Source: Psychrosphaera sp. F3M07 (GTDB taxonomy: Bacteria > Pseudomonadota > Gammaproteobacteria > Enterobacterales > Alteromonadaceae). From it: DNA of 63,232 bases. This document shows, piece by piece, positions 1 to 63,232 of the stretch. The stretch is from NCBI RefSeq assembly GCF_018860345.1, contig NZ_JAHKPJ010000001.1:3112-66343 (forward strand), given 5' to 3'. The translations under genes were made by a program, and so were the position numbers. The stretch's first letter is position 1. Every line of letters starts with the position of its first letter. Under the pieces are notes generated by a model, which saw only the letters and a list, made by a program, of their open reading frames with translations, made no database searches and was not told the DNA's origin.

Positions 1-79
1 TTTGCTTTTAAGTCTCCATCACAAAATCACTTAGTTAAATATTAATTTTTATAAAATACGAAGCATGGATGCTGAGCAA

Positions 80-115
80 GGGCTTTTTCATGGACGAAAG
101 TTAAGCCCGTTTTTA
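80..115 (+). terminator. Intrinsic terminator of an upstream gene outside the window
   Basis: GGGCTT at 80-85 pairs with AAGCCC at 103-108, with an inner TTTC/GAAA stem, and is followed by GTTTTTAT. This is a rho-independent terminator shape on the plus strand, so a plus-strand gene probably ends just left of the window. The remaining bases of the 1-329 gap contain no convincing reading frame. They hold a short GCATGGATGC inverted repeat at 63-72 and the two stem-loops listed next. Confidence 0.55.
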
Positions 116-196
116 TAAACAAAAATAACTATTTAATGAAGTATTAGATTTTGTTTGGAAGCGGCCTTTTTGGGTTACGTTTTTGGGCTGTTGCAA

Positions 197-226
197 AAAG
201 GTCACTCGCCGAGGGGCGAAACCTTT
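197..226. other. Two-tier stem-loop in intergenic DNA
   Basis: AAAGGT (197-202) pairs with ACCTTT (221-226), and inside it TCGCC (206-210) pairs with GGCGA (215-219) around a GAGG tetraloop. It lies in non-coding sequence without a T-tract. Its role is unknown; it could be part of a 3' untranslated region or a small RNA fold. Confidence 0.35.
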
Positions 227-286
227 GTTATAGAAGTTACTGGGTTAAAAAAGACTAATCAAAACGAGTGTGTAAAACAAATCAGC

Positions 287-312
287 CCTTAAAAGGCTAC
301 CAGCCTTTTAGG
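287..312. other. Stem-loop behind the MFS gene
   Basis: An 11-bp stem (arms 287-298 and 302-312, one bulged T, three-base loop) sits 18 bp past the stop codon of the minus-strand MFS gene. No T-run follows it on the minus strand, so it is a terminator-like 3' end structure rather than a canonical intrinsic terminator. Confidence 0.4.
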
Positions 313-329
313 AAAAAAGAGACCAAAAC

Positions 330-1514
330 TCACCCCCTCCCCCGAATGTACTCCTCCTGACTCGGATTATCAGGAATTAACCGACTGCCAATCAAACTTA
401 ATACCGCAAAGCCAGTGCCCACAAAGAAGACTAATGTATGTGAATACAACCAAACAAAACCTAACAATACTGGAATAATAACCGCAGCAATGTGGTTAAT
501 AGTAAAACTCACCGATGCAGTAGCAGCGATGTCTTTATGATCGGCAATCTTTTGAAAATAAGTTTTAATCGCAATGGCTAAAGCAAAAAACATATGGTCA
601 ATAATGTATAACCCTGCGGCTATTTCCGCATTTTCAACAAACGCATAACCGGTAAAAACAAATATCAAACCTACGTATTCAAAGGTTAACGCTTTACGCT
701 CCCCAATTTTTCCAACCCACTTGCCTATTTGGGCAGCAAATAACAGATTAAAAATGTAGTTAACACCAAACAAGATGCTAATTTCGCCTACACTATAACC
801 AAACTGCTCCACCATCATAAATCCGGCAAACACCACAAATATTTGTCTACGTGCTCCGCTCAAAAAGGTTAATAAGTAGTACAGCCAATAACGTTTTCTT
901 AACAAGAATTTTTTATGTTGCACATGAGGTTGTTCAAACTGTGGAAAGTGCCACGCCATCCATAATACCACGATAAAACCTAATACGCCGGCAATTAAAT
1001 ACGTGGTTTTATAACTTACGGTAAACTGCTCCATTAATATCCAAATCCCCGCAAACGCTAATATTGAGGCAAAGGATTTCACTGCCAGTTGTTTCCCCAT
1101 AAAATGCGCGGTTTGTTTTTTATCTAGCCACTGTAAGGTTAAACTCTGTTGTATGGTTTCGTAATAATGGAAACCCACAGACATAATGAACGTCGTAATA
1201 AATAAGCCGTATACCGAGGGGAAATACCCCGTAAGCGCAACACCTATGCTTAATAAGCCAAGTGATAAAATCGCAAACTTTTGCTCTTTGATCACAATCA
1301 ATATGTAAATAGCGGTAAAAGCCAAAAAGCCAGGGATCTCACGAATGGACTGCAACATGCCAATTTCAGCACCGGTAAAGGCCGCTTTTTCTACCACAAA
1401 GTTATTGAGTAAAGTCATCCAAACCTGAAAAACAAACGGCATAATAAACGCCATTACTAATAAAAACAGTTGAGGTTGGGTTGTGTTTTTTAACACTTGC
1501 TGAATTTTATTCAT
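330..1514 (-). CDS. MFS family transporter
   Basis: About 394 aa, almost entirely hydrophobic with roughly twelve membrane segments, consistent with a Major Facilitator Superfamily permease of the inner membrane. The start is placed at the ATG at 1514 (MNKIQQ...). The frame is open 22 codons further upstream, but that stretch is Cys-rich and unlike a transporter N-terminus. Substrate cannot be told from the sequence. It is a single gene, ended by the stem at 287-312 and separated from ppaC, on the same strand, by the ppaC terminator. Confidence 0.75.
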   Translation of the reverse strand: MNKIQQVLKNTTQPQLFLLVMAFIMPFVFQVWMTLLNNFVVEKAAFTGAEIGMLQSIREIPGFLAFTAIYILIVIKEQKFAILSLGLLSIGVALTGYFPSVYGLFITTFIMSVGFHYYETIQQSLTLQWLDKKQTAHFMGKQLAVKSFASILAFAGIWILMEQFTVSYKTTYLIAGVLGFIVVLWMAWHFPQFEQPHVQHKKFLLRKRYWLYYLLTFLSGARRQIFVVFAGFMMVEQFGYSVGEISILFGVNYIFNLLFAAQIGKWVGKIGERKALTFEYVGLIFVFTGYAFVENAEIAAGLYIIDHMFFALAIAIKTYFQKIADHKDIAATASVSFTINHIAAVIIPVLLGFVWLYSHTLVFFVGTGFAVLSLIGSRLIPDNPSQEEYIRGRG

Positions 1515-1610
1515 GGTGAAATTGAGTCTTCTAAGTAATTTACAGCTTGGTAAACAGTAGCAACAGAGTGTGACACACATTTGGTGAAAACACTGAGATA
1601 ATCATCAACA

Positions 1611-1648
1611 AAAAAGCCGCTTAGCTATTACATAGAGCTAGGCGGCTT
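1611..1648 (-). terminator. Intrinsic terminator of ppaC
   Basis: Arms at 1614-1626 and 1636-1648 form a 13-bp stem with one wobble and a 9-nt loop. Read on the minus strand it runs straight into six T residues (1610-1615 region). It lies about 30 bp past the ppaC stop codon. Confidence 0.8.
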
Positions 1649-1676
1649 AGTTCACAAAAGATGTATTGTTTAAGGT

Positions 1677-2597
1677 TTATGCAAACGCATCTTGTAGTGG
1701 TGGAACAACTTGTTTTTTGCGACTTAATACACCGTCTACCCAAACTTTATTGTCAGCCAGTTTAACGTCATATGCTTTCTCAATGATAGAAGCGTCATCA
1801 CTAACAACTAAAAACTCAGAACCTTCTTTCATTATGTCCGTTAACAATAAGATAACACTGTGACGGTTGCCTTCTTGTTTCAACTTAATAATATCCGCTT
1901 CTAAATCCGCTTTCATTTCGTCAAAAATAGCTAGGTCGATAACTTCAAGCTGACCAATACCAACTAAGTTACCGTTCATATTAAAGTCTTTAAAGTCACG
2001 TAGTACTAAGTCACGAGCTGGCGTGCCTTCAACGGCCGATTTAACTTTAAACATGTCCATACCCAACTCTAATGGGTCAGAAATACCAGCGATTTCAGCT
2101 AATGCTTCAACACACTTGATATCAGCGGTAGTACACGTTGGTGACTTATAAAGAACCGTGTCACTTAAGATGGCACACATCATGGCACCAGCGATGTCTT
2201 TTGGAATTTCAACATCATGAAAGTCATACATCATTTTGATGATGGTATTTGTACAACCAACCGGACGTACCCAAATTTCTAACGGAGTAGATGTCGTAAT
2301 ATCGCCAAGTTTATGATGGTCGATAATGCCCAAAATAGTTGCGTCATCAATGTCATCCGGCCCTTGAACGCGATCTGAATGGTCAACAATATAAAGGTTT
2401 TCGCCAGCATAGCTGGTTTTTAATTCTGGCTGCTCAAAACCAAACTTATCTAAGATAAATAACGTCTCTGGCGATAACTCACCCAAACGAGCAGGAACAG
2501 TAGGCTCACCTAAAGTTGTTTTTAAATAAGACAAGGCAATTGCTGAGCAAATTGAATCTGAATCTGGGATCTTATGACCCACTACATAATTTGGCAT
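1677..2597 (-). CDS. ppaC: Manganese-dependent inorganic pyrophosphatase (family II)
   Basis: 306 aa, the usual length for family II pyrophosphatases, cytosolic DHH-superfamily enzymes that hydrolyse pyrophosphate to two phosphates. Visible metal ligands: GHKIPDSDS at residues 7-15 (H8, D12, D14), VDHS at 71-74, the DHH motif at 93-95 and LSDT near 145-148. The C-terminal substrate-binding SRKKQ motif is at 292-296. The ATG at 2597 is preceded by AAGGGTG. Monocistronic, with its own terminator. All catalytic residues expected by eye are present. Confidence 0.95.
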   Translation of the reverse strand: MPNYVVGHKIPDSDSICSAIALSYLKTTLGEPTVPARLGELSPETLFILDKFGFEQPELKTSYAGENLYIVDHSDRVQGPDDIDDATILGIIDHHKLGDITTSTPLEIWVRPVGCTNTIIKMMYDFHDVEIPKDIAGAMMCAILSDTVLYKSPTCTTADIKCVEALAEIAGISDPLELGMDMFKVKSAVEGTPARDLVLRDFKDFNMNGNLVGIGQLEVIDLAIFDEMKADLEADIIKLKQEGNRHSVILLLTDIMKEGSEFLVVSDDASIIEKAYDVKLADNKVWVDGVLSRKKQVVPPLQDAFA

Positions 2598-2830
2598 TTC
2601 ACACCCTTAAAATTAAACGTTGCACCAGAAACTAGTGCCAATAAACTAATGGCGCGAATTATAAACAATTTTTATCAAAATTCGAGCCTTGAATGGAAGT
2701 AATAACCTAATCAATTCCGCTATTGTGTAATTTAATTACAAACAAAGTTTAACTTATGCCAATATCGGCTTTATTTTTTCTGTTTTAATCATTAAGTTAA
2801 CACCCTAGAATTATATCCATTTGGCACAAC

Positions 2831-3691
2831 ATGAATCTCGACAATAAATTAACCCTGACTATTTCCTGCCCAGACCGCGTTGGTCTTGTTGCTGCAGTGA
2901 GCCAATTTTTAGCAAAAAATAATGTTTCTATCTTAGATGCCAATCATCACACCGACAGCGAAACCCAGTGGTTTTTTATGCGCCACGAAATGTTATTTGA
3001 TCCAGAAGTGATCAGCTTTGAAGATCTAAATAAAGAATTTGCTTTTATCGCAGACCACTTCCAAATGAAGTGGGCAATCACACCTAAAAAAATAAAAAAC
3101 AAAGTGGTGTTATTAGCCAGTAAAGAGTCTCACTGTTTAACTGACATTTTGCACCGGTGGCATGAACAAGAGTTAGATTGTGAAATTGTAGCGGTAATTG
3201 CAAATCATAAAGAAATGGAAAAGTACGCAAACTGGTATCAATTACCGTTTCATCATATTGATTTTAAAACCGACAAATCTGCGGCTTTTACACAACTTGA
3301 ACAAGTAATAGAACAATATAACACCGACACCATAGTGTTAGCGCGTTTTATGCAGATATTCCCTGACGCTCTATGTCAAAAATTCAAACACCAAGTAATC
3401 AATATACACCATAGTTTTTTACCTTCATTTGTTGGTGCAAAACCCTACCATCAAGCCTATGAGCGCGGTGTAAAACTAATTGGCGCTACCTGCCACTACG
3501 TCACAGCAGACTTAGATGCAGGGCCTATTATTGAGCAAGAGATCTCGCGAATTAGCCACAGTGATTCAGTGCAAGACATGGTGCGAAAAGGTAAAGAATG
3601 TGAGAAGTCGGCACTTGCCAGAGGGTTAAGATACCATCTTGAGCACCGAGTGATGGTACAAGGCAACAAGACGGTGATCTTCGCTGATTAA
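2831..3691 (+). CDS. purU: Formyltetrahydrofolate deformylase
   Basis: 286 aa. An N-terminal ACT domain (about 8-85) is followed by a formyl-transferase fold domain (about 92-275). The enzyme hydrolyses 10-formyl-THF to formate and THF, supplying formate to PurT and balancing one-carbon pools. Catalytic signature NIHHSFLPSF is at 191-200 and LDAGPII at 228-234, giving the N191/H193/D229 set expected for the family. It diverges from ppaC over a 233-bp gap. The Shine-Dalgarno sequence is weak. A 16-bp tandem duplication lies right behind the stop. Confidence 0.94.
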   Translation: MNLDNKLTLTISCPDRVGLVAAVSQFLAKNNVSILDANHHTDSETQWFFMRHEMLFDPEVISFEDLNKEFAFIADHFQMKWAITPKKIKNKVVLLASKESHCLTDILHRWHEQELDCEIVAVIANHKEMEKYANWYQLPFHHIDFKTDKSAAFTQLEQVIEQYNTDTIVLARFMQIFPDALCQKFKHQVINIHHSFLPSFVGAKPYHQAYERGVKLIGATCHYVTADLDAGPIIEQEISRISHSDSVQDMVRKGKECEKSALARGLRYHLEHRVMVQGNKTVIFAD

Positions 3692-3696
3692 CCATG

Positions 3697-3728
3697 TATT
3701 GATTAGATCTTGTATTGGTTAGATCTTG
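3697..3728. repeat. 16-bp tandem duplication downstream of purU
   Basis: TATTGATTAGATCTTG (3697-3712) is followed directly by TATTGGTTAGATCTTG (3713-3728), one mismatch in sixteen. Non-coding; looks like a recent local slippage duplication. Confidence 0.7.
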
Positions 3729-3762
3729 TGGATTAGTCCATATTCATTTTCTAGCCATCAAT

Positions 3763-3791
3763 AAAAAACGGGTAAACCTTGTTTACCCGTT
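3763..3791 (-). terminator. Terminator between purU and the DUF4442 gene
   Basis: AACGGGTAAAC (3767-3777) pairs perfectly with GTTTACCCGTT (3781-3791) around a three-base loop. The A-run at 3763-3768 gives a U-tract for minus-strand transcripts, so it mainly ends the DUF4442 gene. It may also help end purU. Confidence 0.8.
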
Positions 3792-3815
3792 AATCTCTAA
3801 CACTATCGATTTGAC

Positions 3816-4283
3816 TTATTTAGCTTTTTTAGCTGAAACCCAAAGTTTGATATGACCTTTAACGACCACAACATCGTTATCGTCATAGGCATTTATCTCA
3901 ACGAACACGTCCCCTTCTTGCCAATGATTGTCTGGTAATACCGCAACACAACGAATGTTAGAATCAGCCTTAGCAGTGTAATCAACTTGCATGCCCTTTG
4001 GGATCCAACGTAAGTGTTTCGGAATTGATGCTTCGGCCATAAAACCCATCGCCATTTCTAAACCATTACAAATAGCGATTACGTGCACAGTACCAATGTG
4101 ATTTTCCACTGCACGTTTCTTCTTAATCAAACAATGACATTCACCTGGTACTAATTTACTAATAACCGGAGACACCGTTTTAAAGTAAGGAGCTTTACGA
4201 GCGGCAAACATTGAAAACATTTTATTACCCAAAGGTAACTTGGTTAATTTGTTATATAATTTTAAAACGTAGTTTTGGCTCAT
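3816..4283 (-). CDS. DUF4442 hotdog-fold protein (putative thioesterase)
   Basis: 155 aa, soluble, no signal peptide. The sequence matches the DUF4442 family of single hotdog-fold domains, related to PaaI-type acyl-CoA thioesterases. The segment IGTVHVIAICNGLEMAMGF (about 63-81) corresponds to the long helix region of the fold, and the C-terminal half is beta-rich. No substrate is known for this family, so thioesterase activity is inference. ATG at 4283 has AGGGTA upstream. Monocistronic, convergent with purU. Confidence 0.75.
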   Translation of the reverse strand: MSQNYVLKLYNKLTKLPLGNKMFSMFAARKAPYFKTVSPVISKLVPGECHCLIKKKRAVENHIGTVHVIAICNGLEMAMGFMAEASIPKHLRWIPKGMQVDYTAKADSNIRCVAVLPDNHWQEGDVFVEINAYDDNDVVVVKGHIKLWVSAKKAK

Positions 4284-4393
4284 GCGCGGGTACCCTGTTT
4301 AATATCGCTCTTTTATTTATGCCACCAAATTAACACATCCGACCAGACAAACTCAAACGGTTTATCCTTGTTATTCAATTTAGCTTAAAACAT

Positions 4394-4427
4394 AAAAAAA
4401 CGCTCAAATAGACAACCTATATGAGCG
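4394..4427 (-). terminator. Intrinsic terminator of fbp
   Basis: CGCTCA (4401-4406) pairs with TGAGCG (4422-4427), and ATAG/CTAT extends the stem past one A-A mismatch. Seven A residues at 4394-4400 give the minus-strand U-tract. It lies 24 bp past the fbp stop. Confidence 0.75.
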
Positions 4428-4450
4428 CTTTATTTACGACCTAAAACACC

Positions 4451-5431
4451 TTATTGATTATGGTAGTCTAGGCAAATTTTAACTTCTTGTTTAGAGCCTA
4501 AAATAACAGGGACTCGTTGATGCAATTCTGTTGGTTGAATATCTAATATATTTTGTTCACCGGTCGATACTAAGCCACCAGCTTGTTCAATCAATAAACC
4601 CATAGGATTCGCTTCATATAACAATCTTAGTTTATTTGGTTTGCTTAAGTCGTCGGTGTGAGCTGGATAAGTAAATAAACCACCTCGACATAAAATTCTG
4701 TGTACATCACCTACCATGCAAGCCACCCAGCGCATATTAAAGTTTTTACCTCTAATCCCGCCTTTGCCATCCAAAATATCGCGAATATAACGTTGCATTG
4801 GGATTTGCCACTTGTGCTGATTAGAGGCGTTAATCGCAAACTCTTGCGTTTCTTCAGGTACTTCAATGCGTTCTTGTGTTAACAAGAACGATCCATGGGT
4901 TTTATCTAGTGTATAAAACTTCACACCTTTCCCGGTGGTTAACGCCAAGATAGTCGATGGGCCATACATTACATACCCAGACGCAACTTGATTACGTCCC
5001 GGCTGTAAAAAGTCAGATTCGGTGATGGCATCACCGGCTAATTTTTCATCCGGCACGGGTAAGATAGAGAAGATAGTACCAGTTAAACTGTTTACGTCTA
5101 TATTTGAGCTGCCATCCAATGGATCAAACGCAACTAAGAAACGTCCCCCGTGCACACCTTCTACAATAAAGTCTTCTTCTTCTGATGCGATTGCTCTGAC
5201 AAAACCAGACTCAAGTAACATGTCTTTTAATAATTGATTGGATAATACATCGAGTTTTTTCTGGGTCTCACCTTGAATATTCTCATCTAACGTTGAGCCT
5301 AAAACACCCGCTAGATCAGCTTGGCCTACCCGGAATGAAATATCTTTACATGCAGCCAAAATTGTACGAATTAACGAAATTAAATCGAGTTCTACACCAT
5401 CTTCACGTAATACCGGAGCTAATCTACGCAT
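4451..5431 (-). CDS. fbp: Fructose-1,6-bisphosphatase class 1
   Basis: 326 aa, close to the family's usual 330. It hydrolyses fructose 1,6-bisphosphate to fructose 6-phosphate, the committed gluconeogenic step, in the cytosol. Metal-binding and catalytic motifs: ASEEE at 82-86 and [11 protein letters not shown] at 102-112. Later conserved segments [16 protein letters not shown] and the C-terminal EQAGG region are also present. Single gene with its own terminator, diverging from the metalloprotease gene. Together with ppc later in the window it fits growth on non-sugar carbon. Confidence 0.95.
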
Positions 5432-5570
5432 AACTTAACGTCACCTTTTTTATTAATTGGAGAATAATTATAAATAATGTTTAGGCGCTTACTTTACAGT
5501 ATTCAAGATGCTTTTGCATGTGCATAAGTTGAACAAACTGAAAACTTTCATAGTGAATTACATAATAAAT

Positions 5571-5594
5571 TGTTTACAGTTAGTCACTGTTTAC
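5571..5594. promoter_or_regulatory. Repeats in the fbp/metalloprotease divergent gap
   Basis: The 298-bp gap 5432-5729 has no gene. It contains TGTTTAC twice (5571-5577 and 5588-5594) on the same strand, and between them ACAGT-N5-ACTGT as an inverted repeat (5576-5590). This could be a regulator site for either divergent gene, but no specific regulator can be named. Confidence 0.25.
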
Positions 5595-5729
5595 TTTGAT
5601 GAAATACTAATTTTGCGGTATGAACAACCATAAATCACTATTCCCATAAACCGGCTAATCAGGCACACTTAAAATACGATTAAAGGTAATTAACAATTTA
5701 CCGCACATTGCAAAAAATGGAGTACCAAG

Positions 5730-8126
5730 ATGGTGACTGCGATTAAGTTTTTCGGATTCATTTTGCTTTTAGTATCAGGCCAATTAATGGCAAAAGATAT
5801 CACTAGCTTTACTAAAGGCATGAAAGAAGGAAAAGGATTTTTTACTTTTTATTATGATGAAAACAAGGATAAAGTTTACTTAGACGTAGATAAATTATCA
5901 CAACCATTTTTATTCCAAAGCTCTATGCCTCAAGGGATAGGTTCCAATGACATTGGACTTGATAGAGGCCAATTGGGCGATACTCGTATTGTGCAATTTG
6001 AGCGTTATGGCAATAAGGTGTTATTAAATCAACTAAATACCTATTACCAAGCTAAATCCCAAAATGCGGCAGAAAGGCAAAGTGTTAAAGAAGCCTTTGC
6101 AGAGTCGGTAATTCAAGGTTTTACCATTGTTAGCCAAGATGACGATTCGGTACTAATTGATTACACGTCATTTCTATTAAGTGACATACACGGTATTAGT
6201 CGTAGTTTAGCGGCCGGTAAACAAGGTAACTTTTCGTTAGACAGTTCACGTAGCGCTGTCTTCATGCCTCGCAGCAAAGCATTCCCAAAAAATACAGAGT
6301 TGGAGTCCGTCGTCAGCTTTAAAGGCAGTTCACCAGGTAAACATGTCAAAAGTGTTGCGCCTGATCCATATAATATTACCGTGCATTTACACCACTCGCT
6401 GATTGAACTTCCAGATGATAATTATCAACCAAGAGCGTTCCACCCTTATTCAGGATTTTGGAGTGTAGAAACCAAAGATTACGCAGTGAGTCTAGATGAA
6501 GATATGGCTGTTAAATATATTCCACGCCATCGTTTACACAAAAAAAATCCTACGGCAGAAAGAAGTGAAGCGATAGACCCTATTATTTATTATCTCGACC
6601 CTGGTGCGCCTGAGCCTGTGCGTTCAGCATTATTAGATGGTGCAAGGTGGTGGAGTAGCGCATTTGAGAAAGCTGGTTTTATCAATGCCTTTCAAGTGAA
6701 AATGTTACCTGAAGATGCTGACCCTATGGATGTGCGTTACAACACAATTCAGTGGGTACACAGAGCCACTCGCGGTTGGAGTTATGGCTCGTCGGTTATT
6801 GACCCAAGAACCGGTGAGATTCTTAAAGGTCATGTTACCTTAGGTTCATTGCGCGTTCGCCAAGATTATTTGATTGCTCAAGGGTTAACGGCACCGTTTA
6901 CTTCGGATAATGCTGATACCAGTGCAATCAAAGAAATGGCGTTGGCACGTATTCGCCAGTTATCGGCTCACGAAGTAGGCCACACTTTAGGTATCGCTCA
7001 TAACTTCTCAGCTTCAGTGAATAACCGCGCTTCGGTCATGGATTACCCTCACCCATTAGTGACAATTAAAGACGGCAAAATTGATTTATCTAATGCCTAT
7101 GACGACAAAATAGGTGTGTGGGATGAATATGTAATTAAATATGGTTACAGCCAATTTTCAGATAACAACACCGAGCAACAACAGCTCGCGTCATTAGTGG
7201 CCAGTACCAAACAACAAGGTTTCTTATATATGTCTGATCCGGACGCGCGCCCATTAAGTGGTGCGAATCCAGAGGGGCACTTATGGGATAACGGTGACAA
7301 TCCAGCCGTTGAATTGGAACGAATGTTAGACGTACGTAAGTTAGCACTTAATAACTTTGGACTTGATAATTTAGCTAGTGGTAGAGATGTATCTGACTTG
7401 CAAGAGATCTTAATTCCTATCTACTTATTTCATCGCTTTCAAACCACAGCTGCGGCAAAAGTTATTGCAGGTGTTGATTATAGTTATCAAGTTAAATCGG
7501 ATAATGAACTAGGTGCAAAAGCAGTCAATTTTGACCAGCAGCAACAAGCACTAAATGCTATTTTACGCACATTAACCCCTCAGGAACTGGTTATTCCAAA
7601 ACATATTGTTGAGCTTATTCCGCCAAAATCATACGGTTCTTATCGCAACAGAGAAAGTGCGCCAAGTAAAACTGGATTGGTGTTCGACCCGATTGAACTG
7701 GCGTCTGCCTCCGCCCAACATTCGTTAAATGCGTTGTTAAATCCGGCTAGGTTAAATCGAATTTCTCAACAAGTAGCATTGCATTCAGAGACACCTACTT
7801 GGTCTTTACCTTTGTATTTAACTCAAATTATTAACGCAACCGTCAAAGCAGATTCAGACGCTGGAGTTAACCACCTATTACATAAAAGAGTCGCGGCCTT
7901 AACCATAGAATCGTTAATGAAGACCTTATTAAACGAACAGACATCGATAGAAGTGAAAGCTGAAATCTTTGAATCTTTACATGAGTTAAATACTTGGTTG
8001 TCCTCATACTCTAGAAAAAACAGCTTTAATAACTTACTTAGCTATCATTTAGCTTGGTATTTTGAGCATAGAAAGTGGTTGCCATTAATTAAACCGACAG
8101 CAATGCCACCGGGTTCACCTATTTAA
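5730..8126 (+). CDS. Secreted zinc-dependent metalloprotease (DUF5117/DUF4953 type)
   Basis: 798 aa. An N-terminal signal peptide (about 1-21, ending near LMA-KD) targets it to the periplasm or outside. The metzincin zinc site HEVGHTLGIAHN is at 414-425, supplying three His ligands and the catalytic Glu, and SVMDYPHP just downstream fits the Met-turn. The architecture (DUF5118/DUF5117 N-terminal region, zincin in the middle, alpha-helical C-terminal region) matches the family annotated as zinc-dependent metalloprotease in Alteromonadales and Bacteroidetes. Substrate unknown. The gap of 156 bp to mpl suggests an independent unit. Confidence 0.85.
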   Translation: MVTAIKFFGFILLLVSGQLMAKDITSFTKGMKEGKGFFTFYYDENKDKVYLDVDKLSQPFLFQSSMPQGIGSNDIGLDRGQLGDTRIVQFERYGNKVLLNQLNTYYQAKSQNAAERQSVKEAFAESVIQGFTIVSQDDDSVLIDYTSFLLSDIHGISRSLAAGKQGNFSLDSSRSAVFMPRSKAFPKNTELESVVSFKGSSPGKHVKSVAPDPYNITVHLHHSLIELPDDNYQPRAFHPYSGFWSVETKDYAVSLDEDMAVKYIPRHRLHKKNPTAERSEAIDPIIYYLDPGAPEPVRSALLDGARWWSSAFEKAGFINAFQVKMLPEDADPMDVRYNTIQWVHRATRGWSYGSSVIDPRTGEILKGHVTLGSLRVRQDYLIAQGLTAPFTSDNADTSAIKEMALARIRQLSAHEVGHTLGIAHNFSASVNNRASVMDYPHPLVTIKDGKIDLSNAYDDKIGVWDEYVIKYGYSQFSDNNTEQQQLASLVASTKQQGFLYMSDPDARPLSGANPEGHLWDNGDNPAVELERMLDVRKLALNNFGLDNLASGRDVSDLQEILIPIYLFHRFQTTAAAKVIAGVDYSYQVKSDNELGAKAVNFDQQQQALNAILRTLTPQELVIPKHIVELIPPKSYGSYRNRESAPSKTGLVFDPIELASASAQHSLNALLNPARLNRISQQVALHSETPTWSLPLYLTQIINATVKADSDAGVNHLLHKRVAALTIESLMKTLLNEQTSIEVKAEIFESLHELNTWLSSYSRKNSFNNLLSYHLAWYFEHRKWLPLIKPTAMPPGSPI

Positions 8127-8282
8127 TTATTATCTGATTCAAGTAATTAAATGTTAATTTGGCAGGGATGACACTTTGCGTCTCCCTTGCCCTGCGTTAT
8201 TATTCCAATCACTAAACATCATCTCTTTAAATTGTGCGACACAATTAATCAACAAATGAGATCAAAGGAATTTTTCACTTTC

Positions 8283-9653
8283 ATGCATATTCATATATTA
8301 GGTATTTGCGGTACGTTTATGGGTGGCATCGCTGCCATTGCCAAAGAACTTGGACATAAAGTGACAGGTTCAGATCAAAACGTATATCCACCTATGTCAA
8401 CTCAACTAGAAAAGTTAGGGATCACCTTAACCCAAGGTTGGAGTCCGGAGCAATTTAACCCCGTGCCAGATATAGTGATCATTGGGAATGCAATGTCCCG
8501 TGGAAATGAAGCAGTTGAATACGTATTGTCGCGCAAGCTCCCTTACACCTCAGGCCCTGAATGGCTGAAAAACAATTTATTGCAAAATAGATGGGTATTA
8601 GCGGTCGCAGGTACCCATGGTAAAACCACAACAACCAGCATGTTAACTTGGATATTGTCCGATGCTGGCTTTAACCCAGGTTATTTAATTGGTGGTGTAC
8701 CGGGTAACTTAGACTTGTCGGCAACCGCAGGAATAGATCCGTTTTTTGTTATAGAAGCTGATGAATACGACACCGCCTTTTTTGATAAACGTTCTAAGTT
8801 TGTGCATTACTTACCAAATACATTGGTATTGAACAATTTAGAATTTGATCATGCTGATATTTTTGATGATTTAGATGCAATAAAACGACAATTTCATCAT
8901 ATGATCAGAACCGTGCCTAACAATGGTTTGATACTTAATAACGCCGACGATGTGAATATCACTAAAACACTTGAACTCGGTTGTTGGACGAAGACACAAA
9001 GTGTTGGTCAGCAAGGTGATTGGCAAGTGAACTTACTTGATAACAAACTAGGTAACCAAGACGGGTCTGCATTTGAAGTTATATTAAACCAACAAAATTT
9101 AGGGACTGTTAATTGGGACATGACAGGTTTACATAATGTTTATAATGGCCTGATGGCAATTGCAGCGGCAAGACATGCTGGTATTGATGTTCAAGTTGCT
9201 ATCCAAGCATTAAACCAATTTAAAACGCCAAAGCGTCGTATGGAACAAATTTATGCTCAACATGACATCCATGTTTACGACGATTTTGCTCACCATCCAA
9301 CAGCCATAACCACGACTTTACAAGGTTTACGTAACAAGGTTGGTGATGCTCGCATTATTGCTATTTTAGAGCCACGTTCCAACACCATGAAAATGGGTGT
9401 TCATAAAAATACCTTGGTGGAATCTTGGCAACAAGCAGATAAAACATTTGTTTATCAAGACCAACAACAATCTTGGCAGTTACCTTCTGGTTTAAATTTA
9501 ACGGTTTGTGATGATATCGAATTAATTGTCAGCCAAGTTGTTGATTTTGTGTGCCCTAATGACCATATAGTTATAATGAGCAATGGTGGGTTTGGTGGCA
9601 TCCATGTTAAATTAACCAATGCTATCAACAACAAATTTACCAATATCTCGTAA
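8283..9653 (+). CDS. mpl: UDP-N-acetylmuramate:L-alanyl-gamma-D-glutamyl-meso-diaminopimelate ligase
   Basis: 456 aa from the ATG at 8283 (MHIHILGICGTFMGG). This matches the N-terminus and length (about 457 aa) of E. coli Mpl; the 32 extra in-frame codons upstream are unlikely to be translated. It is a Mur-ligase family enzyme that reattaches recycled murein tripeptide to UDP-MurNAc. The P-loop AGTHGKTTT is at about 109-117 and the EADEYDTAFF region follows. AAGGA lies 13-14 nt upstream, rather far. First gene of a probable mpl-ubiX-yadG-yadH run (gaps of 24, 9 and 1 bp). Confidence 0.95.
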   Translation: MHIHILGICGTFMGGIAAIAKELGHKVTGSDQNVYPPMSTQLEKLGITLTQGWSPEQFNPVPDIVIIGNAMSRGNEAVEYVLSRKLPYTSGPEWLKNNLLQNRWVLAVAGTHGKTTTTSMLTWILSDAGFNPGYLIGGVPGNLDLSATAGIDPFFVIEADEYDTAFFDKRSKFVHYLPNTLVLNNLEFDHADIFDDLDAIKRQFHHMIRTVPNNGLILNNADDVNITKTLELGCWTKTQSVGQQGDWQVNLLDNKLGNQDGSAFEVILNQQNLGTVNWDMTGLHNVYNGLMAIAAARHAGIDVQVAIQALNQFKTPKRRMEQIYAQHDIHVYDDFAHHPTAITTTLQGLRNKVGDARIIAILEPRSNTMKMGVHKNTLVESWQQADKTFVYQDQQQSWQLPSGLNLTVCDDIELIVSQVVDFVCPNDHIVIMSNGGFGGIHVKLTNAINNKFTNIS

Positions 9654-9677
9654 CATTCTAAGTTAAAGGCTAATGTC

Positions 9678-10316
9678 ATGTCTGTCATTGACAGTAACAA
9701 CCAATATTCCGGCCAAATTACGATTGGCATCACTGGTGCGTCTGGCACTCCCTATGCGGTTGAATTAATTAAACAATTAGTAAGTAGTGATATTCAAGTT
9801 TTTGTCATTATTTCAGCTGCAGCACGTGTTGTATTTAAGACCGAAGCCGACATTGATGTACCGGGGCATCCTCAAAAAGCCACTGAATTTTTCACTGAGT
9901 TTTTTAATGCTAAACCCAATCAAATTACCGTATTTGGTAAAGATGAATGGTTTTCTCCTGTTGCTTCAGGTTCTGCAGCACCAAAACAAATGGTGATAAT
10001 CCCTTGTTCGACTGGAACCTTATCTTCCATCGCGGTGGGCGCATCTGATAATTTATTAGAGCGAGCGGCAGACGTTGTGATCAAAGAACGAGGGCAACTC
10101 ATTATTGTGCCTAGGGAAACCCCTTTTTCCTCGATTCATTTGGAGAACATGTTAAAACTTTCTAACTTAGGCGTCACTATAATGCCAGCAGCTCCCGGCT
10201 TTTATCACCAGCCAAAATCAATCGATGACTTAGTGCAGTTTATGGTCGCGCGGGTATTGGATCATTTAAAAATTAATCAACAAATAGTGCCTCGTTGGGG
10301 CTATACAAAATCTTAA
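9678..10316 (+). CDS. ubiX: Flavin prenyltransferase UbiX
   Basis: 212 aa. UbiX joins a dimethylallyl group to FMN to make prenylated FMN, the cofactor of the UbiD decarboxylase in ubiquinone synthesis. The Rossmann-like N-terminus [11 protein letters not shown] is at 17-27, and the family motif PRETPFS with its conserved Glu is at 145-151. The Ser/Gly-rich [20 protein letters not shown] segment is also present. ATG at 9678 has AAAGG 8 nt upstream. Pairing with mpl is common in Alteromonadales and Vibrionales. Confidence 0.95.
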
Positions 10317-10325
10317 GAAGCTATT

Positions 10326-11291
10326 ATGAAAACGTTAGAGCCAACTATGAATGCTTTAGAAATTACAGACCTGACTAAAACATACCAATCAAAATCCAGA
10401 ACGGTTGAAGCACTAAAAGGGATATCGCTAAATGTTAAACAAGGCGACTTTTTTGCTTTGTTAGGCCCAAATGGTGCGGGTAAATCGACCACAATCGGTA
10501 TCATAAGTTCATTAGTCAATAAAACGTCTGGCACAGTTAAAGTGTTTGGTCATGACATAGATACCGAGTTAGAAGTCGCTAAAGCACAAATTGGATTAGT
10601 CCCGCAAGAATTCAACTTCAATATGTTTGAAACGGTATTACAAGTGGTAGTCAACCAAGCGGGCTATTATGGTGTAGAGCGTTCTGAAGCGTTAACACGT
10701 GCCGAAAAGTATTTAAAACAAACCGACTTATGGGAAAAAAGAAACGCCCGTGGTCGTGAATTATCAGGTGGCATGAAACGTCGTTTAATGATTGCCAGAG
10801 CGTTAATGCATGAACCAAAAATCTTAATTTTAGATGAACCAACTGCGGGTGTTGATATTGAGATCCGTCGTGGCATGTGGGAATTTTTGAAAGACTTAAA
10901 TGCGCAAGGCATTACTATCATCTTGACCACTCATTACCTTGAAGAAGCTGAAATGTTGTGCCGTAACATAGCGATTATTGACCAAGGTAAGATTGGCCAA
11001 AATACCAATATGAAATCATTATTGGCAACGCTGAATGTTGAAACCTTTGTATTAGATACCAAGCCTTTTGAACAACCGCCAGTGTTAAACGATTACCGTC
11101 ATCAGGTTATCGATGACCATACTATTGAAATAGAAGTACAAAAATCTCAAGGTTTAAACGACGTATTCGCTCAGTTATCTGAACAAAATATTCAAGTATT
11201 AAGTATGCGTAATAAAGCCAATCGACTAGAAGAACTGTTTGTTCGTATGGTTGAAGAAGGCAAGTCTGGTCAAACAAAGGAAGCTAAATAA
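10326..11291 (+). CDS. yadG: ABC transporter ATP-binding protein YadG
   Basis: 321 aa. Walker A GPNGAGKST at 47-55, Q-loop VPQEF at 92-96, signature LSGGM at 146-150, Walker B ILILDEP at 166-172. Strong by-eye match to E. coli YadG throughout, including the C-terminal QVLSMRNKANRLEELFV stretch. It energises the YadH permease encoded next; substrate unknown. The start at 10326 has AAGAAG upstream; a second in-frame ATG at 10347 is also possible. Confidence 0.93.
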   Translation: MKTLEPTMNALEITDLTKTYQSKSRTVEALKGISLNVKQGDFFALLGPNGAGKSTTIGIISSLVNKTSGTVKVFGHDIDTELEVAKAQIGLVPQEFNFNMFETVLQVVVNQAGYYGVERSEALTRAEKYLKQTDLWEKRNARGRELSGGMKRRLMIARALMHEPKILILDEPTAGVDIEIRRGMWEFLKDLNAQGITIILTTHYLEEAEMLCRNIAIIDQGKIGQNTNMKSLLATLNVETFVLDTKPFEQPPVLNDYRHQVIDDHTIEIEVQKSQGLNDVFAQLSEQNIQVLSMRNKANRLEELFVRMVEEGKSGQTKEAK

Positions 11292-11292
11292 T

Positions 11293-12060
11293 ATGTTGTC
11301 ATATTCAGTTGCATTAAAATCGATTCTTACTAAAGAATGCACACGTTTTCTTAGAATTTGGGTGCAAACCTTAGTACCTCCTGCGATCACTATGACATTA
11401 TATTTTGTCATTTTTGGTAATCTTGTCGGTTCACGTATTGGTGAAATGGGCGGCTTTGATTATATGTCATTCATCGTCCCGGGTTTGATCATGATGTCAG
11501 TCATTACCAACTCTTATTCCAACGTGGCCAGCTCTTTTTACAGCGCTAAGTTTCAACGTAACATAGAAGAGCTGCTCGTTGCCCCTGTACCTAATTACAT
11601 CATAGTTTTGGGTTATATTGGCGGCGGCATGTTACGTGGTTTATTGGTTGGACTTATTGTGACGTGTGTCTCTATGTTATTTGTTGATATTCAAATACAC
11701 AGTTACACCATATTAATATTTACCGTATTAATGACGTCTATGGTGTTTTCATTAGCCGGCTTAATCAATGCTATTTTTGCCAATAGTTTTGATGATATTT
11801 CAATTATCCCAACGTTTATTTTAACGCCTCTGACTTACCTTGGTGGTGTATTTTATAGCTTGACTTTATTGCCTGAAATTTGGCAAGACATCTCCAAAAT
11901 AAACCCAATCGTTTATATGGTTAATGCGTTCCGTTACGGTTTCTTAGGTGTTTCTGACGTTAACTTAACTTTTGCCGTTGCGATGATTTTTGGTTTCACC
12001 GTCATCTTCTTTAGCCTTGCTTTATATCTTATTAATAAAGGCATTGGCATCCGTTCATAA
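11293..12060 (+). CDS. yadH: ABC-2 type transporter permease YadH
   Basis: 255 aa from the ATG at 11293, one base after the yadG stop, giving the same length as E. coli YadH (256). ABC-2 permease with six membrane segments. Conserved stretches NIEELLVAPVP and LTPLTYLGGVFYSLTLLP are present. The frame is open further upstream, overlapping yadG, but the family N-terminus fits 11293. Inner-membrane partner of YadG, substrate unknown. Confidence 0.93.
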   Translation: MLSYSVALKSILTKECTRFLRIWVQTLVPPAITMTLYFVIFGNLVGSRIGEMGGFDYMSFIVPGLIMMSVITNSYSNVASSFYSAKFQRNIEELLVAPVPNYIIVLGYIGGGMLRGLLVGLIVTCVSMLFVDIQIHSYTILIFTVLMTSMVFSLAGLINAIFANSFDDISIIPTFILTPLTYLGGVFYSLTLLPEIWQDISKINPIVYMVNAFRYGFLGVSDVNLTFAVAMIFGFTVIFFSLALYLINKGIGIRS

Positions 12061-12073
12061 TCCCCCTCAATTT

Positions 12074-12107
12074 GGAAACGTAATTAATCTAAATTAATTA
12101 CGTTTCC
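12074..12107. other. Perfect 15-bp stem-loop behind yadH
   Basis: GGAAACGTAATTAAT (12074-12088) pairs without mismatch with ATTAATTACGTTTCC (12093-12107) around a CTAA loop, 13 bp past yadH. No T-tract follows, so it is not a canonical terminator. It may stabilise the 3' end of the mRNA or bind a dimeric protein. The rest of the 248-bp gap to the chemoreceptor holds nothing else clear. Confidence 0.6.
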
Positions 12108-12308
12108 TCACACTATTTATAAAATATGTGCTTTAATTATTTGTAGTTAACTGCATGTTGCTATTAAAGTTTTAAATGTTTGATGCAGTTATTGAATCTT
12201 ATAATTATTGCCCAAATCAATTTTCATAAGATTTGAATAAAGGATCTTTGATCTGTGCCGATATTAGTATTGCGCAACAGGTATTTTTTGTAATTTTGAG
12301 GTAATCGT

Positions 12309-13931
12309 GTGACCAATTTAAAGAATTTAAGTGTATTTATAAAAGTAAATGTCATCACCGTCATTGCTATGCTTGCGTTGATCACGGTCTTAATCTTAAA
12401 CGCACTTGCTATCAGTGAAAATAATAAGAGCCTTGATGAGCTAAAAGACAAACGCTACCTTATTGCTCAATATTCTACGGCTAACTCATTTATCATCAAT
12501 AGAATTGATGAACGTTACACCCAAGCCGTGACTTTTGGGGATGAAGATTTAATTACCTCCGCCGGTGAACAGTACAACCTATTAATTGAAAACATTGAAA
12601 AAATAGAATCATTAGATAACCCATCTAATTCACGTTTATTAGAAAAGTTTAAATCCGACTTACAAAGCTATAACGTAATTGCGAAAGACATCGTAAAAGG
12701 GTTTATTAATGAGTCATTAGACTTCTCCGTAATTCAGCAGAAATCCAAAGTTAAAGCTGACCTATACGAAAATATCAACAAAGCCTTAGACGAATACAAA
12801 AAACAATCAGACGACTTATACTCAAAAATGGCTGATGATGCTAAAGCACGATCTGAAGATGCAATTACCCAAAGTATTATTATCTCGATTGTTCTGACCA
12901 TATTAATCATCTTATTGGGTTATATAATCGGTACCAATATTCGTAAAGCCGCATCAGATGCTGCTGCAACATTAAGTGAATTAGCGGAAGGTGAAGGCGA
13001 TTTAAAATCTCGGTTAAACGTCGACAGTGAAGATGAAATTGGTCAGTTAGCCATTAACTTTAATAAGTTTATGGAAGTGTTACGCGGTGCTATCAGTGAT
13101 GTAATGTCGGTTGTACAACCGCTGTTAGATAACTCTACTCGTCTTATACAACGCATGGAAACGGCTGAATCTGCAATGCACAAACAAAGTGAAGATTCGG
13201 AACTTGTTAATCAATCAATGCAAGAAATGCATCATAGCGTTAATGAGATATCAAATTCTGCAGCTTTAGCCTCTCAAGCAACTAGCGATGCTGATTTAGA
13301 AGCCAAACAAAGTTTAGAAATATTGAGCCAGTCAATGGCCGTCTCTCAAGCGCTTAATAATGAAATTAAAGGGGCATCTGCGGTTGTTCATCAATTGGCT
13401 CAAGATACTCAAAATGTGAATAAAATATTAGATGTAATCACCTCGATTGCGGAACAAACCAATTTATTAGCGTTAAATGCAGCTATTGAAGCCGCGCGAG
13501 CTGGTGAACAAGGCCGAGGGTTTGCAGTTGTTGCAGATGAAGTTAGGGAATTGGCATCAAGAACATCAAAATCAACTACTGAAATTCGTGAGTTATTAAA
13601 TGCACTAACTGAAGCGGCAAGCGCATCGGTTGACTCAATGGAAAGTGCCAGTGCTCAAGCAGAACGTAATGAAGAGTATGCAGCACAAACCGGTGACTCG
13701 GTTAAGAAAATTGCAGAACACATCAACACTATCAATGGCATAAACTCTCAGGTTGCAACGGCCACTGAACAGCAAACAGCTGTAACTACTACTGTTGTTG
13801 AAAACGTGAATGATATGAACGAATCCATTAGTTCAACATTAGAAGCGCTTAGCGGTATCCGAGATGTATCAAGTAACTTACATACATTGTCAGACGACTT
13901 GTTAGAAGCGGCTTCTAAATTTAAATTATAA
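12309..13931 (+). CDS. Methyl-accepting chemotaxis protein
   Basis: 540 aa. Membrane segment about 14-35, a helical periplasmic sensor domain about 36-187 (four-helix-bundle type), second membrane segment 189-208, HAMP domain about 209-262 and a long cytoplasmic signalling coiled coil. The conserved hairpin tip around [18 protein letters not shown] (about 383-402) contacts CheA and CheW. No CheR-binding pentapeptide is seen at the C-terminus (ends SKFKL). GTG start at 12309 with GAGG upstream. Ligand unknown. Confidence 0.9.
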
Positions 13932-13954
13932 AACATGAAAATGGACAAAAAGAA

Positions 13955-13978
13955 GATCACTTGATGTGGTCTTTTTTT
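13955..13978 (+). terminator. Intrinsic terminator of the chemoreceptor gene
   Basis: GATCAC (13955-13960) pairs with GTGGTC (13966-13971) with one wobble pair, flanked by A-rich and T-rich sides and followed by seven T residues (13972-13978). Confidence 0.75.
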
Positions 13979-14018
13979 ATGTCTGAAAAATATATTTAAG
14001 GTTGGAGGATAAGTATTG

Positions 14019-14034
14019 AATTAAACGTTTGATG
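14019..14034. promoter_or_regulatory. Weak candidate PurR operator upstream of purC
   Basis: The palindromic core AAACGTTT (14023-14030) matches the centre of the PurR consensus, but flanking positions fit poorly (about one in four on each side). It lies about 75 bp before the purC start, a sensible place. Treat as tentative. Confidence 0.25.
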
Positions 14035-14103
14035 CCCACTAAAGGAATTTGCTAGAATCCTCAGCATTAAACATCCCGCATATTTCTTACTTTAGGAAGC
14101 CCA

Positions 14104-15207
14104 ATGAGCTTAGCTAACTCGGTTTTGGCCGTAAACAACGACCTACCTATTATTACAGATCAAAAAGTTCACAGTGGAAAAGTCCGTTCTGTGTATTGGT
14201 TAACGGCTAAAGACAGTAAACGACTGATTGAACAAAATGGCTACAACGTTCAATCTGACGCCCCGCTAGCGATTATGGTCATCAGTGACCGTATCTCTGC
14301 ATTTGATTGCATCTGGCACGGTGAAGGTGGTATTAAAGGCGTTCCTGGCAAAGGTGCAGCATTAAATGCAGTGTCAAATCACTGGTTTAAAATGTTTAAA
14401 GATAACGATTTAGCGGATAGCCATATTTTAGACATCCCGCATCCTTTTGTTTGGATTGTGCAAAAAGCCAAACCAGTAATGATCGAAGCGATCGCTCGTC
14501 AATATATAACTGGCTCAATGTGGCGCAGTTACGAAAAAGGCGAACGTGAATTTTGTGGTATTCAATTACCTGAAGGACTAACTAAAGACCAGAAGTTAGA
14601 CGACATATTAATTACCCCTTCAACTAAAGGTATTTTAAAAGGCATACCAAATGTGCCAGAAGCGGACGATGTTAATATTCGTCGCCAAGATATCATCGAA
14701 AACTATCAAGCCTTTAATTTCTTAGACAAAACCGATGTTGATAAGTATGAAGTATTATTAAAACAAGGCTTCAACTTAATCAGTGGGGCATTAGCTAAAT
14801 TAGACCAAATCTTTGTCGATACTAAATTTGAATTTGGCTATGTAAAAGATGCGGCTGGTAACGACAAGCTTATTTATATGGATGAAGTGGGTACACCAGA
14901 TTCATCTAGAATATGGGATGGCCCTAATTTTAGAAACGGAAAAGTTGTGGAAAACTCTAAAGAAGGGTTTAGACAAATGTTACTTAACCACTTCCCTGAT
15001 CCAGACATATTGCTAAATAAAAATAGAATGCCGGAACGTGAAGCATTAGCTCGTGATAACGCTTTACCTGAATCTGTAATTATGGATATCTCATCTACCT
15101 ACTTGAATATTGCCGAGAAAATCACAGGCAGTAAAATTGTATTATCCGATAATCCAAAACAAGAGGTTATTGACGTATTAGCAGAGCGATATCAATTGAT
15201 AAAATAA
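14104..15207 (+). CDS. purC: Phosphoribosylaminoimidazole-succinocarboxamide synthase
   Basis: 367 aa, the long SAICAR synthase form of Shewanella, Vibrio and Pseudoalteromonas rather than the about 237-aa E. coli type. It condenses CAIR with aspartate using ATP in purine synthesis. Early segment [13 protein letters not shown] (about 59-71), the [14 protein letters not shown] region, [16 protein letters not shown] and [12 protein letters not shown] are all characteristic. Single gene with its own promoter region and terminator. ATG at 14104 follows AGGAAGCCC. Confidence 0.93.
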
Positions 15208-15233
15208 ACATCATGTTTATCGCCGTAAAAACA

Positions 15234-15260
15234 AAAAAGGATGCCATTGGCATCCTTTTT
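15234..15260. terminator. Bidirectional terminator between purC and the DUF3718 gene
   Basis: AAAAAGGATGCC (15234-15245) and GGCATCCTTTTT (15249-15260) form a perfect 12-bp stem with an ATT loop. U-tracts are available on both strands, so it can end purC and the convergent minus-strand gene. Confidence 0.85.
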
Positions 15261-15278
15261 CTATTTAATTAATTTATC

Positions 15279-15647
15279 TTATCGAGCAGCGATAGATGAC
15301 GCTATTGGAGATGCAGCGTGGCCACTAGTGTTAGCCCAATCTAAATCGCCAGATGATGCAAAGTGAGAAGCTGGCATACGTTTAACGATAAAGCTACCTA
15401 CGTCTTCTGCATTGTTAGACATTGCATAACGAACTAAGTTTTCACCACCACACGTAATACCTTGATATACGTCACGTAATTTCAAACCTGATTCTTTTAA
15501 TTTTTTGCGAAAACGAGACTTATCATTTGCAGCTACATTTTCACAAATGCCATTTAAAGCTTCAACACCTGCAGCTTGAGCCGTTTGACTAAATGAAGCT
15601 GAAGCAAAACCAATCACTAAAGTTAACGCTGTCATTACTGTTTTCAT
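15279..15647 (-). CDS. DUF3718 small secreted protein
   Basis: 122 aa with a signal peptide (about 1-25, ending AQA-AG). The mature part has two cysteines (near residues 34 and 66) that could form a disulfide, in the pattern ICENVAANDKSRFRKKL ... RDVYQGITCGGENLVRYA typical of DUF3718. The family is of unknown function and common in Shewanella, Colwellia and Pseudoalteromonas. Monocistronic, periplasmic by inference. Confidence 0.75.
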   Translation of the reverse strand: MKTVMTALTLVIGFASASFSQTAQAAGVEALNGICENVAANDKSRFRKKLKESGLKLRDVYQGITCGGENLVRYAMSNNAEDVGSFIVKRMPASHFASSGDLDWANTSGHAASPIASSIAAR

Positions 15648-15826
15648 GTTAAATCCTATTAAAAAATTTGGGGGGCTAATTTTGATGCGCGCATTCTATT
15701 GCCTTGGCTAAAAATCAACCATAGGGAATTCCCTTAATTTTCACTTAACATGAAATTAAACCGATAACTCAACAACTTAGACTTTGGGTAAAATAGTAAC
15801 TTATCAGATTAACATTATCAGTTTGA

Positions 15827-16717
15827 TTATTTCCTCACTATCGACACAGGGTCTAAGTGAATCAGGATATCCGAGAAAGGATAGGCATTCTCTAATGCAG
15901 CTTCAACCTTCTCACTCACATCATGAGCATCCAATAAAGACATGTCATCTTCGAGCTCAAGATGTAATTGAATAAACACGGTGCCGCCAGACTGTCTGGT
16001 TCTCACTCCGTGAATACCTTTGACCAAAGGAATATTTTGGGCAATGGACATAATGGTTTGTTGATCATCATTGGACAACTCTTTATCCATTAATGACTGT
16101 ACCGACTCAGAGCCCACTTCATAAGCCCCATAAAATAAATATAGCGCAATCCCAATCGCAATCCATGAATCTAAAAATGAATAACCAAATTGAGTTAGGT
16201 AAAGCGCAAACAGTACCCCAACATTCATTAATAAATCGCCTTTATAATGCAAACTATCGGCTTTAATCGCAATTGACCCTGTTTTTTTCAAGGCAAAAGT
16301 TTGGATCACAACTAACAATAACGTAATGAAAATACTGAAATATATAGCCGCCAAACCTAAAGAAATATTATCAATGTTTTGTGGGTGAGATATGCGCCCG
16401 ACCGAGTGAAAAATTAATAGAAGCGCCGAACCTGTGATAAAGGCCGATTGAAACAATCCCGCTAATGACTCAGCTTTACCATGACCGAAACGATGATCGT
16501 CATCCGCTGGTGTTAATGCATAACGTACCGCAAAAAAGTTAACAATCGATGCTGCAACATCAAATACAGAGTCCGTTAATGACGCTAAAACACTGGCAGA
16601 ATCGGTATTTAACCAAGCATACCCCTTCACTAATATCATACTAAAAGCGGCAACTATGGCTGCGGAGCTAGCAAAACGCACCCAATAACTATAATCGTTG
16701 TTACTTTTATCCATCAT
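15827..16717 (-). CDS. fieF: Cation diffusion facilitator FieF
   Basis: 296 aa, six membrane segments and a cytosolic C-terminal domain. It exports Zn(II) or Fe(II) by proton antiport across the inner membrane. The metal-site residues are visible as D49/D53 in TDSVFD and H157/D161 in HYKGD, matching the DD/HD set of E. coli FieF shifted by four. DDDHRFGHGK at 72-81 is the second signature. MMDK offers two adjacent Met starts at 16717 and 16714. Stands alone. Confidence 0.9.
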   Translation of the reverse strand: MMDKSNNDYSYWVRFASSAAIVAAFSMILVKGYAWLNTDSASVLASLTDSVFDVAASIVNFFAVRYALTPADDDHRFGHGKAESLAGLFQSAFITGSALLLIFHSVGRISHPQNIDNISLGLAAIYFSIFITLLLVVIQTFALKKTGSIAIKADSLHYKGDLLMNVGVLFALYLTQFGYSFLDSWIAIGIALYLFYGAYEVGSESVQSLMDKELSNDDQQTIMSIAQNIPLVKGIHGVRTRQSGGTVFIQLHLELEDDMSLLDAHDVSEKVEAALENAYPFSDILIHLDPVSIVRK

Positions 16718-16789
16718 TCATTAAAGCCCAGCAAAACATACATGTTATCAATATAATAGCCCATTAGTTACGTAACCCGGTATAAGATT

Positions 16790-17662
16790 TTAATTAAAAT
16801 AGTCCTGTGTAAACTTAATAAAAGCAGACAGACGGTTGGATTGATAGAGCAACTGTGGATGGATCATATAAATAGAAAGCCCCATAGGCATTTCTTCTTT
16901 AAATAGTTGAATTAACTTTCCTTGTTCGATTTCTCTATCAACTAAATATTCAGCAACACGTATAATCCCCTGCCCTGATAAAGCTAAATCTTTTAATAAA
17001 TGATTGTCATTTATTTGTAGCCATCCATTAGCTTTAACTTCACATCCAACAAAGGTCCATGTTGGTTGATCTTGTCCACGTAAACATTGGTGATTATCCA
17101 GGTCGTTTGGATATTCTGGGGTTCCGTGTTTGGCTAAATACTGTGGAGCAGCACACACACAGTGCTGATAAGTGAGGACAGGTTTAGCGATCATATTTTG
17201 TGGCGGCGTATTTGTTGCCCTAAACGCCAAATCATAATCACTGCGATTTAAATCATAATTGGTGTAACTGCTGTCCACCGAAAATTCTATTTTTGGGTGT
17301 AACTTTTTAAATTTAGTAAAAATGTCTATTAAGTACCTTTCGGTAAAAATCCTTGGCGACGTTACCTTGATCACTCCTTCTATAGCTGTTCCTTCATTTT
17401 TGGCATTCCGTTCAAGCTGCAATAGATCGTATCTAATTTGATTCATGCCTGATAAAACACGTTCGCCTTCTGCCGTTAATCGCACGCTTCTGGTTGACCG
17501 GATCAAAAGAGGCAATCCCATGTCTTGCTCTAGCCGGCGAATTTGAGCTGACAAATGACCACGAGAGATACCTAAATGTGATGCAGCAACCGTAAAACTT
17601 AAATGTTGTGCTACTTCACTGAACAACATTAAACGTTCTAATTTTTTATGCTCTTTATTCAA
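16790..17662 (-). CDS. LysR-family transcriptional regulator
   Basis: 290 aa. The N-terminal winged HTH (about 10-68, with SHLGISRGHLSAQIRRLE) and LysR substrate-binding domain are of the CrgA/DmlR-like subgroup. The 17662 start is TTG with AGAG upstream; a downstream ATG at 17629 is a shorter option. It diverges from an aldo/keto reductase gene, its likely target. An inverted repeat at 17694-17715 is a candidate operator. Confidence 0.88.
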   Translation of the reverse strand: MNKEHKKLERLMLFSEVAQHLSFTVAASHLGISRGHLSAQIRRLEQDMGLPLLIRSTRSVRLTAEGERVLSGMNQIRYDLLQLERNAKNEGTAIEGVIKVTSPRIFTERYLIDIFTKFKKLHPKIEFSVDSSYTNYDLNRSDYDLAFRATNTPPQNMIAKPVLTYQHCVCAAPQYLAKHGTPEYPNDLDNHQCLRGQDQPTWTFVGCEVKANGWLQINDNHLLKDLALSGQGIIRVAEYLVDREIEQGKLIQLFKEEMPMGLSIYMIHPQLLYQSNRLSAFIKFTQDYFN

Positions 17663-17693
17663 AAGGTGACTCTTGTTTGTTAATCCGATTTAT

Positions 17694-17715
17694 ATTGTTT
17701 TTTATACTAAACAAT
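17694..17715. promoter_or_regulatory. Inverted repeat, candidate LysR operator
   Basis: ATTGTTT (17694-17700) and AAACAAT (17709-17715) flank an 8-bp AT-rich spacer in the LysR/aldo-keto reductase divergent gap. Spacing and symmetry suit a LysR-type binding site, although AT-richness lowers its weight. Confidence 0.4.
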
Positions 17716-17807
17716 TAATTTTGTTTTGTAATATTTTAATTACACCAAATATGTTTGAAAATACTAACCTGTAAACACGTGTAAGTTTTAATTAAGGAAC
17801 ATAGTTC

Positions 17808-18785
17808 ATGCATCATTCTCGTTATCCTTTATCTAAGTTGATTTCAAACAACAGTACTATCGCATTTGGCTGCATGGGGTTAGGGGGAAGTTGGGATAAT
17901 GATCCGGTCAATGCCGAACAAATTAAACATGCCCATCAAACCGTGGATGCCGCTTTAGAGGCAGGCATGACCTTTTTTGACCATGCGGATATTTATACTC
18001 GCGGCAAAGCGGAACAAGTCTTTGGGGAAGTATTAAAACAACGCCCTGAATTACGCAGTCAAATATCACTGCAAACTAAGTGCGCTATCCGCTTTCCTGA
18101 CGAACAAGCACCGCAACGGTATGACTTTTCTCCTGAGTGGATTTTGCAATCCGTTGAGAACAGCCTTAAACGACTCAATACAGAACAGATTGACGTTTTC
18201 TTATTGCATCGCCCTGACCCTCTGATGGAACCTGAGTTAATTGCCCAAGCTTTTAATTCTCTGCAGCAATCTGGCAAGGTTAAACATTTTGGTGTATCCA
18301 ATATGCAACAACATCAAATGGCTTTTTTACAATCGGCGTTATCAGAACCGTTAGTGGTTAATCAAGTTGAGTTGAGTCTTTCGCATTTAAATTGGATTGA
18401 AGAAGGTGTCACTACTGGTAATTCAGGCGAGTTACAGGTTAATTATGGTGCGGGAACGCTAGAGTACTGCCAATTAAATAACATTCAATTGCAATCTTGG
18501 GGCAGTTTGTGCCAAGGGTTATTCTCTGGGCAAGATGTTTCTAATCAACCGCAACATGTTAAAAATACGGCTGAATTAGTGAGTAAGTTAGCGGCTGAAT
18601 ATCAGGTGAGCCAAGAAGCCATCGTACTTGCTTGGTTAATGAGGCATCCAGCTAAAATCCAACCGATTATTGGCACCACAAATCCAGCTCGAATTAAAAA
18701 TTGTGCGCAAGCTGAAAATTTAACTTTAACTCGTAACCATTGGTATGAACTATGGTTAGCGGCAAGAGGCCGTCAACTTCCTTAA
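17808..18785 (+). CDS. Aldo/keto reductase (YdhF-like)
   Basis: 325 aa. NADPH-dependent oxidoreductase with a TIM-barrel fold. The catalytic tetrad is visible: D58 (FFDHADIY), Y63, K91 (LQTK) and H134 (LLHRPDP). The C-terminal GTTNPARI segment fits the cofactor-phosphate binding loop. Overall it resembles E. coli YdhF; substrate unknown. AAGGAA precedes the ATG at 17808. Divergent from a LysR regulator that probably controls it. Confidence 0.9.
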   Translation: MHHSRYPLSKLISNNSTIAFGCMGLGGSWDNDPVNAEQIKHAHQTVDAALEAGMTFFDHADIYTRGKAEQVFGEVLKQRPELRSQISLQTKCAIRFPDEQAPQRYDFSPEWILQSVENSLKRLNTEQIDVFLLHRPDPLMEPELIAQAFNSLQQSGKVKHFGVSNMQQHQMAFLQSALSEPLVVNQVELSLSHLNWIEEGVTTGNSGELQVNYGAGTLEYCQLNNIQLQSWGSLCQGLFSGQDVSNQPQHVKNTAELVSKLAAEYQVSQEAIVLAWLMRHPAKIQPIIGTTNPARIKNCAQAENLTLTRNHWYELWLAARGRQLP

Positions 18786-18803
18786 AACACAGCAATCAAA
18801 TTA

Positions 18804-18832
18804 CATCTAGCTCATTGTTCATGAGCTAGATG
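18804..18832. other. Perfect 12-bp stem-loop between convergent genes
   Basis: CATCTAGCTCAT (18804-18815) pairs perfectly with ATGAGCTAGATG (18821-18832), with a five-base loop. It sits between the aldo/keto reductase stop and the stop of the GreA/B-like gene. No T-tract on either side. Confidence 0.55.
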
Positions 18833-18837
18833 GTCGA

Positions 18838-19326
18838 TTAAGTGATACTAACAATCTCGTAAAATCGTTTAGTTCCTTGTAACGTCAAACCAATCTCATC
18901 ATTTCTATATTTGCCCATCAGTTTTATCCCCAACGGCGCAGACTCAGTGATCACTGTGATTAACTTGCCATCTTGGTTTAACTTCACACCTCCCATCGCT
19001 GGCCCCAACAAAAACCATGAAGGTTCGTCCTGTTCGTTTATCAATTGAATTAAACAACCTAATTCAATTGGACCGTCGGATTTAAGGCTCGTGTTACTTA
19101 ACGCACGCCATTGCATTAACGCCAATTTTAATTCAGCCACTCGTTGGGATTGACCATGGGCTAAATAAGATGCTTCCAATCCTACTGTATCGTATTGTGT
19201 TTCCGGTTTGCTTTGTTCGTGTGTTGCCAAATCTTTAGCGTCATTTGCAGCACGGGTTGCCACAGACAAAGACTGCTCAATCTCAATTAACAGGGTTTGA
19301 ATTAGCATTGTTTTATTGATCATCAT
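18838..19326 (-). CDS. GreA/GreB-family protein
   Basis: 162 aa. An N-terminal helical part (about 1-85) carries the stretch PETQYDTVGLEASYLAHGQ, and the C-terminal beta domain (about 88-160) resembles the FKBP-like domain of Gre factors. This matches the group annotated as transcription elongation factor GreAB, distinct from canonical GreA. The coiled-coil tip acidic pair of GreA is not obvious, so transcript-cleavage activity is doubtful. It starts 5 bp after the LysR gene stop, so both are likely co-transcribed. Confidence 0.7.
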   Translation of the reverse strand: MMINKTMLIQTLLIEIEQSLSVATRAANDAKDLATHEQSKPETQYDTVGLEASYLAHGQSQRVAELKLALMQWRALSNTSLKSDGPIELGCLIQLINEQDEPSWFLLGPAMGGVKLNQDGKLITVITESAPLGIKLMGKYRNDEIGLTLQGTKRFYEIVSIT

Positions 19327-19331
19327 TAACG

Positions 19332-20186
19332 TTATGCCTGCCCGGCTTTAATTACAGGAAACAAATCTAATGTTTGCTCTATCAATTCCTGCTTTTGTCC
19401 TTTAGCTAAATAAATTGCATAAATGTCTCGATAAAAAACGGGAGCACTTTCAACCTCAAACAATTGTTTTTGTTGAATTAGAGGAAATGTCATCGGCTTT
19501 GGCAAGTAGGCACTTCCCCCGGCTTCCAATATATAATCAAGTGTAATATTTGGTTGACTCATATGATGTTTTGCTAAATTTTTTCCACCAAAAAACTTTC
19601 GATACTCTTCGTTAATGGATTCACCATAGTCAACATTCACAATGTTGGGATAACGCTGACTGGTTAAAGATAATTTTGATGTGGTCACTAAATGTAATGG
19701 TATTGATGCGACCCGTCGACTTACTAACAAATCAACTATGGGAGGCTCAAATAAAAAACCAATATCTACCTTTCTATTTAACACATCACTGCGTAATTCT
19801 AATGGATTATAAATACGCGTATACAAGCCTACGTCTTCAATATTTCTATGTATTTTTTGCATCCAAGCATGCAATGCAATATCCCAAATAGACATCATGG
19901 CACCAATCACTAGTTGGGATGAGTCCTGTTTTGCCATGCTGATATCTTGTTTGGTTTTTTGCCACATATCCAACATATCGTTGGCATGTTTTATCAATCG
20001 GTGGCCTTCGGCGGTTAATTTTAATTGTTTATGTGTTCGGTCGAACAAAGAAACCGACAACTCCACTTCTAACTGTTTGATCCTAGCACTCACCGCTGAC
20101 TGAGTTAGCGATAAGTTCTCACCTGCAATTCTAAAATGCAGTGTTTCACTCACCTCTAGGAAAGTTCTTAATAACTGATTATTCAT
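19332..20186 (-). CDS. LysR-family regulator, HdfR-like
   Basis: 284 aa with an N-terminal HTH (about 1-60, NLSLTQSAVSARIKQLE) followed by a substrate-binding-like domain. The sequence resembles HdfR and the two other HdfR-like regulators in this window at 25019-25864 and 48403-49290. It diverges from rimK over a 131-bp AT-rich gap and is followed at 5 bp by the GreA/B-like gene. It is the best candidate regulator of the rimK operon. Confidence 0.88.
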   Translation of the reverse strand: MNNQLLRTFLEVSETLHFRIAGENLSLTQSAVSARIKQLEVELSVSLFDRTHKQLKLTAEGHRLIKHANDMLDMWQKTKQDISMAKQDSSQLVIGAMMSIWDIALHAWMQKIHRNIEDVGLYTRIYNPLELRSDVLNRKVDIGFLFEPPIVDLLVSRRVASIPLHLVTTSKLSLTSQRYPNIVNVDYGESINEEYRKFFGGKNLAKHHMSQPNITLDYILEAGGSAYLPKPMTFPLIQQKQLFEVESAPVFYRDIYAIYLAKGQKQELIEQTLDLFPVIKAGQA

Positions 20187-20317
20187 TTTTTTACAAACAC
20201 CATTTAATCAATATTTTTTGTTAAACCGATAGAAATAATAAATTATATTAATTACAAAATTAAAGCTATCCTTAATTATCAAATCTATACTTATTTAAAA
20301 TTCCATTAGGAAATATT

Positions 20318-21235
20318 ATGAAAATTGCAATTTTGTCTCGTAACGAAAACTTATATTCAACCAGAAGATTAAAAGAAGCTGGCGAAGCGCTAGGCCATGA
20401 AGTCGATGTGATAGACACTTTGCATTGTTATATGGATATTACCAGTAGCCGTCCAACGGTTAGATATCACGGTAAAGAATTACCAAAATACGATGCAATC
20501 ATTCCACGTATTGGCGCGTCAGTTACATTTTACGGTACGGCTGTAGCAAGACAATTCGAAATGATGGGCACTTTTAATGTAAATGAGTCTGTTGCGATCA
20601 GTCGTTCACGTGACAAATTACGTTCATTGCAATTATTATCTCGTAAAGGTATTGGTCTACCAAGAACTGGGTTTGCGAGCAAACCTGATAAAGTAAAAGA
20701 TTTAATTAAAAATGTTGGTGGTGCACCCGTTGTAATCAAATTGCTTGAGGGTACTCAGGGTATTGGCGTTGTTCTAGCTGATACAGCAAAAGCCGCTGAA
20801 GCGATTATCGAAGCTTTCATGGGCTTAAAAGCAAACATCTTAGTGCAAGAGTTTGTTAAAGAAGCTGGCGGTGCAGACATTCGTTGTTTGGTTGTTGGTG
20901 GTAAAGTAGTCGCCGCAATGAAACGTCAAGGTGCTGAAGGCGAATTCCGTTCCAACCTACATCGTGGTGGTACTGCTGAAGTTGTTAAATTAAGTAAAGC
21001 AGAACGTGAAACAGCTGTAAATGCAGCTAAAGTAATGGGTCTTGGTGTTTGTGGTGTTGACTTATTACAATCACAAAATGGACCTATGGTGATGGAAGTT
21101 AACTCTTCTCCAGGTTTAGAAGGCATTGAAAACGCAACAAACAAAGATGTAGCTAAAATGGTTATCCAGTTTATTGAAAAAAGAGTTGCAGAAACACCAT
21201 TAGCCAACGTAAATAAGACTAAAGGTCAAGGTTAG
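20318..21235 (+). CDS. rimK: Ribosomal protein S6 glutamate ligase RimK
   Basis: 305 aa. ATP-grasp ligase that adds glutamates to the C-terminus of ribosomal protein S6. N-terminal [18 protein letters not shown], the [18 protein letters not shown] nucleotide-binding stretch, [17 protein letters not shown] and the metal-binding [15 protein letters not shown] near the C-terminus are all characteristic. AGGA lies 7 nt before the ATG. First gene of a three-gene operon (gaps 10 and 4 bp) with a deacylase-type peptidase and a RimB-like protein. Confidence 0.95.
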
Positions 21236-21245
21236 AAGGTAAGAG

Positions 21246-22277
21246 ATGGAAAATATTAAAATTGGCGAGTTTGAAATCGCCCCTGGCGAATCTCGCCAAT
21301 TAGAATTACCGGTTTCAAAGTTATACACCAATGCACCAGTATCTTTACCGGTTCATATATTTAGAAGTAAAAAAGAAGGGCCGGTGATCTTTGTTAGTGC
21401 TGCAGTTCATGGCGATGAACTAAATGGCATCGAGATCACTCGTCGTTTAATTAGCCAAAAGAACTTTAAATTAACACGAGGTACGTTAATTGTAGTTCCT
21501 ATGGTTAATGTGTATGGCGTTGTAACACAAAGCCGTTACATGCCAGACAGACGTGATTTAAACCGTAGTTTTCCTGGTTCAGCTAAAGGTTCGTTAGCGG
21601 GTCGTGTTGCTCATATATTCATGACTGAAATCATTAAACATTGTGACTTTGGTATTGATTTACACACTGGCGCGATTCATAGATCAAATCTACCTCAAAT
21701 TAGAGCGGATTTATCTGACCCAGAAGTGAAAGAGTTAGCTGAAGTATTTGGCGTTACGGTTGTGCTTAATTCTGAAGTATTGGAAGGTTCATTAAGAGAA
21801 TCTGCTTTTGCTGCAGGAACAAAAGTACTGTTATATGAAGCTGGTGAAGCATTACGTTTTGACGAATTATCAATCCGTGCAGGCTTAAAAGGTGTATTAA
21901 ACGTATTACAACATTTAAAAATGATACGTAAACCGGCCGCTAAGAAACGTAAAGTAGAACCGTTTATTGCGAATAACAGCAGTTGGACTCGTGCAAATGC
22001 GAGTGGCATAGTTTCAAACTTGGTTTCGCTTGGAGATCATGTTTTAAAAGGTCAGGTGTTAGCTCGAATTTGCGGTCCTTTTGGTGACATCTTGGGTGAA
22101 GTACAAGCAACTCGAGGTGGCATTATTATTGGTCAACAGAACATTCCATTGGCACAAGAAGGCGAAGCTATGTTCCATATCGCCAGCTTTGAAGAAGACC
22201 ATGAAGATATTGCTGAGCAAATTGAAACTGCAAATGAATTATTACTTCCTGAAGATGAAGGTCTGTTAAGAGGTTAA
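21246..22277 (+). CDS. Succinylglutamate desuccinylase/aspartoacylase family protein
   Basis: 343 aa. M14-type zinc carboxypeptidase/deacylase fold. Zinc ligands are visible as H55 and E58 in VHGDELNGIE and H140 in DLHTG, substrate arginine in DRRDLNRSFPG (101-111), and the catalytic Glu in YEAGE (about 197-201). A C-terminal beta domain follows (about 240-320). In many gammaproteobacteria this family sits beside rimK. A role in trimming or recycling glutamyl products of RimK is inference from context. Confidence 0.82.
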   Translation: MENIKIGEFEIAPGESRQLELPVSKLYTNAPVSLPVHIFRSKKEGPVIFVSAAVHGDELNGIEITRRLISQKNFKLTRGTLIVVPMVNVYGVVTQSRYMPDRRDLNRSFPGSAKGSLAGRVAHIFMTEIIKHCDFGIDLHTGAIHRSNLPQIRADLSDPEVKELAEVFGVTVVLNSEVLEGSLRESAFAAGTKVLLYEAGEALRFDELSIRAGLKGVLNVLQHLKMIRKPAAKKRKVEPFIANNSSWTRANASGIVSNLVSLGDHVLKGQVLARICGPFGDILGEVQATRGGIIIGQQNIPLAQEGEAMFHIASFEEDHEDIAEQIETANELLLPEDEGLLRG

Positions 22278-22281
22278 TTAA

Positions 22282-22716
22282 ATGACGACGGAAACTAAAA
22301 AGATCATAGGTAGACTTGAGTCGGTATCGTTACCAGAACTAGGTATAGATAGTATGCAAGTTAAAGTAGATACCGGTGCAAAAACGTCTTCGTTACATGT
22401 TGATAATATTGAAAAGATTAAGGTTAAAGGCAAGCCGCACGTAAAGTTTGACCTTCACCCTGACATCCATAATGTCAATAAGATCGTTTCATGTACCGCA
22501 GCCGTAAATGACATAAGGAATATTAAGTCATCCAATGGTAATGCAGAAACGCGTTATGTGATTAAAACCCCACTTACTCTTGGTGGAGATACTTGGAAAG
22601 TAGAGATCACATTAACTGACCGTTCAGACATGAGTTATTTAATGTTGTTCGGATGTGAAGCAATTGGTACTCGCTTTTTAGTCGACCCAAGTGAAGTATT
22701 TTGTATATCAGAGTAA
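22282..22716 (+). CDS. rimB: RimB-like ATP-dependent zinc protease family protein (retropepsin fold)
   Basis: 144 aa. DUF785 / RimK-LysX-associated protein family with an aspartic-protease-like DTGAKTSSLH motif at 30-39 and the later LTDRSDMSYLMLFGCEAI segment where relatives read MLLGR. In Pseudomonas the RimB protein of the rimABK locus belongs to this family and modulates RimK. Annotated names call it a zinc protease, but the D-T-G motif points to a retropepsin fold. Last gene of the rimK operon. Symbol given by family and context. Confidence 0.75.
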   Translation: MTTETKKIIGRLESVSLPELGIDSMQVKVDTGAKTSSLHVDNIEKIKVKGKPHVKFDLHPDIHNVNKIVSCTAAVNDIRNIKSSNGNAETRYVIKTPLTLGGDTWKVEITLTDRSDMSYLMLFGCEAIGTRFLVDPSEVFCISE

Positions 22717-22722
22717 TAAAGT

Positions 22723-22757
22723 AAAACCCCATTTGAATCTCTCAATTGGGGTTTTTT
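22723..22757 (+). terminator. Intrinsic terminator of the rimK operon
   Basis: AAAACCCCATTTGA (22723-22736) pairs with TCAATTGGGGTTTT (22742-22755), one mismatch, with a run of T to 22757. It starts 7 bp after the rimB stop. Confidence 0.88.
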
Positions 22758-22770
22758 ATTATAAAAATAA

Positions 22771-22794
22771 TAAAAGATAATAAAAGATAATAAA
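22771..22794 (+). repeat. 10-bp tandem repeat abutting a start codon
   Basis: TAAAAGATAA occurs twice (22771-22780, 22781-22790) and a partial third unit TAAAA overlaps the ATG at 22795. The repeat forms the whole translation-initiation region of the MscS gene, so unit number could alter expression. Confidence 0.6.
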
Positions 22795-23670
22795 ATGAAT
22801 TTAGACAGCATTAGAACACTACTTAGTGAAACCCTCGTTACCATTTCCGGACAACCCGTTTCATTGGGCAATATATTATTGATCCCAATTGTATTATTAC
22901 TTGGTTTTTGGCTGACCAAAGCACTGGTTAAACTTGTAACCAAAAAGCTCACCAGTAAAAGTAAAGATCCTAACCTGATTCATTTAACTCAAAGGTTAAT
23001 GTACGTTTTAGCTATCGTTATTATCCTGATAACCACGTTAGATCTTATCAATATTCCTATCGCTGCTTTTGCTTTTTTATCTGGTGCCATTGCGATTGGT
23101 TTTGGTTTTGGTGCACAAAACATCATCAATAATTTTATTAGTGGTTGGATATTAATGTGGGAACGTCCAATTCGTATTGGTGACTTTTTAGAAGTAGAAG
23201 ATGCCAAAGGCGTGGTAGAAGAAATTAATACTCGTTCAACTCGTTTTCGTCGGGTCGACGGAGTTCATATGTTAATACCGAATAGTAAACTATTAGAAAA
23301 TACAGTGATCAACTGGACGTTAGTCGACAAACTAATGAGAACATCGGTACGAGTTGGCGTAGCATACGGCTCACCCACCAAAAAAGTAGCTGAATTGCTT
23401 CTACAAGCCACCAATTCTCAACCTGAAGTGTTATCCGATCCAGGTCCTACCGTTATCTTCGATGATTTTGGCGATAATGCATTGACCTTTGAAGTCAATT
23501 TATGGATAAAATCAAACGTTGAAGGTGGGTTACGTACCGTCAGAAGTAACATACGTTTTGCGATCGACGAATTATTTAACGAAAACGACATAGTGATTTC
23601 GTATCCTCAGCGCGATGTGCATCTTGATGGATCATTGATATTAAAACGCGAACCTAAACGTTCTAATTAA
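22795..23670 (+). CDS. MscS-family mechanosensitive channel
   Basis: 291 aa. Three N-terminal membrane segments (about 22-42, 62-80, 84-108). The third is the glycine/alanine-rich pore helix around IAIGFGFGAQNIINNFISG (about 99-117). The MscS beta domain follows (RPIRIGDFLEV...) with the conserved IPNSKLLENTVINW, then the C-terminal alpha/beta domain. It relieves osmotic downshock across the inner membrane. Ends in a gap with a 9-bp stem (23687-23695/23719-23727) shared with the convergent HPP gene. Confidence 0.92.
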   Translation: MNLDSIRTLLSETLVTISGQPVSLGNILLIPIVLLLGFWLTKALVKLVTKKLTSKSKDPNLIHLTQRLMYVLAIVIILITTLDLINIPIAAFAFLSGAIAIGFGFGAQNIINNFISGWILMWERPIRIGDFLEVEDAKGVVEEINTRSTRFRRVDGVHMLIPNSKLLENTVINWTLVDKLMRTSVRVGVAYGSPTKKVAELLLQATNSQPEVLSDPGPTVIFDDFGDNALTFEVNLWIKSNVEGGLRTVRSNIRFAIDELFNENDIVISYPQRDVHLDGSLILKREPKRSN

Positions 23671-23769
23671 CCAACACTCAAGTTAAAGCCAGTTATCCAT
23701 ATCTTCTAATATTATATTTAACTGGCTATGGCTCACCGATTGACTTTTAATGACTAGCTTTTCTGCATA

Positions 23770-24714
23770 TTAAGCGGCTTTTTTAATCCAAGATTTTTTT
23801 TCTAACTCTACTTCTAGTTTCGCCCAACGGCCGAACTCTTTTAAACTGCACTTACCAATTAGCGATATATTGTCCCCTGCTACTACTTTGTAAATCACCA
23901 TTTTACTTGTTAATGAGATGATCTCTTTTACACTCCACAGCCTACCTAACTGAGCGTTACTGTAATAATGATTTTCTAAAAAAGTTAAACTGTTGTTATT
24001 TCCGGCTTTTGCATGGGTTATAGCAAGATCAAATATTAACGCTAATTCTTCAGTGCTAACGTCAACATAAGAGTCTAATTGTAATAAGGCCGAACTAAAG
24101 TCTTCGTGCGTTAATTCATCCAAATTACTCGACGTTTTTTTATTTCTAAAATATAAATAAGCAGGGTAACGACGCCACTCAAATAAGTTATTAAAAATTA
24201 GTCCAGTAACTAGTAACGCGGTTACGTTAAGTACTAATATTTCGGCTAACGCGCTTATATTCAAAGCATTTGGGCTATGTCCAGCCAATACAATAAATAA
24301 CGCGGTAGCACCTCCCGGAGGATGTAAGCAGCGAATACAGTACATAGCAATAACCGCAGTACCTACCGCTATGGCACTTGCTATTGCAACTTCTGGCACA
24401 AAAATAAAAACAAAATATCCAATCAATGCAGATATGATATGACCGCCAAAAACGCTCCAAGGCTGAGACAACGAACCATGGGGCAAAGCAAAAACAAGAA
24501 CCGATGAAGCCCCCATCGCTGTTAATAAAATATAACCTTCATTGGTATTTAATACCTCGCTTGCAATGATGTAACTTAAAAATATCCCTACCGTAGCCCC
24601 AATTCCAGAAATGACTTTTTCTACGAATGTCGTGTTTGAACTTTCACAGCCTATGAGTTTAAAAAAGTTTTTCAGTGTAATTTCACTGGATAATGGTTTG
24701 CTTAATTCAGTCAT
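23770..24714 (-). CDS. HPP family membrane protein with soluble C-terminal domain
   Basis: 314 aa. An N-terminal half with about four to five membrane segments carries the family motif CLHPPGGAT (129-137) and PHGSLSQPW (78-86). HPP proteins are implicated in anion transport, nitrite in plastids, but bacterial substrates are mostly unknown. The C-terminal about 130 residues are soluble and not a CBS pair by eye. Its ATG overlaps the stop of a 67-aa upstream gene (ATGA), implying translational coupling. Confidence 0.82.
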   Translation of the reverse strand: MTELSKPLSSEITLKNFFKLIGCESSNTTFVEKVISGIGATVGIFLSYIIASEVLNTNEGYILLTAMGASSVLVFALPHGSLSQPWSVFGGHIISALIGYFVFIFVPEVAIASAIAVGTAVIAMYCIRCLHPPGGATALFIVLAGHSPNALNISALAEILVLNVTALLVTGLIFNNLFEWRRYPAYLYFRNKKTSSNLDELTHEDFSSALLQLDSYVDVSTEELALIFDLAITHAKAGNNNSLTFLENHYYSNAQLGRLWSVKEIISLTSKMVIYKVVAGDNISLIGKCSLKEFGRWAKLEVELEKKSWIKKAA

Positions 24715-24914
24715 CGATAAACACCATCTTTACTGCATGCCAATATCACAACGTAGGAAAGTTTAAACATGACGCTAGTGATCATTAATGTGAAATGCCA
24801 AAATATGGTCCAAGGTAATGATATTTGTAAATTGGACACAAACAGAACATAAATGGCAAGAACGATCACACAAAATGATGACACCATTCCAAAAAGACCA
24901 AGCTTAAATTTCAC
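24711..24914 (-). CDS. Small two-helix membrane protein coupled to the HPP gene
   Basis: 67 aa, GTG start at 24914 with a strong AGAGG 8 nt upstream (24923-24928 on the minus strand). Two hydrophobic helices (about 9-29 and 33-59). The stop overlaps the HPP start by four bases. No family recognised. The ribosome binding site and overlap make translation likely. It may be a subunit or a leader for HPP synthesis; its role is unknown. Confidence 0.6.
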   Translation of the reverse strand: MKFKLGLFGMVSSFCVIVLAIYVLFVSNLQISLPWTIFWHFTLMITSVMFKLSYVVILACSKDGVYR

Positions 24915-24964
24915 AAAACCAACCTCTCACACTTTAATCAGACGCGCAGGTTAATCAAATGGAT

Positions 24965-25000
24965 AACTTATGTATAATGAATAATAACGATACTTAAGTT
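24965..25000. promoter_or_regulatory. Long inverted repeat between LysR and the HPP operon
   Basis: AACTTATGTAT (24965-24975) and ATACTTAAGTT (24990-25000) are inverted repeats with ten of eleven positions matching, 14 bp apart. They sit between the divergent LysR and HPP-operon starts. Likely operator for the LysR regulator. Confidence 0.5.
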
Positions 25001-25018
25001 CAAAGATAATGATATTAA

Positions 25019-25864
25019 ATGGATATTGGATTAGCGAAAACATTTTTGGAGATCATGGCGTCTGGCACCTTTATTGAAGCTGCCAGAAAGTTAAACTTAA
25101 CCCAAACAGCAATCACGACTCGGATTAAAAATTTAGAGTCTCAATTAAACTGTAAATTATTTATCAGGAACCGTTCTGGTGCTAAGTTAACCCGTGAGGG
25201 GGAAGTATTTGCCAAATATGCACTGACTTTAGTGCAAACTTGGGAAACAGCACAGTCGCAACTGCAACTGCCAGTTAACCAAAGTAAATCTATTCATATT
25301 GGCGCTGATATTAGTTTGTGGAATCCACTTATGACCCATTGGTTAGAAGAGATCACAAACTCTCACGCCGATTATAATATCCATAGCGAAGTTGATCATA
25401 CCAACAAGTTAGTTGAGCAATTACAGGCAGGAAGCTTAGATGCTATCGTGGTACATCAACCAAATTATTTTTCGGGCTTAGTTGTAGAGCAAGTTGTCGA
25501 AGAAAAACTTATCCATGTTCAATCAACTGTATCTGCCACACCTAACTTGTTTGTTGATTGGGGTCGTGAGTTTAAAGACAACTTTGATTCGGTTTTACCT
25601 GTACCAAGACAAGCTGCTTTAAGCTTTAGTTTAGGACCTTTAGCATTAAAGTATATGCTTAACCAAGGTGGCAATGGTTATTTTAGAACTCGAGTTGTAG
25701 AACCTCATATCCAATCAGGCAAACTAGAAAAAATATCTAATTCTCCTGAATTCTCTTATCCTATTTATGTTATTTATCGTTCTGATAATTCAGCCGAGTC
25801 ACTGCAAAACATCCTCAATTGCTTGAAGAAATGTTTGACCACAAATACACCTTGGCTAGTTTAG
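25019..25864 (+). CDS. LysR-family regulator, HdfR-like
   Basis: 281 aa. HTH at about 1-60 (KLNLTQTAITTRIKNLE) and a substrate-binding domain in which LSLGPLALKYMLNQGGNGYF aligns with the GGxxYLP segment of the other HdfR-like proteins here. Divergent from the small membrane protein/HPP pair, which it probably regulates through the repeat at 24965-25000. Monocistronic. Confidence 0.87.
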   Translation: MDIGLAKTFLEIMASGTFIEAARKLNLTQTAITTRIKNLESQLNCKLFIRNRSGAKLTREGEVFAKYALTLVQTWETAQSQLQLPVNQSKSIHIGADISLWNPLMTHWLEEITNSHADYNIHSEVDHTNKLVEQLQAGSLDAIVVHQPNYFSGLVVEQVVEEKLIHVQSTVSATPNLFVDWGREFKDNFDSVLPVPRQAALSFSLGPLALKYMLNQGGNGYFRTRVVEPHIQSGKLEKISNSPEFSYPIYVIYRSDNSAESLQNILNCLKKCLTTNTPWLV

Positions 25865-25891
25865 ATAGCTTGGTTCTTATAAACATATAAT

Positions 25892-25925
25892 AAAAAGCCA
25901 GTGACGCTTATAACGTCGCTGGCTT
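25892..25925 (-). terminator. Terminator of the phosphatase/TonB receptor unit
   Basis: AAGCCAGTGACG (25895-25906) pairs with CGTCGCTGGCTT (25914-25925), with one wobble. A-residues at 25892-25896 supply the minus-strand U-tract. It lies past the stop of the metallophosphoesterase gene and also faces the LysR gene end. Confidence 0.8.
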
Positions 25926-25953
25926 AGTTCTACTAAAATTAAGGAGTTAACAT

Positions 25954-27249
25954 CTATCTGCGATCGAAGCTAAACTTCACTTCTGGCACGAGTTCATTAG
26001 ATAAATTTCTCGGTGTCGTGAAAAACTCAACGTCTAATTTATCAGCTTGATTATCTAAATTGATATGAGCAAATCCCCAAACAAAACTCTTAGACCATAA
26101 TAAATCATACTCTGGGTAACGCTTTTCTTGTTGTTCTGCAAAAGGTGTATGTTTACCACGCATTTTAGACGCGGCTCCACTAATAATAAGCGGTAGTGGT
26201 GGACGCGTATTACCCGGTAAATAAACCGAACAATCATCGGTTAACAACTCTAAGTCATGTTCGTGCCCAGCAATATAAGCATCTGCATATTCACATAACA
26301 TAGGCATTAGACGCTCACGCAATACATGTCCTTCACTGTATTTAGTACCACCAATTGACCATAAAATGTGATGCCCATAAACTATCTTCCATTTAGCGGT
26401 AGAGTTAGCCAACCCTTTTGTTAACCACTCAATTTGTACGATATCTTCACCATTTACTGGGTTTTCATGTGGCTCTGCCACTTCAAGTTCACCAATACCT
26501 TTAAGCTTTGCTTCCGCTAATTCCATTTCACTGCCATCTGGATTTAATGGAATTTCATAGATAGGTTTTGCCGATAACAACATATTGGTATCTAACACAA
26601 AAAACTCAACATCATTGCCCGGTTGGCCTATTTTGTATTGGTAATAACCTTTGGCATCTAAGTAAAAGTTTGGTTGTTCTGCCATCCAATTGGTTTGCAA
26701 CTCAACACCTCGGCGTGAGCTTTTCCAATCATGGTTACCTAATGCTGAATACACCACTAGATCTGGGTTCTCAGCAAACAATGGTAATAAAGGTTTTAAG
26801 ATCAAATCGTCCATGCGTTTTTGATCGTCTTTACCGTCTTTGGCATCCGCGCCATCTGGATAGACATTATCACCAAGCTGTAAGGCAAATTCACACTCGC
26901 GAGTCTGGCATAATTTAGCCATGGCAATTCCAACAGCGGACGCACCGGTCATTTCCGTGGCTATCTCTGTATTAGGGTAAATATAGATAGGCGCGTGATC
27001 AAATTCTTCAATCGGTCGATAGTCTTCTAACCAGTCTTCAATTTCTTTTTTTATAAATTGTTCTTTATTTCTTGGATTTTCAATGTGTTTTTTCTTTGGG
27101 TAATCGGGATGATAACCACCGTCACCAAAAGCTAAAAAAGAGATGTTATTGCTCTCAATTTGGGCCGCTGGTTGTTCAATTTTGTTATTACAAGCCGCTA
27201 ATAAACAACTCATCACTAAACTGATACAAAATGCTTTATTTATTTTCAT
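25954..27249 (-). CDS. Metallophosphoesterase lipoprotein (purple-acid-phosphatase-like)
   Basis: 431 aa. Lipoprotein signal with lipobox LLAAC (C20). Metal-binding motifs in order: GDGG (42-45), GDNVYPDGAD, GNHDW, YGHH and AGHEHDLE. This is the calcineurin-like set arranged as in tartrate-resistant acid phosphatases. It should release phosphate from organic esters at the cell envelope. It follows the TonB receptor by 64 bp on the same strand, with a stem-loop between them. Upstream Pho-box-like sites support a phosphate-scavenging role. Confidence 0.88.
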   Translation of the reverse strand: MKINKAFCISLVMSCLLAACNNKIEQPAAQIESNNISFLAFGDGGYHPDYPKKKHIENPRNKEQFIKKEIEDWLEDYRPIEEFDHAPIYIYPNTEIATEMTGASAVGIAMAKLCQTRECEFALQLGDNVYPDGADAKDGKDDQKRMDDLILKPLLPLFAENPDLVVYSALGNHDWKSSRRGVELQTNWMAEQPNFYLDAKGYYQYKIGQPGNDVEFFVLDTNMLLSAKPIYEIPLNPDGSEMELAEAKLKGIGELEVAEPHENPVNGEDIVQIEWLTKGLANSTAKWKIVYGHHILWSIGGTKYSEGHVLRERLMPMLCEYADAYIAGHEHDLELLTDDCSVYLPGNTRPPLPLIISGAASKMRGKHTPFAEQQEKRYPEYDLLWSKSFVWGFAHINLDNQADKLDVEFFTTPRNLSNELVPEVKFSFDRR

Positions 27250-27268
27250 TGGTTTTATCCATGTTTAT

Positions 27269-27300
27269 AACCAGCCTGAAAGCGCACTTTCAGGCTAGTT
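27269..27300 (-). other. Stem-loop between TonB receptor and phosphatase genes
   Basis: AGCCTGAAAG (27273-27282) pairs perfectly with CTTTCAGGCT (27287-27296), extended by AAC/GTT past one mismatch. No T-tract follows on the minus strand, so it may set differential expression or mRNA processing rather than full termination. Confidence 0.5.
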
Positions 27301-27313
27301 AGTTTGTAAAGTT

Positions 27314-30109
27314 CTAAAGAGAATTAATTGTGATGCCAAATTCAAACGTACGGCCGTATTGCTCATACTGATAATTATATTTAGCGACACCGTGGTATAA
27401 ATACATAGGTTCGTCAGTCAGATTCGATGCATTAAAATAGACTTGCACTGAATCAGAGAAATGGTACTTACTGCTAAAATCTAACTGAGTGTGATCATCT
27501 TGAAATACACCTACATCGTTTTCATCAAACTGGTATACCTTGCTCTTATAACTTGCACTTAAGCGAGTACTAAAGCTGTTATTTTCAAAACCAATCATGA
27601 TGTTGCCTATGGTATCTGATTGATTAGGTAAGCCGGCATCCGCATCTACAAACGTGCTATTCGCACCTAGCAACAATCCAGAATCAAAGGTTTTATTCCA
27701 CGCTAACTCAACGCCAGTTAATGATGCTGCTCCACCATTAATTGGTTGGATAACCTCATCAAAACCATCCCATTGCCCATTGTCTTGTACTTCACTAAAT
27801 ACAATATAATTATCTATGTCTTTATAAAATATACCTGCCGACAAGACGCCGATATAACCAGGGTAATAATGTAGCGACAAATCCAAATTTTGTGACTCAT
27901 AAGGGTCTAAATCTGGATTGCCCACTTCCGCCTTACGTTCGGTTTCTATCTCGCCATCGTCTTCAGTTACTTCCGTTTCAATTAACTGGAATGCAGCTGA
28001 ATCTTCAAAGGTTGGACGCGCAATGGTTTGTGTATATGCAAAACGTGCAATTAACTTATCACTCGCGGCATACTTAACATTTAAGCTAGGTAAAAAGTAA
28101 TTGTAGTCTTTAGCTACTTTCCAAGGGTCAATAGACACACTTTCATCATCATTTATTTCATCAACTAATAAAGCAACTTTGTTACCTTGGGTTTCAAACT
28201 CACTGCCTTCATAACGAAGTCCAGTTATAAACTGCCACTTATCAACATCTAAACTCACCATGGCATAAGCGGCTAATACATCTTCACTGCTGTTATAAGA
28301 GTTACCCAAGGTTTCAATGTCTGACTCCAATTGGTTAAAGTCGAAGTTACTCTTATTGGCATTTACAAACTGTTGAATCCCAGTACGTGATAACCCATCA
28401 CCAAACTCACCTAAGCTGTAATCAACCAAGCCACTATTAAAGTCTTCTGCTGTGGCATCAATAAAATCACCATCATATATGCTTGCTGAAACACTATTTA
28501 GTTTTTCACGACTACGATATTTACCACCAAATTTAAATTCACCGCGGTTGTTATTCCAAATAAAGCTTTTAGTAATATCTAAACGAAAACTAACTTCTTC
28601 ATCTTCTGCTAAGTTATTTTCATAAACCACTTCATCCATTTCATAATTGGCTAAATCATGGGCATTGGCCGATTGCGTTAATTGAGGGATTTGACCAGAC
28701 GTTAAATAGCCTAAATCGAACTCTTCACCCGCAAAAACAACATCTAAACGAGTCGGCTCTTGTTCAGTTGATTTAGAATAGCCAACTTGATATTCAACAA
28801 ACAAAGTATCTAGTTGATGTTCGCCACCAACAACCACAGAGGTAATTTTTTGCGTCTCAAATCTGTCTTTAGTATCACGCTCCATTTCTGCATCTTTATA
28901 CATAGCCGAAGTATCTGAATGAGTGCTTAAGTCAATTGCGCCTTTATCAAACTTATAAACATTTCTAAGACGATATTCATCATCTGAAAACTCACTAAAA
29001 AAGCTGCGTAAATAAAAGCTATCTGTCACTGAAGTTCGTAGATCTAAATTAAGAGCGACACCTGTGCGTTCACGTTCAATTTGATATTGGCGTTGTTCTA
29101 TCTCTTCCGTGCCAAAAACCTCAACGTCATCACCTGTTGCAGCATCTTCAACTTCCACGTCAATCCAGCCGCCACCAGTTTCCATATTTTCTGAACCAAA
29201 CTCACGTTTAAGCCAAGAGAATGCACCAGCAACACCTAATTCATAACCGTTATTAAGAACAAAAACGTCTGAGTAACTGCCTGACAATTTAGGACTAGCC
29301 GCCTCTTCTAATTCATTATATGAACCTTGTGCGGTGACAGAATAAGACTGACCTTCGCGGTCAAAGGCGCTTAAGCTTTTAACTTCGATTGAACCACCAA
29401 CTGCGTTAGCATCCATATCTGGTGTAACGGTTTTACTGACTTCAAGGCTTGAGATCAGTTCACTTGGAATAACATCCATAGCAACACTACGAACGCCCGC
29501 TTCTGGTGAAGGTACATTTAACCCATTAATCGTAACGTTGTTTAAGTTTGGGTCTATGCCACGTATTGCCACAAAACGGCCTTCGCCTTGGTCACGTTGA
29601 ATTGAAAGGCCAGGTAAGCGTTGCAACGCTTCTGCTGCGTTTTGATCTGGTAATTGACCAATTGAATCTGCGCTGACTACTGATATTAATCGATTCGCAT
29701 TTTTCTGACGGTTTAACGCACCAGCTTGTCCAGCGCGTTGTCCATATACGATTAAGTTTTCAACGCCTTTTTTATCTGAGCCAATTACATAGTTTTTAGT
29801 TAACTTATTTTCGTCCGACACTATCAAGGTTTTACGAACGTCTGGCACACCAACATAACTAATGATCAATGTATATTGACCTTTGGGTAACTTGCCAAAA
29901 TGAAATGAACCATCACGTTTACTAATTGTAGTTAAGTTCAGTTCTTCAATCGTTATTTTTGCGCCTTCAAAATAAACACTGTTTTTTGCGTCGGTAATAC
30001 GTCCCGACAAATCAGTGTTGGCTAGGGCTGCTGAAGAAGTCAACGCAATTGCGCTGATCAAAGCGGTATTTAAAATCGACAGTTTAAATATTCCGTTTTT
30101 ATTTTTCAT
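27314..30109 (-). CDS. TonB-dependent receptor (TonB-Xanth-Caul type) with carboxypeptidase-regulatory-like domain
   Basis: 931 aa. Signal peptide about 1-30; a carboxypeptidase-regulatory-like beta-sandwich about 31-110 (DLSGRITDAKNS...); plug domain about 130-260 including QNAAEALQRLPGLSIQ and FVAIRGIDPNLNNVTINGL; then a 22-strand barrel ending EFGITINSL, with the terminal hydrophobic residue usual for outer-membrane insertion. It imports a substrate using TonB energy. Followed by the phosphatase lipoprotein. With the Pho-box-like site upstream, a phosphorylated organic ligand is likely by inference. Confidence 0.92.
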   Translation of the reverse strand: MKNKNGIFKLSILNTALISAIALTSSAALANTDLSGRITDAKNSVYFEGAKITIEELNLTTISKRDGSFHFGKLPKGQYTLIISYVGVPDVRKTLIVSDENKLTKNYVIGSDKKGVENLIVYGQRAGQAGALNRQKNANRLISVVSADSIGQLPDQNAAEALQRLPGLSIQRDQGEGRFVAIRGIDPNLNNVTINGLNVPSPEAGVRSVAMDVIPSELISSLEVSKTVTPDMDANAVGGSIEVKSLSAFDREGQSYSVTAQGSYNELEEAASPKLSGSYSDVFVLNNGYELGVAGAFSWLKREFGSENMETGGGWIDVEVEDAATGDDVEVFGTEEIEQRQYQIERERTGVALNLDLRTSVTDSFYLRSFFSEFSDDEYRLRNVYKFDKGAIDLSTHSDTSAMYKDAEMERDTKDRFETQKITSVVVGGEHQLDTLFVEYQVGYSKSTEQEPTRLDVVFAGEEFDLGYLTSGQIPQLTQSANAHDLANYEMDEVVYENNLAEDEEVSFRLDITKSFIWNNNRGEFKFGGKYRSREKLNSVSASIYDGDFIDATAEDFNSGLVDYSLGEFGDGLSRTGIQQFVNANKSNFDFNQLESDIETLGNSYNSSEDVLAAYAMVSLDVDKWQFITGLRYEGSEFETQGNKVALLVDEINDDESVSIDPWKVAKDYNYFLPSLNVKYAASDKLIARFAYTQTIARPTFEDSAAFQLIETEVTEDDGEIETERKAEVGNPDLDPYESQNLDLSLHYYPGYIGVLSAGIFYKDIDNYIVFSEVQDNGQWDGFDEVIQPINGGAASLTGVELAWNKTFDSGLLLGANSTFVDADAGLPNQSDTIGNIMIGFENNSFSTRLSASYKSKVYQFDENDVGVFQDDHTQLDFSSKYHFSDSVQVYFNASNLTDEPMYLYHGVAKYNYQYEQYGRTFEFGITINSL

Positions 30110-30188
30110 TTTTATTCTCGTTTTTATTCGAAGTTAAGTGCGTATTAATGTGAGTTGTTGTTAATCGCGGCTAACCTAAACAATGAAA

Positions 30189-30206
30189 GTGACAGAAATA
30201 TTTCAG
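30189..30206 (-). promoter_or_regulatory. Pho-box-like site upstream of the TonB receptor
   Basis: Read on the minus strand: CTGAAAT-ATTT-CTGTCAC, against the PhoB consensus CTGTCAT-N4-CTGTCAT. The first half matches five of seven, the second six of seven (C is tolerated at the last position). It lies about 80 bp before the receptor start. Ten bases further, TAGGTT is a poor -10 element. Confidence 0.5.
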
Positions 30207-30355
30207 TCGATTTTGACGATGGAGAAACTAGCTATTTTTAACCAGTTTAAAACTAGTTCAAGGGCCAATTGAGCTGATTTGACCCTCATACAAGGTCGAT
30301 GAATATCGACAAATAGGCTTAACATTCAACACATAAAAGTTAATCCCACGATTTG

Positions 30356-30389
30356 TTTTCATAAAACTGTCATTAGCGTGAGCTAATAT
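30356..30389 (+). promoter_or_regulatory. Pho box with -10 element upstream of the GGDEF gene
   Basis: TTTTCAT-AAAA-CTGTCAT (30356-30373) matches the PhoB box with five of seven and seven of seven positions and the usual A-rich 4-bp spacer. TAATAT (30384-30389) starts 10 bp after the box, the spacing of PhoB-dependent promoters where the box replaces the -35. Predicted transcription starts near 30396, giving a leader of about 58 nt. The rest of the 344-bp gap 30110-30453 holds the second site and no gene. Confidence 0.6.
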
Positions 30390-30453
30390 GACCCTACTTT
30401 AAAAGAACGGTTTCACTATGATGCTGTAAAACCGTTAACTAAATATAAAGTTT

Positions 30454-31380
30454 ATGAATTTATCCTTTTTAAAATTTCATCGTCATTTGTTTTTCATTTT
30501 ACTGGTGGTTATCACGACTATCGTTGGTTTCACAGCACATATTGGTGAGCTAAAGCCGATTGTGGATTTAGATCTATTTGATGCAGCTGGTGAAGGTGGT
30601 ATTACCTTAATGACCTTAGTATGGATATTTTTTATCTTGATAAGCCGTCCAGCTGGCAAAGTGACCACGCTGTTATTTATGGGGTTAACCTTAACTCATG
30701 TATCTATGTTGCTGGATTTCATAGATGAGTTTTATGTTTACCCTGACAACAATACTTGGATAACCACCATTGAATCTTTACCTGCGCCAGTAGGGATGGT
30801 GATCATGTCTTTTGCTTTGTATTTGTGGCACCAAGAGCAGATGACCATAAACACACAACTGCGCAATACCGAACGTTATTACCGAGACCATAGTTTAACG
30901 GACTATATAACCGGACTTTACAGCGCCAAATATATGAAAGATCAATTGCAGCGTGAGATATCGAATGCGGCTATTCACCAAGAATCGTTTTCTGTGATGT
31001 TAATCGACATTCGTAAATTTGATCGTTTTAATCGTGAATATGGCGATCAGCAAGGTGATATTTTATTAAGAGAAACCGCACAAGTTATTTTGATGAACTT
31101 AAGAGATGAAGATTTAGCCTGTCGATACGCCAGTGACCGATTTATCATTTTAATGCCAAATACCAGTATTCAAAATTCAGAAACATTAGCGGCTCAAATA
31201 GAACATTCTATTGCCAATTTGGCCTTTAAAGTCGGTAAGTCTACGAGCGCTAAATATCAACATGTCGCCAGTTGTGTGATGCAGTTTGATGGCAATGACG
31301 ATTACTTAACTATTTTAGAAAAGTTAAATGATCGGATGTTGGCAACTAAACATCATTTAAACAGTAAAGATGTGGCCTAA
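30454..31380 (+). CDS. Membrane protein with degenerate GGDEF domain
   Basis: 308 aa. Four membrane segments (about 11-29, 48-64, 71-87, 111-126), a short linker helix, and a GGDEF-like domain about 140-300. The first metal Asp is kept (LIDIRKFDRFN, about 184-193), but the active-site GGDEF reads ASDRF (226-230), so diguanylate cyclase activity is unlikely. It may bind nucleotide or act as a sensor scaffold. The stop overlaps the start of the AraC-type gene by one base (TAATG). A Pho-box promoter lies upstream. Confidence 0.8.
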   Translation: MNLSFLKFHRHLFFILLVVITTIVGFTAHIGELKPIVDLDLFDAAGEGGITLMTLVWIFFILISRPAGKVTTLLFMGLTLTHVSMLLDFIDEFYVYPDNNTWITTIESLPAPVGMVIMSFALYLWHQEQMTINTQLRNTERYYRDHSLTDYITGLYSAKYMKDQLQREISNAAIHQESFSVMLIDIRKFDRFNREYGDQQGDILLRETAQVILMNLRDEDLACRYASDRFIILMPNTSIQNSETLAAQIEHSIANLAFKVGKSTSAKYQHVASCVMQFDGNDDYLTILEKLNDRMLATKHHLNSKDVA

Positions 31381-32414
31381 TGAAAACCTTTGAACGACAA
31401 GATGAAATTGTCCTTTGCAGACAGTTTGTTGTTGTTCTTGTTGATTTGGCGAAACAGAGTGGCGTGCATCCAGACAAAATTCTTAAAGGTACACGATGTT
31501 TCTATCAAGATTTAGAACAAGCTAACTTAACCATATCTACCGCAGAATACTTAACCATCATCGACAACACTCTACGCCTAACCAACCGTGATGATTTAAG
31601 TTTTATACTTGGTCGTAAATATTTTCCAAGCCAGCTAGGTCAATTATCCCAAGCGTTTTTAAACTGTAAAAACCTGCTTGAAATGTTGAAGTTATGTCAG
31701 TTATTTCAATTACAAATCTTTCCATTTTTATACATAGAAGTCGCAAAAACCGATAATAAAACCCATTTACTTTTCAACTCAGCAATTGGAGAAATATCCA
31801 CTAGTCAGCAAACGTTTTTATATGAATTTGTATTATCGGCCATGATCGGTGCGATAAAATATCGTTTTGGTGAATTAATCCCAATGACGATTAAACTGCC
31901 TTACAAACAAGTTGATTATATTGAACAATATCATGTGCACATTGGTAATAAAGTGAGTTTTGATCAGCAATTGGCAATGCTGACCATTGAGGACAAATAC
32001 TTAACACAAGCCTTACAAGACTGCAGTCAATCCCTTAAAAAGATTGCACTGCAAGATGCACGTATCATTAGAAAAGAAAAATATATGATTGGCTTTGTGC
32101 AAGCCGTCAGTCAATTTATCAGTACAAGATTGATAAACTATGATGTGAGTCTTGAACGTTGTGCTGTGTACTTTGCAATGAGTCCTGCAACGCTAAAAAG
32201 GAAATTAGCTCAACACAAAACCAGCTATCAGATATTATTGGATAAGATCCGCTGCCAACAAGCTATTTTTGCCATGATGGAACACCAATATAACAATGAA
32301 TATATTGCGCATCGATTGCAATTTAATGATGTGACTAATTTTAGGCGAGCATTTAAACGCTGGACGGGAATGACACCATCGGCATTTAGAGCAAGTTCAG
32401 CAGTATTAAGTTGA
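31380..32414 (+). CDS. AraC-family transcriptional regulator (OruR/ArgR-like)
   Basis: 344 aa. N-terminal AraC-type ligand-binding region (PF12625 type, about 20-205) and C-terminal double HTH (about 240-340), with CAVYFAMSPATLKRKL and the terminal FRRAFKRWTGMTPSAFRA signature. Cytosolic DNA-binding protein. Overlaps the GGDEF-like gene by one base, so the two are translated together; the membrane protein may feed a signal to it. Target genes are unknown. The divergent receptor/phosphatase unit is the nearest candidate. Confidence 0.88.
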   Translation: MKTFERQDEIVLCRQFVVVLVDLAKQSGVHPDKILKGTRCFYQDLEQANLTISTAEYLTIIDNTLRLTNRDDLSFILGRKYFPSQLGQLSQAFLNCKNLLEMLKLCQLFQLQIFPFLYIEVAKTDNKTHLLFNSAIGEISTSQQTFLYEFVLSAMIGAIKYRFGELIPMTIKLPYKQVDYIEQYHVHIGNKVSFDQQLAMLTIEDKYLTQALQDCSQSLKKIALQDARIIRKEKYMIGFVQAVSQFISTRLINYDVSLERCAVYFAMSPATLKRKLAQHKTSYQILLDKIRCQQAIFAMMEHQYNNEYIAHRLQFNDVTNFRRAFKRWTGMTPSAFRASSAVLS

Positions 32415-32491
32415 TGTTCTAAATATGAAGGTGACATGAAAGGAATAAGAGGATACGTTGCTGAGTGTAACGTATCCATTTACATTGGTAG

Positions 32492-32740
32492 TTAGTTATA
32501 AAAAGCTTCAACCGTGCCTTTAATCGTAAGTAAAAGTGGTTGGCCTCTACGGTCTAACGCTTTAGCTGATGGTACTTTTACCCAACCTTCACTGATGCAA
32601 TATTCTTCAACATCATTACGCTCTTTGCCATTCACACGAATGCCAATGTTATGCTCAAATATTTCAGCCACATGGAATCGGCTACGTGGATTAACAGAAA
32701 GGCGATCCGGTAAAGTTGGTTTTGCGCTAGTGTCGTTCAT
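32492..32740 (-). CDS. DUF3297 family protein
   Basis: 82 aa from the ATG at 32740 (MNDTSAKPTLPDRLSVNPRS). The frame is open to 32821, but the upstream stretch does not fit the family. Conserved segments DRLSVNPRS, GIRVNGKERNDVEEYCISEGWV and KALDRRGQP match DUF3297, a widespread small cytosolic family of unknown function. Monocistronic. Confidence 0.82.
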   Translation of the reverse strand: MNDTSAKPTLPDRLSVNPRSRFHVAEIFEHNIGIRVNGKERNDVEEYCISEGWVKVPSAKALDRRGQPLLLTIKGTVEAFYN

Positions 32741-32847
32741 ATTGTTGATCTGAATAAAATAAAAGTGCGCCATTGTAGACAATATAAACCTAGCGCTCAA
32801 GATCTGTGATTCAGTTAACACATTAAGTGCTGATCAGCCTTATTTGA

Positions 32848-33261
32848 TTATGCTAAATTATTTTTTAGTTTCTGTGTTACTTCTATAAAGGTGTCTATTT
32901 TTTCTGCTGAAATATCACCAACCATTTGACTAAACACCCGCTTTTCTATTGTTTTAAACATCTGCATTATCTCACGGCCCGTTGCAGACAAGACCAAAAA
33001 TTGACTGCGTTTATCGTTTTCATTTTCCTCTTTTACGATTAACTCCTGACTGACTAACTCTTTAATTAAGCGGTTTATTTGAGCTTTATCGCGGCCCATA
33101 AAATCAGCTAACTTTTGGCCTGTACAACCTTCAATCATAGAAATAACTTTTAATGACTTAAAATGCATTGGAGATAAATCTAAGTCTAATAACTTTATTT
33201 CATGTTTAATATTATTGCGCACGGAATGCACTAAACTAAACAACGCTTCACTTAACTCCAT
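32848..33261 (-). CDS. MarR-family transcriptional regulator
   Basis: 137 aa. Winged HTH of the MarR family: the recognition region is GQKLADFMGRDKAQINRLIKELV (split about 48-70) and the wing contains NENDKRSQFLVLS with the DxRS signature. It diverges from the DUF2798/flavoreductase operon. The 96-bp gap between them is packed with inverted repeats, so it most likely represses itself and that operon. Confidence 0.9.
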   Translation of the reverse strand: MELSEALFSLVHSVRNNIKHEIKLLDLDLSPMHFKSLKVISMIEGCTGQKLADFMGRDKAQINRLIKELVSQELIVKEENENDKRSQFLVLSATGREIMQMFKTIEKRVFSQMVGDISAEKIDTFIEVTQKLKNNLA

Positions 33262-33293
33262 AAAACCCTCTATACAAACTCACCATTAATTTA

Positions 33294-33345
33294 GTTGACA
33301 ATATCAACCAAGTTAAATATAGTAGACCTTGTCAACTATATTTAA
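33294..33345. promoter_or_regulatory. MarR operator region with 33-bp palindrome
   Basis: Arms TTAAATATAGTAGAC (33313-33327) and GTCAACTATATTTAA (33331-33345) are inverted repeats with 14 of 15 positions matching around a CTT centre. A second smaller dyad, GTTGA-N5-TCAAC, lies at 33294-33308. The shared GTTGA/TCAAC core suggests one regulator binding two sites, overlapping the promoter of the operon starting at 33358. Confidence 0.7.
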
Positions 33346-33357
33346 TTGAGTTTTATT

Positions 33358-33816
33358 ATGCAACCTAAAATTAAAAATCTACTTGTTATGCTTTTAGTCA
33401 TGTTTACTTTGGTCGGCACTATAACGGCTATTATGACATTGGCCAACCTCACGTCATCACAAAGCTTTGTTAATGCTTGGATAAGTTCGTTTACTTTTGC
33501 TTTTTTAGTTTTATTGCCACTGGGTGGGGTTATATTCGCCACCATCAGCAAACTGATAAATCGTTTTTTGGTTTCTTGGTCAAATTTACAAAAAAACGTA
33601 ACACAAGCAGTACTTATGGCTTTGGTTATGGAGTCTATTATGGCGCTCGTAACTATGTTCAATACCCATACTTACGAGTCGCTCTCTCAATACTCAAGTT
33701 TATTTTTTAACAGTTTACTTTACGCCCTTCCCGTTGGTCTTACTTTTTCGTGTTTAATGGTGTTAGTCATTAAACCCAAACTCGAAAAAGTGTTAACAAA
33801 CCAATCCGCAATCTAA
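33358..33816 (+). CDS. DUF2798 membrane protein (two repeats)
   Basis: 152 aa from ATG 33358 (MQPKIKNLL). Four membrane segments arranged as two DUF2798 repeats: residues about 8-63 and about 80-140 share a hydrophobic helix, a serine-rich loop ending in W or F, then a second helix with LP followed by a basic patch. DUF2798 proteins are of unknown function and often adjacent to MarR or TetR regulators. First gene of the MarR-controlled operon. Confidence 0.75.
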   Translation: MQPKIKNLLVMLLVMFTLVGTITAIMTLANLTSSQSFVNAWISSFTFAFLVLLPLGGVIFATISKLINRFLVSWSNLQKNVTQAVLMALVMESIMALVTMFNTHTYESLSQYSSLFFNSLLYALPVGLTFSCLMVLVIKPKLEKVLTNQSAI

Positions 33817-33840
33817 TTTAATAATCAGGAGCAAGTTAGT

Positions 33841-34566
33841 ATGGGTCCGACTATGCGTATGACAGAGGTTTTATCAGTTATTGATTTATCACCACATATG
33901 AGACGAATAATATTAACCGGAGACGCACTTGCCGATTTTCCAGAAGGAAAAGAAAGTGCTCATGTTAAAGCTATTTTTCCTAATCCTAATTCCGATAACA
34001 AAAAGCCTAAATTGGGGCTTTATTTAGGTTTCAAAAAATTCATGCGCTCATACACAATTAGAGCTTTTAATAAACAAAACCTAACATTGACTATCGACTT
34101 TGCCGTCAATGATCATCAAGGGTTAGCAAGTGACTGGGCATTAAACGCTAAACAAGGCGATTACTTAGGTATAGCAGGTCCAGGTGATCCTAAACACCCT
34201 GATTTATTGGCTGATAAACATTTATTTTTTGGTGATATCACGGCATTACCGGCCATCGCCACAACATTAGAAAAATTACCCGCCACGGCCGTTGGTCATG
34301 TTTATATTCAGGTTCCTGATGAACAAGATATCCAGCCTTTACTCAGCCCCAACTTAGTTGAAATTCATTGGCTTGTAACGGCGGATAAATTAACCGATGA
34401 GTTCTTAACTGGCCTAGTCTCGAGCGGGACTAATTTAATCGATACCGCAATATTTATAGCGGCAGAAGCCAGTGTGGTAAAACAGTTAAAAGATCACCTT
34501 AATACCCATTGCCAATATGATAAGTCTAAGCTCTATGCCAGTGCATATTGGAACAAAAAAAGATAA
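33841..34566 (+). CDS. Siderophore-interacting FAD-binding protein (ferric-chelate reductase family)
   Basis: 241 aa. SIP family related to ViuB/YqjH. The FAD-binding motif RSYTIR (about 69-74) sits in the N-terminal barrel, GIAGPGDPK follows, and the C-terminal NAD(P)H-binding SIP domain ends at SAYWNKKR. Relatives reduce ferric siderophores with NAD(P)H. Here it is in an operon with membrane proteins and no iron-box is seen, so the electron acceptor may differ. RBS AGGAGC precedes ATG 33841. Confidence 0.87.
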   Translation: MGPTMRMTEVLSVIDLSPHMRRIILTGDALADFPEGKESAHVKAIFPNPNSDNKKPKLGLYLGFKKFMRSYTIRAFNKQNLTLTIDFAVNDHQGLASDWALNAKQGDYLGIAGPGDPKHPDLLADKHLFFGDITALPAIATTLEKLPATAVGHVYIQVPDEQDIQPLLSPNLVEIHWLVTADKLTDEFLTGLVSSGTNLIDTAIFIAAEASVVKQLKDHLNTHCQYDKSKLYASAYWNKKR

Positions 34567-34594
34567 TTTAAACGAACAGAACAAGGGTAAGTTC

Positions 34595-35059
34595 ATGTCT
34601 AATTGGAAACAAAACCTTCACAAAACACGATATGTGATGGATGCCATTTTACTGATTAGTTTTATGTTGGTTTCTGCCCCTCAAGCGACAGGAATAGCAG
34701 TACACGAATGGGGGAGTTTGTTGTTTATCATCCCATTTTCAATTCATTTATTATTACACTGGGATTGGATAAAAAATAGTGCAAAACATTTAATATCAAA
34801 TATTTCCGCCAGACAGCGATTTAATATAATTTGGGATTATGCAATTTACCTGATGATGTTATTAGCTTTTGTCAGTGGTTTCTTGATTTCTATATCTCTG
34901 TTTCCTGCGTTAAATATAGAAATAAATATTCAAGATTTTTGGTCAAAAGTACACCATGACTCTGCCACTCTGTTAATGCCCATGTTAGGCATTCACTTAG
35001 CACTCAATTGGAGTTGGATAGTTAAGCTATCGAAACGTATGAGCCAGAGAGGAGAATAG
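34595..35059 (+). CDS. DUF4405 membrane protein (cytochrome b-like)
   Basis: 154 aa from the ATG at 34595 with AAGGGTAAG upstream; the longer open frame overlapping the previous gene is not needed. Four membrane helices carrying histidines at VHEWGS, HLLLHWDW, VHHDS and GIHLALNW, the pattern of DUF4405 proteins, predicted diheme b-type four-helix membrane cytochromes that occur with flavoproteins. Likely passes electrons across the inner membrane. Two bases separate it from the next gene. Confidence 0.78.
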   Translation: MSNWKQNLHKTRYVMDAILLISFMLVSAPQATGIAVHEWGSLLFIIPFSIHLLLHWDWIKNSAKHLISNISARQRFNIIWDYAIYLMMLLAFVSGFLISISLFPALNIEINIQDFWSKVHHDSATLLMPMLGIHLALNWSWIVKLSKRMSQRGE

Positions 35060-35061
35060 TT

Positions 35062-35364
35062 ATGAAGTACTTACAATTTCGATGGAAACAACGTCTGCTC
35101 ATTGTTTTGTTGGTTTCAATTACCATGAGTATTTTAATGATGGGTTTAGAGCTGACAGATTGGGCTGTAAATATAAACCAAACCGGTTATTCACATGGCG
35201 ATAATGATACCAAACCCAATATTCCTCCTATCTTGATGTATGTATTGCCTTTTATTAAGGAAATCATCTTAATAGGTGTGCCTTTATTTTTAACGCTTAT
35301 ATGGATAAAAATAGTGAATATAATTAAACGTATGAGCAGTCATAATAAAACGAAACATGGGTAA
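35062..35364 (+). CDS. Small membrane protein, unknown family
   Basis: 100 aa with two hydrophobic segments (about 11-30 and 61-84) and a short central loop with His and Asp (YSHGDNDTK). AGGAGAA precedes the ATG at 35062. Last gene of the MarR operon, two bases behind the DUF4405 gene. No family recognised. Its stop codon lies inside the terminator stem. Confidence 0.65.
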   Translation: MKYLQFRWKQRLLIVLLVSITMSILMMGLELTDWAVNINQTGYSHGDNDTKPNIPPILMYVLPFIKEIILIGVPLFLTLIWIKIVNIIKRMSSHNKTKHG

Positions 35365-35386
35365 CTACTTGTTACCCCATATTTTT
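35357..35386 (+). terminator. Terminator overlapping two stop codons
   Basis: ATGGGTAAC (35357-35365) pairs with GTTACCCCAT (35371-35380) with one bulged base, followed by ATTTTT. The stem contains the stop codon of the small membrane protein and borders the stop of the convergent gene. Confidence 0.65.
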
Positions 35387-35643
35387 GCAACGGCGCGATC
35401 TGTGCCTAAAAAGCCAATAACAAAACATACTAAGCCAATAGCAAAAAACACAATAATTGGAATCGCAGCAGCACCTTGCATGGCATAAACCGCAGCAAAG
35501 GCAGAAAGACTTGAAAGAACTAAAAATAAAACACCCACCACCAATAATATGGTTCTATGGGATTTTTTATAACTGATTTCTTCTTCGCCAGATTCAAAAT
35601 GGTTAAGAATTGGTGCAAATACTTTTCTCATTACGGCTTTCAT
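35365..35643 (-). CDS. Small membrane protein, unknown
   Basis: 92 aa from the ATG at 35643, chosen because AAGAGA lies just upstream; seven extra codons are open before it. Two membrane helices (about 34-55 and 60-80) follow an N-terminal charged cytosolic part with ESGEEE. No family recognised. Its stop abuts the stop of the convergent gene without spacing. Confidence 0.6.
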   Translation of the reverse strand: MKAVMRKVFAPILNHFESGEEEISYKKSHRTILLVVGVLFLVLSSLSAFAAVYAMQGAAAIPIIVFFAIGLVCFVIGFLGTDRAVAKIWGNK

Positions 35644-35719
35644 ATATTCTCTTATTGCTGACAACGTTTATTAAATTACAACACTTTATAATGACGGTTT
35701 ATTGGCAAGAAATAAATAA

Positions 35720-36124
35720 TTATCCCCCACAGTTTATTTTCCAAGGCACGGCAAATTGATCAACTAAGATACCGTAACATGAAGACCAGAATGTTTTTTG
35801 AGGTGGCATAAGTACTTCACCATTAACACTTAAATGAGCAAACACTTGTTTTACCTGTTCAGGCGTTTGAAGAGTTAACAAAAGGTAAAAGCCTTTGGGT
35901 TTATTGTAATGTTCAGGTCGAACATCCGCCCCCGCTATTTCTATTCCCGCTAACTTAATATTGCCATGGACTATTTTATCTTGCCAATTGTCAGGAACGG
36001 ACGAAGAAGCCGGAGAGTCTTTATATGGCAGCAACATGCCAATGTTTGCATCTAAGTGTTGAGCATAATACTCAAATGCAGCTTGGCAGTTTCCATTAAA
36101 ATCGATGTGAAACGATAGACTCAA
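35720..36124 (-). CDS. VOC-family protein (PhnB/YjdN-like)
   Basis: 134 aa. Vicinal oxygen chelate fold: N-terminal MSLSFHIDFNGNCQAAFEYYA, central IVHGNIKLAGIEIAGADV and C-terminal WSSCYGILVDQFAVPWKIN match the PhnB/YjdN group, annotated as glyoxalase-like or 3-demethylubiquinone methyltransferase-like. Cytosolic; no reaction known. Monocistronic. Confidence 0.82.
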   Translation of the reverse strand: MSLSFHIDFNGNCQAAFEYYAQHLDANIGMLLPYKDSPASSSVPDNWQDKIVHGNIKLAGIEIAGADVRPEHYNKPKGFYLLLTLQTPEQVKQVFAHLSVNGEVLMPPQKTFWSSCYGILVDQFAVPWKINCGG

Positions 36125-36154
36125 TTGTCCTTCCTTTTCAAGTTGTTACTTCTA

Positions 36155-38101
36155 TTAACGTAACAAATGTAGAAAATGTAAATGTTTATGGTATTGATCA
36201 ATTATATTATTGATCACTGCCGTTTTAGACCAGCCCATAATATCGTAATCTTGGCCACCTTCTTTTAAATGCACCTCAGCACGATAATAACTTTCATCAT
36301 CATCCCCTTCAGTAACAAAGTCAGGTTGTGAATATTTTTGAGCAAGTACACGATAAACAAATTCTTGTTCTTCGCCATGATCGACCACTAAGTTGAGGCC
36401 TTCTTCATCTGAAACGTATACCGTAATATGATTTTTCTTTAACTCAGCAGCCACAGACTCAAATGCAGGTGCGACGGTCTGGCTAATAAATTTATTAACA
36501 TTGGTTTTGTTAGGAAAATCGACAATGTTTTGCAGTCGAGTTTGCCAATTATCACTATTTTCGCTATGAGATTGCGGCAGAGCCATAATCAGTTGACTAT
36601 CTTGCTTAAAGGCTTCAACCCGCAGAGCTTTTATTAAACCAATGATAGCTAACAATAAAACAACCGCAAAAGGTAAAGCACTGGCAATCGTCATAGTTTG
36701 CAGGGCATTCAATCCGCCTGCAATGAGTAATATTGCTGCCACCACACCAATGCCAACCGCCCAATAAACACGCTGCCACATTGGGGTTTCATTACTGCCA
36801 TGCGAACACAACATATCAACAACCATCGCCCCTGAATCACAAGAGGTAACAAAAAATATCACGATCATTAATACGCTAAAAAAGGACAAAACAGTTGTAA
36901 AAGGAAAGTTTTCAAGGAAAACAAATAATGCAACAGAAGAGTCTTGGCTGACCATATCACCTAATCCGACAACCCCTTGGTTAAAAACAAGATCGATTGC
37001 ACTATTACCAAAAATGGTCATCCATAATAACGTGAACACTGTGGGTATTAACATTACCCCTAAGATGAACTCTCTAATCGTACGGCCCCTAGAGATCCGT
37101 GCGATAAACAAACCAACAAACGGTGCCCAAGCAAGCCACCAGCCCCAATAGAATATAGTCCAACCGCCAATCCAATTGGTCTTTTTATAAGCAAATAAAT
37201 TAAACGTGTTATGGATAATGTCAGATAGATAAACACCGATATTTTGTAAATAGGCTTTTAATAAAAAGACCGTAGGACCTAGTAAAAAAATTAACACTAA
37301 TAAACAAACGGCTAAGATCATGTTTGCTTCAGATAAACGTCTTATGCCTTTATCTAAGCCGGCTGTGACTGACAACACCGCCAACGCAGTAATGCCACAC
37401 ATGATGATAATTTGATTAAATACAGACACTTCAATACCAAATAAATAACCAAAGCCGGCATTCACCTGCGAAGCACCTAATCCTAACGATGTGGCGACAC
37501 CAAATACCGTGCTTACAACAGCAAACACATCAACTAAATGGCCTGGCCATTGATATATCCTTTCACCAATTAATGGATATAACGCCGAGCGTAACGTAAG
37601 AGGTAAATTATGACGGTAACTAAAATAAGCCAATACTAACGCGACCACAGCATAGATAGCCCAGGCATGTAGGCCCCAATGGAAAAAGGTCATTTTCATT
37701 GCTTCTTGTACCGCTTCAACGCTTCCTGATTCTGCCGTTGGTGGCGATAAATAATGCATTAAAGGTTCAGCAACGCCAAAAAACATTAAACCTATGCCCA
37801 TGCCTGCTGCAAACAACATAGATAACCAAGTCATAATTGAATAATCTGGCGTGGCATGGTCGGGGCCTAAGCGTATGTCGCCATATCGTGACAACCCGAG
37901 GAAGATAACAAAAAAGAAAATAAAGGCGACAGTGAGAACATAAAACCAACTGCCATTTTCAACAATGCTTGATTGAATAAGGTTAAATAAGTTTTGTGCT
38001 TGTTTGGGAAGGAAAGCCGTATATAACAGCAGTGCAATGATCAAAGATGAAGCGCTAACAAACACTTTTTTATTTAGTTGACTCTTAACGGATGAAGACA
38101 A
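36155..38101 (-). CDS. BCCT-family transporter (choline/glycine betaine type)
   Basis: 648 aa. Twelve membrane helices with the BCCT signature FYWGWWLAWAPFVGLFIARISRG in the middle (about residues 312-334), including the Trp-box of the betaine cage. A long soluble C-terminal domain of about 130 residues resembles E. coli BetT rather than shorter BetP types. Likely imports choline or betaine with H+ or Na+ for osmoprotection. No bet genes are adjacent. Confidence 0.9.
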   Translation of the reverse strand: MSSSVKSQLNKKVFVSASSLIIALLLYTAFLPKQAQNLFNLIQSSIVENGSWFYVLTVAFIFFFVIFLGLSRYGDIRLGPDHATPDYSIMTWLSMLFAAGMGIGLMFFGVAEPLMHYLSPPTAESGSVEAVQEAMKMTFFHWGLHAWAIYAVVALVLAYFSYRHNLPLTLRSALYPLIGERIYQWPGHLVDVFAVVSTVFGVATSLGLGASQVNAGFGYLFGIEVSVFNQIIIMCGITALAVLSVTAGLDKGIRRLSEANMILAVCLLVLIFLLGPTVFLLKAYLQNIGVYLSDIIHNTFNLFAYKKTNWIGGWTIFYWGWWLAWAPFVGLFIARISRGRTIREFILGVMLIPTVFTLLWMTIFGNSAIDLVFNQGVVGLGDMVSQDSSVALFVFLENFPFTTVLSFFSVLMIVIFFVTSCDSGAMVVDMLCSHGSNETPMWQRVYWAVGIGVVAAILLIAGGLNALQTMTIASALPFAVVLLLAIIGLIKALRVEAFKQDSQLIMALPQSHSENSDNWQTRLQNIVDFPNKTNVNKFISQTVAPAFESVAAELKKNHITVYVSDEEGLNLVVDHGEEQEFVYRVLAQKYSQPDFVTEGDDDESYYRAEVHLKEGGQDYDIMGWSKTAVINNIIDQYHKHLHFLHLLR

Positions 38102-38322
38102 GTCATTCCCCTGAATTTAGTTCGTGTTGATAGTATATATAGTTAACGGATGCTGTAAACAACATAGTATTAATCAAACTATACATATACCTTACAACAA
38201 GACAAATATGTATCTTTTTGAATAAACACGTATTTATTGCTAAGCTAGCATTACTGTAATTATAGTTAGTACTCTAACGGTAATCCACAGAACAGCAACT
38301 AACACACCAAGGGATAATCAAT

Positions 38323-40989
38323 ATGAAACTCACTAAGCTGCATTGCGCTGTGCTTACAGCAATAGCCGCCTCTGGCTCACTCTATGCTGAGGAAGCCGAA
38401 AAGAAAGAAAACGCAAAGATTGAGGTTATAGAGGTTACCGCAACAAAACGATCTGCATCTATTCAAGAAGTCCCCGTAACCGTTACGGCATTAACAGGCG
38501 CTAGTTTAGAAAAGCTTGGTGTGGCAAATTTTGACGAATACGTAGAATTTTTACCTAATGTAGTTTTTCAGGGCACAGGTCCTGGTCAAAATGAAATATA
38601 CATTCGTGGTGCGGCAACAACTCAAACAAATATTTCCGTTTCATCTGTACAAGCTTTGCAACCATCTGTTGCCTTTTATTTAGATGAACAACCAGTTTCT
38701 ATGCAAGGACGTAACTTAGATGTTTACGCCACAGACGTGGAACGCGTAGAAGTTTTACCAGGTCCTCAAGGCACTCTATTTGGTGCAAGCTCTCAGTCTG
38801 GAACAGTACGTCTGATCACTAAAAAACCCAGCCACGATGGCTTTACAGCGGGTTTTGACACGAGTACGAGTTCCACTCTAGGTGGAGATTTAAGTAATTC
38901 TGTCCAAGCTTATTTTAATATGCCGGTATCTGACTCTGTTGCTATCCGAGTTGCCACTTACAACGATCATCAAGGTGGTTGGATAGATAATATTTTAAAT
39001 GATCCAGGAAATGGTGGTTACATAGGTAGCGCAGAAGTGATCAGCCGAGTGTCTGGTGGTGCGTTAGCCAATCCATCAACCACGGCGATTACTAGTCCAA
39101 ATAATGCTGAACTAGTAGAAGATAATTTTAATACTGCTAGTTATGCAGGTGCGCGTTTTGGTTTGTCTTATTTGATCAATGATGAATGGGAATTGTTAGT
39201 ACAACATACTCAACAATCTCTTGATACCGAAGGTGTGTTTGCCTATGACCCTAATCTTGAAGGTGAAACATCAACCAACCGTTTCATGCCTGAAAACAAT
39301 AATGATGATTTTGGATTAACTACTTGGACTTTAGAAGGTCGTCTTAATCAACTTGATGTTGTCTATACCGGTGGTTATCTTGCCCGCGATATAAGCTCAA
39401 CCATTGATTATACCGGTTATACCAATGGCGGCGCGTTTTCTGCGTATTATGTTTGTAATTACGCTGGCGTGCCTGAAGCTGAACAATCTTGTGCCGATCC
39501 AACAAAATTTTATAAAGAAAATACTAACACTTCACGTATCACTCACGAATTACGTGCTAATACCTCGGCTGAAAATCGCTGGCGTGTAACAGCAGGTGTT
39601 TTTTATGACTCTCAAGAGTTAGCAACAGTTGGTCAATTTAACATAGCTAATACCACACTTGATGGTGCGTATGACTTTACTAACTTAGAACGGACATTAG
39701 TGGGTAGGGATGGCATCAATACTGACGGTGGCCCTTTCCCTTCAGAAATTAGCTTTATTAACGACATTACCCACGTCATAGATCAAATCGCTCTATTTGG
39801 TCAGTTTGAGTATGATCTTACCGATACGGTTACTGCTACATTTGGGGCTCGTTGGTATGAGATAGAAGACTCATTTAAAGGTTCGACATCAACGGTTGAT
39901 GTAAGTGGCAGGCTACAAGCATTTGGTGATGGCAGCGATGCAGCTTTGACTGAATTCTTTGGCGCCGGTGAAGCCGCAGCCATTCAAGCGGCCATTGCCA
40001 GTGGCCAGTTAGATACAAGTTTATTGGATGATAATGGAACCTTAACGGTAAGCGATACCATTATTAAAGCGTCTTTGGACTGGAAAGTATCTAAAGAAAT
40101 ATTGTTATTCACTTCTTATTCAGAAGGTTTCAGACCACCGGTTACCAATCGTGTTGGTGGGGGTTTAGCGAAAAATCAAGCTGGCGCATTTGATGGTTTC
40201 CGCATACCTGTTTATTCAACAACGGACAGTTTAGATAATGTTGAAGTGGGCTTTAAGTCAACATTGTTAGACCAAAAACTACGTTTAAATGCAACGGCTT
40301 ATTTTTCTAAGATCACAGATTTACAAACATCACGATTTGACCCAACCAATATCAGTTTCTTAGTATTTACTGATAATGTTGGTGATGCTGAAATAACAGG
40401 CGTTGATGGTGATTTTAGCTGGGTGGCAACAGAAGATTTAATTATCTCTGGTGCGTTCAGTGTGATTAGTAGTGAACTCACATCGGTTAATGATGAATTA
40501 ATGGGGATTGCACCACCGGTTGGTAGCCAATTACCATACTCGGCTGAATTCTCTGGTAATTTACAAGCGCAATATTATTACCAACTGTCTGACGGCTTAA
40601 CAGGTTTTGTAAATGGCTCTGTCAGTTACACTGGCGACAGACTTGGTAGCATGACAATGGATGCTTATGTCCTAGAAGATGCGACCCAGTTAGTTTATGG
40701 CACAGGTTCGGGTTTAAGCATTCAAAAAGAAGCCGATGTATACTCAGGTGTTAATTACCAAGATAGGAATGGTCAAACATTTGCTGGTGGACGTTACATA
40801 CAAGACAGCTACTTCTTAGCTAATTTAAGTTTTGGTGTGACTAATGATGAGTGGAAAGCTGAGATATTCATTGATAATTTAACCAATGAAAGTGCAATAT
40901 TGTATATTGATACTCAACAATTCACCCCTAAAGTCGTTTCAAATAGACCGCGTTCTATTGGCTTTAGATTTTCATACGATTTTTATTAA
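38323..40989 (+). CDS. TonB-dependent receptor
   Basis: 888 aa. Signal peptide about 1-22; TonB box-like IEVIEVTATKR (about 33-43); plug about 45-165 with the PGPQGTLFGASSQSGTVRLITKKP segment; barrel to the C-terminus ending FRFSYDFY. It resembles the broad group annotated for varied organic substrates; ligand unknown. AAGGGA precedes the ATG. Followed by a terminator and a TPR-sulfotransferase gene, a pairing that may be functional. Confidence 0.92.
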   Translation: MKLTKLHCAVLTAIAASGSLYAEEAEKKENAKIEVIEVTATKRSASIQEVPVTVTALTGASLEKLGVANFDEYVEFLPNVVFQGTGPGQNEIYIRGAATTQTNISVSSVQALQPSVAFYLDEQPVSMQGRNLDVYATDVERVEVLPGPQGTLFGASSQSGTVRLITKKPSHDGFTAGFDTSTSSTLGGDLSNSVQAYFNMPVSDSVAIRVATYNDHQGGWIDNILNDPGNGGYIGSAEVISRVSGGALANPSTTAITSPNNAELVEDNFNTASYAGARFGLSYLINDEWELLVQHTQQSLDTEGVFAYDPNLEGETSTNRFMPENNNDDFGLTTWTLEGRLNQLDVVYTGGYLARDISSTIDYTGYTNGGAFSAYYVCNYAGVPEAEQSCADPTKFYKENTNTSRITHELRANTSAENRWRVTAGVFYDSQELATVGQFNIANTTLDGAYDFTNLERTLVGRDGINTDGGPFPSEISFINDITHVIDQIALFGQFEYDLTDTVTATFGARWYEIEDSFKGSTSTVDVSGRLQAFGDGSDAALTEFFGAGEAAAIQAAIASGQLDTSLLDDNGTLTVSDTIIKASLDWKVSKEILLFTSYSEGFRPPVTNRVGGGLAKNQAGAFDGFRIPVYSTTDSLDNVEVGFKSTLLDQKLRLNATAYFSKITDLQTSRFDPTNISFLVFTDNVGDAEITGVDGDFSWVATEDLIISGAFSVISSELTSVNDELMGIAPPVGSQLPYSAEFSGNLQAQYYYQLSDGLTGFVNGSVSYTGDRLGSMTMDAYVLEDATQLVYGTGSGLSIQKEADVYSGVNYQDRNGQTFAGGRYIQDSYFLANLSFGVTNDEWKAEIFIDNLTNESAILYIDTQQFTPKVVSNRPRSIGFRFSYDFY

Positions 40990-41024
40990 GTCGCTAATTA
41001 ATAAGCTTAATCGCTATTAATTAA

Positions 41025-41058
41025 AGAAGCCGCTTGATGTTTGTATCAAGCGGCTTTT
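41025..41058 (+). terminator. Terminator behind the TonB receptor
   Basis: AAGCCGCTTGAT (41027-41038) pairs perfectly with ATCAAGCGGCTT (41045-41056), loop of six, then TTTAT. It separates the receptor from the sulfotransferase gene, which therefore probably needs its own promoter or readthrough. Confidence 0.75.
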
Positions 41059-41097
41059 ATATAAATGCTATTCGTTCATTTTATTGGAGCCAAGTCA

Positions 41098-43128
41098 TTG
41101 GAAAGCACATCTCTTCCTGCTATTGAAGAACAATTAAAAACCATTCAACAATTGATTCAAAAGGCAAAGTTTAATGACGCCATTAGTCATACCGAAACCC
41201 TAATAAAAATAACAACAGATGAACCTCATCTCATTGAGTTATGGTATCTGCTTGCGGTAGCACAGCGTTATAACAAAAGTCCGTTAACGGCATTATCTAG
41301 CATCAACCAATTACTAAGATTAAATAACAAACACAGTCGAGCTCATCAGGAATTAGGCCATATAAATTTAGCATTAAACGAAATAAACAAGGCCAAGTTA
41401 GCGTTTGAACATGCAGTAAAACTAAACCCTTGTTTAGTGGGAAGCTGGCAAGAGTTAATAGAAATTTATCGTTTATCACAAAGTTCAAATATCACACCAA
41501 ACCCGACTCAAAAGAGTGAACTACAAGATAAAATTCAACTAGCAGCCAATCAGTTAGCTAAACTCAAAACCTTACCTCCAGCCTTACTGGCCGTAACAGA
41601 ATTAATGCATGAAGGTAAATGGTTAAAGGCAGAACAAATTTGTCGTCATTTTTTACAAAACAATAAACGCCACATTGATGGCATGTGTTTATTGGCTGAA
41701 ATAGGCATTGAACTGAAAATATATGATGACGCTGAATTTCTTTTAGCCAGCGCGCTTGAGTTAGAGCCTAAGCACATTCACGCCCGAGCACAATATCTGA
41801 ACTTACTCATCAGATTAGGTAAATATAAAGCCGCTCAATATCAGGTAGATACGTTAATTAATAGCCAACCTGAAAATCTTAGCTTTAAGGTCGCCAAAGC
41901 AAATGTACTCAATGGATTAGGAAAGACTGATGAAGCCATCACCTTATTCCAACAAGCTATACAGCAAGAAGATTCAATTCCCGGCTTTTATTTACAATTA
42001 GGCCATGCACTTAAAACCAAAGGTGATATTGACAATGCCGTCAACGTTTATCAAAAAGCATATCAATTAAATCCAAGTTACGGTGATGCGTTTTGGAGCT
42101 TAGCTAACACAAAAACCTATCGTTTTACGGATGCCGAAATAGCGCAAATGCAAGCACAACAAGATAATGTAGACTTAGCATTAACGGATAAAATACAATT
42201 ATATTTTGCCACAGGTAAAGCGTTTGAAGACAAAGAAGATTACCCGCAAGCTTTCCACGCTTATCAACAAGGGAATCAACTGCAACAAGCGAACAATGGC
42301 TTTGATATTAATAAACTTGAGCAGCAAGTCGACGAGCAAATAAAATATTGCACCGCTGAATTATTTGAGCAACGCGGACACTTAGGTTATGAAGCCCCCG
42401 ACCCTATCTTTATTGTTGGATTGCCTAGAGCGGGCTCCACTCTATTAGAACAAATTCTGGCCTCTCACAGCCAAATTGATGGCACCATGGAACTGCACAA
42501 CATTTTGGGGTTAGCATCGCGTTTACGTGGGCGCACCCCAAACACAGCATCCCATCAATACCCAAAAAACTTAAGTGAAATTAACTCAGATTACTTTAGA
42601 CGTTTTGGTCAACAGTTTATTGATGAAACCCGAGTTTATCGAGAAGATGCACCTTTATTTATCGATAAAATGCCAAATAACTTTCTACATATAGGCTTGA
42701 TAAAACTTATCCTGCCAAACGCTAAAATCATAGATGCTCGACGTTCACCTATGGCTTGCTGTTTTAGTGGATTTAAACAGTTATTTGCTGAAGGACAAGA
42801 TTTTAGTTATAGCCTTGAAGATATTGGTCGTTATTATCAAGCCTATTTGAAACTCATGGCACATTGGGAAAAAGTATTGCCAAATTTTGTTTTAACCGTG
42901 AAACACGAAGAGGTGGTAGAAGATTTGGATAAACAAGTTCACAGAATGTTAGATTTTTGCGGGTTAGAGTTTGAGCAGTCATGCATTGATTTTCATAAAA
43001 CCAAACGAAACATCAAAACCCCAAGCTCTGAGCAAGTACGTCAACCTATTTATAAATCTGCCACTGAACAGTGGCAGCATTTTGAATCTTATTTAGAACC
43101 TTTAAAAAAGGTTCTAAATATTAAATAG
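41098..43128 (+). CDS. Tetratricopeptide-repeat sulfotransferase
   Basis: About 676 aa from the TTG at 41098, which has GGAG exactly 8 nt upstream. The ATG at 41065 lies just behind the terminator stem with no ribosome site. N-terminal about 1-390: TPR repeats (NPCLVGSWQELIEIYR, NPSYGDAFWSLAN). C-terminal: sulfotransferase with PAPS 5'-phosphosulfate loop GLPRAGSTLLEQIL (about 441-454) and IDKMPNNF plus DARRSPMACCFS for the 3'-phosphate site. Substrate unknown. Its last codons form a stem-loop. Confidence 0.88.
   Translation: MESTSLPAIEEQLKTIQQLIQKAKFNDAISHTETLIKITTDEPHLIELWYLLAVAQRYNKSPLTALSSINQLLRLNNKHSRAHQELGHINLALNEINKAKLAFEHAVKLNPCLVGSWQELIEIYRLSQSSNITPNPTQKSELQDKIQLAANQLAKLKTLPPALLAVTELMHEGKWLKAEQICRHFLQNNKRHIDGMCLLAEIGIELKIYDDAEFLLASALELEPKHIHARAQYLNLLIRLGKYKAAQYQVDTLINSQPENLSFKVAKANVLNGLGKTDEAITLFQQAIQQEDSIPGFYLQLGHALKTKGDIDNAVNVYQKAYQLNPSYGDAFWSLANTKTYRFTDAEIAQMQAQQDNVDLALTDKIQLYFATGKAFEDKEDYPQAFHAYQQGNQLQQANNGFDINKLEQQVDEQIKYCTAELFEQRGHLGYEAPDPIFIVGLPRAGSTLLEQILASHSQIDGTMELHNILGLASRLRGRTPNTASHQYPKNLSEINSDYFRRFGQQFIDETRVYREDAPLFIDKMPNNFLHIGLIKLILPNAKIIDARRSPMACCFSGFKQLFAEGQDFSYSLEDIGRYYQAYLKLMAHWEKVLPNFVLTVKHEEVVEDLDKQVHRMLDFCGLEFEQSCIDFHKTKRNIKTPSSEQVRQPIYKSATEQWQHFESYLEPLKKVLNIK
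43093..43117. other. Stem-loop inside the 3' end of the sulfotransferase gene
   Basis: TTAGAACCTTT (43093-43103) and AAAGGTTCTAA (43107-43117) pair perfectly over 11 bp with a three-A loop, while encoding the last residues of the protein. It may serve as the 3' end structure between two convergent genes only 2 bp apart. Confidence 0.5.
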
Positions 43129-43130
43129 AT

Positions 43131-43577
43131 TTATACTTGGTCCATAACTTTTAAATTGTCAGTATTTCTGACTTGAATTTCAGTTTTGTAATAATGTTTA
43201 CCATCTTTAACTGGGATCAACTGTTTAAGTTTAACGTGACCATCTACTTCAATTGTTTTCCCTTTGAAGTATGACTCAAGCGAAGAGCCATAAACCTGAA
43301 CAAAATCATCAATTGTTGATTGAGCAAGTACTACCGCGATATTTTTAGGGTCTTTCTCGTTGACGTGAGTGTTTAAATAAACGACACCATCTTTACTATG
43401 TGTCGATTTGATTGAAAATTGAAAGGTTCCATTTACACTTGCTGGATATCGTACAATCGCTTTTTCCACAAGTTGATTTAAATCGGTTGGAGTTGCTTCG
43501 GTTTCAACGTTTGCAACTTCTGTGGTTGAGCTGCAAGCTGACAACACTAAAATAGACAGTAGTAGTACGTATTTCAT
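43131..43577 (-). CDS. Lipoprotein of unknown family
   Basis: 148 aa from the ATG at 43577, chosen for AAGGA 6 nt upstream. Lipobox LSAC (about residues 12-15) marks a lipoprotein, probably periplasmic. The mature part is beta-rich with repeated strand patterns (GTFQFSIKSTHSKDGVVYLNTHV, KTIEVDGHVKLKQL), resembling an OB-like barrel. No family recognised. Convergent with the sulfotransferase. Confidence 0.65.
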   Translation of the reverse strand: MKYVLLLSILVLSACSSTTEVANVETEATPTDLNQLVEKAIVRYPASVNGTFQFSIKSTHSKDGVVYLNTHVNEKDPKNIAVVLAQSTIDDFVQVYGSSLESYFKGKTIEVDGHVKLKQLIPVKDGKHYYKTEIQVRNTDNLKVMDQV

Positions 43578-43684
43578 TATCATTCCTTTTGACATTCGTT
43601 TGAGTTTTTATCTTTTTGCCACCCCAGTATTGATGTGATACGTACAAAAAGCAATCAATTACCAACTTATCCTCTTTATTACAG

Positions 43685-43710
43685 AGAAACCAGCACTAAG
43701 GCTGGTTTCT
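43685..43710 (-). other. Stem-loop behind the M42 peptidase gene
   Basis: AGAAACCAGC (43685-43694) pairs perfectly with GCTGGTTTCT (43701-43710), loop of six. It lies about 32 bp beyond the peptidase stop on the minus strand; no clear T-tract. Confidence 0.5.
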
Positions 43711-43741
43711 AATAGTTTGTTTTACTCATGAACCAATGTGT

Positions 43742-44800
43742 TTAATGACTCACTTCTTTTGATAATAATCTTAACGCACGTAAAAACGCTTCAATAGATT
43801 CCACTGAAGCCGACTCTTCCATCGTGTGATAACCAATGGTTGGTACCTGTATGGTCGTGCCATCAACTAACCCATTAGATGCTGCAATAATACGACCTAA
43901 TTCAGTACTGCCTAACGATCTAGGCTTTTCACCACGACTGATTAACCATTCATTGTCCGCTTCAACGTAACGGTCTTTGAACAAATAACTAATATTATTT
44001 TTTTGACATAGAGCTTCAATTAATTTGGTCGACTCTTTATTAAAAACCGCATTAGCGTCTTTCTCACGTAATACTAATAACTGTTTGTTGGCCGCCTCCA
44101 CATCTGGAAATGGACTTGTATCAACAACAAATAATTTATTGGTATTGCCACCGAATCGACGGAACCACTCCAGTAAATATCGCCAGCTTTTACCTGCTTC
44201 TTCTTGGGCTGTGAAAAAGGCAGTGCCTTCAAAGCCATTACTAAACAAGTCGACTAAGGCTGCCGCAGATAACACATTATCCAATTGCCCTGATAATCGG
44301 CCATCGCTGATCGTTAATTTATCTTTAAAGGCAATTGGCGTCCCCGCAACAACATCTTCTAGGCCTTCAATTTCAAAAATAAGGTTATTTCTGTATTCAC
44401 ACACGTAGGTATTTTTTATCACACCACTACCACGGTAAATGCCAGACCAAGGTTCGTAAGCATATACCGCTTCAGATTTAAAACGTTCTGTTACTTTGGA
44501 CATTAACTCTTCTGATACCGAATTATTTAACAGATCAGTTTTGTTCGCTGAGATAAAAGCCGCATACTGAAATTCATTTGGTCCAGTACAAATAAGGCCA
44601 TGTCTGTCTATGTGGGCAGAAAACATTGCACTATGTGGTTTGTTACCCTGTGCGACCAATAATCCTTCATACCAAGTAACCTTTGCACCACGTTCTTCGA
44701 GTTCACGTTGTAATACCCTAAAAAATGAATGTTCTGCCCCAACGACACTAGGATGGCGTATCAGGATTTTTAATAGATCTATAAATTCGTTACTTAGCAT
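43742..44800 (-). CDS. M42-family aminopeptidase-like protein
   Basis: 352 aa. Dinuclear zinc peptidase fold of the M42/M28/M20 clan. Metal ligands visible: H63 and D65 in SAHID, an Asp in SGQLDNVLSAAAL, the EE pair in AQEEAGK, Asp in VVDTSPFP, and His in the C-terminal GYHTMEES. Closest by eye to M42 glutamyl-aminopeptidase/endoglucanase-M-like proteins; substrate not determined. Monocistronic, cytosolic. Confidence 0.82.
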   Translation of the reverse strand: MLSNEFIDLLKILIRHPSVVGAEHSFFRVLQRELEERGAKVTWYEGLLVAQGNKPHSAMFSAHIDRHGLICTGPNEFQYAAFISANKTDLLNNSVSEELMSKVTERFKSEAVYAYEPWSGIYRGSGVIKNTYVCEYRNNLIFEIEGLEDVVAGTPIAFKDKLTISDGRLSGQLDNVLSAAALVDLFSNGFEGTAFFTAQEEAGKSWRYLLEWFRRFGGNTNKLFVVDTSPFPDVEAANKQLLVLREKDANAVFNKESTKLIEALCQKNNISYLFKDRYVEADNEWLISRGEKPRSLGSTELGRIIAASNGLVDGTTIQVPTIGYHTMEESASVESIEAFLRALRLLSKEVSH

Positions 44801-44881
44801 GTTTAAGACTGTCCTTCATTAGAATCGTCTATCGTTTTGTCGAGGACTCAACGAGTTTTGGGGTTAAAATAATTAAATTTA

Positions 44882-44916
44882 GTACGTGTGCATACTTGCT
44901 AAGTATGAACACGTAC
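44882..44916. other. 35-bp near-perfect palindrome between mgtE and the M42 peptidase gene
   Basis: GTACGTGT (44882-44889) pairs with ACACGTAC (44909-44916), and CATACTT (44891-44897) with AAGTATG (44901-44907). One internal mismatch and a GCT loop. It lies 35 bp past the mgtE stop with no T-tract. Either a 3' mRNA stabiliser or an operator for the downstream peptidase gene. Confidence 0.6.
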
Positions 44917-44950
44917 CACTGAAAACGGCCCCTCTAAAGGTGCCGGATTA

Positions 44951-46285
44951 TTAGTTCATAAAGATAATAGTGGCACTGCCTAAAAAGACAAAAAATCCAA
45001 CCACATCCGTTACGGTTGTTAATATGACTGATCCTGCAAGCGCCGGGTCAATGCCATTTTTATCCAAAACAATAGGGATCAAAATCCCCGACAAAGATGC
45101 CACTAACATGTTAACCACTAAGGCGACGCTTAAAATCAATGACAATAAGTAATTGTCGAACCAGAAAATAGTCATCGCCGCCACAATCGCGGCCCACACC
45201 ACGGCATTAACCGCTGCCACACTTAATTCTTTATCCCGTAACGCCTTGAAGTTCGCTGTATTCAACTGGCCAGTTGCAAGCCCCCTGATAGTAAGCGTTA
45301 AGGTTTGACTCCCTGTAATGCCCCCCATGCTTGCCACAATAGGCATCAACACCGCAAGCGCCACTACTTCAATAAGTACTTTGTCAAAAATACCAATCAC
45401 CGCCGATGCTAAAAATGCTGTGAGTAAATTAATACCCAACCACAACGCTCTGCGTCTGGCACTGGTAAAAATGGGAGAGAATAAATCCTCATCACTTACT
45501 TTACCCATATGAGCGACTTGCGCTTCATAATGGTGCTGGAAAATAGATAACGCATCACCCATTGAGAACTCACCAACAAATTTACCGCTCTCAGTTAAAA
45601 TAGGTAAAGTGTGACGATTGCTGTTTTTAATAATATTCGACGCTTCCATTAAGGAAAGCGTATCTAAAATATTGTCGTCACTTTGTTCTGCAATCGCTTC
45701 AACTAAACTTTCTTCTTCCGCGTTTAACAAATCATTTATCGATACTTCACCAACATAATTTGAAGCGTCATCCAGAACAATATAATTACCCGAATAATCC
45801 GTTAAGTCGCTTTGACGTATCTCGTCTAATGCATCTTCAACGGATGTTTTATGACTGACGGTATACACATCAGAATTCGCATAACGACCAACTTGCTCTT
45901 CATCATAGCTAAGAGAAGACTCTATATTTGACTGTGACTGCGGTGACAATTTGTTAATTAACTTTGCCACCAACTTTTGCGGTAGCGCCGTTAAAATCTC
46001 AACCACTTCATTGTTGGAGCCAGATTTAACCGCTTTTTCCAGCTCTTTCGACGTTAATACGGATAACAGTTGTTGACGCGCATCCTCACGCATCGCTGTT
46101 AAAATGGCCCCTTCCAATGAATGGTCGATAAGAGGCCACAGCTTTAGCCGTTGCGCATTGGTTAACCCTTCTAATATCAAAGCCCATTTACTCGGTGTGT
46201 AATTTTCAACTTCATCCGGAAGTTCAATGATATCGGCAGCTAAAATACTGACAAAGTCGAGTGTAGGTGTTGCTTGGTTTTCCAT
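44951..46285 (-). CDS. mgtE: Magnesium transporter MgtE
   Basis: 444 aa, the usual length. N-terminal superhelical MgtE_N domain (about 25-130), two CBS domains (about 135-255) and five membrane helices (about 280-444) with the conserved VLMPIVASMGGITGSQTL and the C-terminal DPALAGSVILTTVTDVVGF forming the Mg2+ pore. AAGGTA lies 6 nt before the ATG. Follows the MscS gene by 41 bp on the same strand, so probably the last gene of an mlaC-mscS-mgtE operon. Confidence 0.95.
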   Translation of the reverse strand: MENQATPTLDFVSILAADIIELPDEVENYTPSKWALILEGLTNAQRLKLWPLIDHSLEGAILTAMREDARQQLLSVLTSKELEKAVKSGSNNEVVEILTALPQKLVAKLINKLSPQSQSNIESSLSYDEEQVGRYANSDVYTVSHKTSVEDALDEIRQSDLTDYSGNYIVLDDASNYVGEVSINDLLNAEEESLVEAIAEQSDDNILDTLSLMEASNIIKNSNRHTLPILTESGKFVGEFSMGDALSIFQHHYEAQVAHMGKVSDEDLFSPIFTSARRRALWLGINLLTAFLASAVIGIFDKVLIEVVALAVLMPIVASMGGITGSQTLTLTIRGLATGQLNTANFKALRDKELSVAAVNAVVWAAIVAAMTIFWFDNYLLSLILSVALVVNMLVASLSGILIPIVLDKNGIDPALAGSVILTTVTDVVGFFVFLGSATIIFMN

Positions 46286-46326
46286 GTGACTACCTTAAAA
46301 CAATGAGGTGATTGTTTAACTGCGTT

Positions 46327-47172
46327 TTAGCTACTTGGTGTAATAGTATTTAACTGTAACTGTTTTTTCTCTTCCGATATGAACAACTTAATACATTGTT
46401 CTAACATTTTTTGCTCAATAGCTTGAGCTTGTTCCGTTGGACAAAAAAGACTAAATACCACTTTGGTTTTTCCTAGCTCTGTGGATTCAAACGAAACACT
46501 CGGCTCTGGCCCTGATATTTTAATATCCAACCGATTTTCAATCATTGAATTGTAACGCTCAGCAACATCTTTAAATTCAGCACAATGTTTTTTGGCTTGT
46601 TTTAATAATGCCGTCTTGATCACAAACGGATTGATAGTCAGGCTTTCACGTATGTAAAAAAACGAGTGATTTACATAACGTTTCATGTAATTCAAATTAG
46701 TAATAGGCAAGGTAATCAGTTGCAAATTAGGTATAAATAAACTTTTACCGGTATAGCTGTATGTTGATAAATCGACTTCCAACAAGGTTGTTTTTGCCAT
46801 ATCCGTTGAAGTCACTTCCCCAGCATGTCCACCAACCACAATCCAGTCTCCAACCCTAAATGGTGTCGAACTCGAGATATAGAGAAAGCCTATGAAACAT
46901 TGAATGATCTCACGAGTCACTAAAATAATGGCCACAACAAAAGCCGCAATAGAAAAAGCAAAACGCTGGATCTCTTGATGCCAAATTGCAAACAGTAAAA
47001 TAACCACTAACAAGTTGATTAAGTTTTTCAAATAATTAATCAAATAACGTTTGTCGTTACCCTTCTCGACCGCTCTTTTTTTAATTATCTGAAATATAAA
47101 GTATTTTAAACACCATGATGTCAGTATCAATATAATGGTGATGGCCAATTGGCTTTGCATAAAAGTGATCAA
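46327..47172 (-). CDS. MscS-family small membrane channel
   Basis: 281 aa. Three membrane segments (about 9-30, 47-66, 70-95), then the MscS beta domain with TPFRVGDWIVVGGHAGEV and LFIPNLQLITLPITNLNY. The pore helix (AAFVVAIILVTREIIQCFIGF) is less glycine-rich than MscS proper, as in the YbdG-like group. The 47172 start is TTG with TAGGT about 8 nt upstream; ATG at 47160 has no ribosome site. Lies between mlaC (8 bp) and mgtE. Confidence 0.85.
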   Translation of the reverse strand: MITFMQSQLAITIILILTSWCLKYFIFQIIKKRAVEKGNDKRYLINYLKNLINLLVVILLFAIWHQEIQRFAFSIAAFVVAIILVTREIIQCFIGFLYISSSTPFRVGDWIVVGGHAGEVTSTDMAKTTLLEVDLSTYSYTGKSLFIPNLQLITLPITNLNYMKRYVNHSFFYIRESLTINPFVIKTALLKQAKKHCAEFKDVAERYNSMIENRLDIKISGPEPSVSFESTELGKTKVVFSLFCPTEQAQAIEQKMLEQCIKLFISEEKKQLQLNTITPSS

Positions 47173-47180
47173 GTATGTAC

Positions 47181-47783
47181 CTATTTGTTATTTTTACTTT
47201 TGAGTAATTCAAGCGTGGCTTCAGGGCCTGAGTTTGCTAAAACTTGCGCCAATTCTTTTTGTTTTGACTGCAATAAACTGATGCCTTCAATAACAAAATC
47301 GTACATTAACCATTTATCTTGGTCTTCAGAAAAACGCCACTTCGTGATCAACTGCGTGGTTTTGTTTTTTCCCACCAACTTCATCGATACACTGGCATTT
47401 TTATTCGAGTTAGCCAATGAAGATGACACCACAACTATCTTTTCATTGTTATAATTTACTAAGCTATTAGCGTAATTTAATACCAAGGTGTCTTTTAATA
47501 CCTTAACAAACTCCGCTTTTTGTTCCGCTGATAACTTAGCTAAATTTTTGCCTAACACTTTATATGCAAAAAACTTTTCATCAACACTAGTTAACACTTC
47601 GTTTTCTACCAATTGTTGGATGGCTTGAATCGTTAAATTATTCGCTTGTTTTAAAGAAATAAGCTCTAGCTCTACTTTTTTAAATAGCTTATCTGCCACA
47701 GCATCAACTGTTTCAGCATACACTTTACCCATGAATAAAATGGGTAAAGTGAGCAATAACATAACTGATTTAATACATTTCAT
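47181..47783 (-). CDS. MlaC-family periplasmic lipid-binding protein
   Basis: 200 aa. Signal peptide about 1-23 (ending VYA-ET). The mature part matches MlaC/Ttg2D: alpha-rich N-terminal half, then a beta sheet with KNASVSMKLVGK, WRFSEDQDKWLMYDFVIEGISLLQ. MlaC carries phospholipids between the outer-membrane MlaA complex and the MlaFEDB ABC transporter. No mlaFEDB genes are nearby; instead it heads an operon with a MscS channel and mgtE, so it may be a specialised paralogue. Confidence 0.82.
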   Translation of the reverse strand: MKCIKSVMLLLTLPILFMGKVYAETVDAVADKLFKKVELELISLKQANNLTIQAIQQLVENEVLTSVDEKFFAYKVLGKNLAKLSAEQKAEFVKVLKDTLVLNYANSLVNYNNEKIVVVSSSLANSNKNASVSMKLVGKNKTTQLITKWRFSEDQDKWLMYDFVIEGISLLQSKQKELAQVLANSGPEATLELLKSKNNK

Positions 47784-47971
47784 TGTTAATACCTGTTAAT
47801 AACGCCAATCAATGTTGGACGATTTGTGTGTTCATTAATATAACTGCAAGTTTTATCGTAACTTTCACTCAAACACTTGTTTTCTTTAATCCTTTTATGG
47901 ATTAACAAAGGTGTTGTTAACTAAGCGTAGTAGATAACTGAAACCGTTAACGTATTATTTTTTATACAAAT

Positions 47972-48000
47972 AAAAAACCAATAACAAATGTTATTGGTTT
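47972..48000 (-). terminator. Terminator of the small secreted protein gene
   Basis: AAACCAATAACA (47975-47986) pairs perfectly with TGTTATTGGTTT (47989-48000), two-base loop, with A residues at 47972-47977 giving the minus-strand U-tract. The rest of the 260-bp gap to mlaC (47784-48043) shows nothing else firm. Confidence 0.82.
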
Positions 48001-48043
48001 TATGTACAACTTAACTTTTTTATAAATATTTTAGGTATTACAT

Positions 48044-48316
48044 TTAACCTAAGTCATCGACGACCGATGCAATGAACTCAATTATCTTTTCTACACTGGT
48101 AAATTTAGTGTATTCGTAATAATCCATTTCACTGTTAACACAATCTAACAATACTTTGTTGTCTAGAGCGGTAGGATCTTGAACATTTTTACAATATTCA
48201 TATGTATCTCTAACAAACTCAGCATCAGGTTGTTCAGTTTCATCATTGCCAAAAGCTAAATTACTAAAAACAAGGTTGCTAAATAACAATGCCAATACGA
48301 TTACTTTTTTCATCAT
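48044..48316 (-). CDS. Small secreted protein, unknown
   Basis: 90 aa from the ATG at 48316 (MMKKVIVLAL), chosen because GGAG sits 6 nt upstream; an in-frame TTG at 48328 is less likely. Signal peptide about 1-23. The mature acidic part contains two Cys (YEYCKNV and LLDCVNS), possibly a disulfide. No family recognised. Own terminator, monocistronic. Confidence 0.65.
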   Translation of the reverse strand: MMKKVIVLALLFSNLVFSNLAFGNDETEQPDAEFVRDTYEYCKNVQDPTALDNKVLLDCVNSEMDYYEYTKFTSVEKIIEFIASVVDDLG

Positions 48317-48402
48317 TTCGTTCTCCAAAAAAACTGTCGCTAAGTTAGTTGCGTTTTAGCAATTTGGAAAACTAATATTTTTTATCGAATTAACAATATT
48401 TT

Positions 48403-49290
48403 TTAGTCGTTAGTTGATGCCATGTCGATTACCGCTGAGCGTTTAGGTGATGATTGATCAATCACGTTAATCACCTTTTCAATGGTATCGACTAATCGAT
48501 TATGTTTTTGATAAACCGCATATATCGAACGAGTTAACGCGTGTTTGCCTTTCACTTTAAACAACTCACCACTTTCAATAAACGGCTCTGCTAATGCATT
48601 AGGTAGATAAGCGGTACCACCTTCAGACAAAATAAAGTCCAACGCAATGCGACCGGTAGAGGTGACTAACTTAGGTATATAACTCTTGCCATATTTAGCG
48701 TCATGCTCTGATGAAAATTGCGTTCCCCAGTCAACATAAACATAGTTTTCTGCCATGGCTTGTTCAGCCGTTATGTTGCCTTTAGTCGTTACCATAACCA
48801 AAGCAACATTCGCGATTTGTTCACTTATAACTTCATTAGATAAAAAAGGATCAAACGTCAGAGCTAGGTTTAAGGTGTTATCTAAGATTGAGGAATGTAA
48901 TTGCCTAATGCCTAACATCTCGGTTTTAAAAGCCAGTTCAGGTAAACCTTTGGTTATCACTGTTAAATAGTTTTGAAAATAAGCATCCCAAACATTGGGG
49001 GTTGCGCCAATTGACAATTGTATGAGTTGAGATTCCGCCAGAGAGATATCTGTTTTCACCTGCTGCATCGCACGAACCATAGTGGTTGCATAAGGAATTA
49101 ATCGCTCACCTGCAGGCGTTAAACAAATATTATTTCTAATACGTTCAAATAAAGGGGCATCCACAAATTCCTCTAATTGTTTAATTCGGGCACTCACTGC
49201 GGCCTGAGTTATATAAAGGGTTTCTGCGGCTTTGCCGAAGTGCCTAGTGTTTGCTACCTCTAGGAAGGTTTTAAATACTTTTACGTCCAT
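48403..49290 (-). CDS. hdfR: LysR-family regulator HdfR
   Basis: 295 aa. HTH at about 1-60 with TRHFGKAAETLYITQAAVSA, then the substrate-binding-like domain. The sequence and its divergent position next to maoP match E. coli hdfR-maoP, where HdfR represses flhDC and activates maoP. The gap 49291-49410 has AT-rich inverted repeats (AAATAAA/TTTATTT) that could be its site. It resembles the regulators at 19332-20186 and 25019-25864. Confidence 0.85.
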   Translation of the reverse strand: MDVKVFKTFLEVANTRHFGKAAETLYITQAAVSARIKQLEEFVDAPLFERIRNNICLTPAGERLIPYATTMVRAMQQVKTDISLAESQLIQLSIGATPNVWDAYFQNYLTVITKGLPELAFKTEMLGIRQLHSSILDNTLNLALTFDPFLSNEVISEQIANVALVMVTTKGNITAEQAMAENYVYVDWGTQFSSEHDAKYGKSYIPKLVTSTGRIALDFILSEGGTAYLPNALAEPFIESGELFKVKGKHALTRSIYAVYQKHNRLVDTIEKVINVIDQSSPKRSAVIDMASTND

Positions 49291-49410
49291 TAGGGAAGAA
49301 TAAATAAAAAAATTTATTTAACAAACTTTTTTTGATGTTCGATAAAAATTATTTGTTTTTAAAATCGTCAAACTAAGACTATTTTTAGCAAAATTGCTGA
49401 GGATATCAAA

Positions 49411-49752
49411 ATGAACACACAAATTAGAAAAGGTGCTAAATCGTTTTTCGATGATATTAACTTCCCTAGAGGCTTTAGCCGCAGTGGAGAATTTACTATA
49501 CAGGAATCCAATTTTCTAAATGATTATGGGTATTCCTTACAACAGCTTTCAAATGGCTCACTGATGCCAGAAAATGCTGAAGAAGTCAGATTTGCAGATG
49601 TATGTACTGGTAGAGAACTGGCGCAGTCATTCGCAGAAAAAACGTGGATGAAATACATTTCGTTAGCTTCACCAAGAAAATACGAAAATGTATACGGTAT
49701 GGGACGACCACAAAACAACTTTGAGTCCGGTGAATATTACTTGGAACTCTAA
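49411..49752 (+). CDS. maoP: Macrodomain Ori organisation protein MaoP (DUF413)
   Basis: 113 aa. DUF413/YifE family: FDDINFPRGFSRSGEFTI near the N-terminus corresponds to the FDNKHYPRGFSRHGDFTI block in E. coli MaoP, and the FADVCTGRE and WMKYI blocks follow. In E. coli it organises the origin macrodomain together with the cis site maoS near its gene. Divergent from hdfR and followed at 23 bp by a small charged protein gene, likely co-transcribed. Confidence 0.88.
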   Translation: MNTQIRKGAKSFFDDINFPRGFSRSGEFTIQESNFLNDYGYSLQQLSNGSLMPENAEEVRFADVCTGRELAQSFAEKTWMKYISLASPRKYENVYGMGRPQNNFESGEYYLEL

Positions 49753-49775
49753 TTTTACTTTATTGAGGTTTTTTT

Positions 49776-49940
49776 ATGGATTACTTTGACGAAATCTATG
49801 AAATTGATGAATTTGAAGACATGTCTGATAAACCAGACAGAGGCGATCGCCGTAGACGTTATGAAACGCAAAAGCGAATTGAAGATTTAAAAGAAATGCG
49901 ACGTATGAATAAAGAGGTCAACTACTACGACGAGTGGTAA
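49776..49940 (+). CDS. 54-aa highly charged small protein
   Basis: Starts at ATG 49776 with GAGG 7 nt upstream; ends at TAA 49940. 54 residues: acidic aromatic N-terminus (MDYFDEIYEIDEFEDM), then a basic, probably helical segment (RGDRRRRYETQKRIEDLKEM) and a YYDEW end. It resembles small DUF3545/PA3496-type proteins only loosely. Follows maoP by 23 bp, so co-transcribed by inference. Codon use and ribosome site look like a real gene. Confidence 0.65.
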   Translation: MDYFDEIYEIDEFEDMSDKPDRGDRRRRYETQKRIEDLKEMRRMNKEVNYYDEW

Positions 49941-50016
49941 CTAATAAATCCTACCTAAAGTTTAAACGTTTTATTATAAATCTCGCGCATTTATCACACT
50001 AAATGCCACAATAAAG

Positions 50017-50045
50017 GAGCGTCTTCGGTCAAACGAGTGACGCTC
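50017..50045. other. Stem-loop behind the maoP unit
   Basis: GAGCGTC (50017-50023) pairs with GACGCTC (50039-50045), with an inner TTCG/CGAG extension. It lies between the 54-aa gene and the convergent minus-strand gene; only two T follow. Probable shared 3' end. Confidence 0.5.
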
Positions 50046-50062
50046 TTAATATCTCGATATTG

Positions 50063-50647
50063 TCAGTCGATAAGATTACGAATATAAATCTCTGAAATGT
50101 GATCATTTTTCAGAATTAGCCTAAGCGGCACTTCCCCTACATCACCGATTTTTATTACATAAACTAACTCATCAAATTCTTTATATGACGGTTTACCAAG
50201 CTGTTCCTCAATTTTTATGCGTGGTTGACATAAAAACAGCTTAAAGCCTGAGTCTAGGTCACAGTTTTTAATATATAGGCGATTTATAAACGTTTTTGGG
50301 TGATGAGTTTTTAATATTTCTATCACTAAATTAGGGTACTGCAAAGTTATATACTGTAGTTTTTGGTTTGGTTCATGGCGATTATCTCTATTGCTCACAT
50401 AACGCTCAGTTGGTTTGCCAAGTCGGTTAATAATATCAGCTTCTGAATGACCAAACGTCCATAAAAGCTTAAATAACTCATAAGGTTTAGACTTATCATC
50501 GTATTCTAAAAGTGGTGCTACTTGATACCACTTTCCAATTAGCCTAAAAGGGAACAACGATGTTGGTTCAGCAATATTTGATAAAGCTAACGGGTGAAAA
50601 ATAATAAAAGTTATCAATAGTAATTTTACTGATGGAGATAGCCGCAT
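50063..50647 (-). CDS. Secreted protein with internal duplication, unknown family
   Basis: 194 aa with a signal peptide (about 1-24). The mature part shows two similar halves: INRLGKPT (73-80) followed by strands and INRLYIKN (121-128), and IEEQLGKPS (146-154) followed by strands and ISEIYIRN (184-191). The motif and strand order recall the BamE/SmpA-like fold, but that is inference. Cysteines at 129 and 140. Own gene, convergent with the maoP unit. Confidence 0.6.
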   Translation of the reverse strand: MRLSPSVKLLLITFIIFHPLALSNIAEPTSLFPFRLIGKWYQVAPLLEYDDKSKPYELFKLLWTFGHSEADIINRLGKPTERYVSNRDNRHEPNQKLQYITLQYPNLVIEILKTHHPKTFINRLYIKNCDLDSGFKLFLCQPRIKIEEQLGKPSYKEFDELVYVIKIGDVGEVPLRLILKNDHISEIYIRNLID

Positions 50648-50864
50648 TTAATATTTCGCTCTTTTTTATATTTCAGTTTAAATAGAGACAAGCTGTACAG
50701 GGGATATAATCAATAAATTTACCCACATATCTAAGTAATGACTCATAACGTCATTAAACTACTATAAAATAGGTTTATGTAAAATATTCTCTTAACTTAT
50801 CAACCCACATTACATATATTCAGCAAAGTATATTTGTATTTAGATCAATTACACCAAGGACAAT

Positions 50865-51401
50865 ATGGAACAGATATTAACTATCACGCCTTATAGTTGG
50901 ATGGGCATTTTCACCTCAATGTTATGTGGCACGATTATCGGCCTTGAGAGGCAATTTAGAGGTAAACCCGTTGGTATTAGAACCTCTTCACTAATCGTGT
51001 TAGGTACTTATGTATTTGTTGCTACGGCCAATTATGTTGTGGTTGACTCTGCTACCGTCGATCCCTCTAGGATCATAGGTCAGGTCATCACGGGAGTTGG
51101 TTTTTTAGGCGCTGGGGTGATGTTAGCCAAAGATGGTGCTGTGGTTGGGGTAACGTCGGCAGCAACAATTTGGGTGTTAGCCGCCATCGGCGTTTCAATT
51201 GCGAGTAATAACTACTCTACTTCAATTTTATTATCTTTGGTCGTGGTATTTATTTTAGTCGGTGTCGACTTTTTGGAAAACACATTTCAAACATTATCCA
51301 AAGGGGTACACACTAAATATACCAATTGGAAACAACAACCCACGCCATTTCGTTTAAGGAAAGTGTTTAAAGTTAAACCGCAAGATAAACCAACAGATTA
51401 A
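50865..51401 (+). CDS. MgtC/SapB family membrane protein
   Basis: 178 aa. Hydrophobic N-terminal domain with four to five helices: GTIIGLERQFRGKPVGIRTS (about 22-41) and ITGVGFLGAGVMLAKDG (about 74-90) are MgtC/SapB signatures. The C-terminus is a short basic tail instead of the ACT-like domain of Salmonella MgtC. Function in this short form is uncertain; the family links to Mg2+ homeostasis and F-type ATPase control. Convergent with the LysR gene. Confidence 0.87.
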   Translation: MEQILTITPYSWMGIFTSMLCGTIIGLERQFRGKPVGIRTSSLIVLGTYVFVATANYVVVDSATVDPSRIIGQVITGVGFLGAGVMLAKDGAVVGVTSAATIWVLAAIGVSIASNNYSTSILLSLVVVFILVGVDFLENTFQTLSKGVHTKYTNWKQQPTPFRLRKVFKVKPQDKPTD

Positions 51402-51408
51402 CGAATAA

Positions 51409-52353
51409 TTATTCTGGGTTATTTTGCACGGCACTGGCTAAAATATGCACACCGTTGTCTAACATAAATTGCTGAAACGCTTTGGCTAGCAATGTTGGTT
51501 GACGGGATGCATTTTGCACTAAACGCCACTTACTACGAATTGGAAAATGCTCAACCTTTAATATTTTAAGACCCGGCATAATACCAAAATCCAAACTATG
51601 TTTACTCAAAATAGACAATCCTAATCCAGCCGCAACCGCTTGTTTTATAGCCTCACCACTGGCAATGGTCATTTTTTCATGCAACTCAAAACCATGTTTA
51701 TTAAACAGTTCGAGTGTTGCTTCCCGAGTTCCAGAGCCCTCTTCCCTTAACAAAAAAGGGTAATGGCTCAAACGAGCCAATGAAATATTGGGTACCAAAG
51801 TTAACTCATGGCGTTCTGGCGCTACCACGACTAATTCATTGTCCAAAAACGGCGTTTCCACCACCTCAACATTTTGTGGCATTTGCCCAAATAAATAAAA
51901 GTCATCGAGTTTGTCTGCCAAGCGTGCATGGACTTTATCTCGATTTGCTATCTCTAACTTAACATCAACATGTGGGTAATGTTTGGCAAAGGCAGCCAAT
52001 AATAAAGGCAGAAAATATTGTGCTGTGGTTACCACGGAAATAGATAAAGTGCCGGTCACAACACCTTGTAAATTATCGATATCGGTCTTTAAGTTATCTA
52101 ATGTTTGAAAAATTTGATTAGCGCTATTTAACACCGCTTTACCTGCGTCGGTTAACGTTAATTGCCTACCTAACATTTGATAAACCGGTAAACCTAATAA
52201 GTCACTTAAGTTCTTTAATTGTATAGATACGGAAGGTTGCGAGATATGTAACTTTTCGGCCACCACAGACAAGCTTTGGTATCGAGCTAACGCTTGAACC
52301 AATTGTAATTGCCTTATCGTAGGCTGTCTGTTGGATTGTCCACTCAACGGCAT
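51409..52353 (-). CDS. LysR-family regulator, CbbR-like
   Basis: 314 aa. HTH at about 13-70 (LARYQSLSVVAEKLHISQPS) and a substrate-binding domain similar to CbbR-type activators (EEGSGTREATLELF, VAAGLGLSILSKHSL). It diverges from ppc across 97 bp, so regulation of PEP carboxylase is a reasonable inference. CbbR proteins sense metabolites of carbon fixation; no cbb genes are near here. Confidence 0.87.
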   Translation of the reverse strand: MPLSGQSNRQPTIRQLQLVQALARYQSLSVVAEKLHISQPSVSIQLKNLSDLLGLPVYQMLGRQLTLTDAGKAVLNSANQIFQTLDNLKTDIDNLQGVVTGTLSISVVTTAQYFLPLLLAAFAKHYPHVDVKLEIANRDKVHARLADKLDDFYLFGQMPQNVEVVETPFLDNELVVVAPERHELTLVPNISLARLSHYPFLLREEGSGTREATLELFNKHGFELHEKMTIASGEAIKQAVAAGLGLSILSKHSLDFGIMPGLKILKVEHFPIRSKWRLVQNASRQPTLLAKAFQQFMLDNGVHILASAVQNNPE

Positions 52354-52450
52354 ATAGACTTTTATCTATGAATTAAATTAATTTTATATATTAGACTCTA
52401 TTTAAAACTAATTCTAGGATGATGTTACTTATCTTATTGAGAACAAAAGT

Positions 52451-55012
52451 ATGTTAGAAACAATTTCACAAAATATACGTTCGCTCGGTTCAGTGTTAGG
52501 TAAAACTATTGCTAACGACAAGGACCAGCGTTGGTTAGACAACATTGAACGTGTTCGTCTTTTAGCAAAAGATGGCGTAGCTCAAGAAGAGTATGCCATT
52601 GAAGAATTAAAGACCTTATTCCAATCTTGTGACGAACAAGATTTGCTTATTTATGCCCGTGCATTCAGCCAATTCTTAAATTTGGCAAATATCGCTGAGC
52701 AGCAACACACCACCAGCGAACAAGGTTTGGCCGAATTGGATTTGCCACACCCACTAGAGTCACTGCAGGAACAGCTAAGTGACACAAAACCAGAAGCGTT
52801 TTTAGCTGCCATTAAAAAATTACATATTGAATTAGTATTAACCGCACACCCAACTGAAGTGAACCGTCGTACATTCATTCATAAATATCATGAAATCGCA
52901 GAACAGTTGGAACAATCGGGCCCAGAATTAAATGGTCGTATTGAAGAGTTAATAGAGCAAGCTTGGAATACCAATGAAATTCGTCCACAACGCCCTACTC
53001 CATTAGATGAATCACGTTGGGGCTTAAACGCTATCCGTGACAGTTTATGGTTTGCCGTACCTAAGTTCGTCAGAGAATTAGATGAATTATGCCAACAAGT
53101 GACCGGACAACCGCTGCCACTTGATGCAACGCCAATAACAATGGCTAGTTGGATGGCCGGAGACCGTGATGGTAATCCATTTGTAACTGCAGAATTAAGT
53201 AAAAAAGCGATTTTAACCGCCCGTTTACTAGCTGCTGAGTTGTATTTAATTGATTTCCAGAACTTATATCTAGAACTATCAATGCATAAAGCCAATGATG
53301 CGCTTATTGCTGCTGACAGTAACAGTATTGGTCCTTATAGAAATCTAATTAAACAAACCATTGGTAAACTAGAACACAGCATTGAGCTTCTAAAAAATGA
53401 TCAAACCGATGGAGTTATTGCCAGTCCTCAAGAACTGTTACAACCTTTGTATGCTTGTAGAGAAAGTTTATTAGAAGTTGGTTTAACCCGAGCTGCTAAT
53501 TCAATGTTGTTAGATGTTATTCGTAAAGTGCATTGTTTTGGCATTTCATTAGTTAAACTGGATGTACGCCAGCACAGCGAATTTCACGATCAAACCATTG
53601 CTGAAATCGTTGAATCTCTTGGTTTAGGTGATTACTTATCTTGGAATGAAGAAAAACGTTGTCAGTTTTTACAACAAGAAATTAACAACCCAAGACCTTT
53701 ATTACCAAAGGTGGAGTGGACAGCGCAAACCCAAGAAGTCTTAGATACATATCGTTTTATCGCCGAGCAACCAAAAGAAGTGTTAGGCATTTATATTATT
53801 TCAATGGCCAGTCAGCAAAGTGATGTATTGGCGGTTAATTTATTAATGAAAGCCACCGGCATCACTTGGGATATGCCTATTGCGCCATTGTTTGAAACGT
53901 TAGACGATTTAAACAACGCCTCTAAAGTAATGGACTTATTATTAAACAATAAAGATTACGTAAAACGCACTGAAGGTGCTCAACACGTGATGATAGGTTA
54001 TAGCGACTCGGCCAAAGATGCTGGTGTATTAGCCGCTGCATGGGCGCAATACCAAGCGCAAGAAGCCTTAGTTGCGGTTGCGACCAAACATAAGATCACG
54101 TTGAAACTATTCCATGGCCGTGGTGGCACAATTGGACGTGGAGGCGGCCCAGCACATGCGGCGATTGCATCTCAACCTCCAGGCACACTTGAAGGTGGCT
54201 TACGCGTTACAGAGCAAGGCGAGACCATACGTTTTAAATTTGGCTTACCAAATTTAGCCGTTCGTAGTTTACATTTATACGCCAGTGCAATTTTAGCTAA
54301 CTTAGTTAAACCACAACCAGCACCAAAAGATTCGTGGCGTCAGTTGATGGATAAAATGGCCAAACGTAGCTGTGAGGTTTACCGTGATTATGTGTGTGAA
54401 CAAGAAGATTTTGTTAAGTATTTCCGTCAAGCTACTCCAGAACAAGAGCTTTCGTCTTTGCCGTTAGGTTCTCGTCCGAGTAAACGTAAGTCAGACGGTG
54501 GTATTGAATCATTACGTGCTATTCCATGGATATTTTCTTGGAGTCAAAACCGTTTAGTGGTTCCAAGTTGGTTAGGATCTGGGCAAACCATCTCTGAGTT
54601 TAACCAAACTCAAGGGGATGTAATTAAAGACATGTTGGATAATTGGGCTTATTTCAGAGCGCGTATCTCGCTAACAGAAATGGTGTATCTAAAATCAGAT
54701 ACCGACATCTCTAAACTGTACGATCAAACCTTAGTTGATCCTGAGCTTCAACCTATGGGTGACTCATTAAGAGCCCAGCTCACAAAAGATAAAGCGTTCA
54801 GCTTACAATTACTAGGACAAACTGAAACGTTGGAAACGGATCAATGGAACCTAACGTCCTTTAACTTACGTAAACCGTATTTACTGCCATTACATTTAAT
54901 GCAAATTGAAGCATTAAAACGTTTACGTAAACAACCTGAACACCCAGTTTGTGAGCAGTTACTTATGGTAAGCATGACGGGTATTGCAACTGGGATGCGT
55001 AATACAGGTTAA
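52451..55012 (+). CDS. ppc: Phosphoenolpyruvate carboxylase
   Basis: 853 aa, somewhat shorter than E. coli Ppc (883). It carboxylates PEP to oxaloacetate to refill the TCA cycle. Catalytic His region VLTAHPTEVNRRT near 136-148; GYSDSAKDAG; the FHGRGGTIGRGGGP loop and SQPPGTLEGGLRVTEQGE; C-terminal tail ends TGMRNTG as in all bacterial Ppc. Single gene with its own terminator; divergent LysR regulator. Confidence 0.96.
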   Translation: MLETISQNIRSLGSVLGKTIANDKDQRWLDNIERVRLLAKDGVAQEEYAIEELKTLFQSCDEQDLLIYARAFSQFLNLANIAEQQHTTSEQGLAELDLPHPLESLQEQLSDTKPEAFLAAIKKLHIELVLTAHPTEVNRRTFIHKYHEIAEQLEQSGPELNGRIEELIEQAWNTNEIRPQRPTPLDESRWGLNAIRDSLWFAVPKFVRELDELCQQVTGQPLPLDATPITMASWMAGDRDGNPFVTAELSKKAILTARLLAAELYLIDFQNLYLELSMHKANDALIAADSNSIGPYRNLIKQTIGKLEHSIELLKNDQTDGVIASPQELLQPLYACRESLLEVGLTRAANSMLLDVIRKVHCFGISLVKLDVRQHSEFHDQTIAEIVESLGLGDYLSWNEEKRCQFLQQEINNPRPLLPKVEWTAQTQEVLDTYRFIAEQPKEVLGIYIISMASQQSDVLAVNLLMKATGITWDMPIAPLFETLDDLNNASKVMDLLLNNKDYVKRTEGAQHVMIGYSDSAKDAGVLAAAWAQYQAQEALVAVATKHKITLKLFHGRGGTIGRGGGPAHAAIASQPPGTLEGGLRVTEQGETIRFKFGLPNLAVRSLHLYASAILANLVKPQPAPKDSWRQLMDKMAKRSCEVYRDYVCEQEDFVKYFRQATPEQELSSLPLGSRPSKRKSDGGIESLRAIPWIFSWSQNRLVVPSWLGSGQTISEFNQTQGDVIKDMLDNWAYFRARISLTEMVYLKSDTDISKLYDQTLVDPELQPMGDSLRAQLTKDKAFSLQLLGQTETLETDQWNLTSFNLRKPYLLPLHLMQIEALKRLRKQPEHPVCEQLLMVSMTGIATGMRNTG

Positions 55013-55044
55013 ACTATTACCTATATTTCATATAGTCAGATAAC

Positions 55045-55074
55045 AAAAAGGCTTGGTCAACACCAAGCCTTTTT
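55045..55074. terminator. Bidirectional terminator between ppc and the iron-uptake accessory gene
   Basis: AAAAAGGCTTGGT (55045-55056 region) pairs with ACCAAGCCTTTTT (55062-55074), short loop, U-tracts possible on both strands. Confidence 0.85.
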
Positions 55075-55098
55075 CTGTTTCAATAATACAAACTCAAG

Positions 55099-55569
55099 TT
55101 AATCTGTGATCAGAGCTTTTGGTAATTCCCAGTTTGTTACCCACACATCACCTTGCCAATCTTCAATGGTTACCCACACTTTATGCTCTGTAGTTAATGT
55201 TTTTGGGGCAATTCCATGTACTTCTTGACCATGTTGGCTGCCATGTAAAATTCCTTCATCATGCTGCTGAAGTTCTGCTAAAGACAAAGCATGTGTGCCA
55301 ATATTTAAGTAAGCCTGCCGAATATCTTCAACGCTACCTTGACTAAAGATGATAAAAAAATCTTTAGTATAATGACCATCATGTAAATATGGCGGATCTA
55401 GGTTGTAAGGCATAGGTGCAATTTCGAATGACCCCACCTTATGTTTTTCCCACACTGGCGGAAATACCGGATATAACGACTGATACAAAAAGTAAAAAGG
55501 TAAGATTAAAACTAAACCGTTAAGTTTGTATTTATGGCGAGATAAAAAACGGGTTATTGAACTGTTCAT
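55099..55569 (-). CDS. PepSY-operon accessory protein, unknown family
   Basis: 156 aa. One N-terminal membrane anchor (about 16-34), then a periplasmic part rich in His (YLHDGHYTKDFF, LHGSQHGQEVHG). Start overlaps the stop of the PepSY gene (TAATG), so it is translated with it. The His-rich loops could bind heme or metal. No family recognised. Part of the Fur-boxed iron-uptake locus. Confidence 0.68.
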   Translation of the reverse strand: MNSSITRFLSRHKYKLNGLVLILPFYFLYQSLYPVFPPVWEKHKVGSFEIAPMPYNLDPPYLHDGHYTKDFFIIFSQGSVEDIRQAYLNIGTHALSLAELQQHDEGILHGSQHGQEVHGIAPKTLTTEHKVWVTIEDWQGDVWVTNWELPKALITD

Positions 55570-56711
55570 TACATTGTTTCCTGTTCTTTAGGTGTATCTT
55601 CTTTTCTAGCGGCTTTCACCGTTCTAGTACCCCACATTAGAAAGCCTGTTATTGACATACCAGTTAATAATATGCCAAATAGAAACCAAATAAGCTTGGT
55701 CCAAATACCGCCAATCGTCCCATAATGCAGAGGATCTGCAATATGTGACAAGGTTTGTAAACTAGTCATTTGATCAGGTTCACGTACACTTTCTATATCA
55801 CCATTCCATGGATTAACACTTACACCATACGCATATTTATCATGGAAGATGAAATCACCTTCGCCATATAGTTTATAAGTATCTCTAAAATGTTCTGGTG
55901 GCATAAGATACGTACTTTTGAACTCAGGAAATTTTTTCTTAGTTATCTCTAACGCATCCATAAAGGTTAGCGGGCGAACCGGAGTGTCTTTTACTGCAGG
56001 TAACTGGGCGACCGAAACCAATGGTGGATGATCTTCCAGAGAGTAATCTGCATGCCATAATACAGCTTGAATTAAGTACCATAATCCAGTCACGCTCATA
56101 ACAAGTAAAAACCAAATAGACCAAACACCGGCCAACCTATGCATATCTGCAAGTACTGTTTTTTTACCTTGGTTTGTTCTAATTTTGGGTTGTGTGAACG
56201 AGCGCCAGAATTTCTTATAAATAAGTAAACCTGTGATCAACGCCCCCAACATAACAAAAGACATTAAACACACTAGGTAATAACCAATGCTGTAATTACT
56301 TTCCCAAGGGAATAACAACCAACCATGTAATGAGCGCATAAAATTAATAAACGTCATGCCTTGATTTATCTCTTGAATTTCACCTGTGTACTGATTGACA
56401 TAAGCAATTGCGAAGGGTTTATCGCTGTCAGTAAAAATTACCGCATTAACTAAGTAATCTTCAAAATTCATTGCGGTACTGACTTTTGCCGTTGGGTAAG
56501 CCTGCTCAACTATTGAAATTAATTCCGGCATTGGTTTTTCTGGTAAATCGTCAGGATTTAAAGCTCGTGCGGCTGGGTTTGTTAGCCAAGTTAATTCATG
56601 ACTGACAACTGAAATAGTGCCCGTTAAACAAATGAAACAGAAAATTAACCATATAGGCAATGAAAACCAACCATGAAGTTGAAACCAAAAACGATTACTT
56701 ACCTTTGCCAT
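55569..56711 (-). CDS. PepSY-associated membrane protein (PiuB-like reductase)
   Basis: 380 aa. Four membrane helices (about 15-35, 145-165, 195-217, 340-360) and a periplasmic PepSY domain pair; FWFQLHGWFSLPIW at 8-21, SLHGWLLFPWE and the DMHRLAGVWSIWF histidines are typical. PepSY_TM proteins occur with TonB-dependent siderophore receptors and are proposed to reduce ferric siderophores in the periplasm. AGGTAA lies just before the ATG. Degenerate Fur site upstream. Confidence 0.88.
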   Translation of the reverse strand: MAKVSNRFWFQLHGWFSLPIWLIFCFICLTGTISVVSHELTWLTNPAARALNPDDLPEKPMPELISIVEQAYPTAKVSTAMNFEDYLVNAVIFTDSDKPFAIAYVNQYTGEIQEINQGMTFINFMRSLHGWLLFPWESNYSIGYYLVCLMSFVMLGALITGLLIYKKFWRSFTQPKIRTNQGKKTVLADMHRLAGVWSIWFLLVMSVTGLWYLIQAVLWHADYSLEDHPPLVSVAQLPAVKDTPVRPLTFMDALEITKKKFPEFKSTYLMPPEHFRDTYKLYGEGDFIFHDKYAYGVSVNPWNGDIESVREPDQMTSLQTLSHIADPLHYGTIGGIWTKLIWFLFGILLTGMSITGFLMWGTRTVKAARKEDTPKEQETM

Positions 56712-56795
56712 TTGTTACCTAATTTAATTGAGTTAGAAAATATGAGGGGCGCTATCTTATCCTGTCGATAGCTAAGACTTCAAGATAAATCTAAA

Positions 56796-56810
56796 TGACA
56801 ATCATTTCCA
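56796..56810 (-). promoter_or_regulatory. Degenerate Fur box near the PepSY gene
   Basis: TGACAATCATTTCCA matches the 7-1-7 Fur consensus TGATAAT-N-ATTATCA at all but three positions. It lies 85 bp upstream of the PepSY start, in the divergent promoter region. Confidence 0.6.
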
Positions 56811-56841
56811 TTTAGAGTAAAGATGGAATAAATTAGACCTA

Positions 56842-56862
56842 AATGATAATCATTATCATTTA
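56842..56862 (+). promoter_or_regulatory. Perfect Fur box upstream of the siderophore receptor
   Basis: TGATAATCATTATCA (56845-56859), flanked by AAA and TTT, is an exact 7-1-7 Fur consensus site. It sits 73 bp before the receptor start, so both divergent genes should be iron-repressed. Confidence 0.92.
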
Positions 56863-56935
56863 CATAGCATTTAACTTTACGTATACTGCGCCAAATCGTC
56901 ACTCTTCCTAAAATATACAAAGGTAATATCTAAAA

Positions 56936-59017
56936 ATGAAAATGAGTCATAATTTTGCACTTTCTGCGGTAGTTTTAGCGATGGGCTTCCATGCTCAAGC
57001 ACAAGAAGCAAACTCAGAAACTAAGATTGATCAAGACACCGTTGAAAAAGTGATTGTTGTTGGCACTCGAACAGAACAAGCAAGTAAAGGTGCTACGGGT
57101 CTGACAATGGAGCTGAATGAAACACCACAATCCATCAGTGTAATCACATCTGAACTTCTTAAAAACTATGGTGCAAATAGTTTAAATGACGCGTTAAAGT
57201 TAGCTACAGGAGTGACTGTAGAAGAATATGAAACCAACCGTACAAACTATACTTCTCGTGGTTTTGATATTAAAAGCACCCAAGTCGATGGTGTTGGTAT
57301 GCCAAATAACTGGGGCATAGTGACAGGTGCAATGGAATCCTATGGATATGACGAAATTGAAGTAATACGTGGTGCCAATGGTTTATTAACGGGGGTTGGT
57401 AATGCAGCTGGTACTATAAATTATGTACGTAAACGTCCAACCAATGAAAACCAAGGCGAAGTTGGCATTACGCTTGGTTCGTTTGACTTAAAAAGACTGC
57501 AAGCAGACTATTCTGCACTATTAACTGACAATGGCAGTTGGGCAGCTCGTGTGGTTGCTGTTATAGAAGATAAAGAGTCGTATCTTGATGGGTTAACTGA
57601 CGACAGAACCTATCTATATGGTGTTGTTGATGGACAGCTCACTGAAAACTCTACATTAGCTGCTGGTTTTTCCTACCAAAAAGCAAATACTGACGGCAAC
57701 ATGTGGGGTGGGTTAGTATTTAATTATACAGACGGTACTCAAGCTGAGTTCCATACTGGTGCCAGTCCAACACAAGAATGGACGAGCTGGAATACTGAAA
57801 ACACCAGTGCGTTTATCGAATATGCATATACCTTTACCAATGACTGGGAAGCGAAAGTAACTTATAACAATCGTACTTCGGAAGATCCTTCAAAATTGTT
57901 TTATGTTTATGGCGCTATTGATAAAGCCACTGGATTAGGACTGAACAGTTACCCTGGTCGATATGAAGATGAATTTAACGCTGACTTACTTGATATTAAT
58001 TTAATCGGTGACTTCTCACTATTTGGTAAAGAGCATCAGTTAAACTTAGGCATGAGTAGTTCTTCGAGTAGTCGTAGTTCACATAATTATGCGGCGTTAA
58101 CGGGTTGGGATCCTGCTCCGGCGTTTCCTTACGCCCTCGATGCGATACCAGAACCAACTTGGGGTGAACGAACGCTTTATGCTGATATTGATATCACCTT
58201 AAATCGTTATTTTGGTTCAACAAAATTTAACGTCTCAGATTCATTTTTTGTTGTGGCTGGTTTTAATGCCATCGATTTTACCCGTGAAGGTATCAACAGT
58301 GGCGTATTGATCGATAACGAAGAAAGCGAGTTAAGCCCGTATATTGGCGCAACTTACAGTATTAATGACGATATTAATCTATATGTTAGTTACTCAGATA
58401 TTTACCAACCGCAAGAACAGTATGACTTTGATGGTTACTTCTTAGCACCAACAAAAGGCGTTAACTTCGAAGCAGGGATCAAAACCCAATGGTTCAACGA
58501 TGATTTATTAGCCACGTTTGCGGTATTTTCTGCGGAGCAAGATAACTTAGCTAATTACGCAGGTATAAATGCTAACGGAAACTATTACTACACGGGTATT
58601 AATGTTCAATCTACTGGTTTTGAACTTGAATTAGTGGGTAAGATCACTGATAACCTGACCACAACATTTGGATATACCTCAATCGATATCGAAAATGACG
58701 CCGGTGATAAAACCAATGAGTGGGCACCTAGAAATGTTATAAATTACACATTTAATTATACGGTCCCTCAAGTACAACAATTAACAGTTGGCTTAGGCGG
58801 TAAATGGCAATCTGACATTATCAATACCACTTACAACGTCAAACAAGACGCTTATTTATTGGTTAATGCGTTTGCACGATATGACATTAGCGACAAACTT
58901 AACGTACAAGCTAACCTTAATAACCTAACGGACGAAAAATACATTAATACTTTGTATAATGTTGGTTATTACGGTGCGCCAGTTAATGGCAGTGTGAGTT
59001 TATCCTATAGTTTTTAA
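56936..59017 (+). CDS. TonB-dependent siderophore receptor
   Basis: 693 aa. Signal peptide about 1-22 (HAQAQ-EAN). TonB-box-like VEKVIVVGTRT (36-46); plug with ETPQSISVITSELLKNYG (about 61-78) and EVIRGANGLLTGVGNAAGTINYVRKRP, the pattern of ferric hydroxamate/coprogen receptors (FhuE-like). The barrel ends SVSLSYSF. Preceded by a perfect Fur box and AGGTAA. Its neighbours on the other strand are the PepSY reductase and a His-rich partner, forming a complete siderophore-iron uptake and release locus. Confidence 0.93.
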   Translation: MKMSHNFALSAVVLAMGFHAQAQEANSETKIDQDTVEKVIVVGTRTEQASKGATGLTMELNETPQSISVITSELLKNYGANSLNDALKLATGVTVEEYETNRTNYTSRGFDIKSTQVDGVGMPNNWGIVTGAMESYGYDEIEVIRGANGLLTGVGNAAGTINYVRKRPTNENQGEVGITLGSFDLKRLQADYSALLTDNGSWAARVVAVIEDKESYLDGLTDDRTYLYGVVDGQLTENSTLAAGFSYQKANTDGNMWGGLVFNYTDGTQAEFHTGASPTQEWTSWNTENTSAFIEYAYTFTNDWEAKVTYNNRTSEDPSKLFYVYGAIDKATGLGLNSYPGRYEDEFNADLLDINLIGDFSLFGKEHQLNLGMSSSSSSRSSHNYAALTGWDPAPAFPYALDAIPEPTWGERTLYADIDITLNRYFGSTKFNVSDSFFVVAGFNAIDFTREGINSGVLIDNEESELSPYIGATYSINDDINLYVSYSDIYQPQEQYDFDGYFLAPTKGVNFEAGIKTQWFNDDLLATFAVFSAEQDNLANYAGINANGNYYYTGINVQSTGFELELVGKITDNLTTTFGYTSIDIENDAGDKTNEWAPRNVINYTFNYTVPQVQQLTVGLGGKWQSDIINTTYNVKQDAYLLVNAFARYDISDKLNVQANLNNLTDEKYINTLYNVGYYGAPVNGSVSLSYSF

Positions 59018-59041
59018 TCGTTAGTCGATACAACTGACGAG

Positions 59042-59067
59042 GTTAAGCCCGAGTTATCGGGTTTAAC
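59042..59067. other. Stem-loop between convergent genes
   Basis: GTTAAGCCCGA (59042-59052) pairs with TCGGGTTTAAC (59057-59067), one wobble, GTTA loop. It lies between the receptor stop and the PDC gene stop and may act in both directions; no long T-tract. Confidence 0.55.
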
Positions 59068-59107
59068 TTCGTTGTATAACTGTCTCTGTATAACGGCGTT
59101 TTTAACC

Positions 59108-60064
59108 TCACTTAATCAGTTCTTTTTGAAACATATTTCCCTTTAACAACACTTCTGCTTTGGCGCCTAAATAAACATAAATACCCAACCCAACCAGTAA
59201 AGCGGCCGATGCCCCCATCATAGCGACGGCACTAGACAAATACTCTGGCGACCCTAATACAGACTTAAACATCAACAATAAGGCTTCGATTGATATTGCG
59301 ATTAAGATGGTAGCAATAAATCGGGTGATGGTTCTGCGAGTTGAGCTGTGTCTAAAGATGTCTTTTTGCATTAAGACTTCTTCTTCCATCGTTGTTTTAC
59401 CTAAATCAAATATCGCCAATGCCAATGTTAAAAATATAATAATGCCAAAAGGTTTGGACTGGAGCTCTTCTGCACTAGGAGAAATAAACAAACTGACAAT
59501 TTCACTGCCCGCCGAATACAGTAAAATACCAACAATACAAAACAGCCCAACAACAATGCAAGAGTAAACACTGATGAATAAAGGGTGAAATCGTTTGCGT
59601 TTGTTATCCCCCATCAAAAACTCAATGGCATGAGCCAAGTCAATATCCAACACTAAAAAGCCAATCACGTGGCCAGATTTATCTTTATATTTAAGTGCCG
59701 TGGATATACATAAATTGTGACTGGATGTCGATAAGTAAGGTTCAGTAACCACAATGCCGTCGTTATCATTAGCTTTGATAAAGTATGGTCGATAAGAGCG
59801 GTCTACACCTTTACCAACACCAAAGTTTTTATGGCTAATTGACTTACTTGATATGTTGGGACTTAGCTGAACCCCTTGATTATCTAGAGTGAACATTAAA
59901 TCGACAAAAGGGTAATTGTGACGTAACCACTTCATCGACTTGACTAAACTTGTGTCGTCGTTAAAAAACGCCTCATCAAACGCCCCAGCCATAATAGAAG
60001 CCATAAGCTCATGAATTGGGTTTTTATAATCGTGGTATCTTTCTATAACGCTTATATAGTTCAT
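59108..60064 (-). CDS. PDC sensor-domain membrane protein
   Basis: 318 aa from the ATG at 60064, chosen for AGAGG just upstream; an upstream extension of 16 codons is open. An N-terminal PDC/Cache-like sensor region (about 1-160) contains FVDLMFTLDNQGVQLSPN, DRSYRPYFIKA and GFLVLDIDLAHAI, then four membrane helices at about 170-300. Proteins of this type are annotated as PDC sensor domain proteins. There is no output domain, so its partner is unknown. No N-terminal membrane anchor is seen, so the PDC-like part would be cytosolic. Confidence 0.75.
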   Translation of the reverse strand: MNYISVIERYHDYKNPIHELMASIMAGAFDEAFFNDDTSLVKSMKWLRHNYPFVDLMFTLDNQGVQLSPNISSKSISHKNFGVGKGVDRSYRPYFIKANDNDGIVVTEPYLSTSSHNLCISTALKYKDKSGHVIGFLVLDIDLAHAIEFLMGDNKRKRFHPLFISVYSCIVVGLFCIVGILLYSAGSEIVSLFISPSAEELQSKPFGIIIFLTLALAIFDLGKTTMEEEVLMQKDIFRHSSTRRTITRFIATILIAISIEALLLMFKSVLGSPEYLSSAVAMMGASAALLVGLGIYVYLGAKAEVLLKGNMFQKELIK

Positions 60065-60126
60065 AACACCTCTTATCATTAATACATAATAAAATAAGTT
60101 TAACGGCGACAAACCACTATCCGATA

Positions 60127-60187
60127 CTAGGACATTTACCTGTAACTGTTTATTAATTTACAGTCTAAAAAAGTAAACTTGTCCTAG
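60127..60187. other. 61-nt stem structure in the PDC gene leader
   Basis: CTAGGACA (60127-60134) pairs perfectly with TGTCCTAG (60180-60187), and inside it CTGTAA (60140-60145) pairs with TTACAG (60058+ on, at 60158-60163). TTTAC/GTAAA can bridge the two with a bulge. It lies 63 bp before the PDC start. Could be an operator or a structured leader. Confidence 0.45.
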
Positions 60188-60203
60188 AAAAACTATTTGT
60201 TAA

Positions 60204-60305
60204 CTACTCTGAGTGTTCCATATCCCATTGGCTCACCGATATGTGTTTAAGTTGGTAAATAAACTCACCTACCATACTGATTGAATTAATCACTTTATTT
60301 ATCAT
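60204..60305 (-). CDS. Possible 33-aa peptide gene
   Basis: ATG at 60305 with a strong TTGGAG seven bases upstream; TAG at 60204-60206. Sequence begins MINKVINSISMVGEFIYQL and ends with an acidic tail, giving an amphipathic helix without signal peptide. On the strand of the PDC gene, 139 bp before it. The 60113-60474 gap otherwise holds the 61-nt stem and no other frame. Too short to recognise; real translation is a guess from the ribosome site. Confidence 0.4.
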   Translation of the reverse strand: MINKVINSISMVGEFIYQLKHISVSQWDMEHSE

Positions 60306-60474
60306 CTTTATCTCCAAAAATTTAACCTTGTTACCCTTCAAATTTAGGTAAACCGCGTCAGTTATACAAACGAGTTAAACACAGCTGATAAGTGAAAAAA
60401 CTTTACCTGAACGTTAACATTGGATAATTGGTCATCATTTGAGAATGGCGACATTGAGGGCGTTCATTAGGGAT

Positions 60475-61554
60475 TTACTCGTCTTGGCAGGCACGTTTGT
60501 GCGTTAAAACTTTGTCCACATCCCATAATATGACCGAGCCGTCCACACTAGCGCTGGCAACCCTTGCACCATCTGGGCTAAATACAACTTTATTTACATC
60601 ATCTTTATGGCCATTTAAGTGCTGTAGGCAATCACCAGTTTTTACATCCCAAAACCTAATCGTGATATCTTGGCCATCATTACCGTAATCAAAGTGATAC
60701 TGTAACAGTTCACCAAATACGCCTTTATCTCTGTGGCTACTTACAAGGATTGAATCATCAGGGCTAAAAGATAACCCGTAAATTGAATACATAGGCTGTT
60801 TAATCGATTTCAAAATAGTCCATGTTTGTGTATCCCAAATGTTAATGATGTAATCGTCGCCACCAGATGCCAACAATTTATCATTATGGCTAAACCCAAG
60901 TGCCAGTACTGCGCCTGAATGTTCATTTAAAGTAGAGAGATATTTTCCCGTTTTGGCATCCCAAATATTAACCTTATTATCTTCACCACCAGTTAATACC
61001 CATTGGCCGTTGTGACTATAGGCGATTCCCCATACATCACCTTGATGACGTTTAAGTTCGATATATTCACCAGAACTTACATTCCATATTCTGCCAGTAT
61101 CATCGGCACTCACACTGGTTAAATGTTGATCATCAGGACTAAATGCAATACCAAACACCGAGCCTTGGTGGCCAGAAAAGGTCTTAACTAAAGCACCAGA
61201 ATTTACATCCCAGATTCGTACATTAGCATCATAACTTGCGGTTGCTAAATACTGGCCATCATGACTAAAGCTTAAGCTAGGCACCCCTGCTGGATGCAGT
61301 AAAGAATGTAAGATTTTACCATTTTCCCGATGCCAAATTTTAACAACAGGATGATAACCAGAACTGGCAATTAGATTGTTATTCGGATGGTAGTCTAAGG
61401 TACAGACACTATTTTTATGGGTCTGACAAATGTTGTATTGTTTTTTTGCATCGTCATCGGTGAACGCTTGTTCACTGGTTGTCGCACATCCAATTAAGAT
61501 GGAAAATATTAACGTTATTAATATCTTAGTTAATTTATTTATTCGTTTCTTCAT
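60475..61554 (-). CDS. WD40-repeat lipoprotein
   Basis: 359 aa from the ATG at 61554 (MKKRINKLTK), which gives a standard lipoprotein signal with lipobox LIGC; nine more codons are open upstream. Seven WD40 blades are countable by their closing strands: VKIWHR, VRIWDV, GRIWNV, VNIWDA, INIWDT, IRFWDV, VILWDV. That suits one complete seven-bladed propeller on a lipid anchor, a protein-interaction platform in the envelope. Divergent from a secreted TPR protein. Partner unknown. Confidence 0.8.
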   Translation of the reverse strand: MKKRINKLTKILITLIFSILIGCATTSEQAFTDDDAKKQYNICQTHKNSVCTLDYHPNNNLIASSGYHPVVKIWHRENGKILHSLLHPAGVPSLSFSHDGQYLATASYDANVRIWDVNSGALVKTFSGHQGSVFGIAFSPDDQHLTSVSADDTGRIWNVSSGEYIELKRHQGDVWGIAYSHNGQWVLTGGEDNKVNIWDAKTGKYLSTLNEHSGAVLALGFSHNDKLLASGGDDYIINIWDTQTWTILKSIKQPMYSIYGLSFSPDDSILVSSHRDKGVFGELLQYHFDYGNDGQDITIRFWDVKTGDCLQHLNGHKDDVNKVVFSPDGARVASASVDGSVILWDVDKVLTHKRACQDE

Positions 61555-61786
61555 ACGCAAGAGACTACCTTTGGTGAGCATATCTACTTTTGCCGTTTAT
61601 CTAAGATAAGGTTTATCATTCCACCCAATCATCTTGATAATTTTATAATGTTCTAACACATAACCAATTAGTTTGTTTTGTATCAATAGAACAGGGGAAA
61701 AAGCGCTATATTAGTATATCCTTAATTTGATACACTATTACCCTAAATACGTACATTTACCCCATTTGTCATAGGATAGTTACAGT

Positions 61787-62695
61787 TTGAAAGTTACGTT
61801 TATTTATCCTATTTATTTTTTGGCAATGACCATGTTATTCACCTCTTTTTTTGCAGTAGCAAACGAGTGTGATCTCCCTTCTAAAAACTGTTTAACTTGG
61901 GTTAATAATCAACTCAAAAATACCAAGCCAAACACAATGAATTGGTACAATTTAAAGTTGTGGCAATTAGACTCTTTAATGACATTAAAAGAATTTAAGT
62001 TATTAAGACAAGAGCTAGACGAACTAAAACGTGTTCTAAGTCATCCACCTATGTTTGTTTCTTACTTAAACATTTATAGAGCAAAGCTGTTACTTATTGA
62101 TGGCGAAAAAGAACAAGCACTCGCATTAATTGAAAAGTCGGTAGCCGAATTATCCAGTTTAAATAAGTCCTTCCATAGCCCAATGCGTTTGGTCACTATT
62201 GCTAATTTGATGCTTAACTTAAAACGTTATGAAGAAGCCCTTAGTTTATTAAAGCAAATAGAACAAAACTATAAGTGCAGTAGAGACTCACACCTAAAAC
62301 TAGAATTATACGGTAATTTAGGGCATAGCTATCGTTTTTTAAAACAGAATGAAGAGGCTTTATTAAATTACCAAACCTCGTTAGACCACGCTATCGACTT
62401 ACAGATAGAGCAGCAAATTGCCACACTCTATATCCATGTAGCTCGTATGCATATGGTACTTGGGGATGCTAAAAAAAGTGAAGATAACTATTTAAATGCA
62501 GTATTTCATGCAATTCAAGATGCCAGAACAGCCACTATCATTAACGCAAAGGTATATTTAGCCTCTTTCTACATAGAGCAAAAAGAGTTGTCTAAAGCTA
62601 AATCCGTCGTTGAGGATATTGACCCCAATCAGATTGAAGCACACCAATTTAATAGATGGGAAGTGATAACGGAAGCCCTTAAAAACTCCCGTTGA
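61787..62695 (+). CDS. Secreted TPR-repeat protein
   Basis: 302 aa. TTG start at 61787 with AGGA 10 nt upstream. Signal peptide about 1-25 (FAVA-NECD). A Cys pair at the mature N-terminus (CDLPSKNC) could form a disulfide. The rest is helical TPR-like repeats (LKLELYGNLGHSYRFLKQNEEALLNYQTSL about 165-194). Periplasmic interaction protein, target unknown. Diverges from the WD40 lipoprotein over 232 bp. Confidence 0.72.
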   Translation: MKVTFIYPIYFLAMTMLFTSFFAVANECDLPSKNCLTWVNNQLKNTKPNTMNWYNLKLWQLDSLMTLKEFKLLRQELDELKRVLSHPPMFVSYLNIYRAKLLLIDGEKEQALALIEKSVAELSSLNKSFHSPMRLVTIANLMLNLKRYEEALSLLKQIEQNYKCSRDSHLKLELYGNLGHSYRFLKQNEEALLNYQTSLDHAIDLQIEQQIATLYIHVARMHMVLGDAKKSEDNYLNAVFHAIQDARTATIINAKVYLASFYIEQKELSKAKSVVEDIDPNQIEAHQFNRWEVITEALKNSR

Positions 62696-62715
62696 TATAC
62701 GCGTTTACATCACCA

Positions 62716-63232
62716 TTAACTGGTTTTGTCAGGGTGTTTAGCCGGGATTGCTCGATAATAGTTTCTTACATATTCCATTGATGCATCCAAATCATCCACG
62801 ACGATACTTGGGCCAAATCCCATTTCTTTCTTTTTATAATCTAGATGTACCAAATACACAGGAACTTGGGCTTCTTTTGCTATTCTTAAAAAACCGTTTT
62901 TCCACTTTGGTACATGGTGACGGGTGCCTTCAGGCGCAAGTGCAAAAACCATAGACTCCGATTGTTTAAATTCATTCACAATTTGGCCGACGACCCCTCC
63001 TGCTTGTTTTCGATTAATTGGCATGCCCCCTAACCCGCCAAGTAACGACTTAATTGGCCAAATAAATATCTGATGTTTCGCTCCCCACACCAATTTAATG
63101 TCCATTGCTAACACTGCAAAAATGGCAATGAAAAAGTCCCAATTAGATGTATGTGGTGCAACACAAATTACACACTTTTTATCTGCCGGAAACTCGCCTT
63201 TTATCTGCCAACTGTCTCGTCCTGAAATGTGT
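62716..63232 (-). CDS. 1-acyl-sn-glycerol-3-phosphate acyltransferase family protein, 5' end cut by window
   Basis: At least 172 aa; the frame continues open to the window edge, so the true start lies outside. PlsC-type motifs: catalytic HTSNWD (H-X4-D) just inside the edge at about 63144-63161, GGMPINR as the acyl-acceptor motif and EGTRHHVPKWKNG as motif III. Transfers acyl chains to lysophospholipid-type acceptors at the inner membrane. A shorter internal start at 63114 would lose the catalytic His and is rejected. Confidence 0.85.
   Translation of the reverse strand, partial: HISGRDSWQIKGEFPADKKCVICVAPHTSNWDFFIAIFAVLAMDIKLVWGAKHQIFIWPIKSLLGGLGGMPINRKQAGGVVGQIVNEFKQSESMVFALAPEGTRHHVPKWKNGFLRIAKEAQVPVYLVHLDYKKKEMGFGPSIVVDDLDASMEYVRNYYRAIPAKHPDKTS

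Follow-up and report, generated by a model that had tools for sequence, protein, structure and literature searches.

Two Pho-box-like sites and a repeated operator-like element in the divergent promoter region of a marine TonB receptor locus

How is a divergent locus that sets a TonB-dependent receptor and a phosphatase-like lipoprotein against a GGDEF-like protein and an AraC-family regulator controlled, and what does it import? We addressed this question for a locus of Psychrosphaera sp. F3M07 lying in a 63,232-nucleotide stretch of DNA (the window), for which an earlier note had proposed an organophosphate importer and phosphatase under phosphate control. The genes are those named in that note (a TonB receptor of the TIGR01782 type, a calcineurin-like phosphatase, a GGDEF protein and an AraC protein with PF12625); gene starts were set mechanically and then adjusted by BLAST:

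25954..27249, minus strand: purple-acid-phosphatase-like lipoprotein, 431 aa, second gene behind the receptor promoter (PF00149, PDB match, five motifs, lipobox LAAC)
27314..30109, minus strand: TonB-dependent receptor, 931 aa (TIGR01782, PF00593, PF07715, PF13715)
30454..31380, plus strand: membrane protein with degenerate GGDEF domain, 308 aa, motif ASDRF (PF00990, active-site and RxxD counts, model)
31380..32414, plus strand: AraC-family regulator with PF12625 N-terminal domain, 344 aa, its start overlapping the GGDEF stop (PF12625, PF12833)

Many related marine bacteria share this layout. The order TonB receptor, gap, degenerate-GGDEF–AraC pair is found at 51 of the 52 loci of a first set and at 75 of the 80 loci of a second set, some of which are from the same species as loci of the first; ten loci of the first set are without the main layout, leaving 42 main-layout gaps. 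From the second set we retained 51 non-duplicate gaps, having dropped 24 duplicates (judged solely by identical 60-base ends) and five loci without the receptor. The combination had been described as uncommon, but it is no rarity in its own family: the GGDEF ortholog is present in 113 of 295 sampled family genomes, and the GGDEF gene in 94 of the 99 phytase-bearing genomes of that sample.

Conserved Pho boxes in the divergent gap

The gap contains a Pho box and a proposed −10 element for each promoter:

30356..30373, plus strand: GGDEF-side Pho box, TTTTCAT-AAAA-CTGTCAT, top-ranked site of the window
30189..30206, minus strand (reading 30206 to 30189): receptor-side Pho box, CTGAAAT-ATTT-CTGTCAC, second-ranked site of the window, conserved
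30173..30178, minus strand: proposed −10 of the receptor promoter, TAGGTT, 10 bp past the box
30384..30389, plus strand: proposed −10 of the GGDEF-AraC promoter, TAATAT, within operator 2 (see below)

The earlier note had placed a box on each strand and called for a PhoB-motif scan and a comparison of the gap among relatives. Using a half-site score that was fixed before ranking and built on the E. coli consensus, we found both boxes exactly where they had been placed and above all other sites on both strands of the whole window (scores of 14.3 for the plus site and 13.6 for the minus site; next 12.85). Each is a 7-4-7 direct repeat close to CTGTCAT, as in PhoB-activated promoters, and the plus site indeed has one perfect CTGTCAT half and an A-rich 4-bp spacer. 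At each box a TAnnnT hexamer begins exactly 10 bp downstream. For TAATAT this position had been given correctly, but its place inside a conserved operator-like repeat had been missed; TAGGTT, at the same distance from the minus box, was absent from that account.

Could the two boxes be chance matches? Within the 3.87-Mb genome, only the plus site matches the strict pattern YTKTCATWWWWYTKTCAY exactly; similar boxes lie upstream of phoB and pstS, which the genome carries. Allowing one mismatch, YTKTCATWWWWYTKTCAY matches 15 times in the same genome against 16 times for a reversed-pattern control, an absence of enrichment that is what chance would give; a scan of a single genome is therefore insufficient to settle the matter, whereas the comparison among loci settles it. 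In the gaps of the 52 loci, a receptor-side box scoring at least 12.5 occurs in 31 and a GGDEF-side box in 19, far above the counts in 100 shuffles, which average 0.53 (maximum 4) for the receptor side and 0.47 (maximum 3) for the GGDEF side. Among the 73 gaps with a receptor-side box scoring at least 12, TAnnnT lies exactly 10 nt past the box in 66, and no other offset between 0 and 15 accounts for more than four, which supports TAGGTT as the −10. Because the boxes are conserved across many genera, exceed the shuffles and keep a fixed distance to the −10, we reject chance matching, to which we give next to no probability; the presence of two Pho-box-like sites in the gap is confirmed.

A proposed 16-bp operator and its composite with the Pho box

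The gap holds a second element, overlooked previously, in the form of two copies of TGAGCYNNNNTGACCC:

30270..30285, plus strand: operator 1, TGAGCTGATTTGACCC, 63 bp upstream of the receptor Pho box (motif search, conservation in relatives)
30379..30394, plus strand: operator 2, TGAGCTAATATGACCC, beginning 5 bp past the plus Pho box (motif search, conservation, composite counts)

Among 40 gaps collected once the motif was fixed, 37 contain an operator copy matching at least 11 of 12 positions, as do 50 of 51 additional non-duplicate gaps of the second locus set. Operator 1 is absent from 3 of the 42 main-layout gaps, and the plus box stands at the fixed distance in 27 of these 42 and in 33 of the 51 gaps of the second set, thus in many and not in all. 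The first spacer base of operator 2 is a conserved A (1.9 bits, versus 0.4 bits for the same base of operator 1), in keeping with a −10 element there. The spacing between the receptor box and operator 1 is 52–54, 63–65, 72–73 or 84–85 in 79 of 79 gaps, a count restricted to boxes scoring at least 12 (34 of 39 gaps in the first set, 45 of 49 in the second), and these values step by about one helical turn. In the nine gaps left out because the box scored below 12, the distances are 54, 64, 73, 32 and 54 (first set) and 73, 127, 64 and 21 (second set), three of which (32, 127 and 21) fall off the helical series. Spacings between the two operators cluster near helical steps, with outliers at 134, 135 and 140–170. 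The 121-bp gap of genome G024 is probably cut short.

These elements bear on whether PhoB alone might run both promoters, with the TGAGC repeats belonging to another factor and the AraC protein acting elsewhere. The Pho boxes by themselves would explain phosphate control, and AraC binding to the repeats is something we infer; indeed, across 60 genomes the exact operator is not enriched outside the loci (18 matches versus 23 for the control), so that its owner is assigned purely by linkage. Against this stands the distribution of the exact composite of Pho box and operator, which has 54 matches in 295 family genomes, 53 of them just upstream of the GGDEF gene, and none in the 182 genomes without that gene. 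Moreover, the exact operator has two matches in its own genome, both in the gap (control, 0), which led us to reject a genome-wide operator regulon. A composite that tracks the locus and an operator confined to the gap fit a dedicated local regulator, and we regard control by PhoB alone as unlikely. The AraC protein has a C-terminal double helix-turn-helix domain (PF12833 and PF00165), and its nearest relative in its own genome is 24% identical. Conservation of its C-terminal part exceeds that of the N-terminal part by only a little (mean majority fractions of 0.47 and 0.40). We note that the looser pattern TGAGCYNNNWTGACC gives a third match, at C5:277318, where a lipoprotein gene in L078 starts.

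The enzyme neighbours and the GGDEF protein

Purple acid phosphatases share the signature motifs GDxG, GDxxY, GNH(D/E), VxxH and GHxH. The lipoprotein matches the purple acid phosphatase 1ute in the PDB (E 1.2e-12) and reads GDGG, GDNVY, GNHD, VYGHH and GHEH at these motifs, all five of which occur in each of the 12 such enzymes compared, the window enzyme included. It thus resembles a purple acid phosphatase, and phosphatase activity and a dinuclear metal site are predicted. In relatives a beta-propeller phytase usually occupies the same place behind the receptor, and a receptor tree of 50 of the 52 loci (leaving out L135, whose receptor is only 22% similar, and L138, where the receptor is absent) indicates that the two enzymes have been exchanged behind related receptors.

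A gene for one or the other enzyme lies behind the receptor at 73 of the 80 loci of the second set and, by BLAST label, at 52 of 52 loci of the first, where L138 was not borne out: it is labelled phytase, yet PF02333 finds no match in its genome, G266. The phytase label was borne out at 39 of 40 loci (8 and 31 by two separate checks). Such neighbours point to organic phosphate, probably inositol phosphates, as the cargo. The same control could instead serve a cargo without phosphate, such as an iron chelate or a sugar, with an incidental phosphatase next to it. This class of TonB receptors handles many kinds of substrate (excerpts of PMC3400609), and the window's own genome has no PF02333 match, in contrast to relatives, so that the substrate of this locus may differ; the enzyme counts and the phosphate-type promoters, however, make a phosphate-free cargo quite improbable. 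With conserved boxes in the correct promoter geometry and these neighbours, a phosphate-controlled importer plus phosphatase is the best reading; the earlier proposal is upheld to this extent by comparison, and a phosphate response is what these features would predict.

The GGDEF protein has the domain attributed to it (PF00990, with a GGDEF fold in the model), but the acidic fourth residue of its motif is gone: in 52 of 52 orthologs that residue is R, C, K or Q, and the signature GG(D/E)(D/E)F is found in none of the 52. Of the 52, 48 retain the first metal-binding Asp and 51 an RxxD I-site, whose position was assigned from PleD. Since the acidic residue is missing throughout, a working cyclase appears unlikely. 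An active enzyme linking phosphate hunger to c-di-GMP output, which the fold and the retained Asp might suggest, has in our estimate a very small probability, and we rejected it because the motif is degenerate in all 52 orthologs.

Proposed control and known systems

On balance we lean, with modest confidence, towards a phosphate-starvation locus for organic phosphate that may be controlled by both PhoB and the AraC protein in one divergent promoter region. From the sites, their geometry and conservation, the gene linkage and the degenerate active site, all read from the sequence, we infer the binding of both regulators, whether each effect is positive or negative, what the substrate is and what part the GGDEF protein plays, as follows. 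PhoB would bind the 7-4-7 box of each promoter, replacing the −35 element, and drive the receptor and the purple-acid-phosphatase-like lipoprotein leftward and the GGDEF-AraC pair rightward. The AraC protein would bind both copies of the repeat; because the −10 of its own promoter lies within operator 2, binding there should exclude RNA polymerase, resulting in auto-repression. From operator 1, which lies about 64 bp upstream of the receptor Pho box and stays on one helical face, it should act on the receptor promoter by contacting the PhoB-polymerase complex or by looping to operator 2. The membrane GGDEF protein would probably modulate the AraC protein and may do so as a receptor for c-di-GMP, and the substrate would most likely be inositol phosphates or a similar phosphomonoester.

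More tentatively still, the locus could represent a widespread two-input marine switch for organic phosphate. PhoB and a dedicated AraC protein would be neighbours at a fixed 5 bp, the −10 that serves the AraC protein's own promoter would lie within the AraC site, the TonB receptor promoter would be set from a second site in helical phase, and the dead-GGDEF membrane protein would relay c-di-GMP or substrate status to the AraC protein, such that phosphate hunger and a second signal would both be needed.

Elements of this scheme have precedents. PelD-type c-di-GMP receptors with degenerate GGDEF domains have membrane helices, a dead catalytic motif and a retained RxxD; the window protein shares these traits and has an AraC regulator as its operon partner; for this protein, binding of c-di-GMP is hypothetical. 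The araC-araBAD region has a divergent promoter, an AraC-type regulator beside its targets, and two distant operators in helical phasing. The locus described here resembles it in this layout, with approximate phasing of its candidate operators, and differs in having PhoB boxes in place of CRP control and a regulator of another subfamily (PF12625); its loop is hypothetical. In E. coli Pho promoters the distance to the −10 is 10 bp. Their 7-4-7 direct repeat (excerpts of PMC4415409) is like that of the window in unit, spacing and position, and the window adds an adjoining 16-bp operator over the −10 on one side.

In the literature searched (titles and abstract starts, open-licence papers) the arrangement is undescribed; in PMC5457731, on glycoside hydrolases, the words AraC family, GGDEF and phytase co-occur. 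The Caulobacter PhoB regulon includes PhoB-dependent TonB receptors, phosphatases and a phytase, with neither AraC nor a composite element mentioned in the excerpts of PMC11208175. A TonB receptor stands beside a phytase in Citromicrobium, and coastal bacteria have been proposed to draw phosphorus from phytate-type phosphate (both in excerpts of PMC3400609); in Flavobacterium johnsoniae the receptor-phytase pair Fjoh_1367/1368 is induced, both genes, by phosphate depletion (excerpts of PMC8115612). Common to these pairs and the window locus, compared by receptor and enzyme only, is a receptor adjoining a phosphate-releasing enzyme, whereas here the enzyme is purple-acid-phosphatase-like and is accompanied by a divergent GGDEF-AraC pair and a two-operator promoter region. 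To such pairs the locus adds a defined regulatory unit, consisting of a 16-bp operator, its composite with a Pho box and a GGDEF-AraC pair, and a search for the composite element can locate loci of this kind directly.

Pho boxes in a conserved divergent gap

The 344-bp gap contains two Pho-box-like sites and two copies of a 16-bp repeat.

Features of the divergent gap
30110-30453: gap between the leftward TonB receptor and phosphatase lipoprotein and the rightward GGDEF-AraC pair
30206-30189 (-): receptor-side Pho-box-like site
30270-30285: operator 1, copy of the 16-bp repeat TGAGCYNNNNTGACCC
30356-30373 (+): GGDEF-side Pho-box-like site
30379-30394: operator 2, copy of the same repeat

Both Pho-box-like sites claimed in an earlier note were found at their positions and, ranked by a half-site score derived from the E. 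coli PhoB consensus and fixed before the scan, are the top two of the window; a TAnnnT hexamer lies exactly 10 bp downstream of each. The genome encodes PstS and a PhoB ortholog that passes the curated threshold, with similar boxes upstream of phoB and pstS and also of neighbouring ORFs that, by position and first residues only, we label a putative pstC, a PhoU-like gene and a porin. As evidence, the genome-only pattern scan is weak, the consensus at one mismatch giving 15 matches versus 16 for the reversed control.

Comparison of the gap among relatives, as the earlier note had proposed, indicated that the layout recurs. The GGDEF protein has one match each (E <= 1e-40) in 113 of 295 family genomes, spanning 24 of 52 genera. 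In 52 loci (our own, 11 from an earlier search and 40 of the 113), the receptor lies divergently beside the GGDEF-AraC pair in 51, counting L135, a locus whose receptor similarity is only 22%, and AraC comes after GGDEF in all 52. In a second set, the best 80 of 207 relatives (Psychrosphaera, Colwellia, Thalassotalea, Pseudoalteromonas, Alteromonas, Paraglaciecola, Bowmanella, Catenovulum and others; closest locus, Psychrosphaera saromensis), 75 have the receptor next to the pair and all 80 have AraC after GGDEF; two of the five loci lacking an adjoining receptor are at a contig end.

Pho-box-like sites were also noted at two loci outside the gap. In locus L077 a Pho-box-like site (position 13177, minus strand) precedes a porin-like ORF adjoining phoB, perhaps a phosphate-induced porin. 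Locus L058 (G000:C27:226000-245500) holds a cluster of TonB-ExbB-ExbD, DUF3450, chemoreceptor and TonB-receptor genes with several such sites upstream (minus strand, 8442, 10511, 12134 and 15003), and could serve to energise such receptors under phosphate control.

A repeated operator and its spacing

The repeat TGAGCYNNNNTGACCC was spotted in the first twelve gaps, mostly as two copies in the same direction. At a threshold of at least 11/12 positions, 37 of the 40 gaps fetched after the motif was defined have at least one copy and 19 at least two; for 51 further non-duplicate gaps the figures are 50 and 43. The 52 gaps, including the twelve that suggested the motif, hold 75 copies, against a mean of 0.08 in shuffles. 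The exact repeat does not occur outside the gap in its own genome, and its 31 matches in 60 relatives comprise 13 in locus gaps and 18 elsewhere; since the control gave 23, we regard those elsewhere as background.

Joining the Pho box to operator 2 gives a composite, TGTCAY-N5-TGAGCY-N4-TGACC. Across 295 genomes, 53 of its 54 exact matches fall 54-260 bp upstream of the stretch of the GGDEF gene that was matched, the other lies elsewhere in a locus-bearing genome, and the 182 genomes without the GGDEF locus have none. Allowing one mismatch adds 28, of which the locus accounts for 6, other positions in locus-bearing genomes for 8 and locus-less genomes for 14.

The geometry is that of the main layout (two distant direct operator copies) and leaves out ten of the 52 loci, all with a short or odd gap. 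From the start of the best plus-strand Pho box to operator 2 the distance is exactly 23 nt in 27 of 42 main-layout gaps and in 33 of 51 further gaps. The receptor-side box stands only 52-54, 63-65, 72-73 or 84-85 from operator 1 (79 gaps, box score at least 12; nine gaps with a weaker box were dropped, three of them off the series). Distances between operators cluster at 85-88, 97-100, 108-110, 118-120 and 129-130; values of 134-135 do not fit this series, and those between 140 and 170 are scattered. For a period of 10.5 bp the Rayleigh value is 0.91 for box to operator 1 and 0.76 for operator 1 to operator 2; as the gaps are related, only rough probabilities on distinct spacing values, 0.004 and 0.007, are given.

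The first spacer base is a conserved A in operator 2 (1.9 bits, versus 0.4 in operator 1) and is the second base of the TAATAT noted earlier; its conservation supports a putative -10 element inside operator 2.

Nine of the ten set-aside loci have an adjoining inverted operator copy instead, a second promoter layout of two adjoining inverted copies (L054, L055, L116, L117, L126, L131, L138, L144 and L145).

The flanking genes

BLAST labels the gene behind the receptor as a phytase in 40 of 52 loci (a PF02333 match confirms 39) and as the window's enzyme type in 12; the best 80 of 207 relatives have 48 phytases, 25 of the window's type and 7 with neither. A PDB search matches the window's enzyme to purple acid phosphatases (E 1.2e-12), and all five signature motifs of that family are present in 12/12 enzymes of its type. 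Mapped onto the receptor tree, the enzyme label requires three changes, two of which well-supported branches force; exchange of the enzymes behind related receptors thus took place at least twice. Of 99 phytase genomes in the family sample, 94 have the GGDEF gene, and a phytase is present somewhere in 94 of 113 GGDEF genomes (Fisher p about 1e-50, the genomes not being independent); G241 is among those with a phytase elsewhere and the window-type enzyme at the locus.

Several loci, among them those with L048:5245-6222 and L050:13559-14521, have a shorter calcineurin-like phosphatase between the receptor and the phytase, and it carries the five purple-acid-phosphatase motifs too. At 33841-35059 of the window, a siderophore-interacting flavoprotein is followed by a DUF4405/cytochrome-b561-like membrane protein, perhaps an iron-reductase pair.

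The GGDEF protein is modelled as an N-terminal long-helix bundle with a GGDEF fold (mean pLDDT 84.3, pTM 0.53) whose best PDB matches are cyclases, including PleD; the GGDEF motif is degenerate in 52/52 orthologs and RxxD kept in 51. The AraC protein combines PF12625 with a helix-turn-helix, and its nearest relative in its own genome shares 24% identity.

Proposed control and known systems

The most likely mechanism is two-layer control by PhoB and the AraC protein. PhoB would act at both promoters. The AraC protein would repress its own promoter from operator 2 and, bound at operator 1, activate or repress the receptor promoter. A regulator site over a -10 element is likely to repress, and auto-repression is likely because operator 2 covers the predicted -10. 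The AraC regulator and the membrane protein encoded with it may sense the substrate, inositol or c-di-GMP.

Among the open-licence papers searched, no title or abstract opening describes the GGDEF-AraC pair, the operator or the composite. TonB receptors beside phytases are already known (PMC3400609), a phytase-receptor pair is induced by low phosphate (PMC8115612), and PhoB controls TonB receptors and a phytase (PMC11208175).
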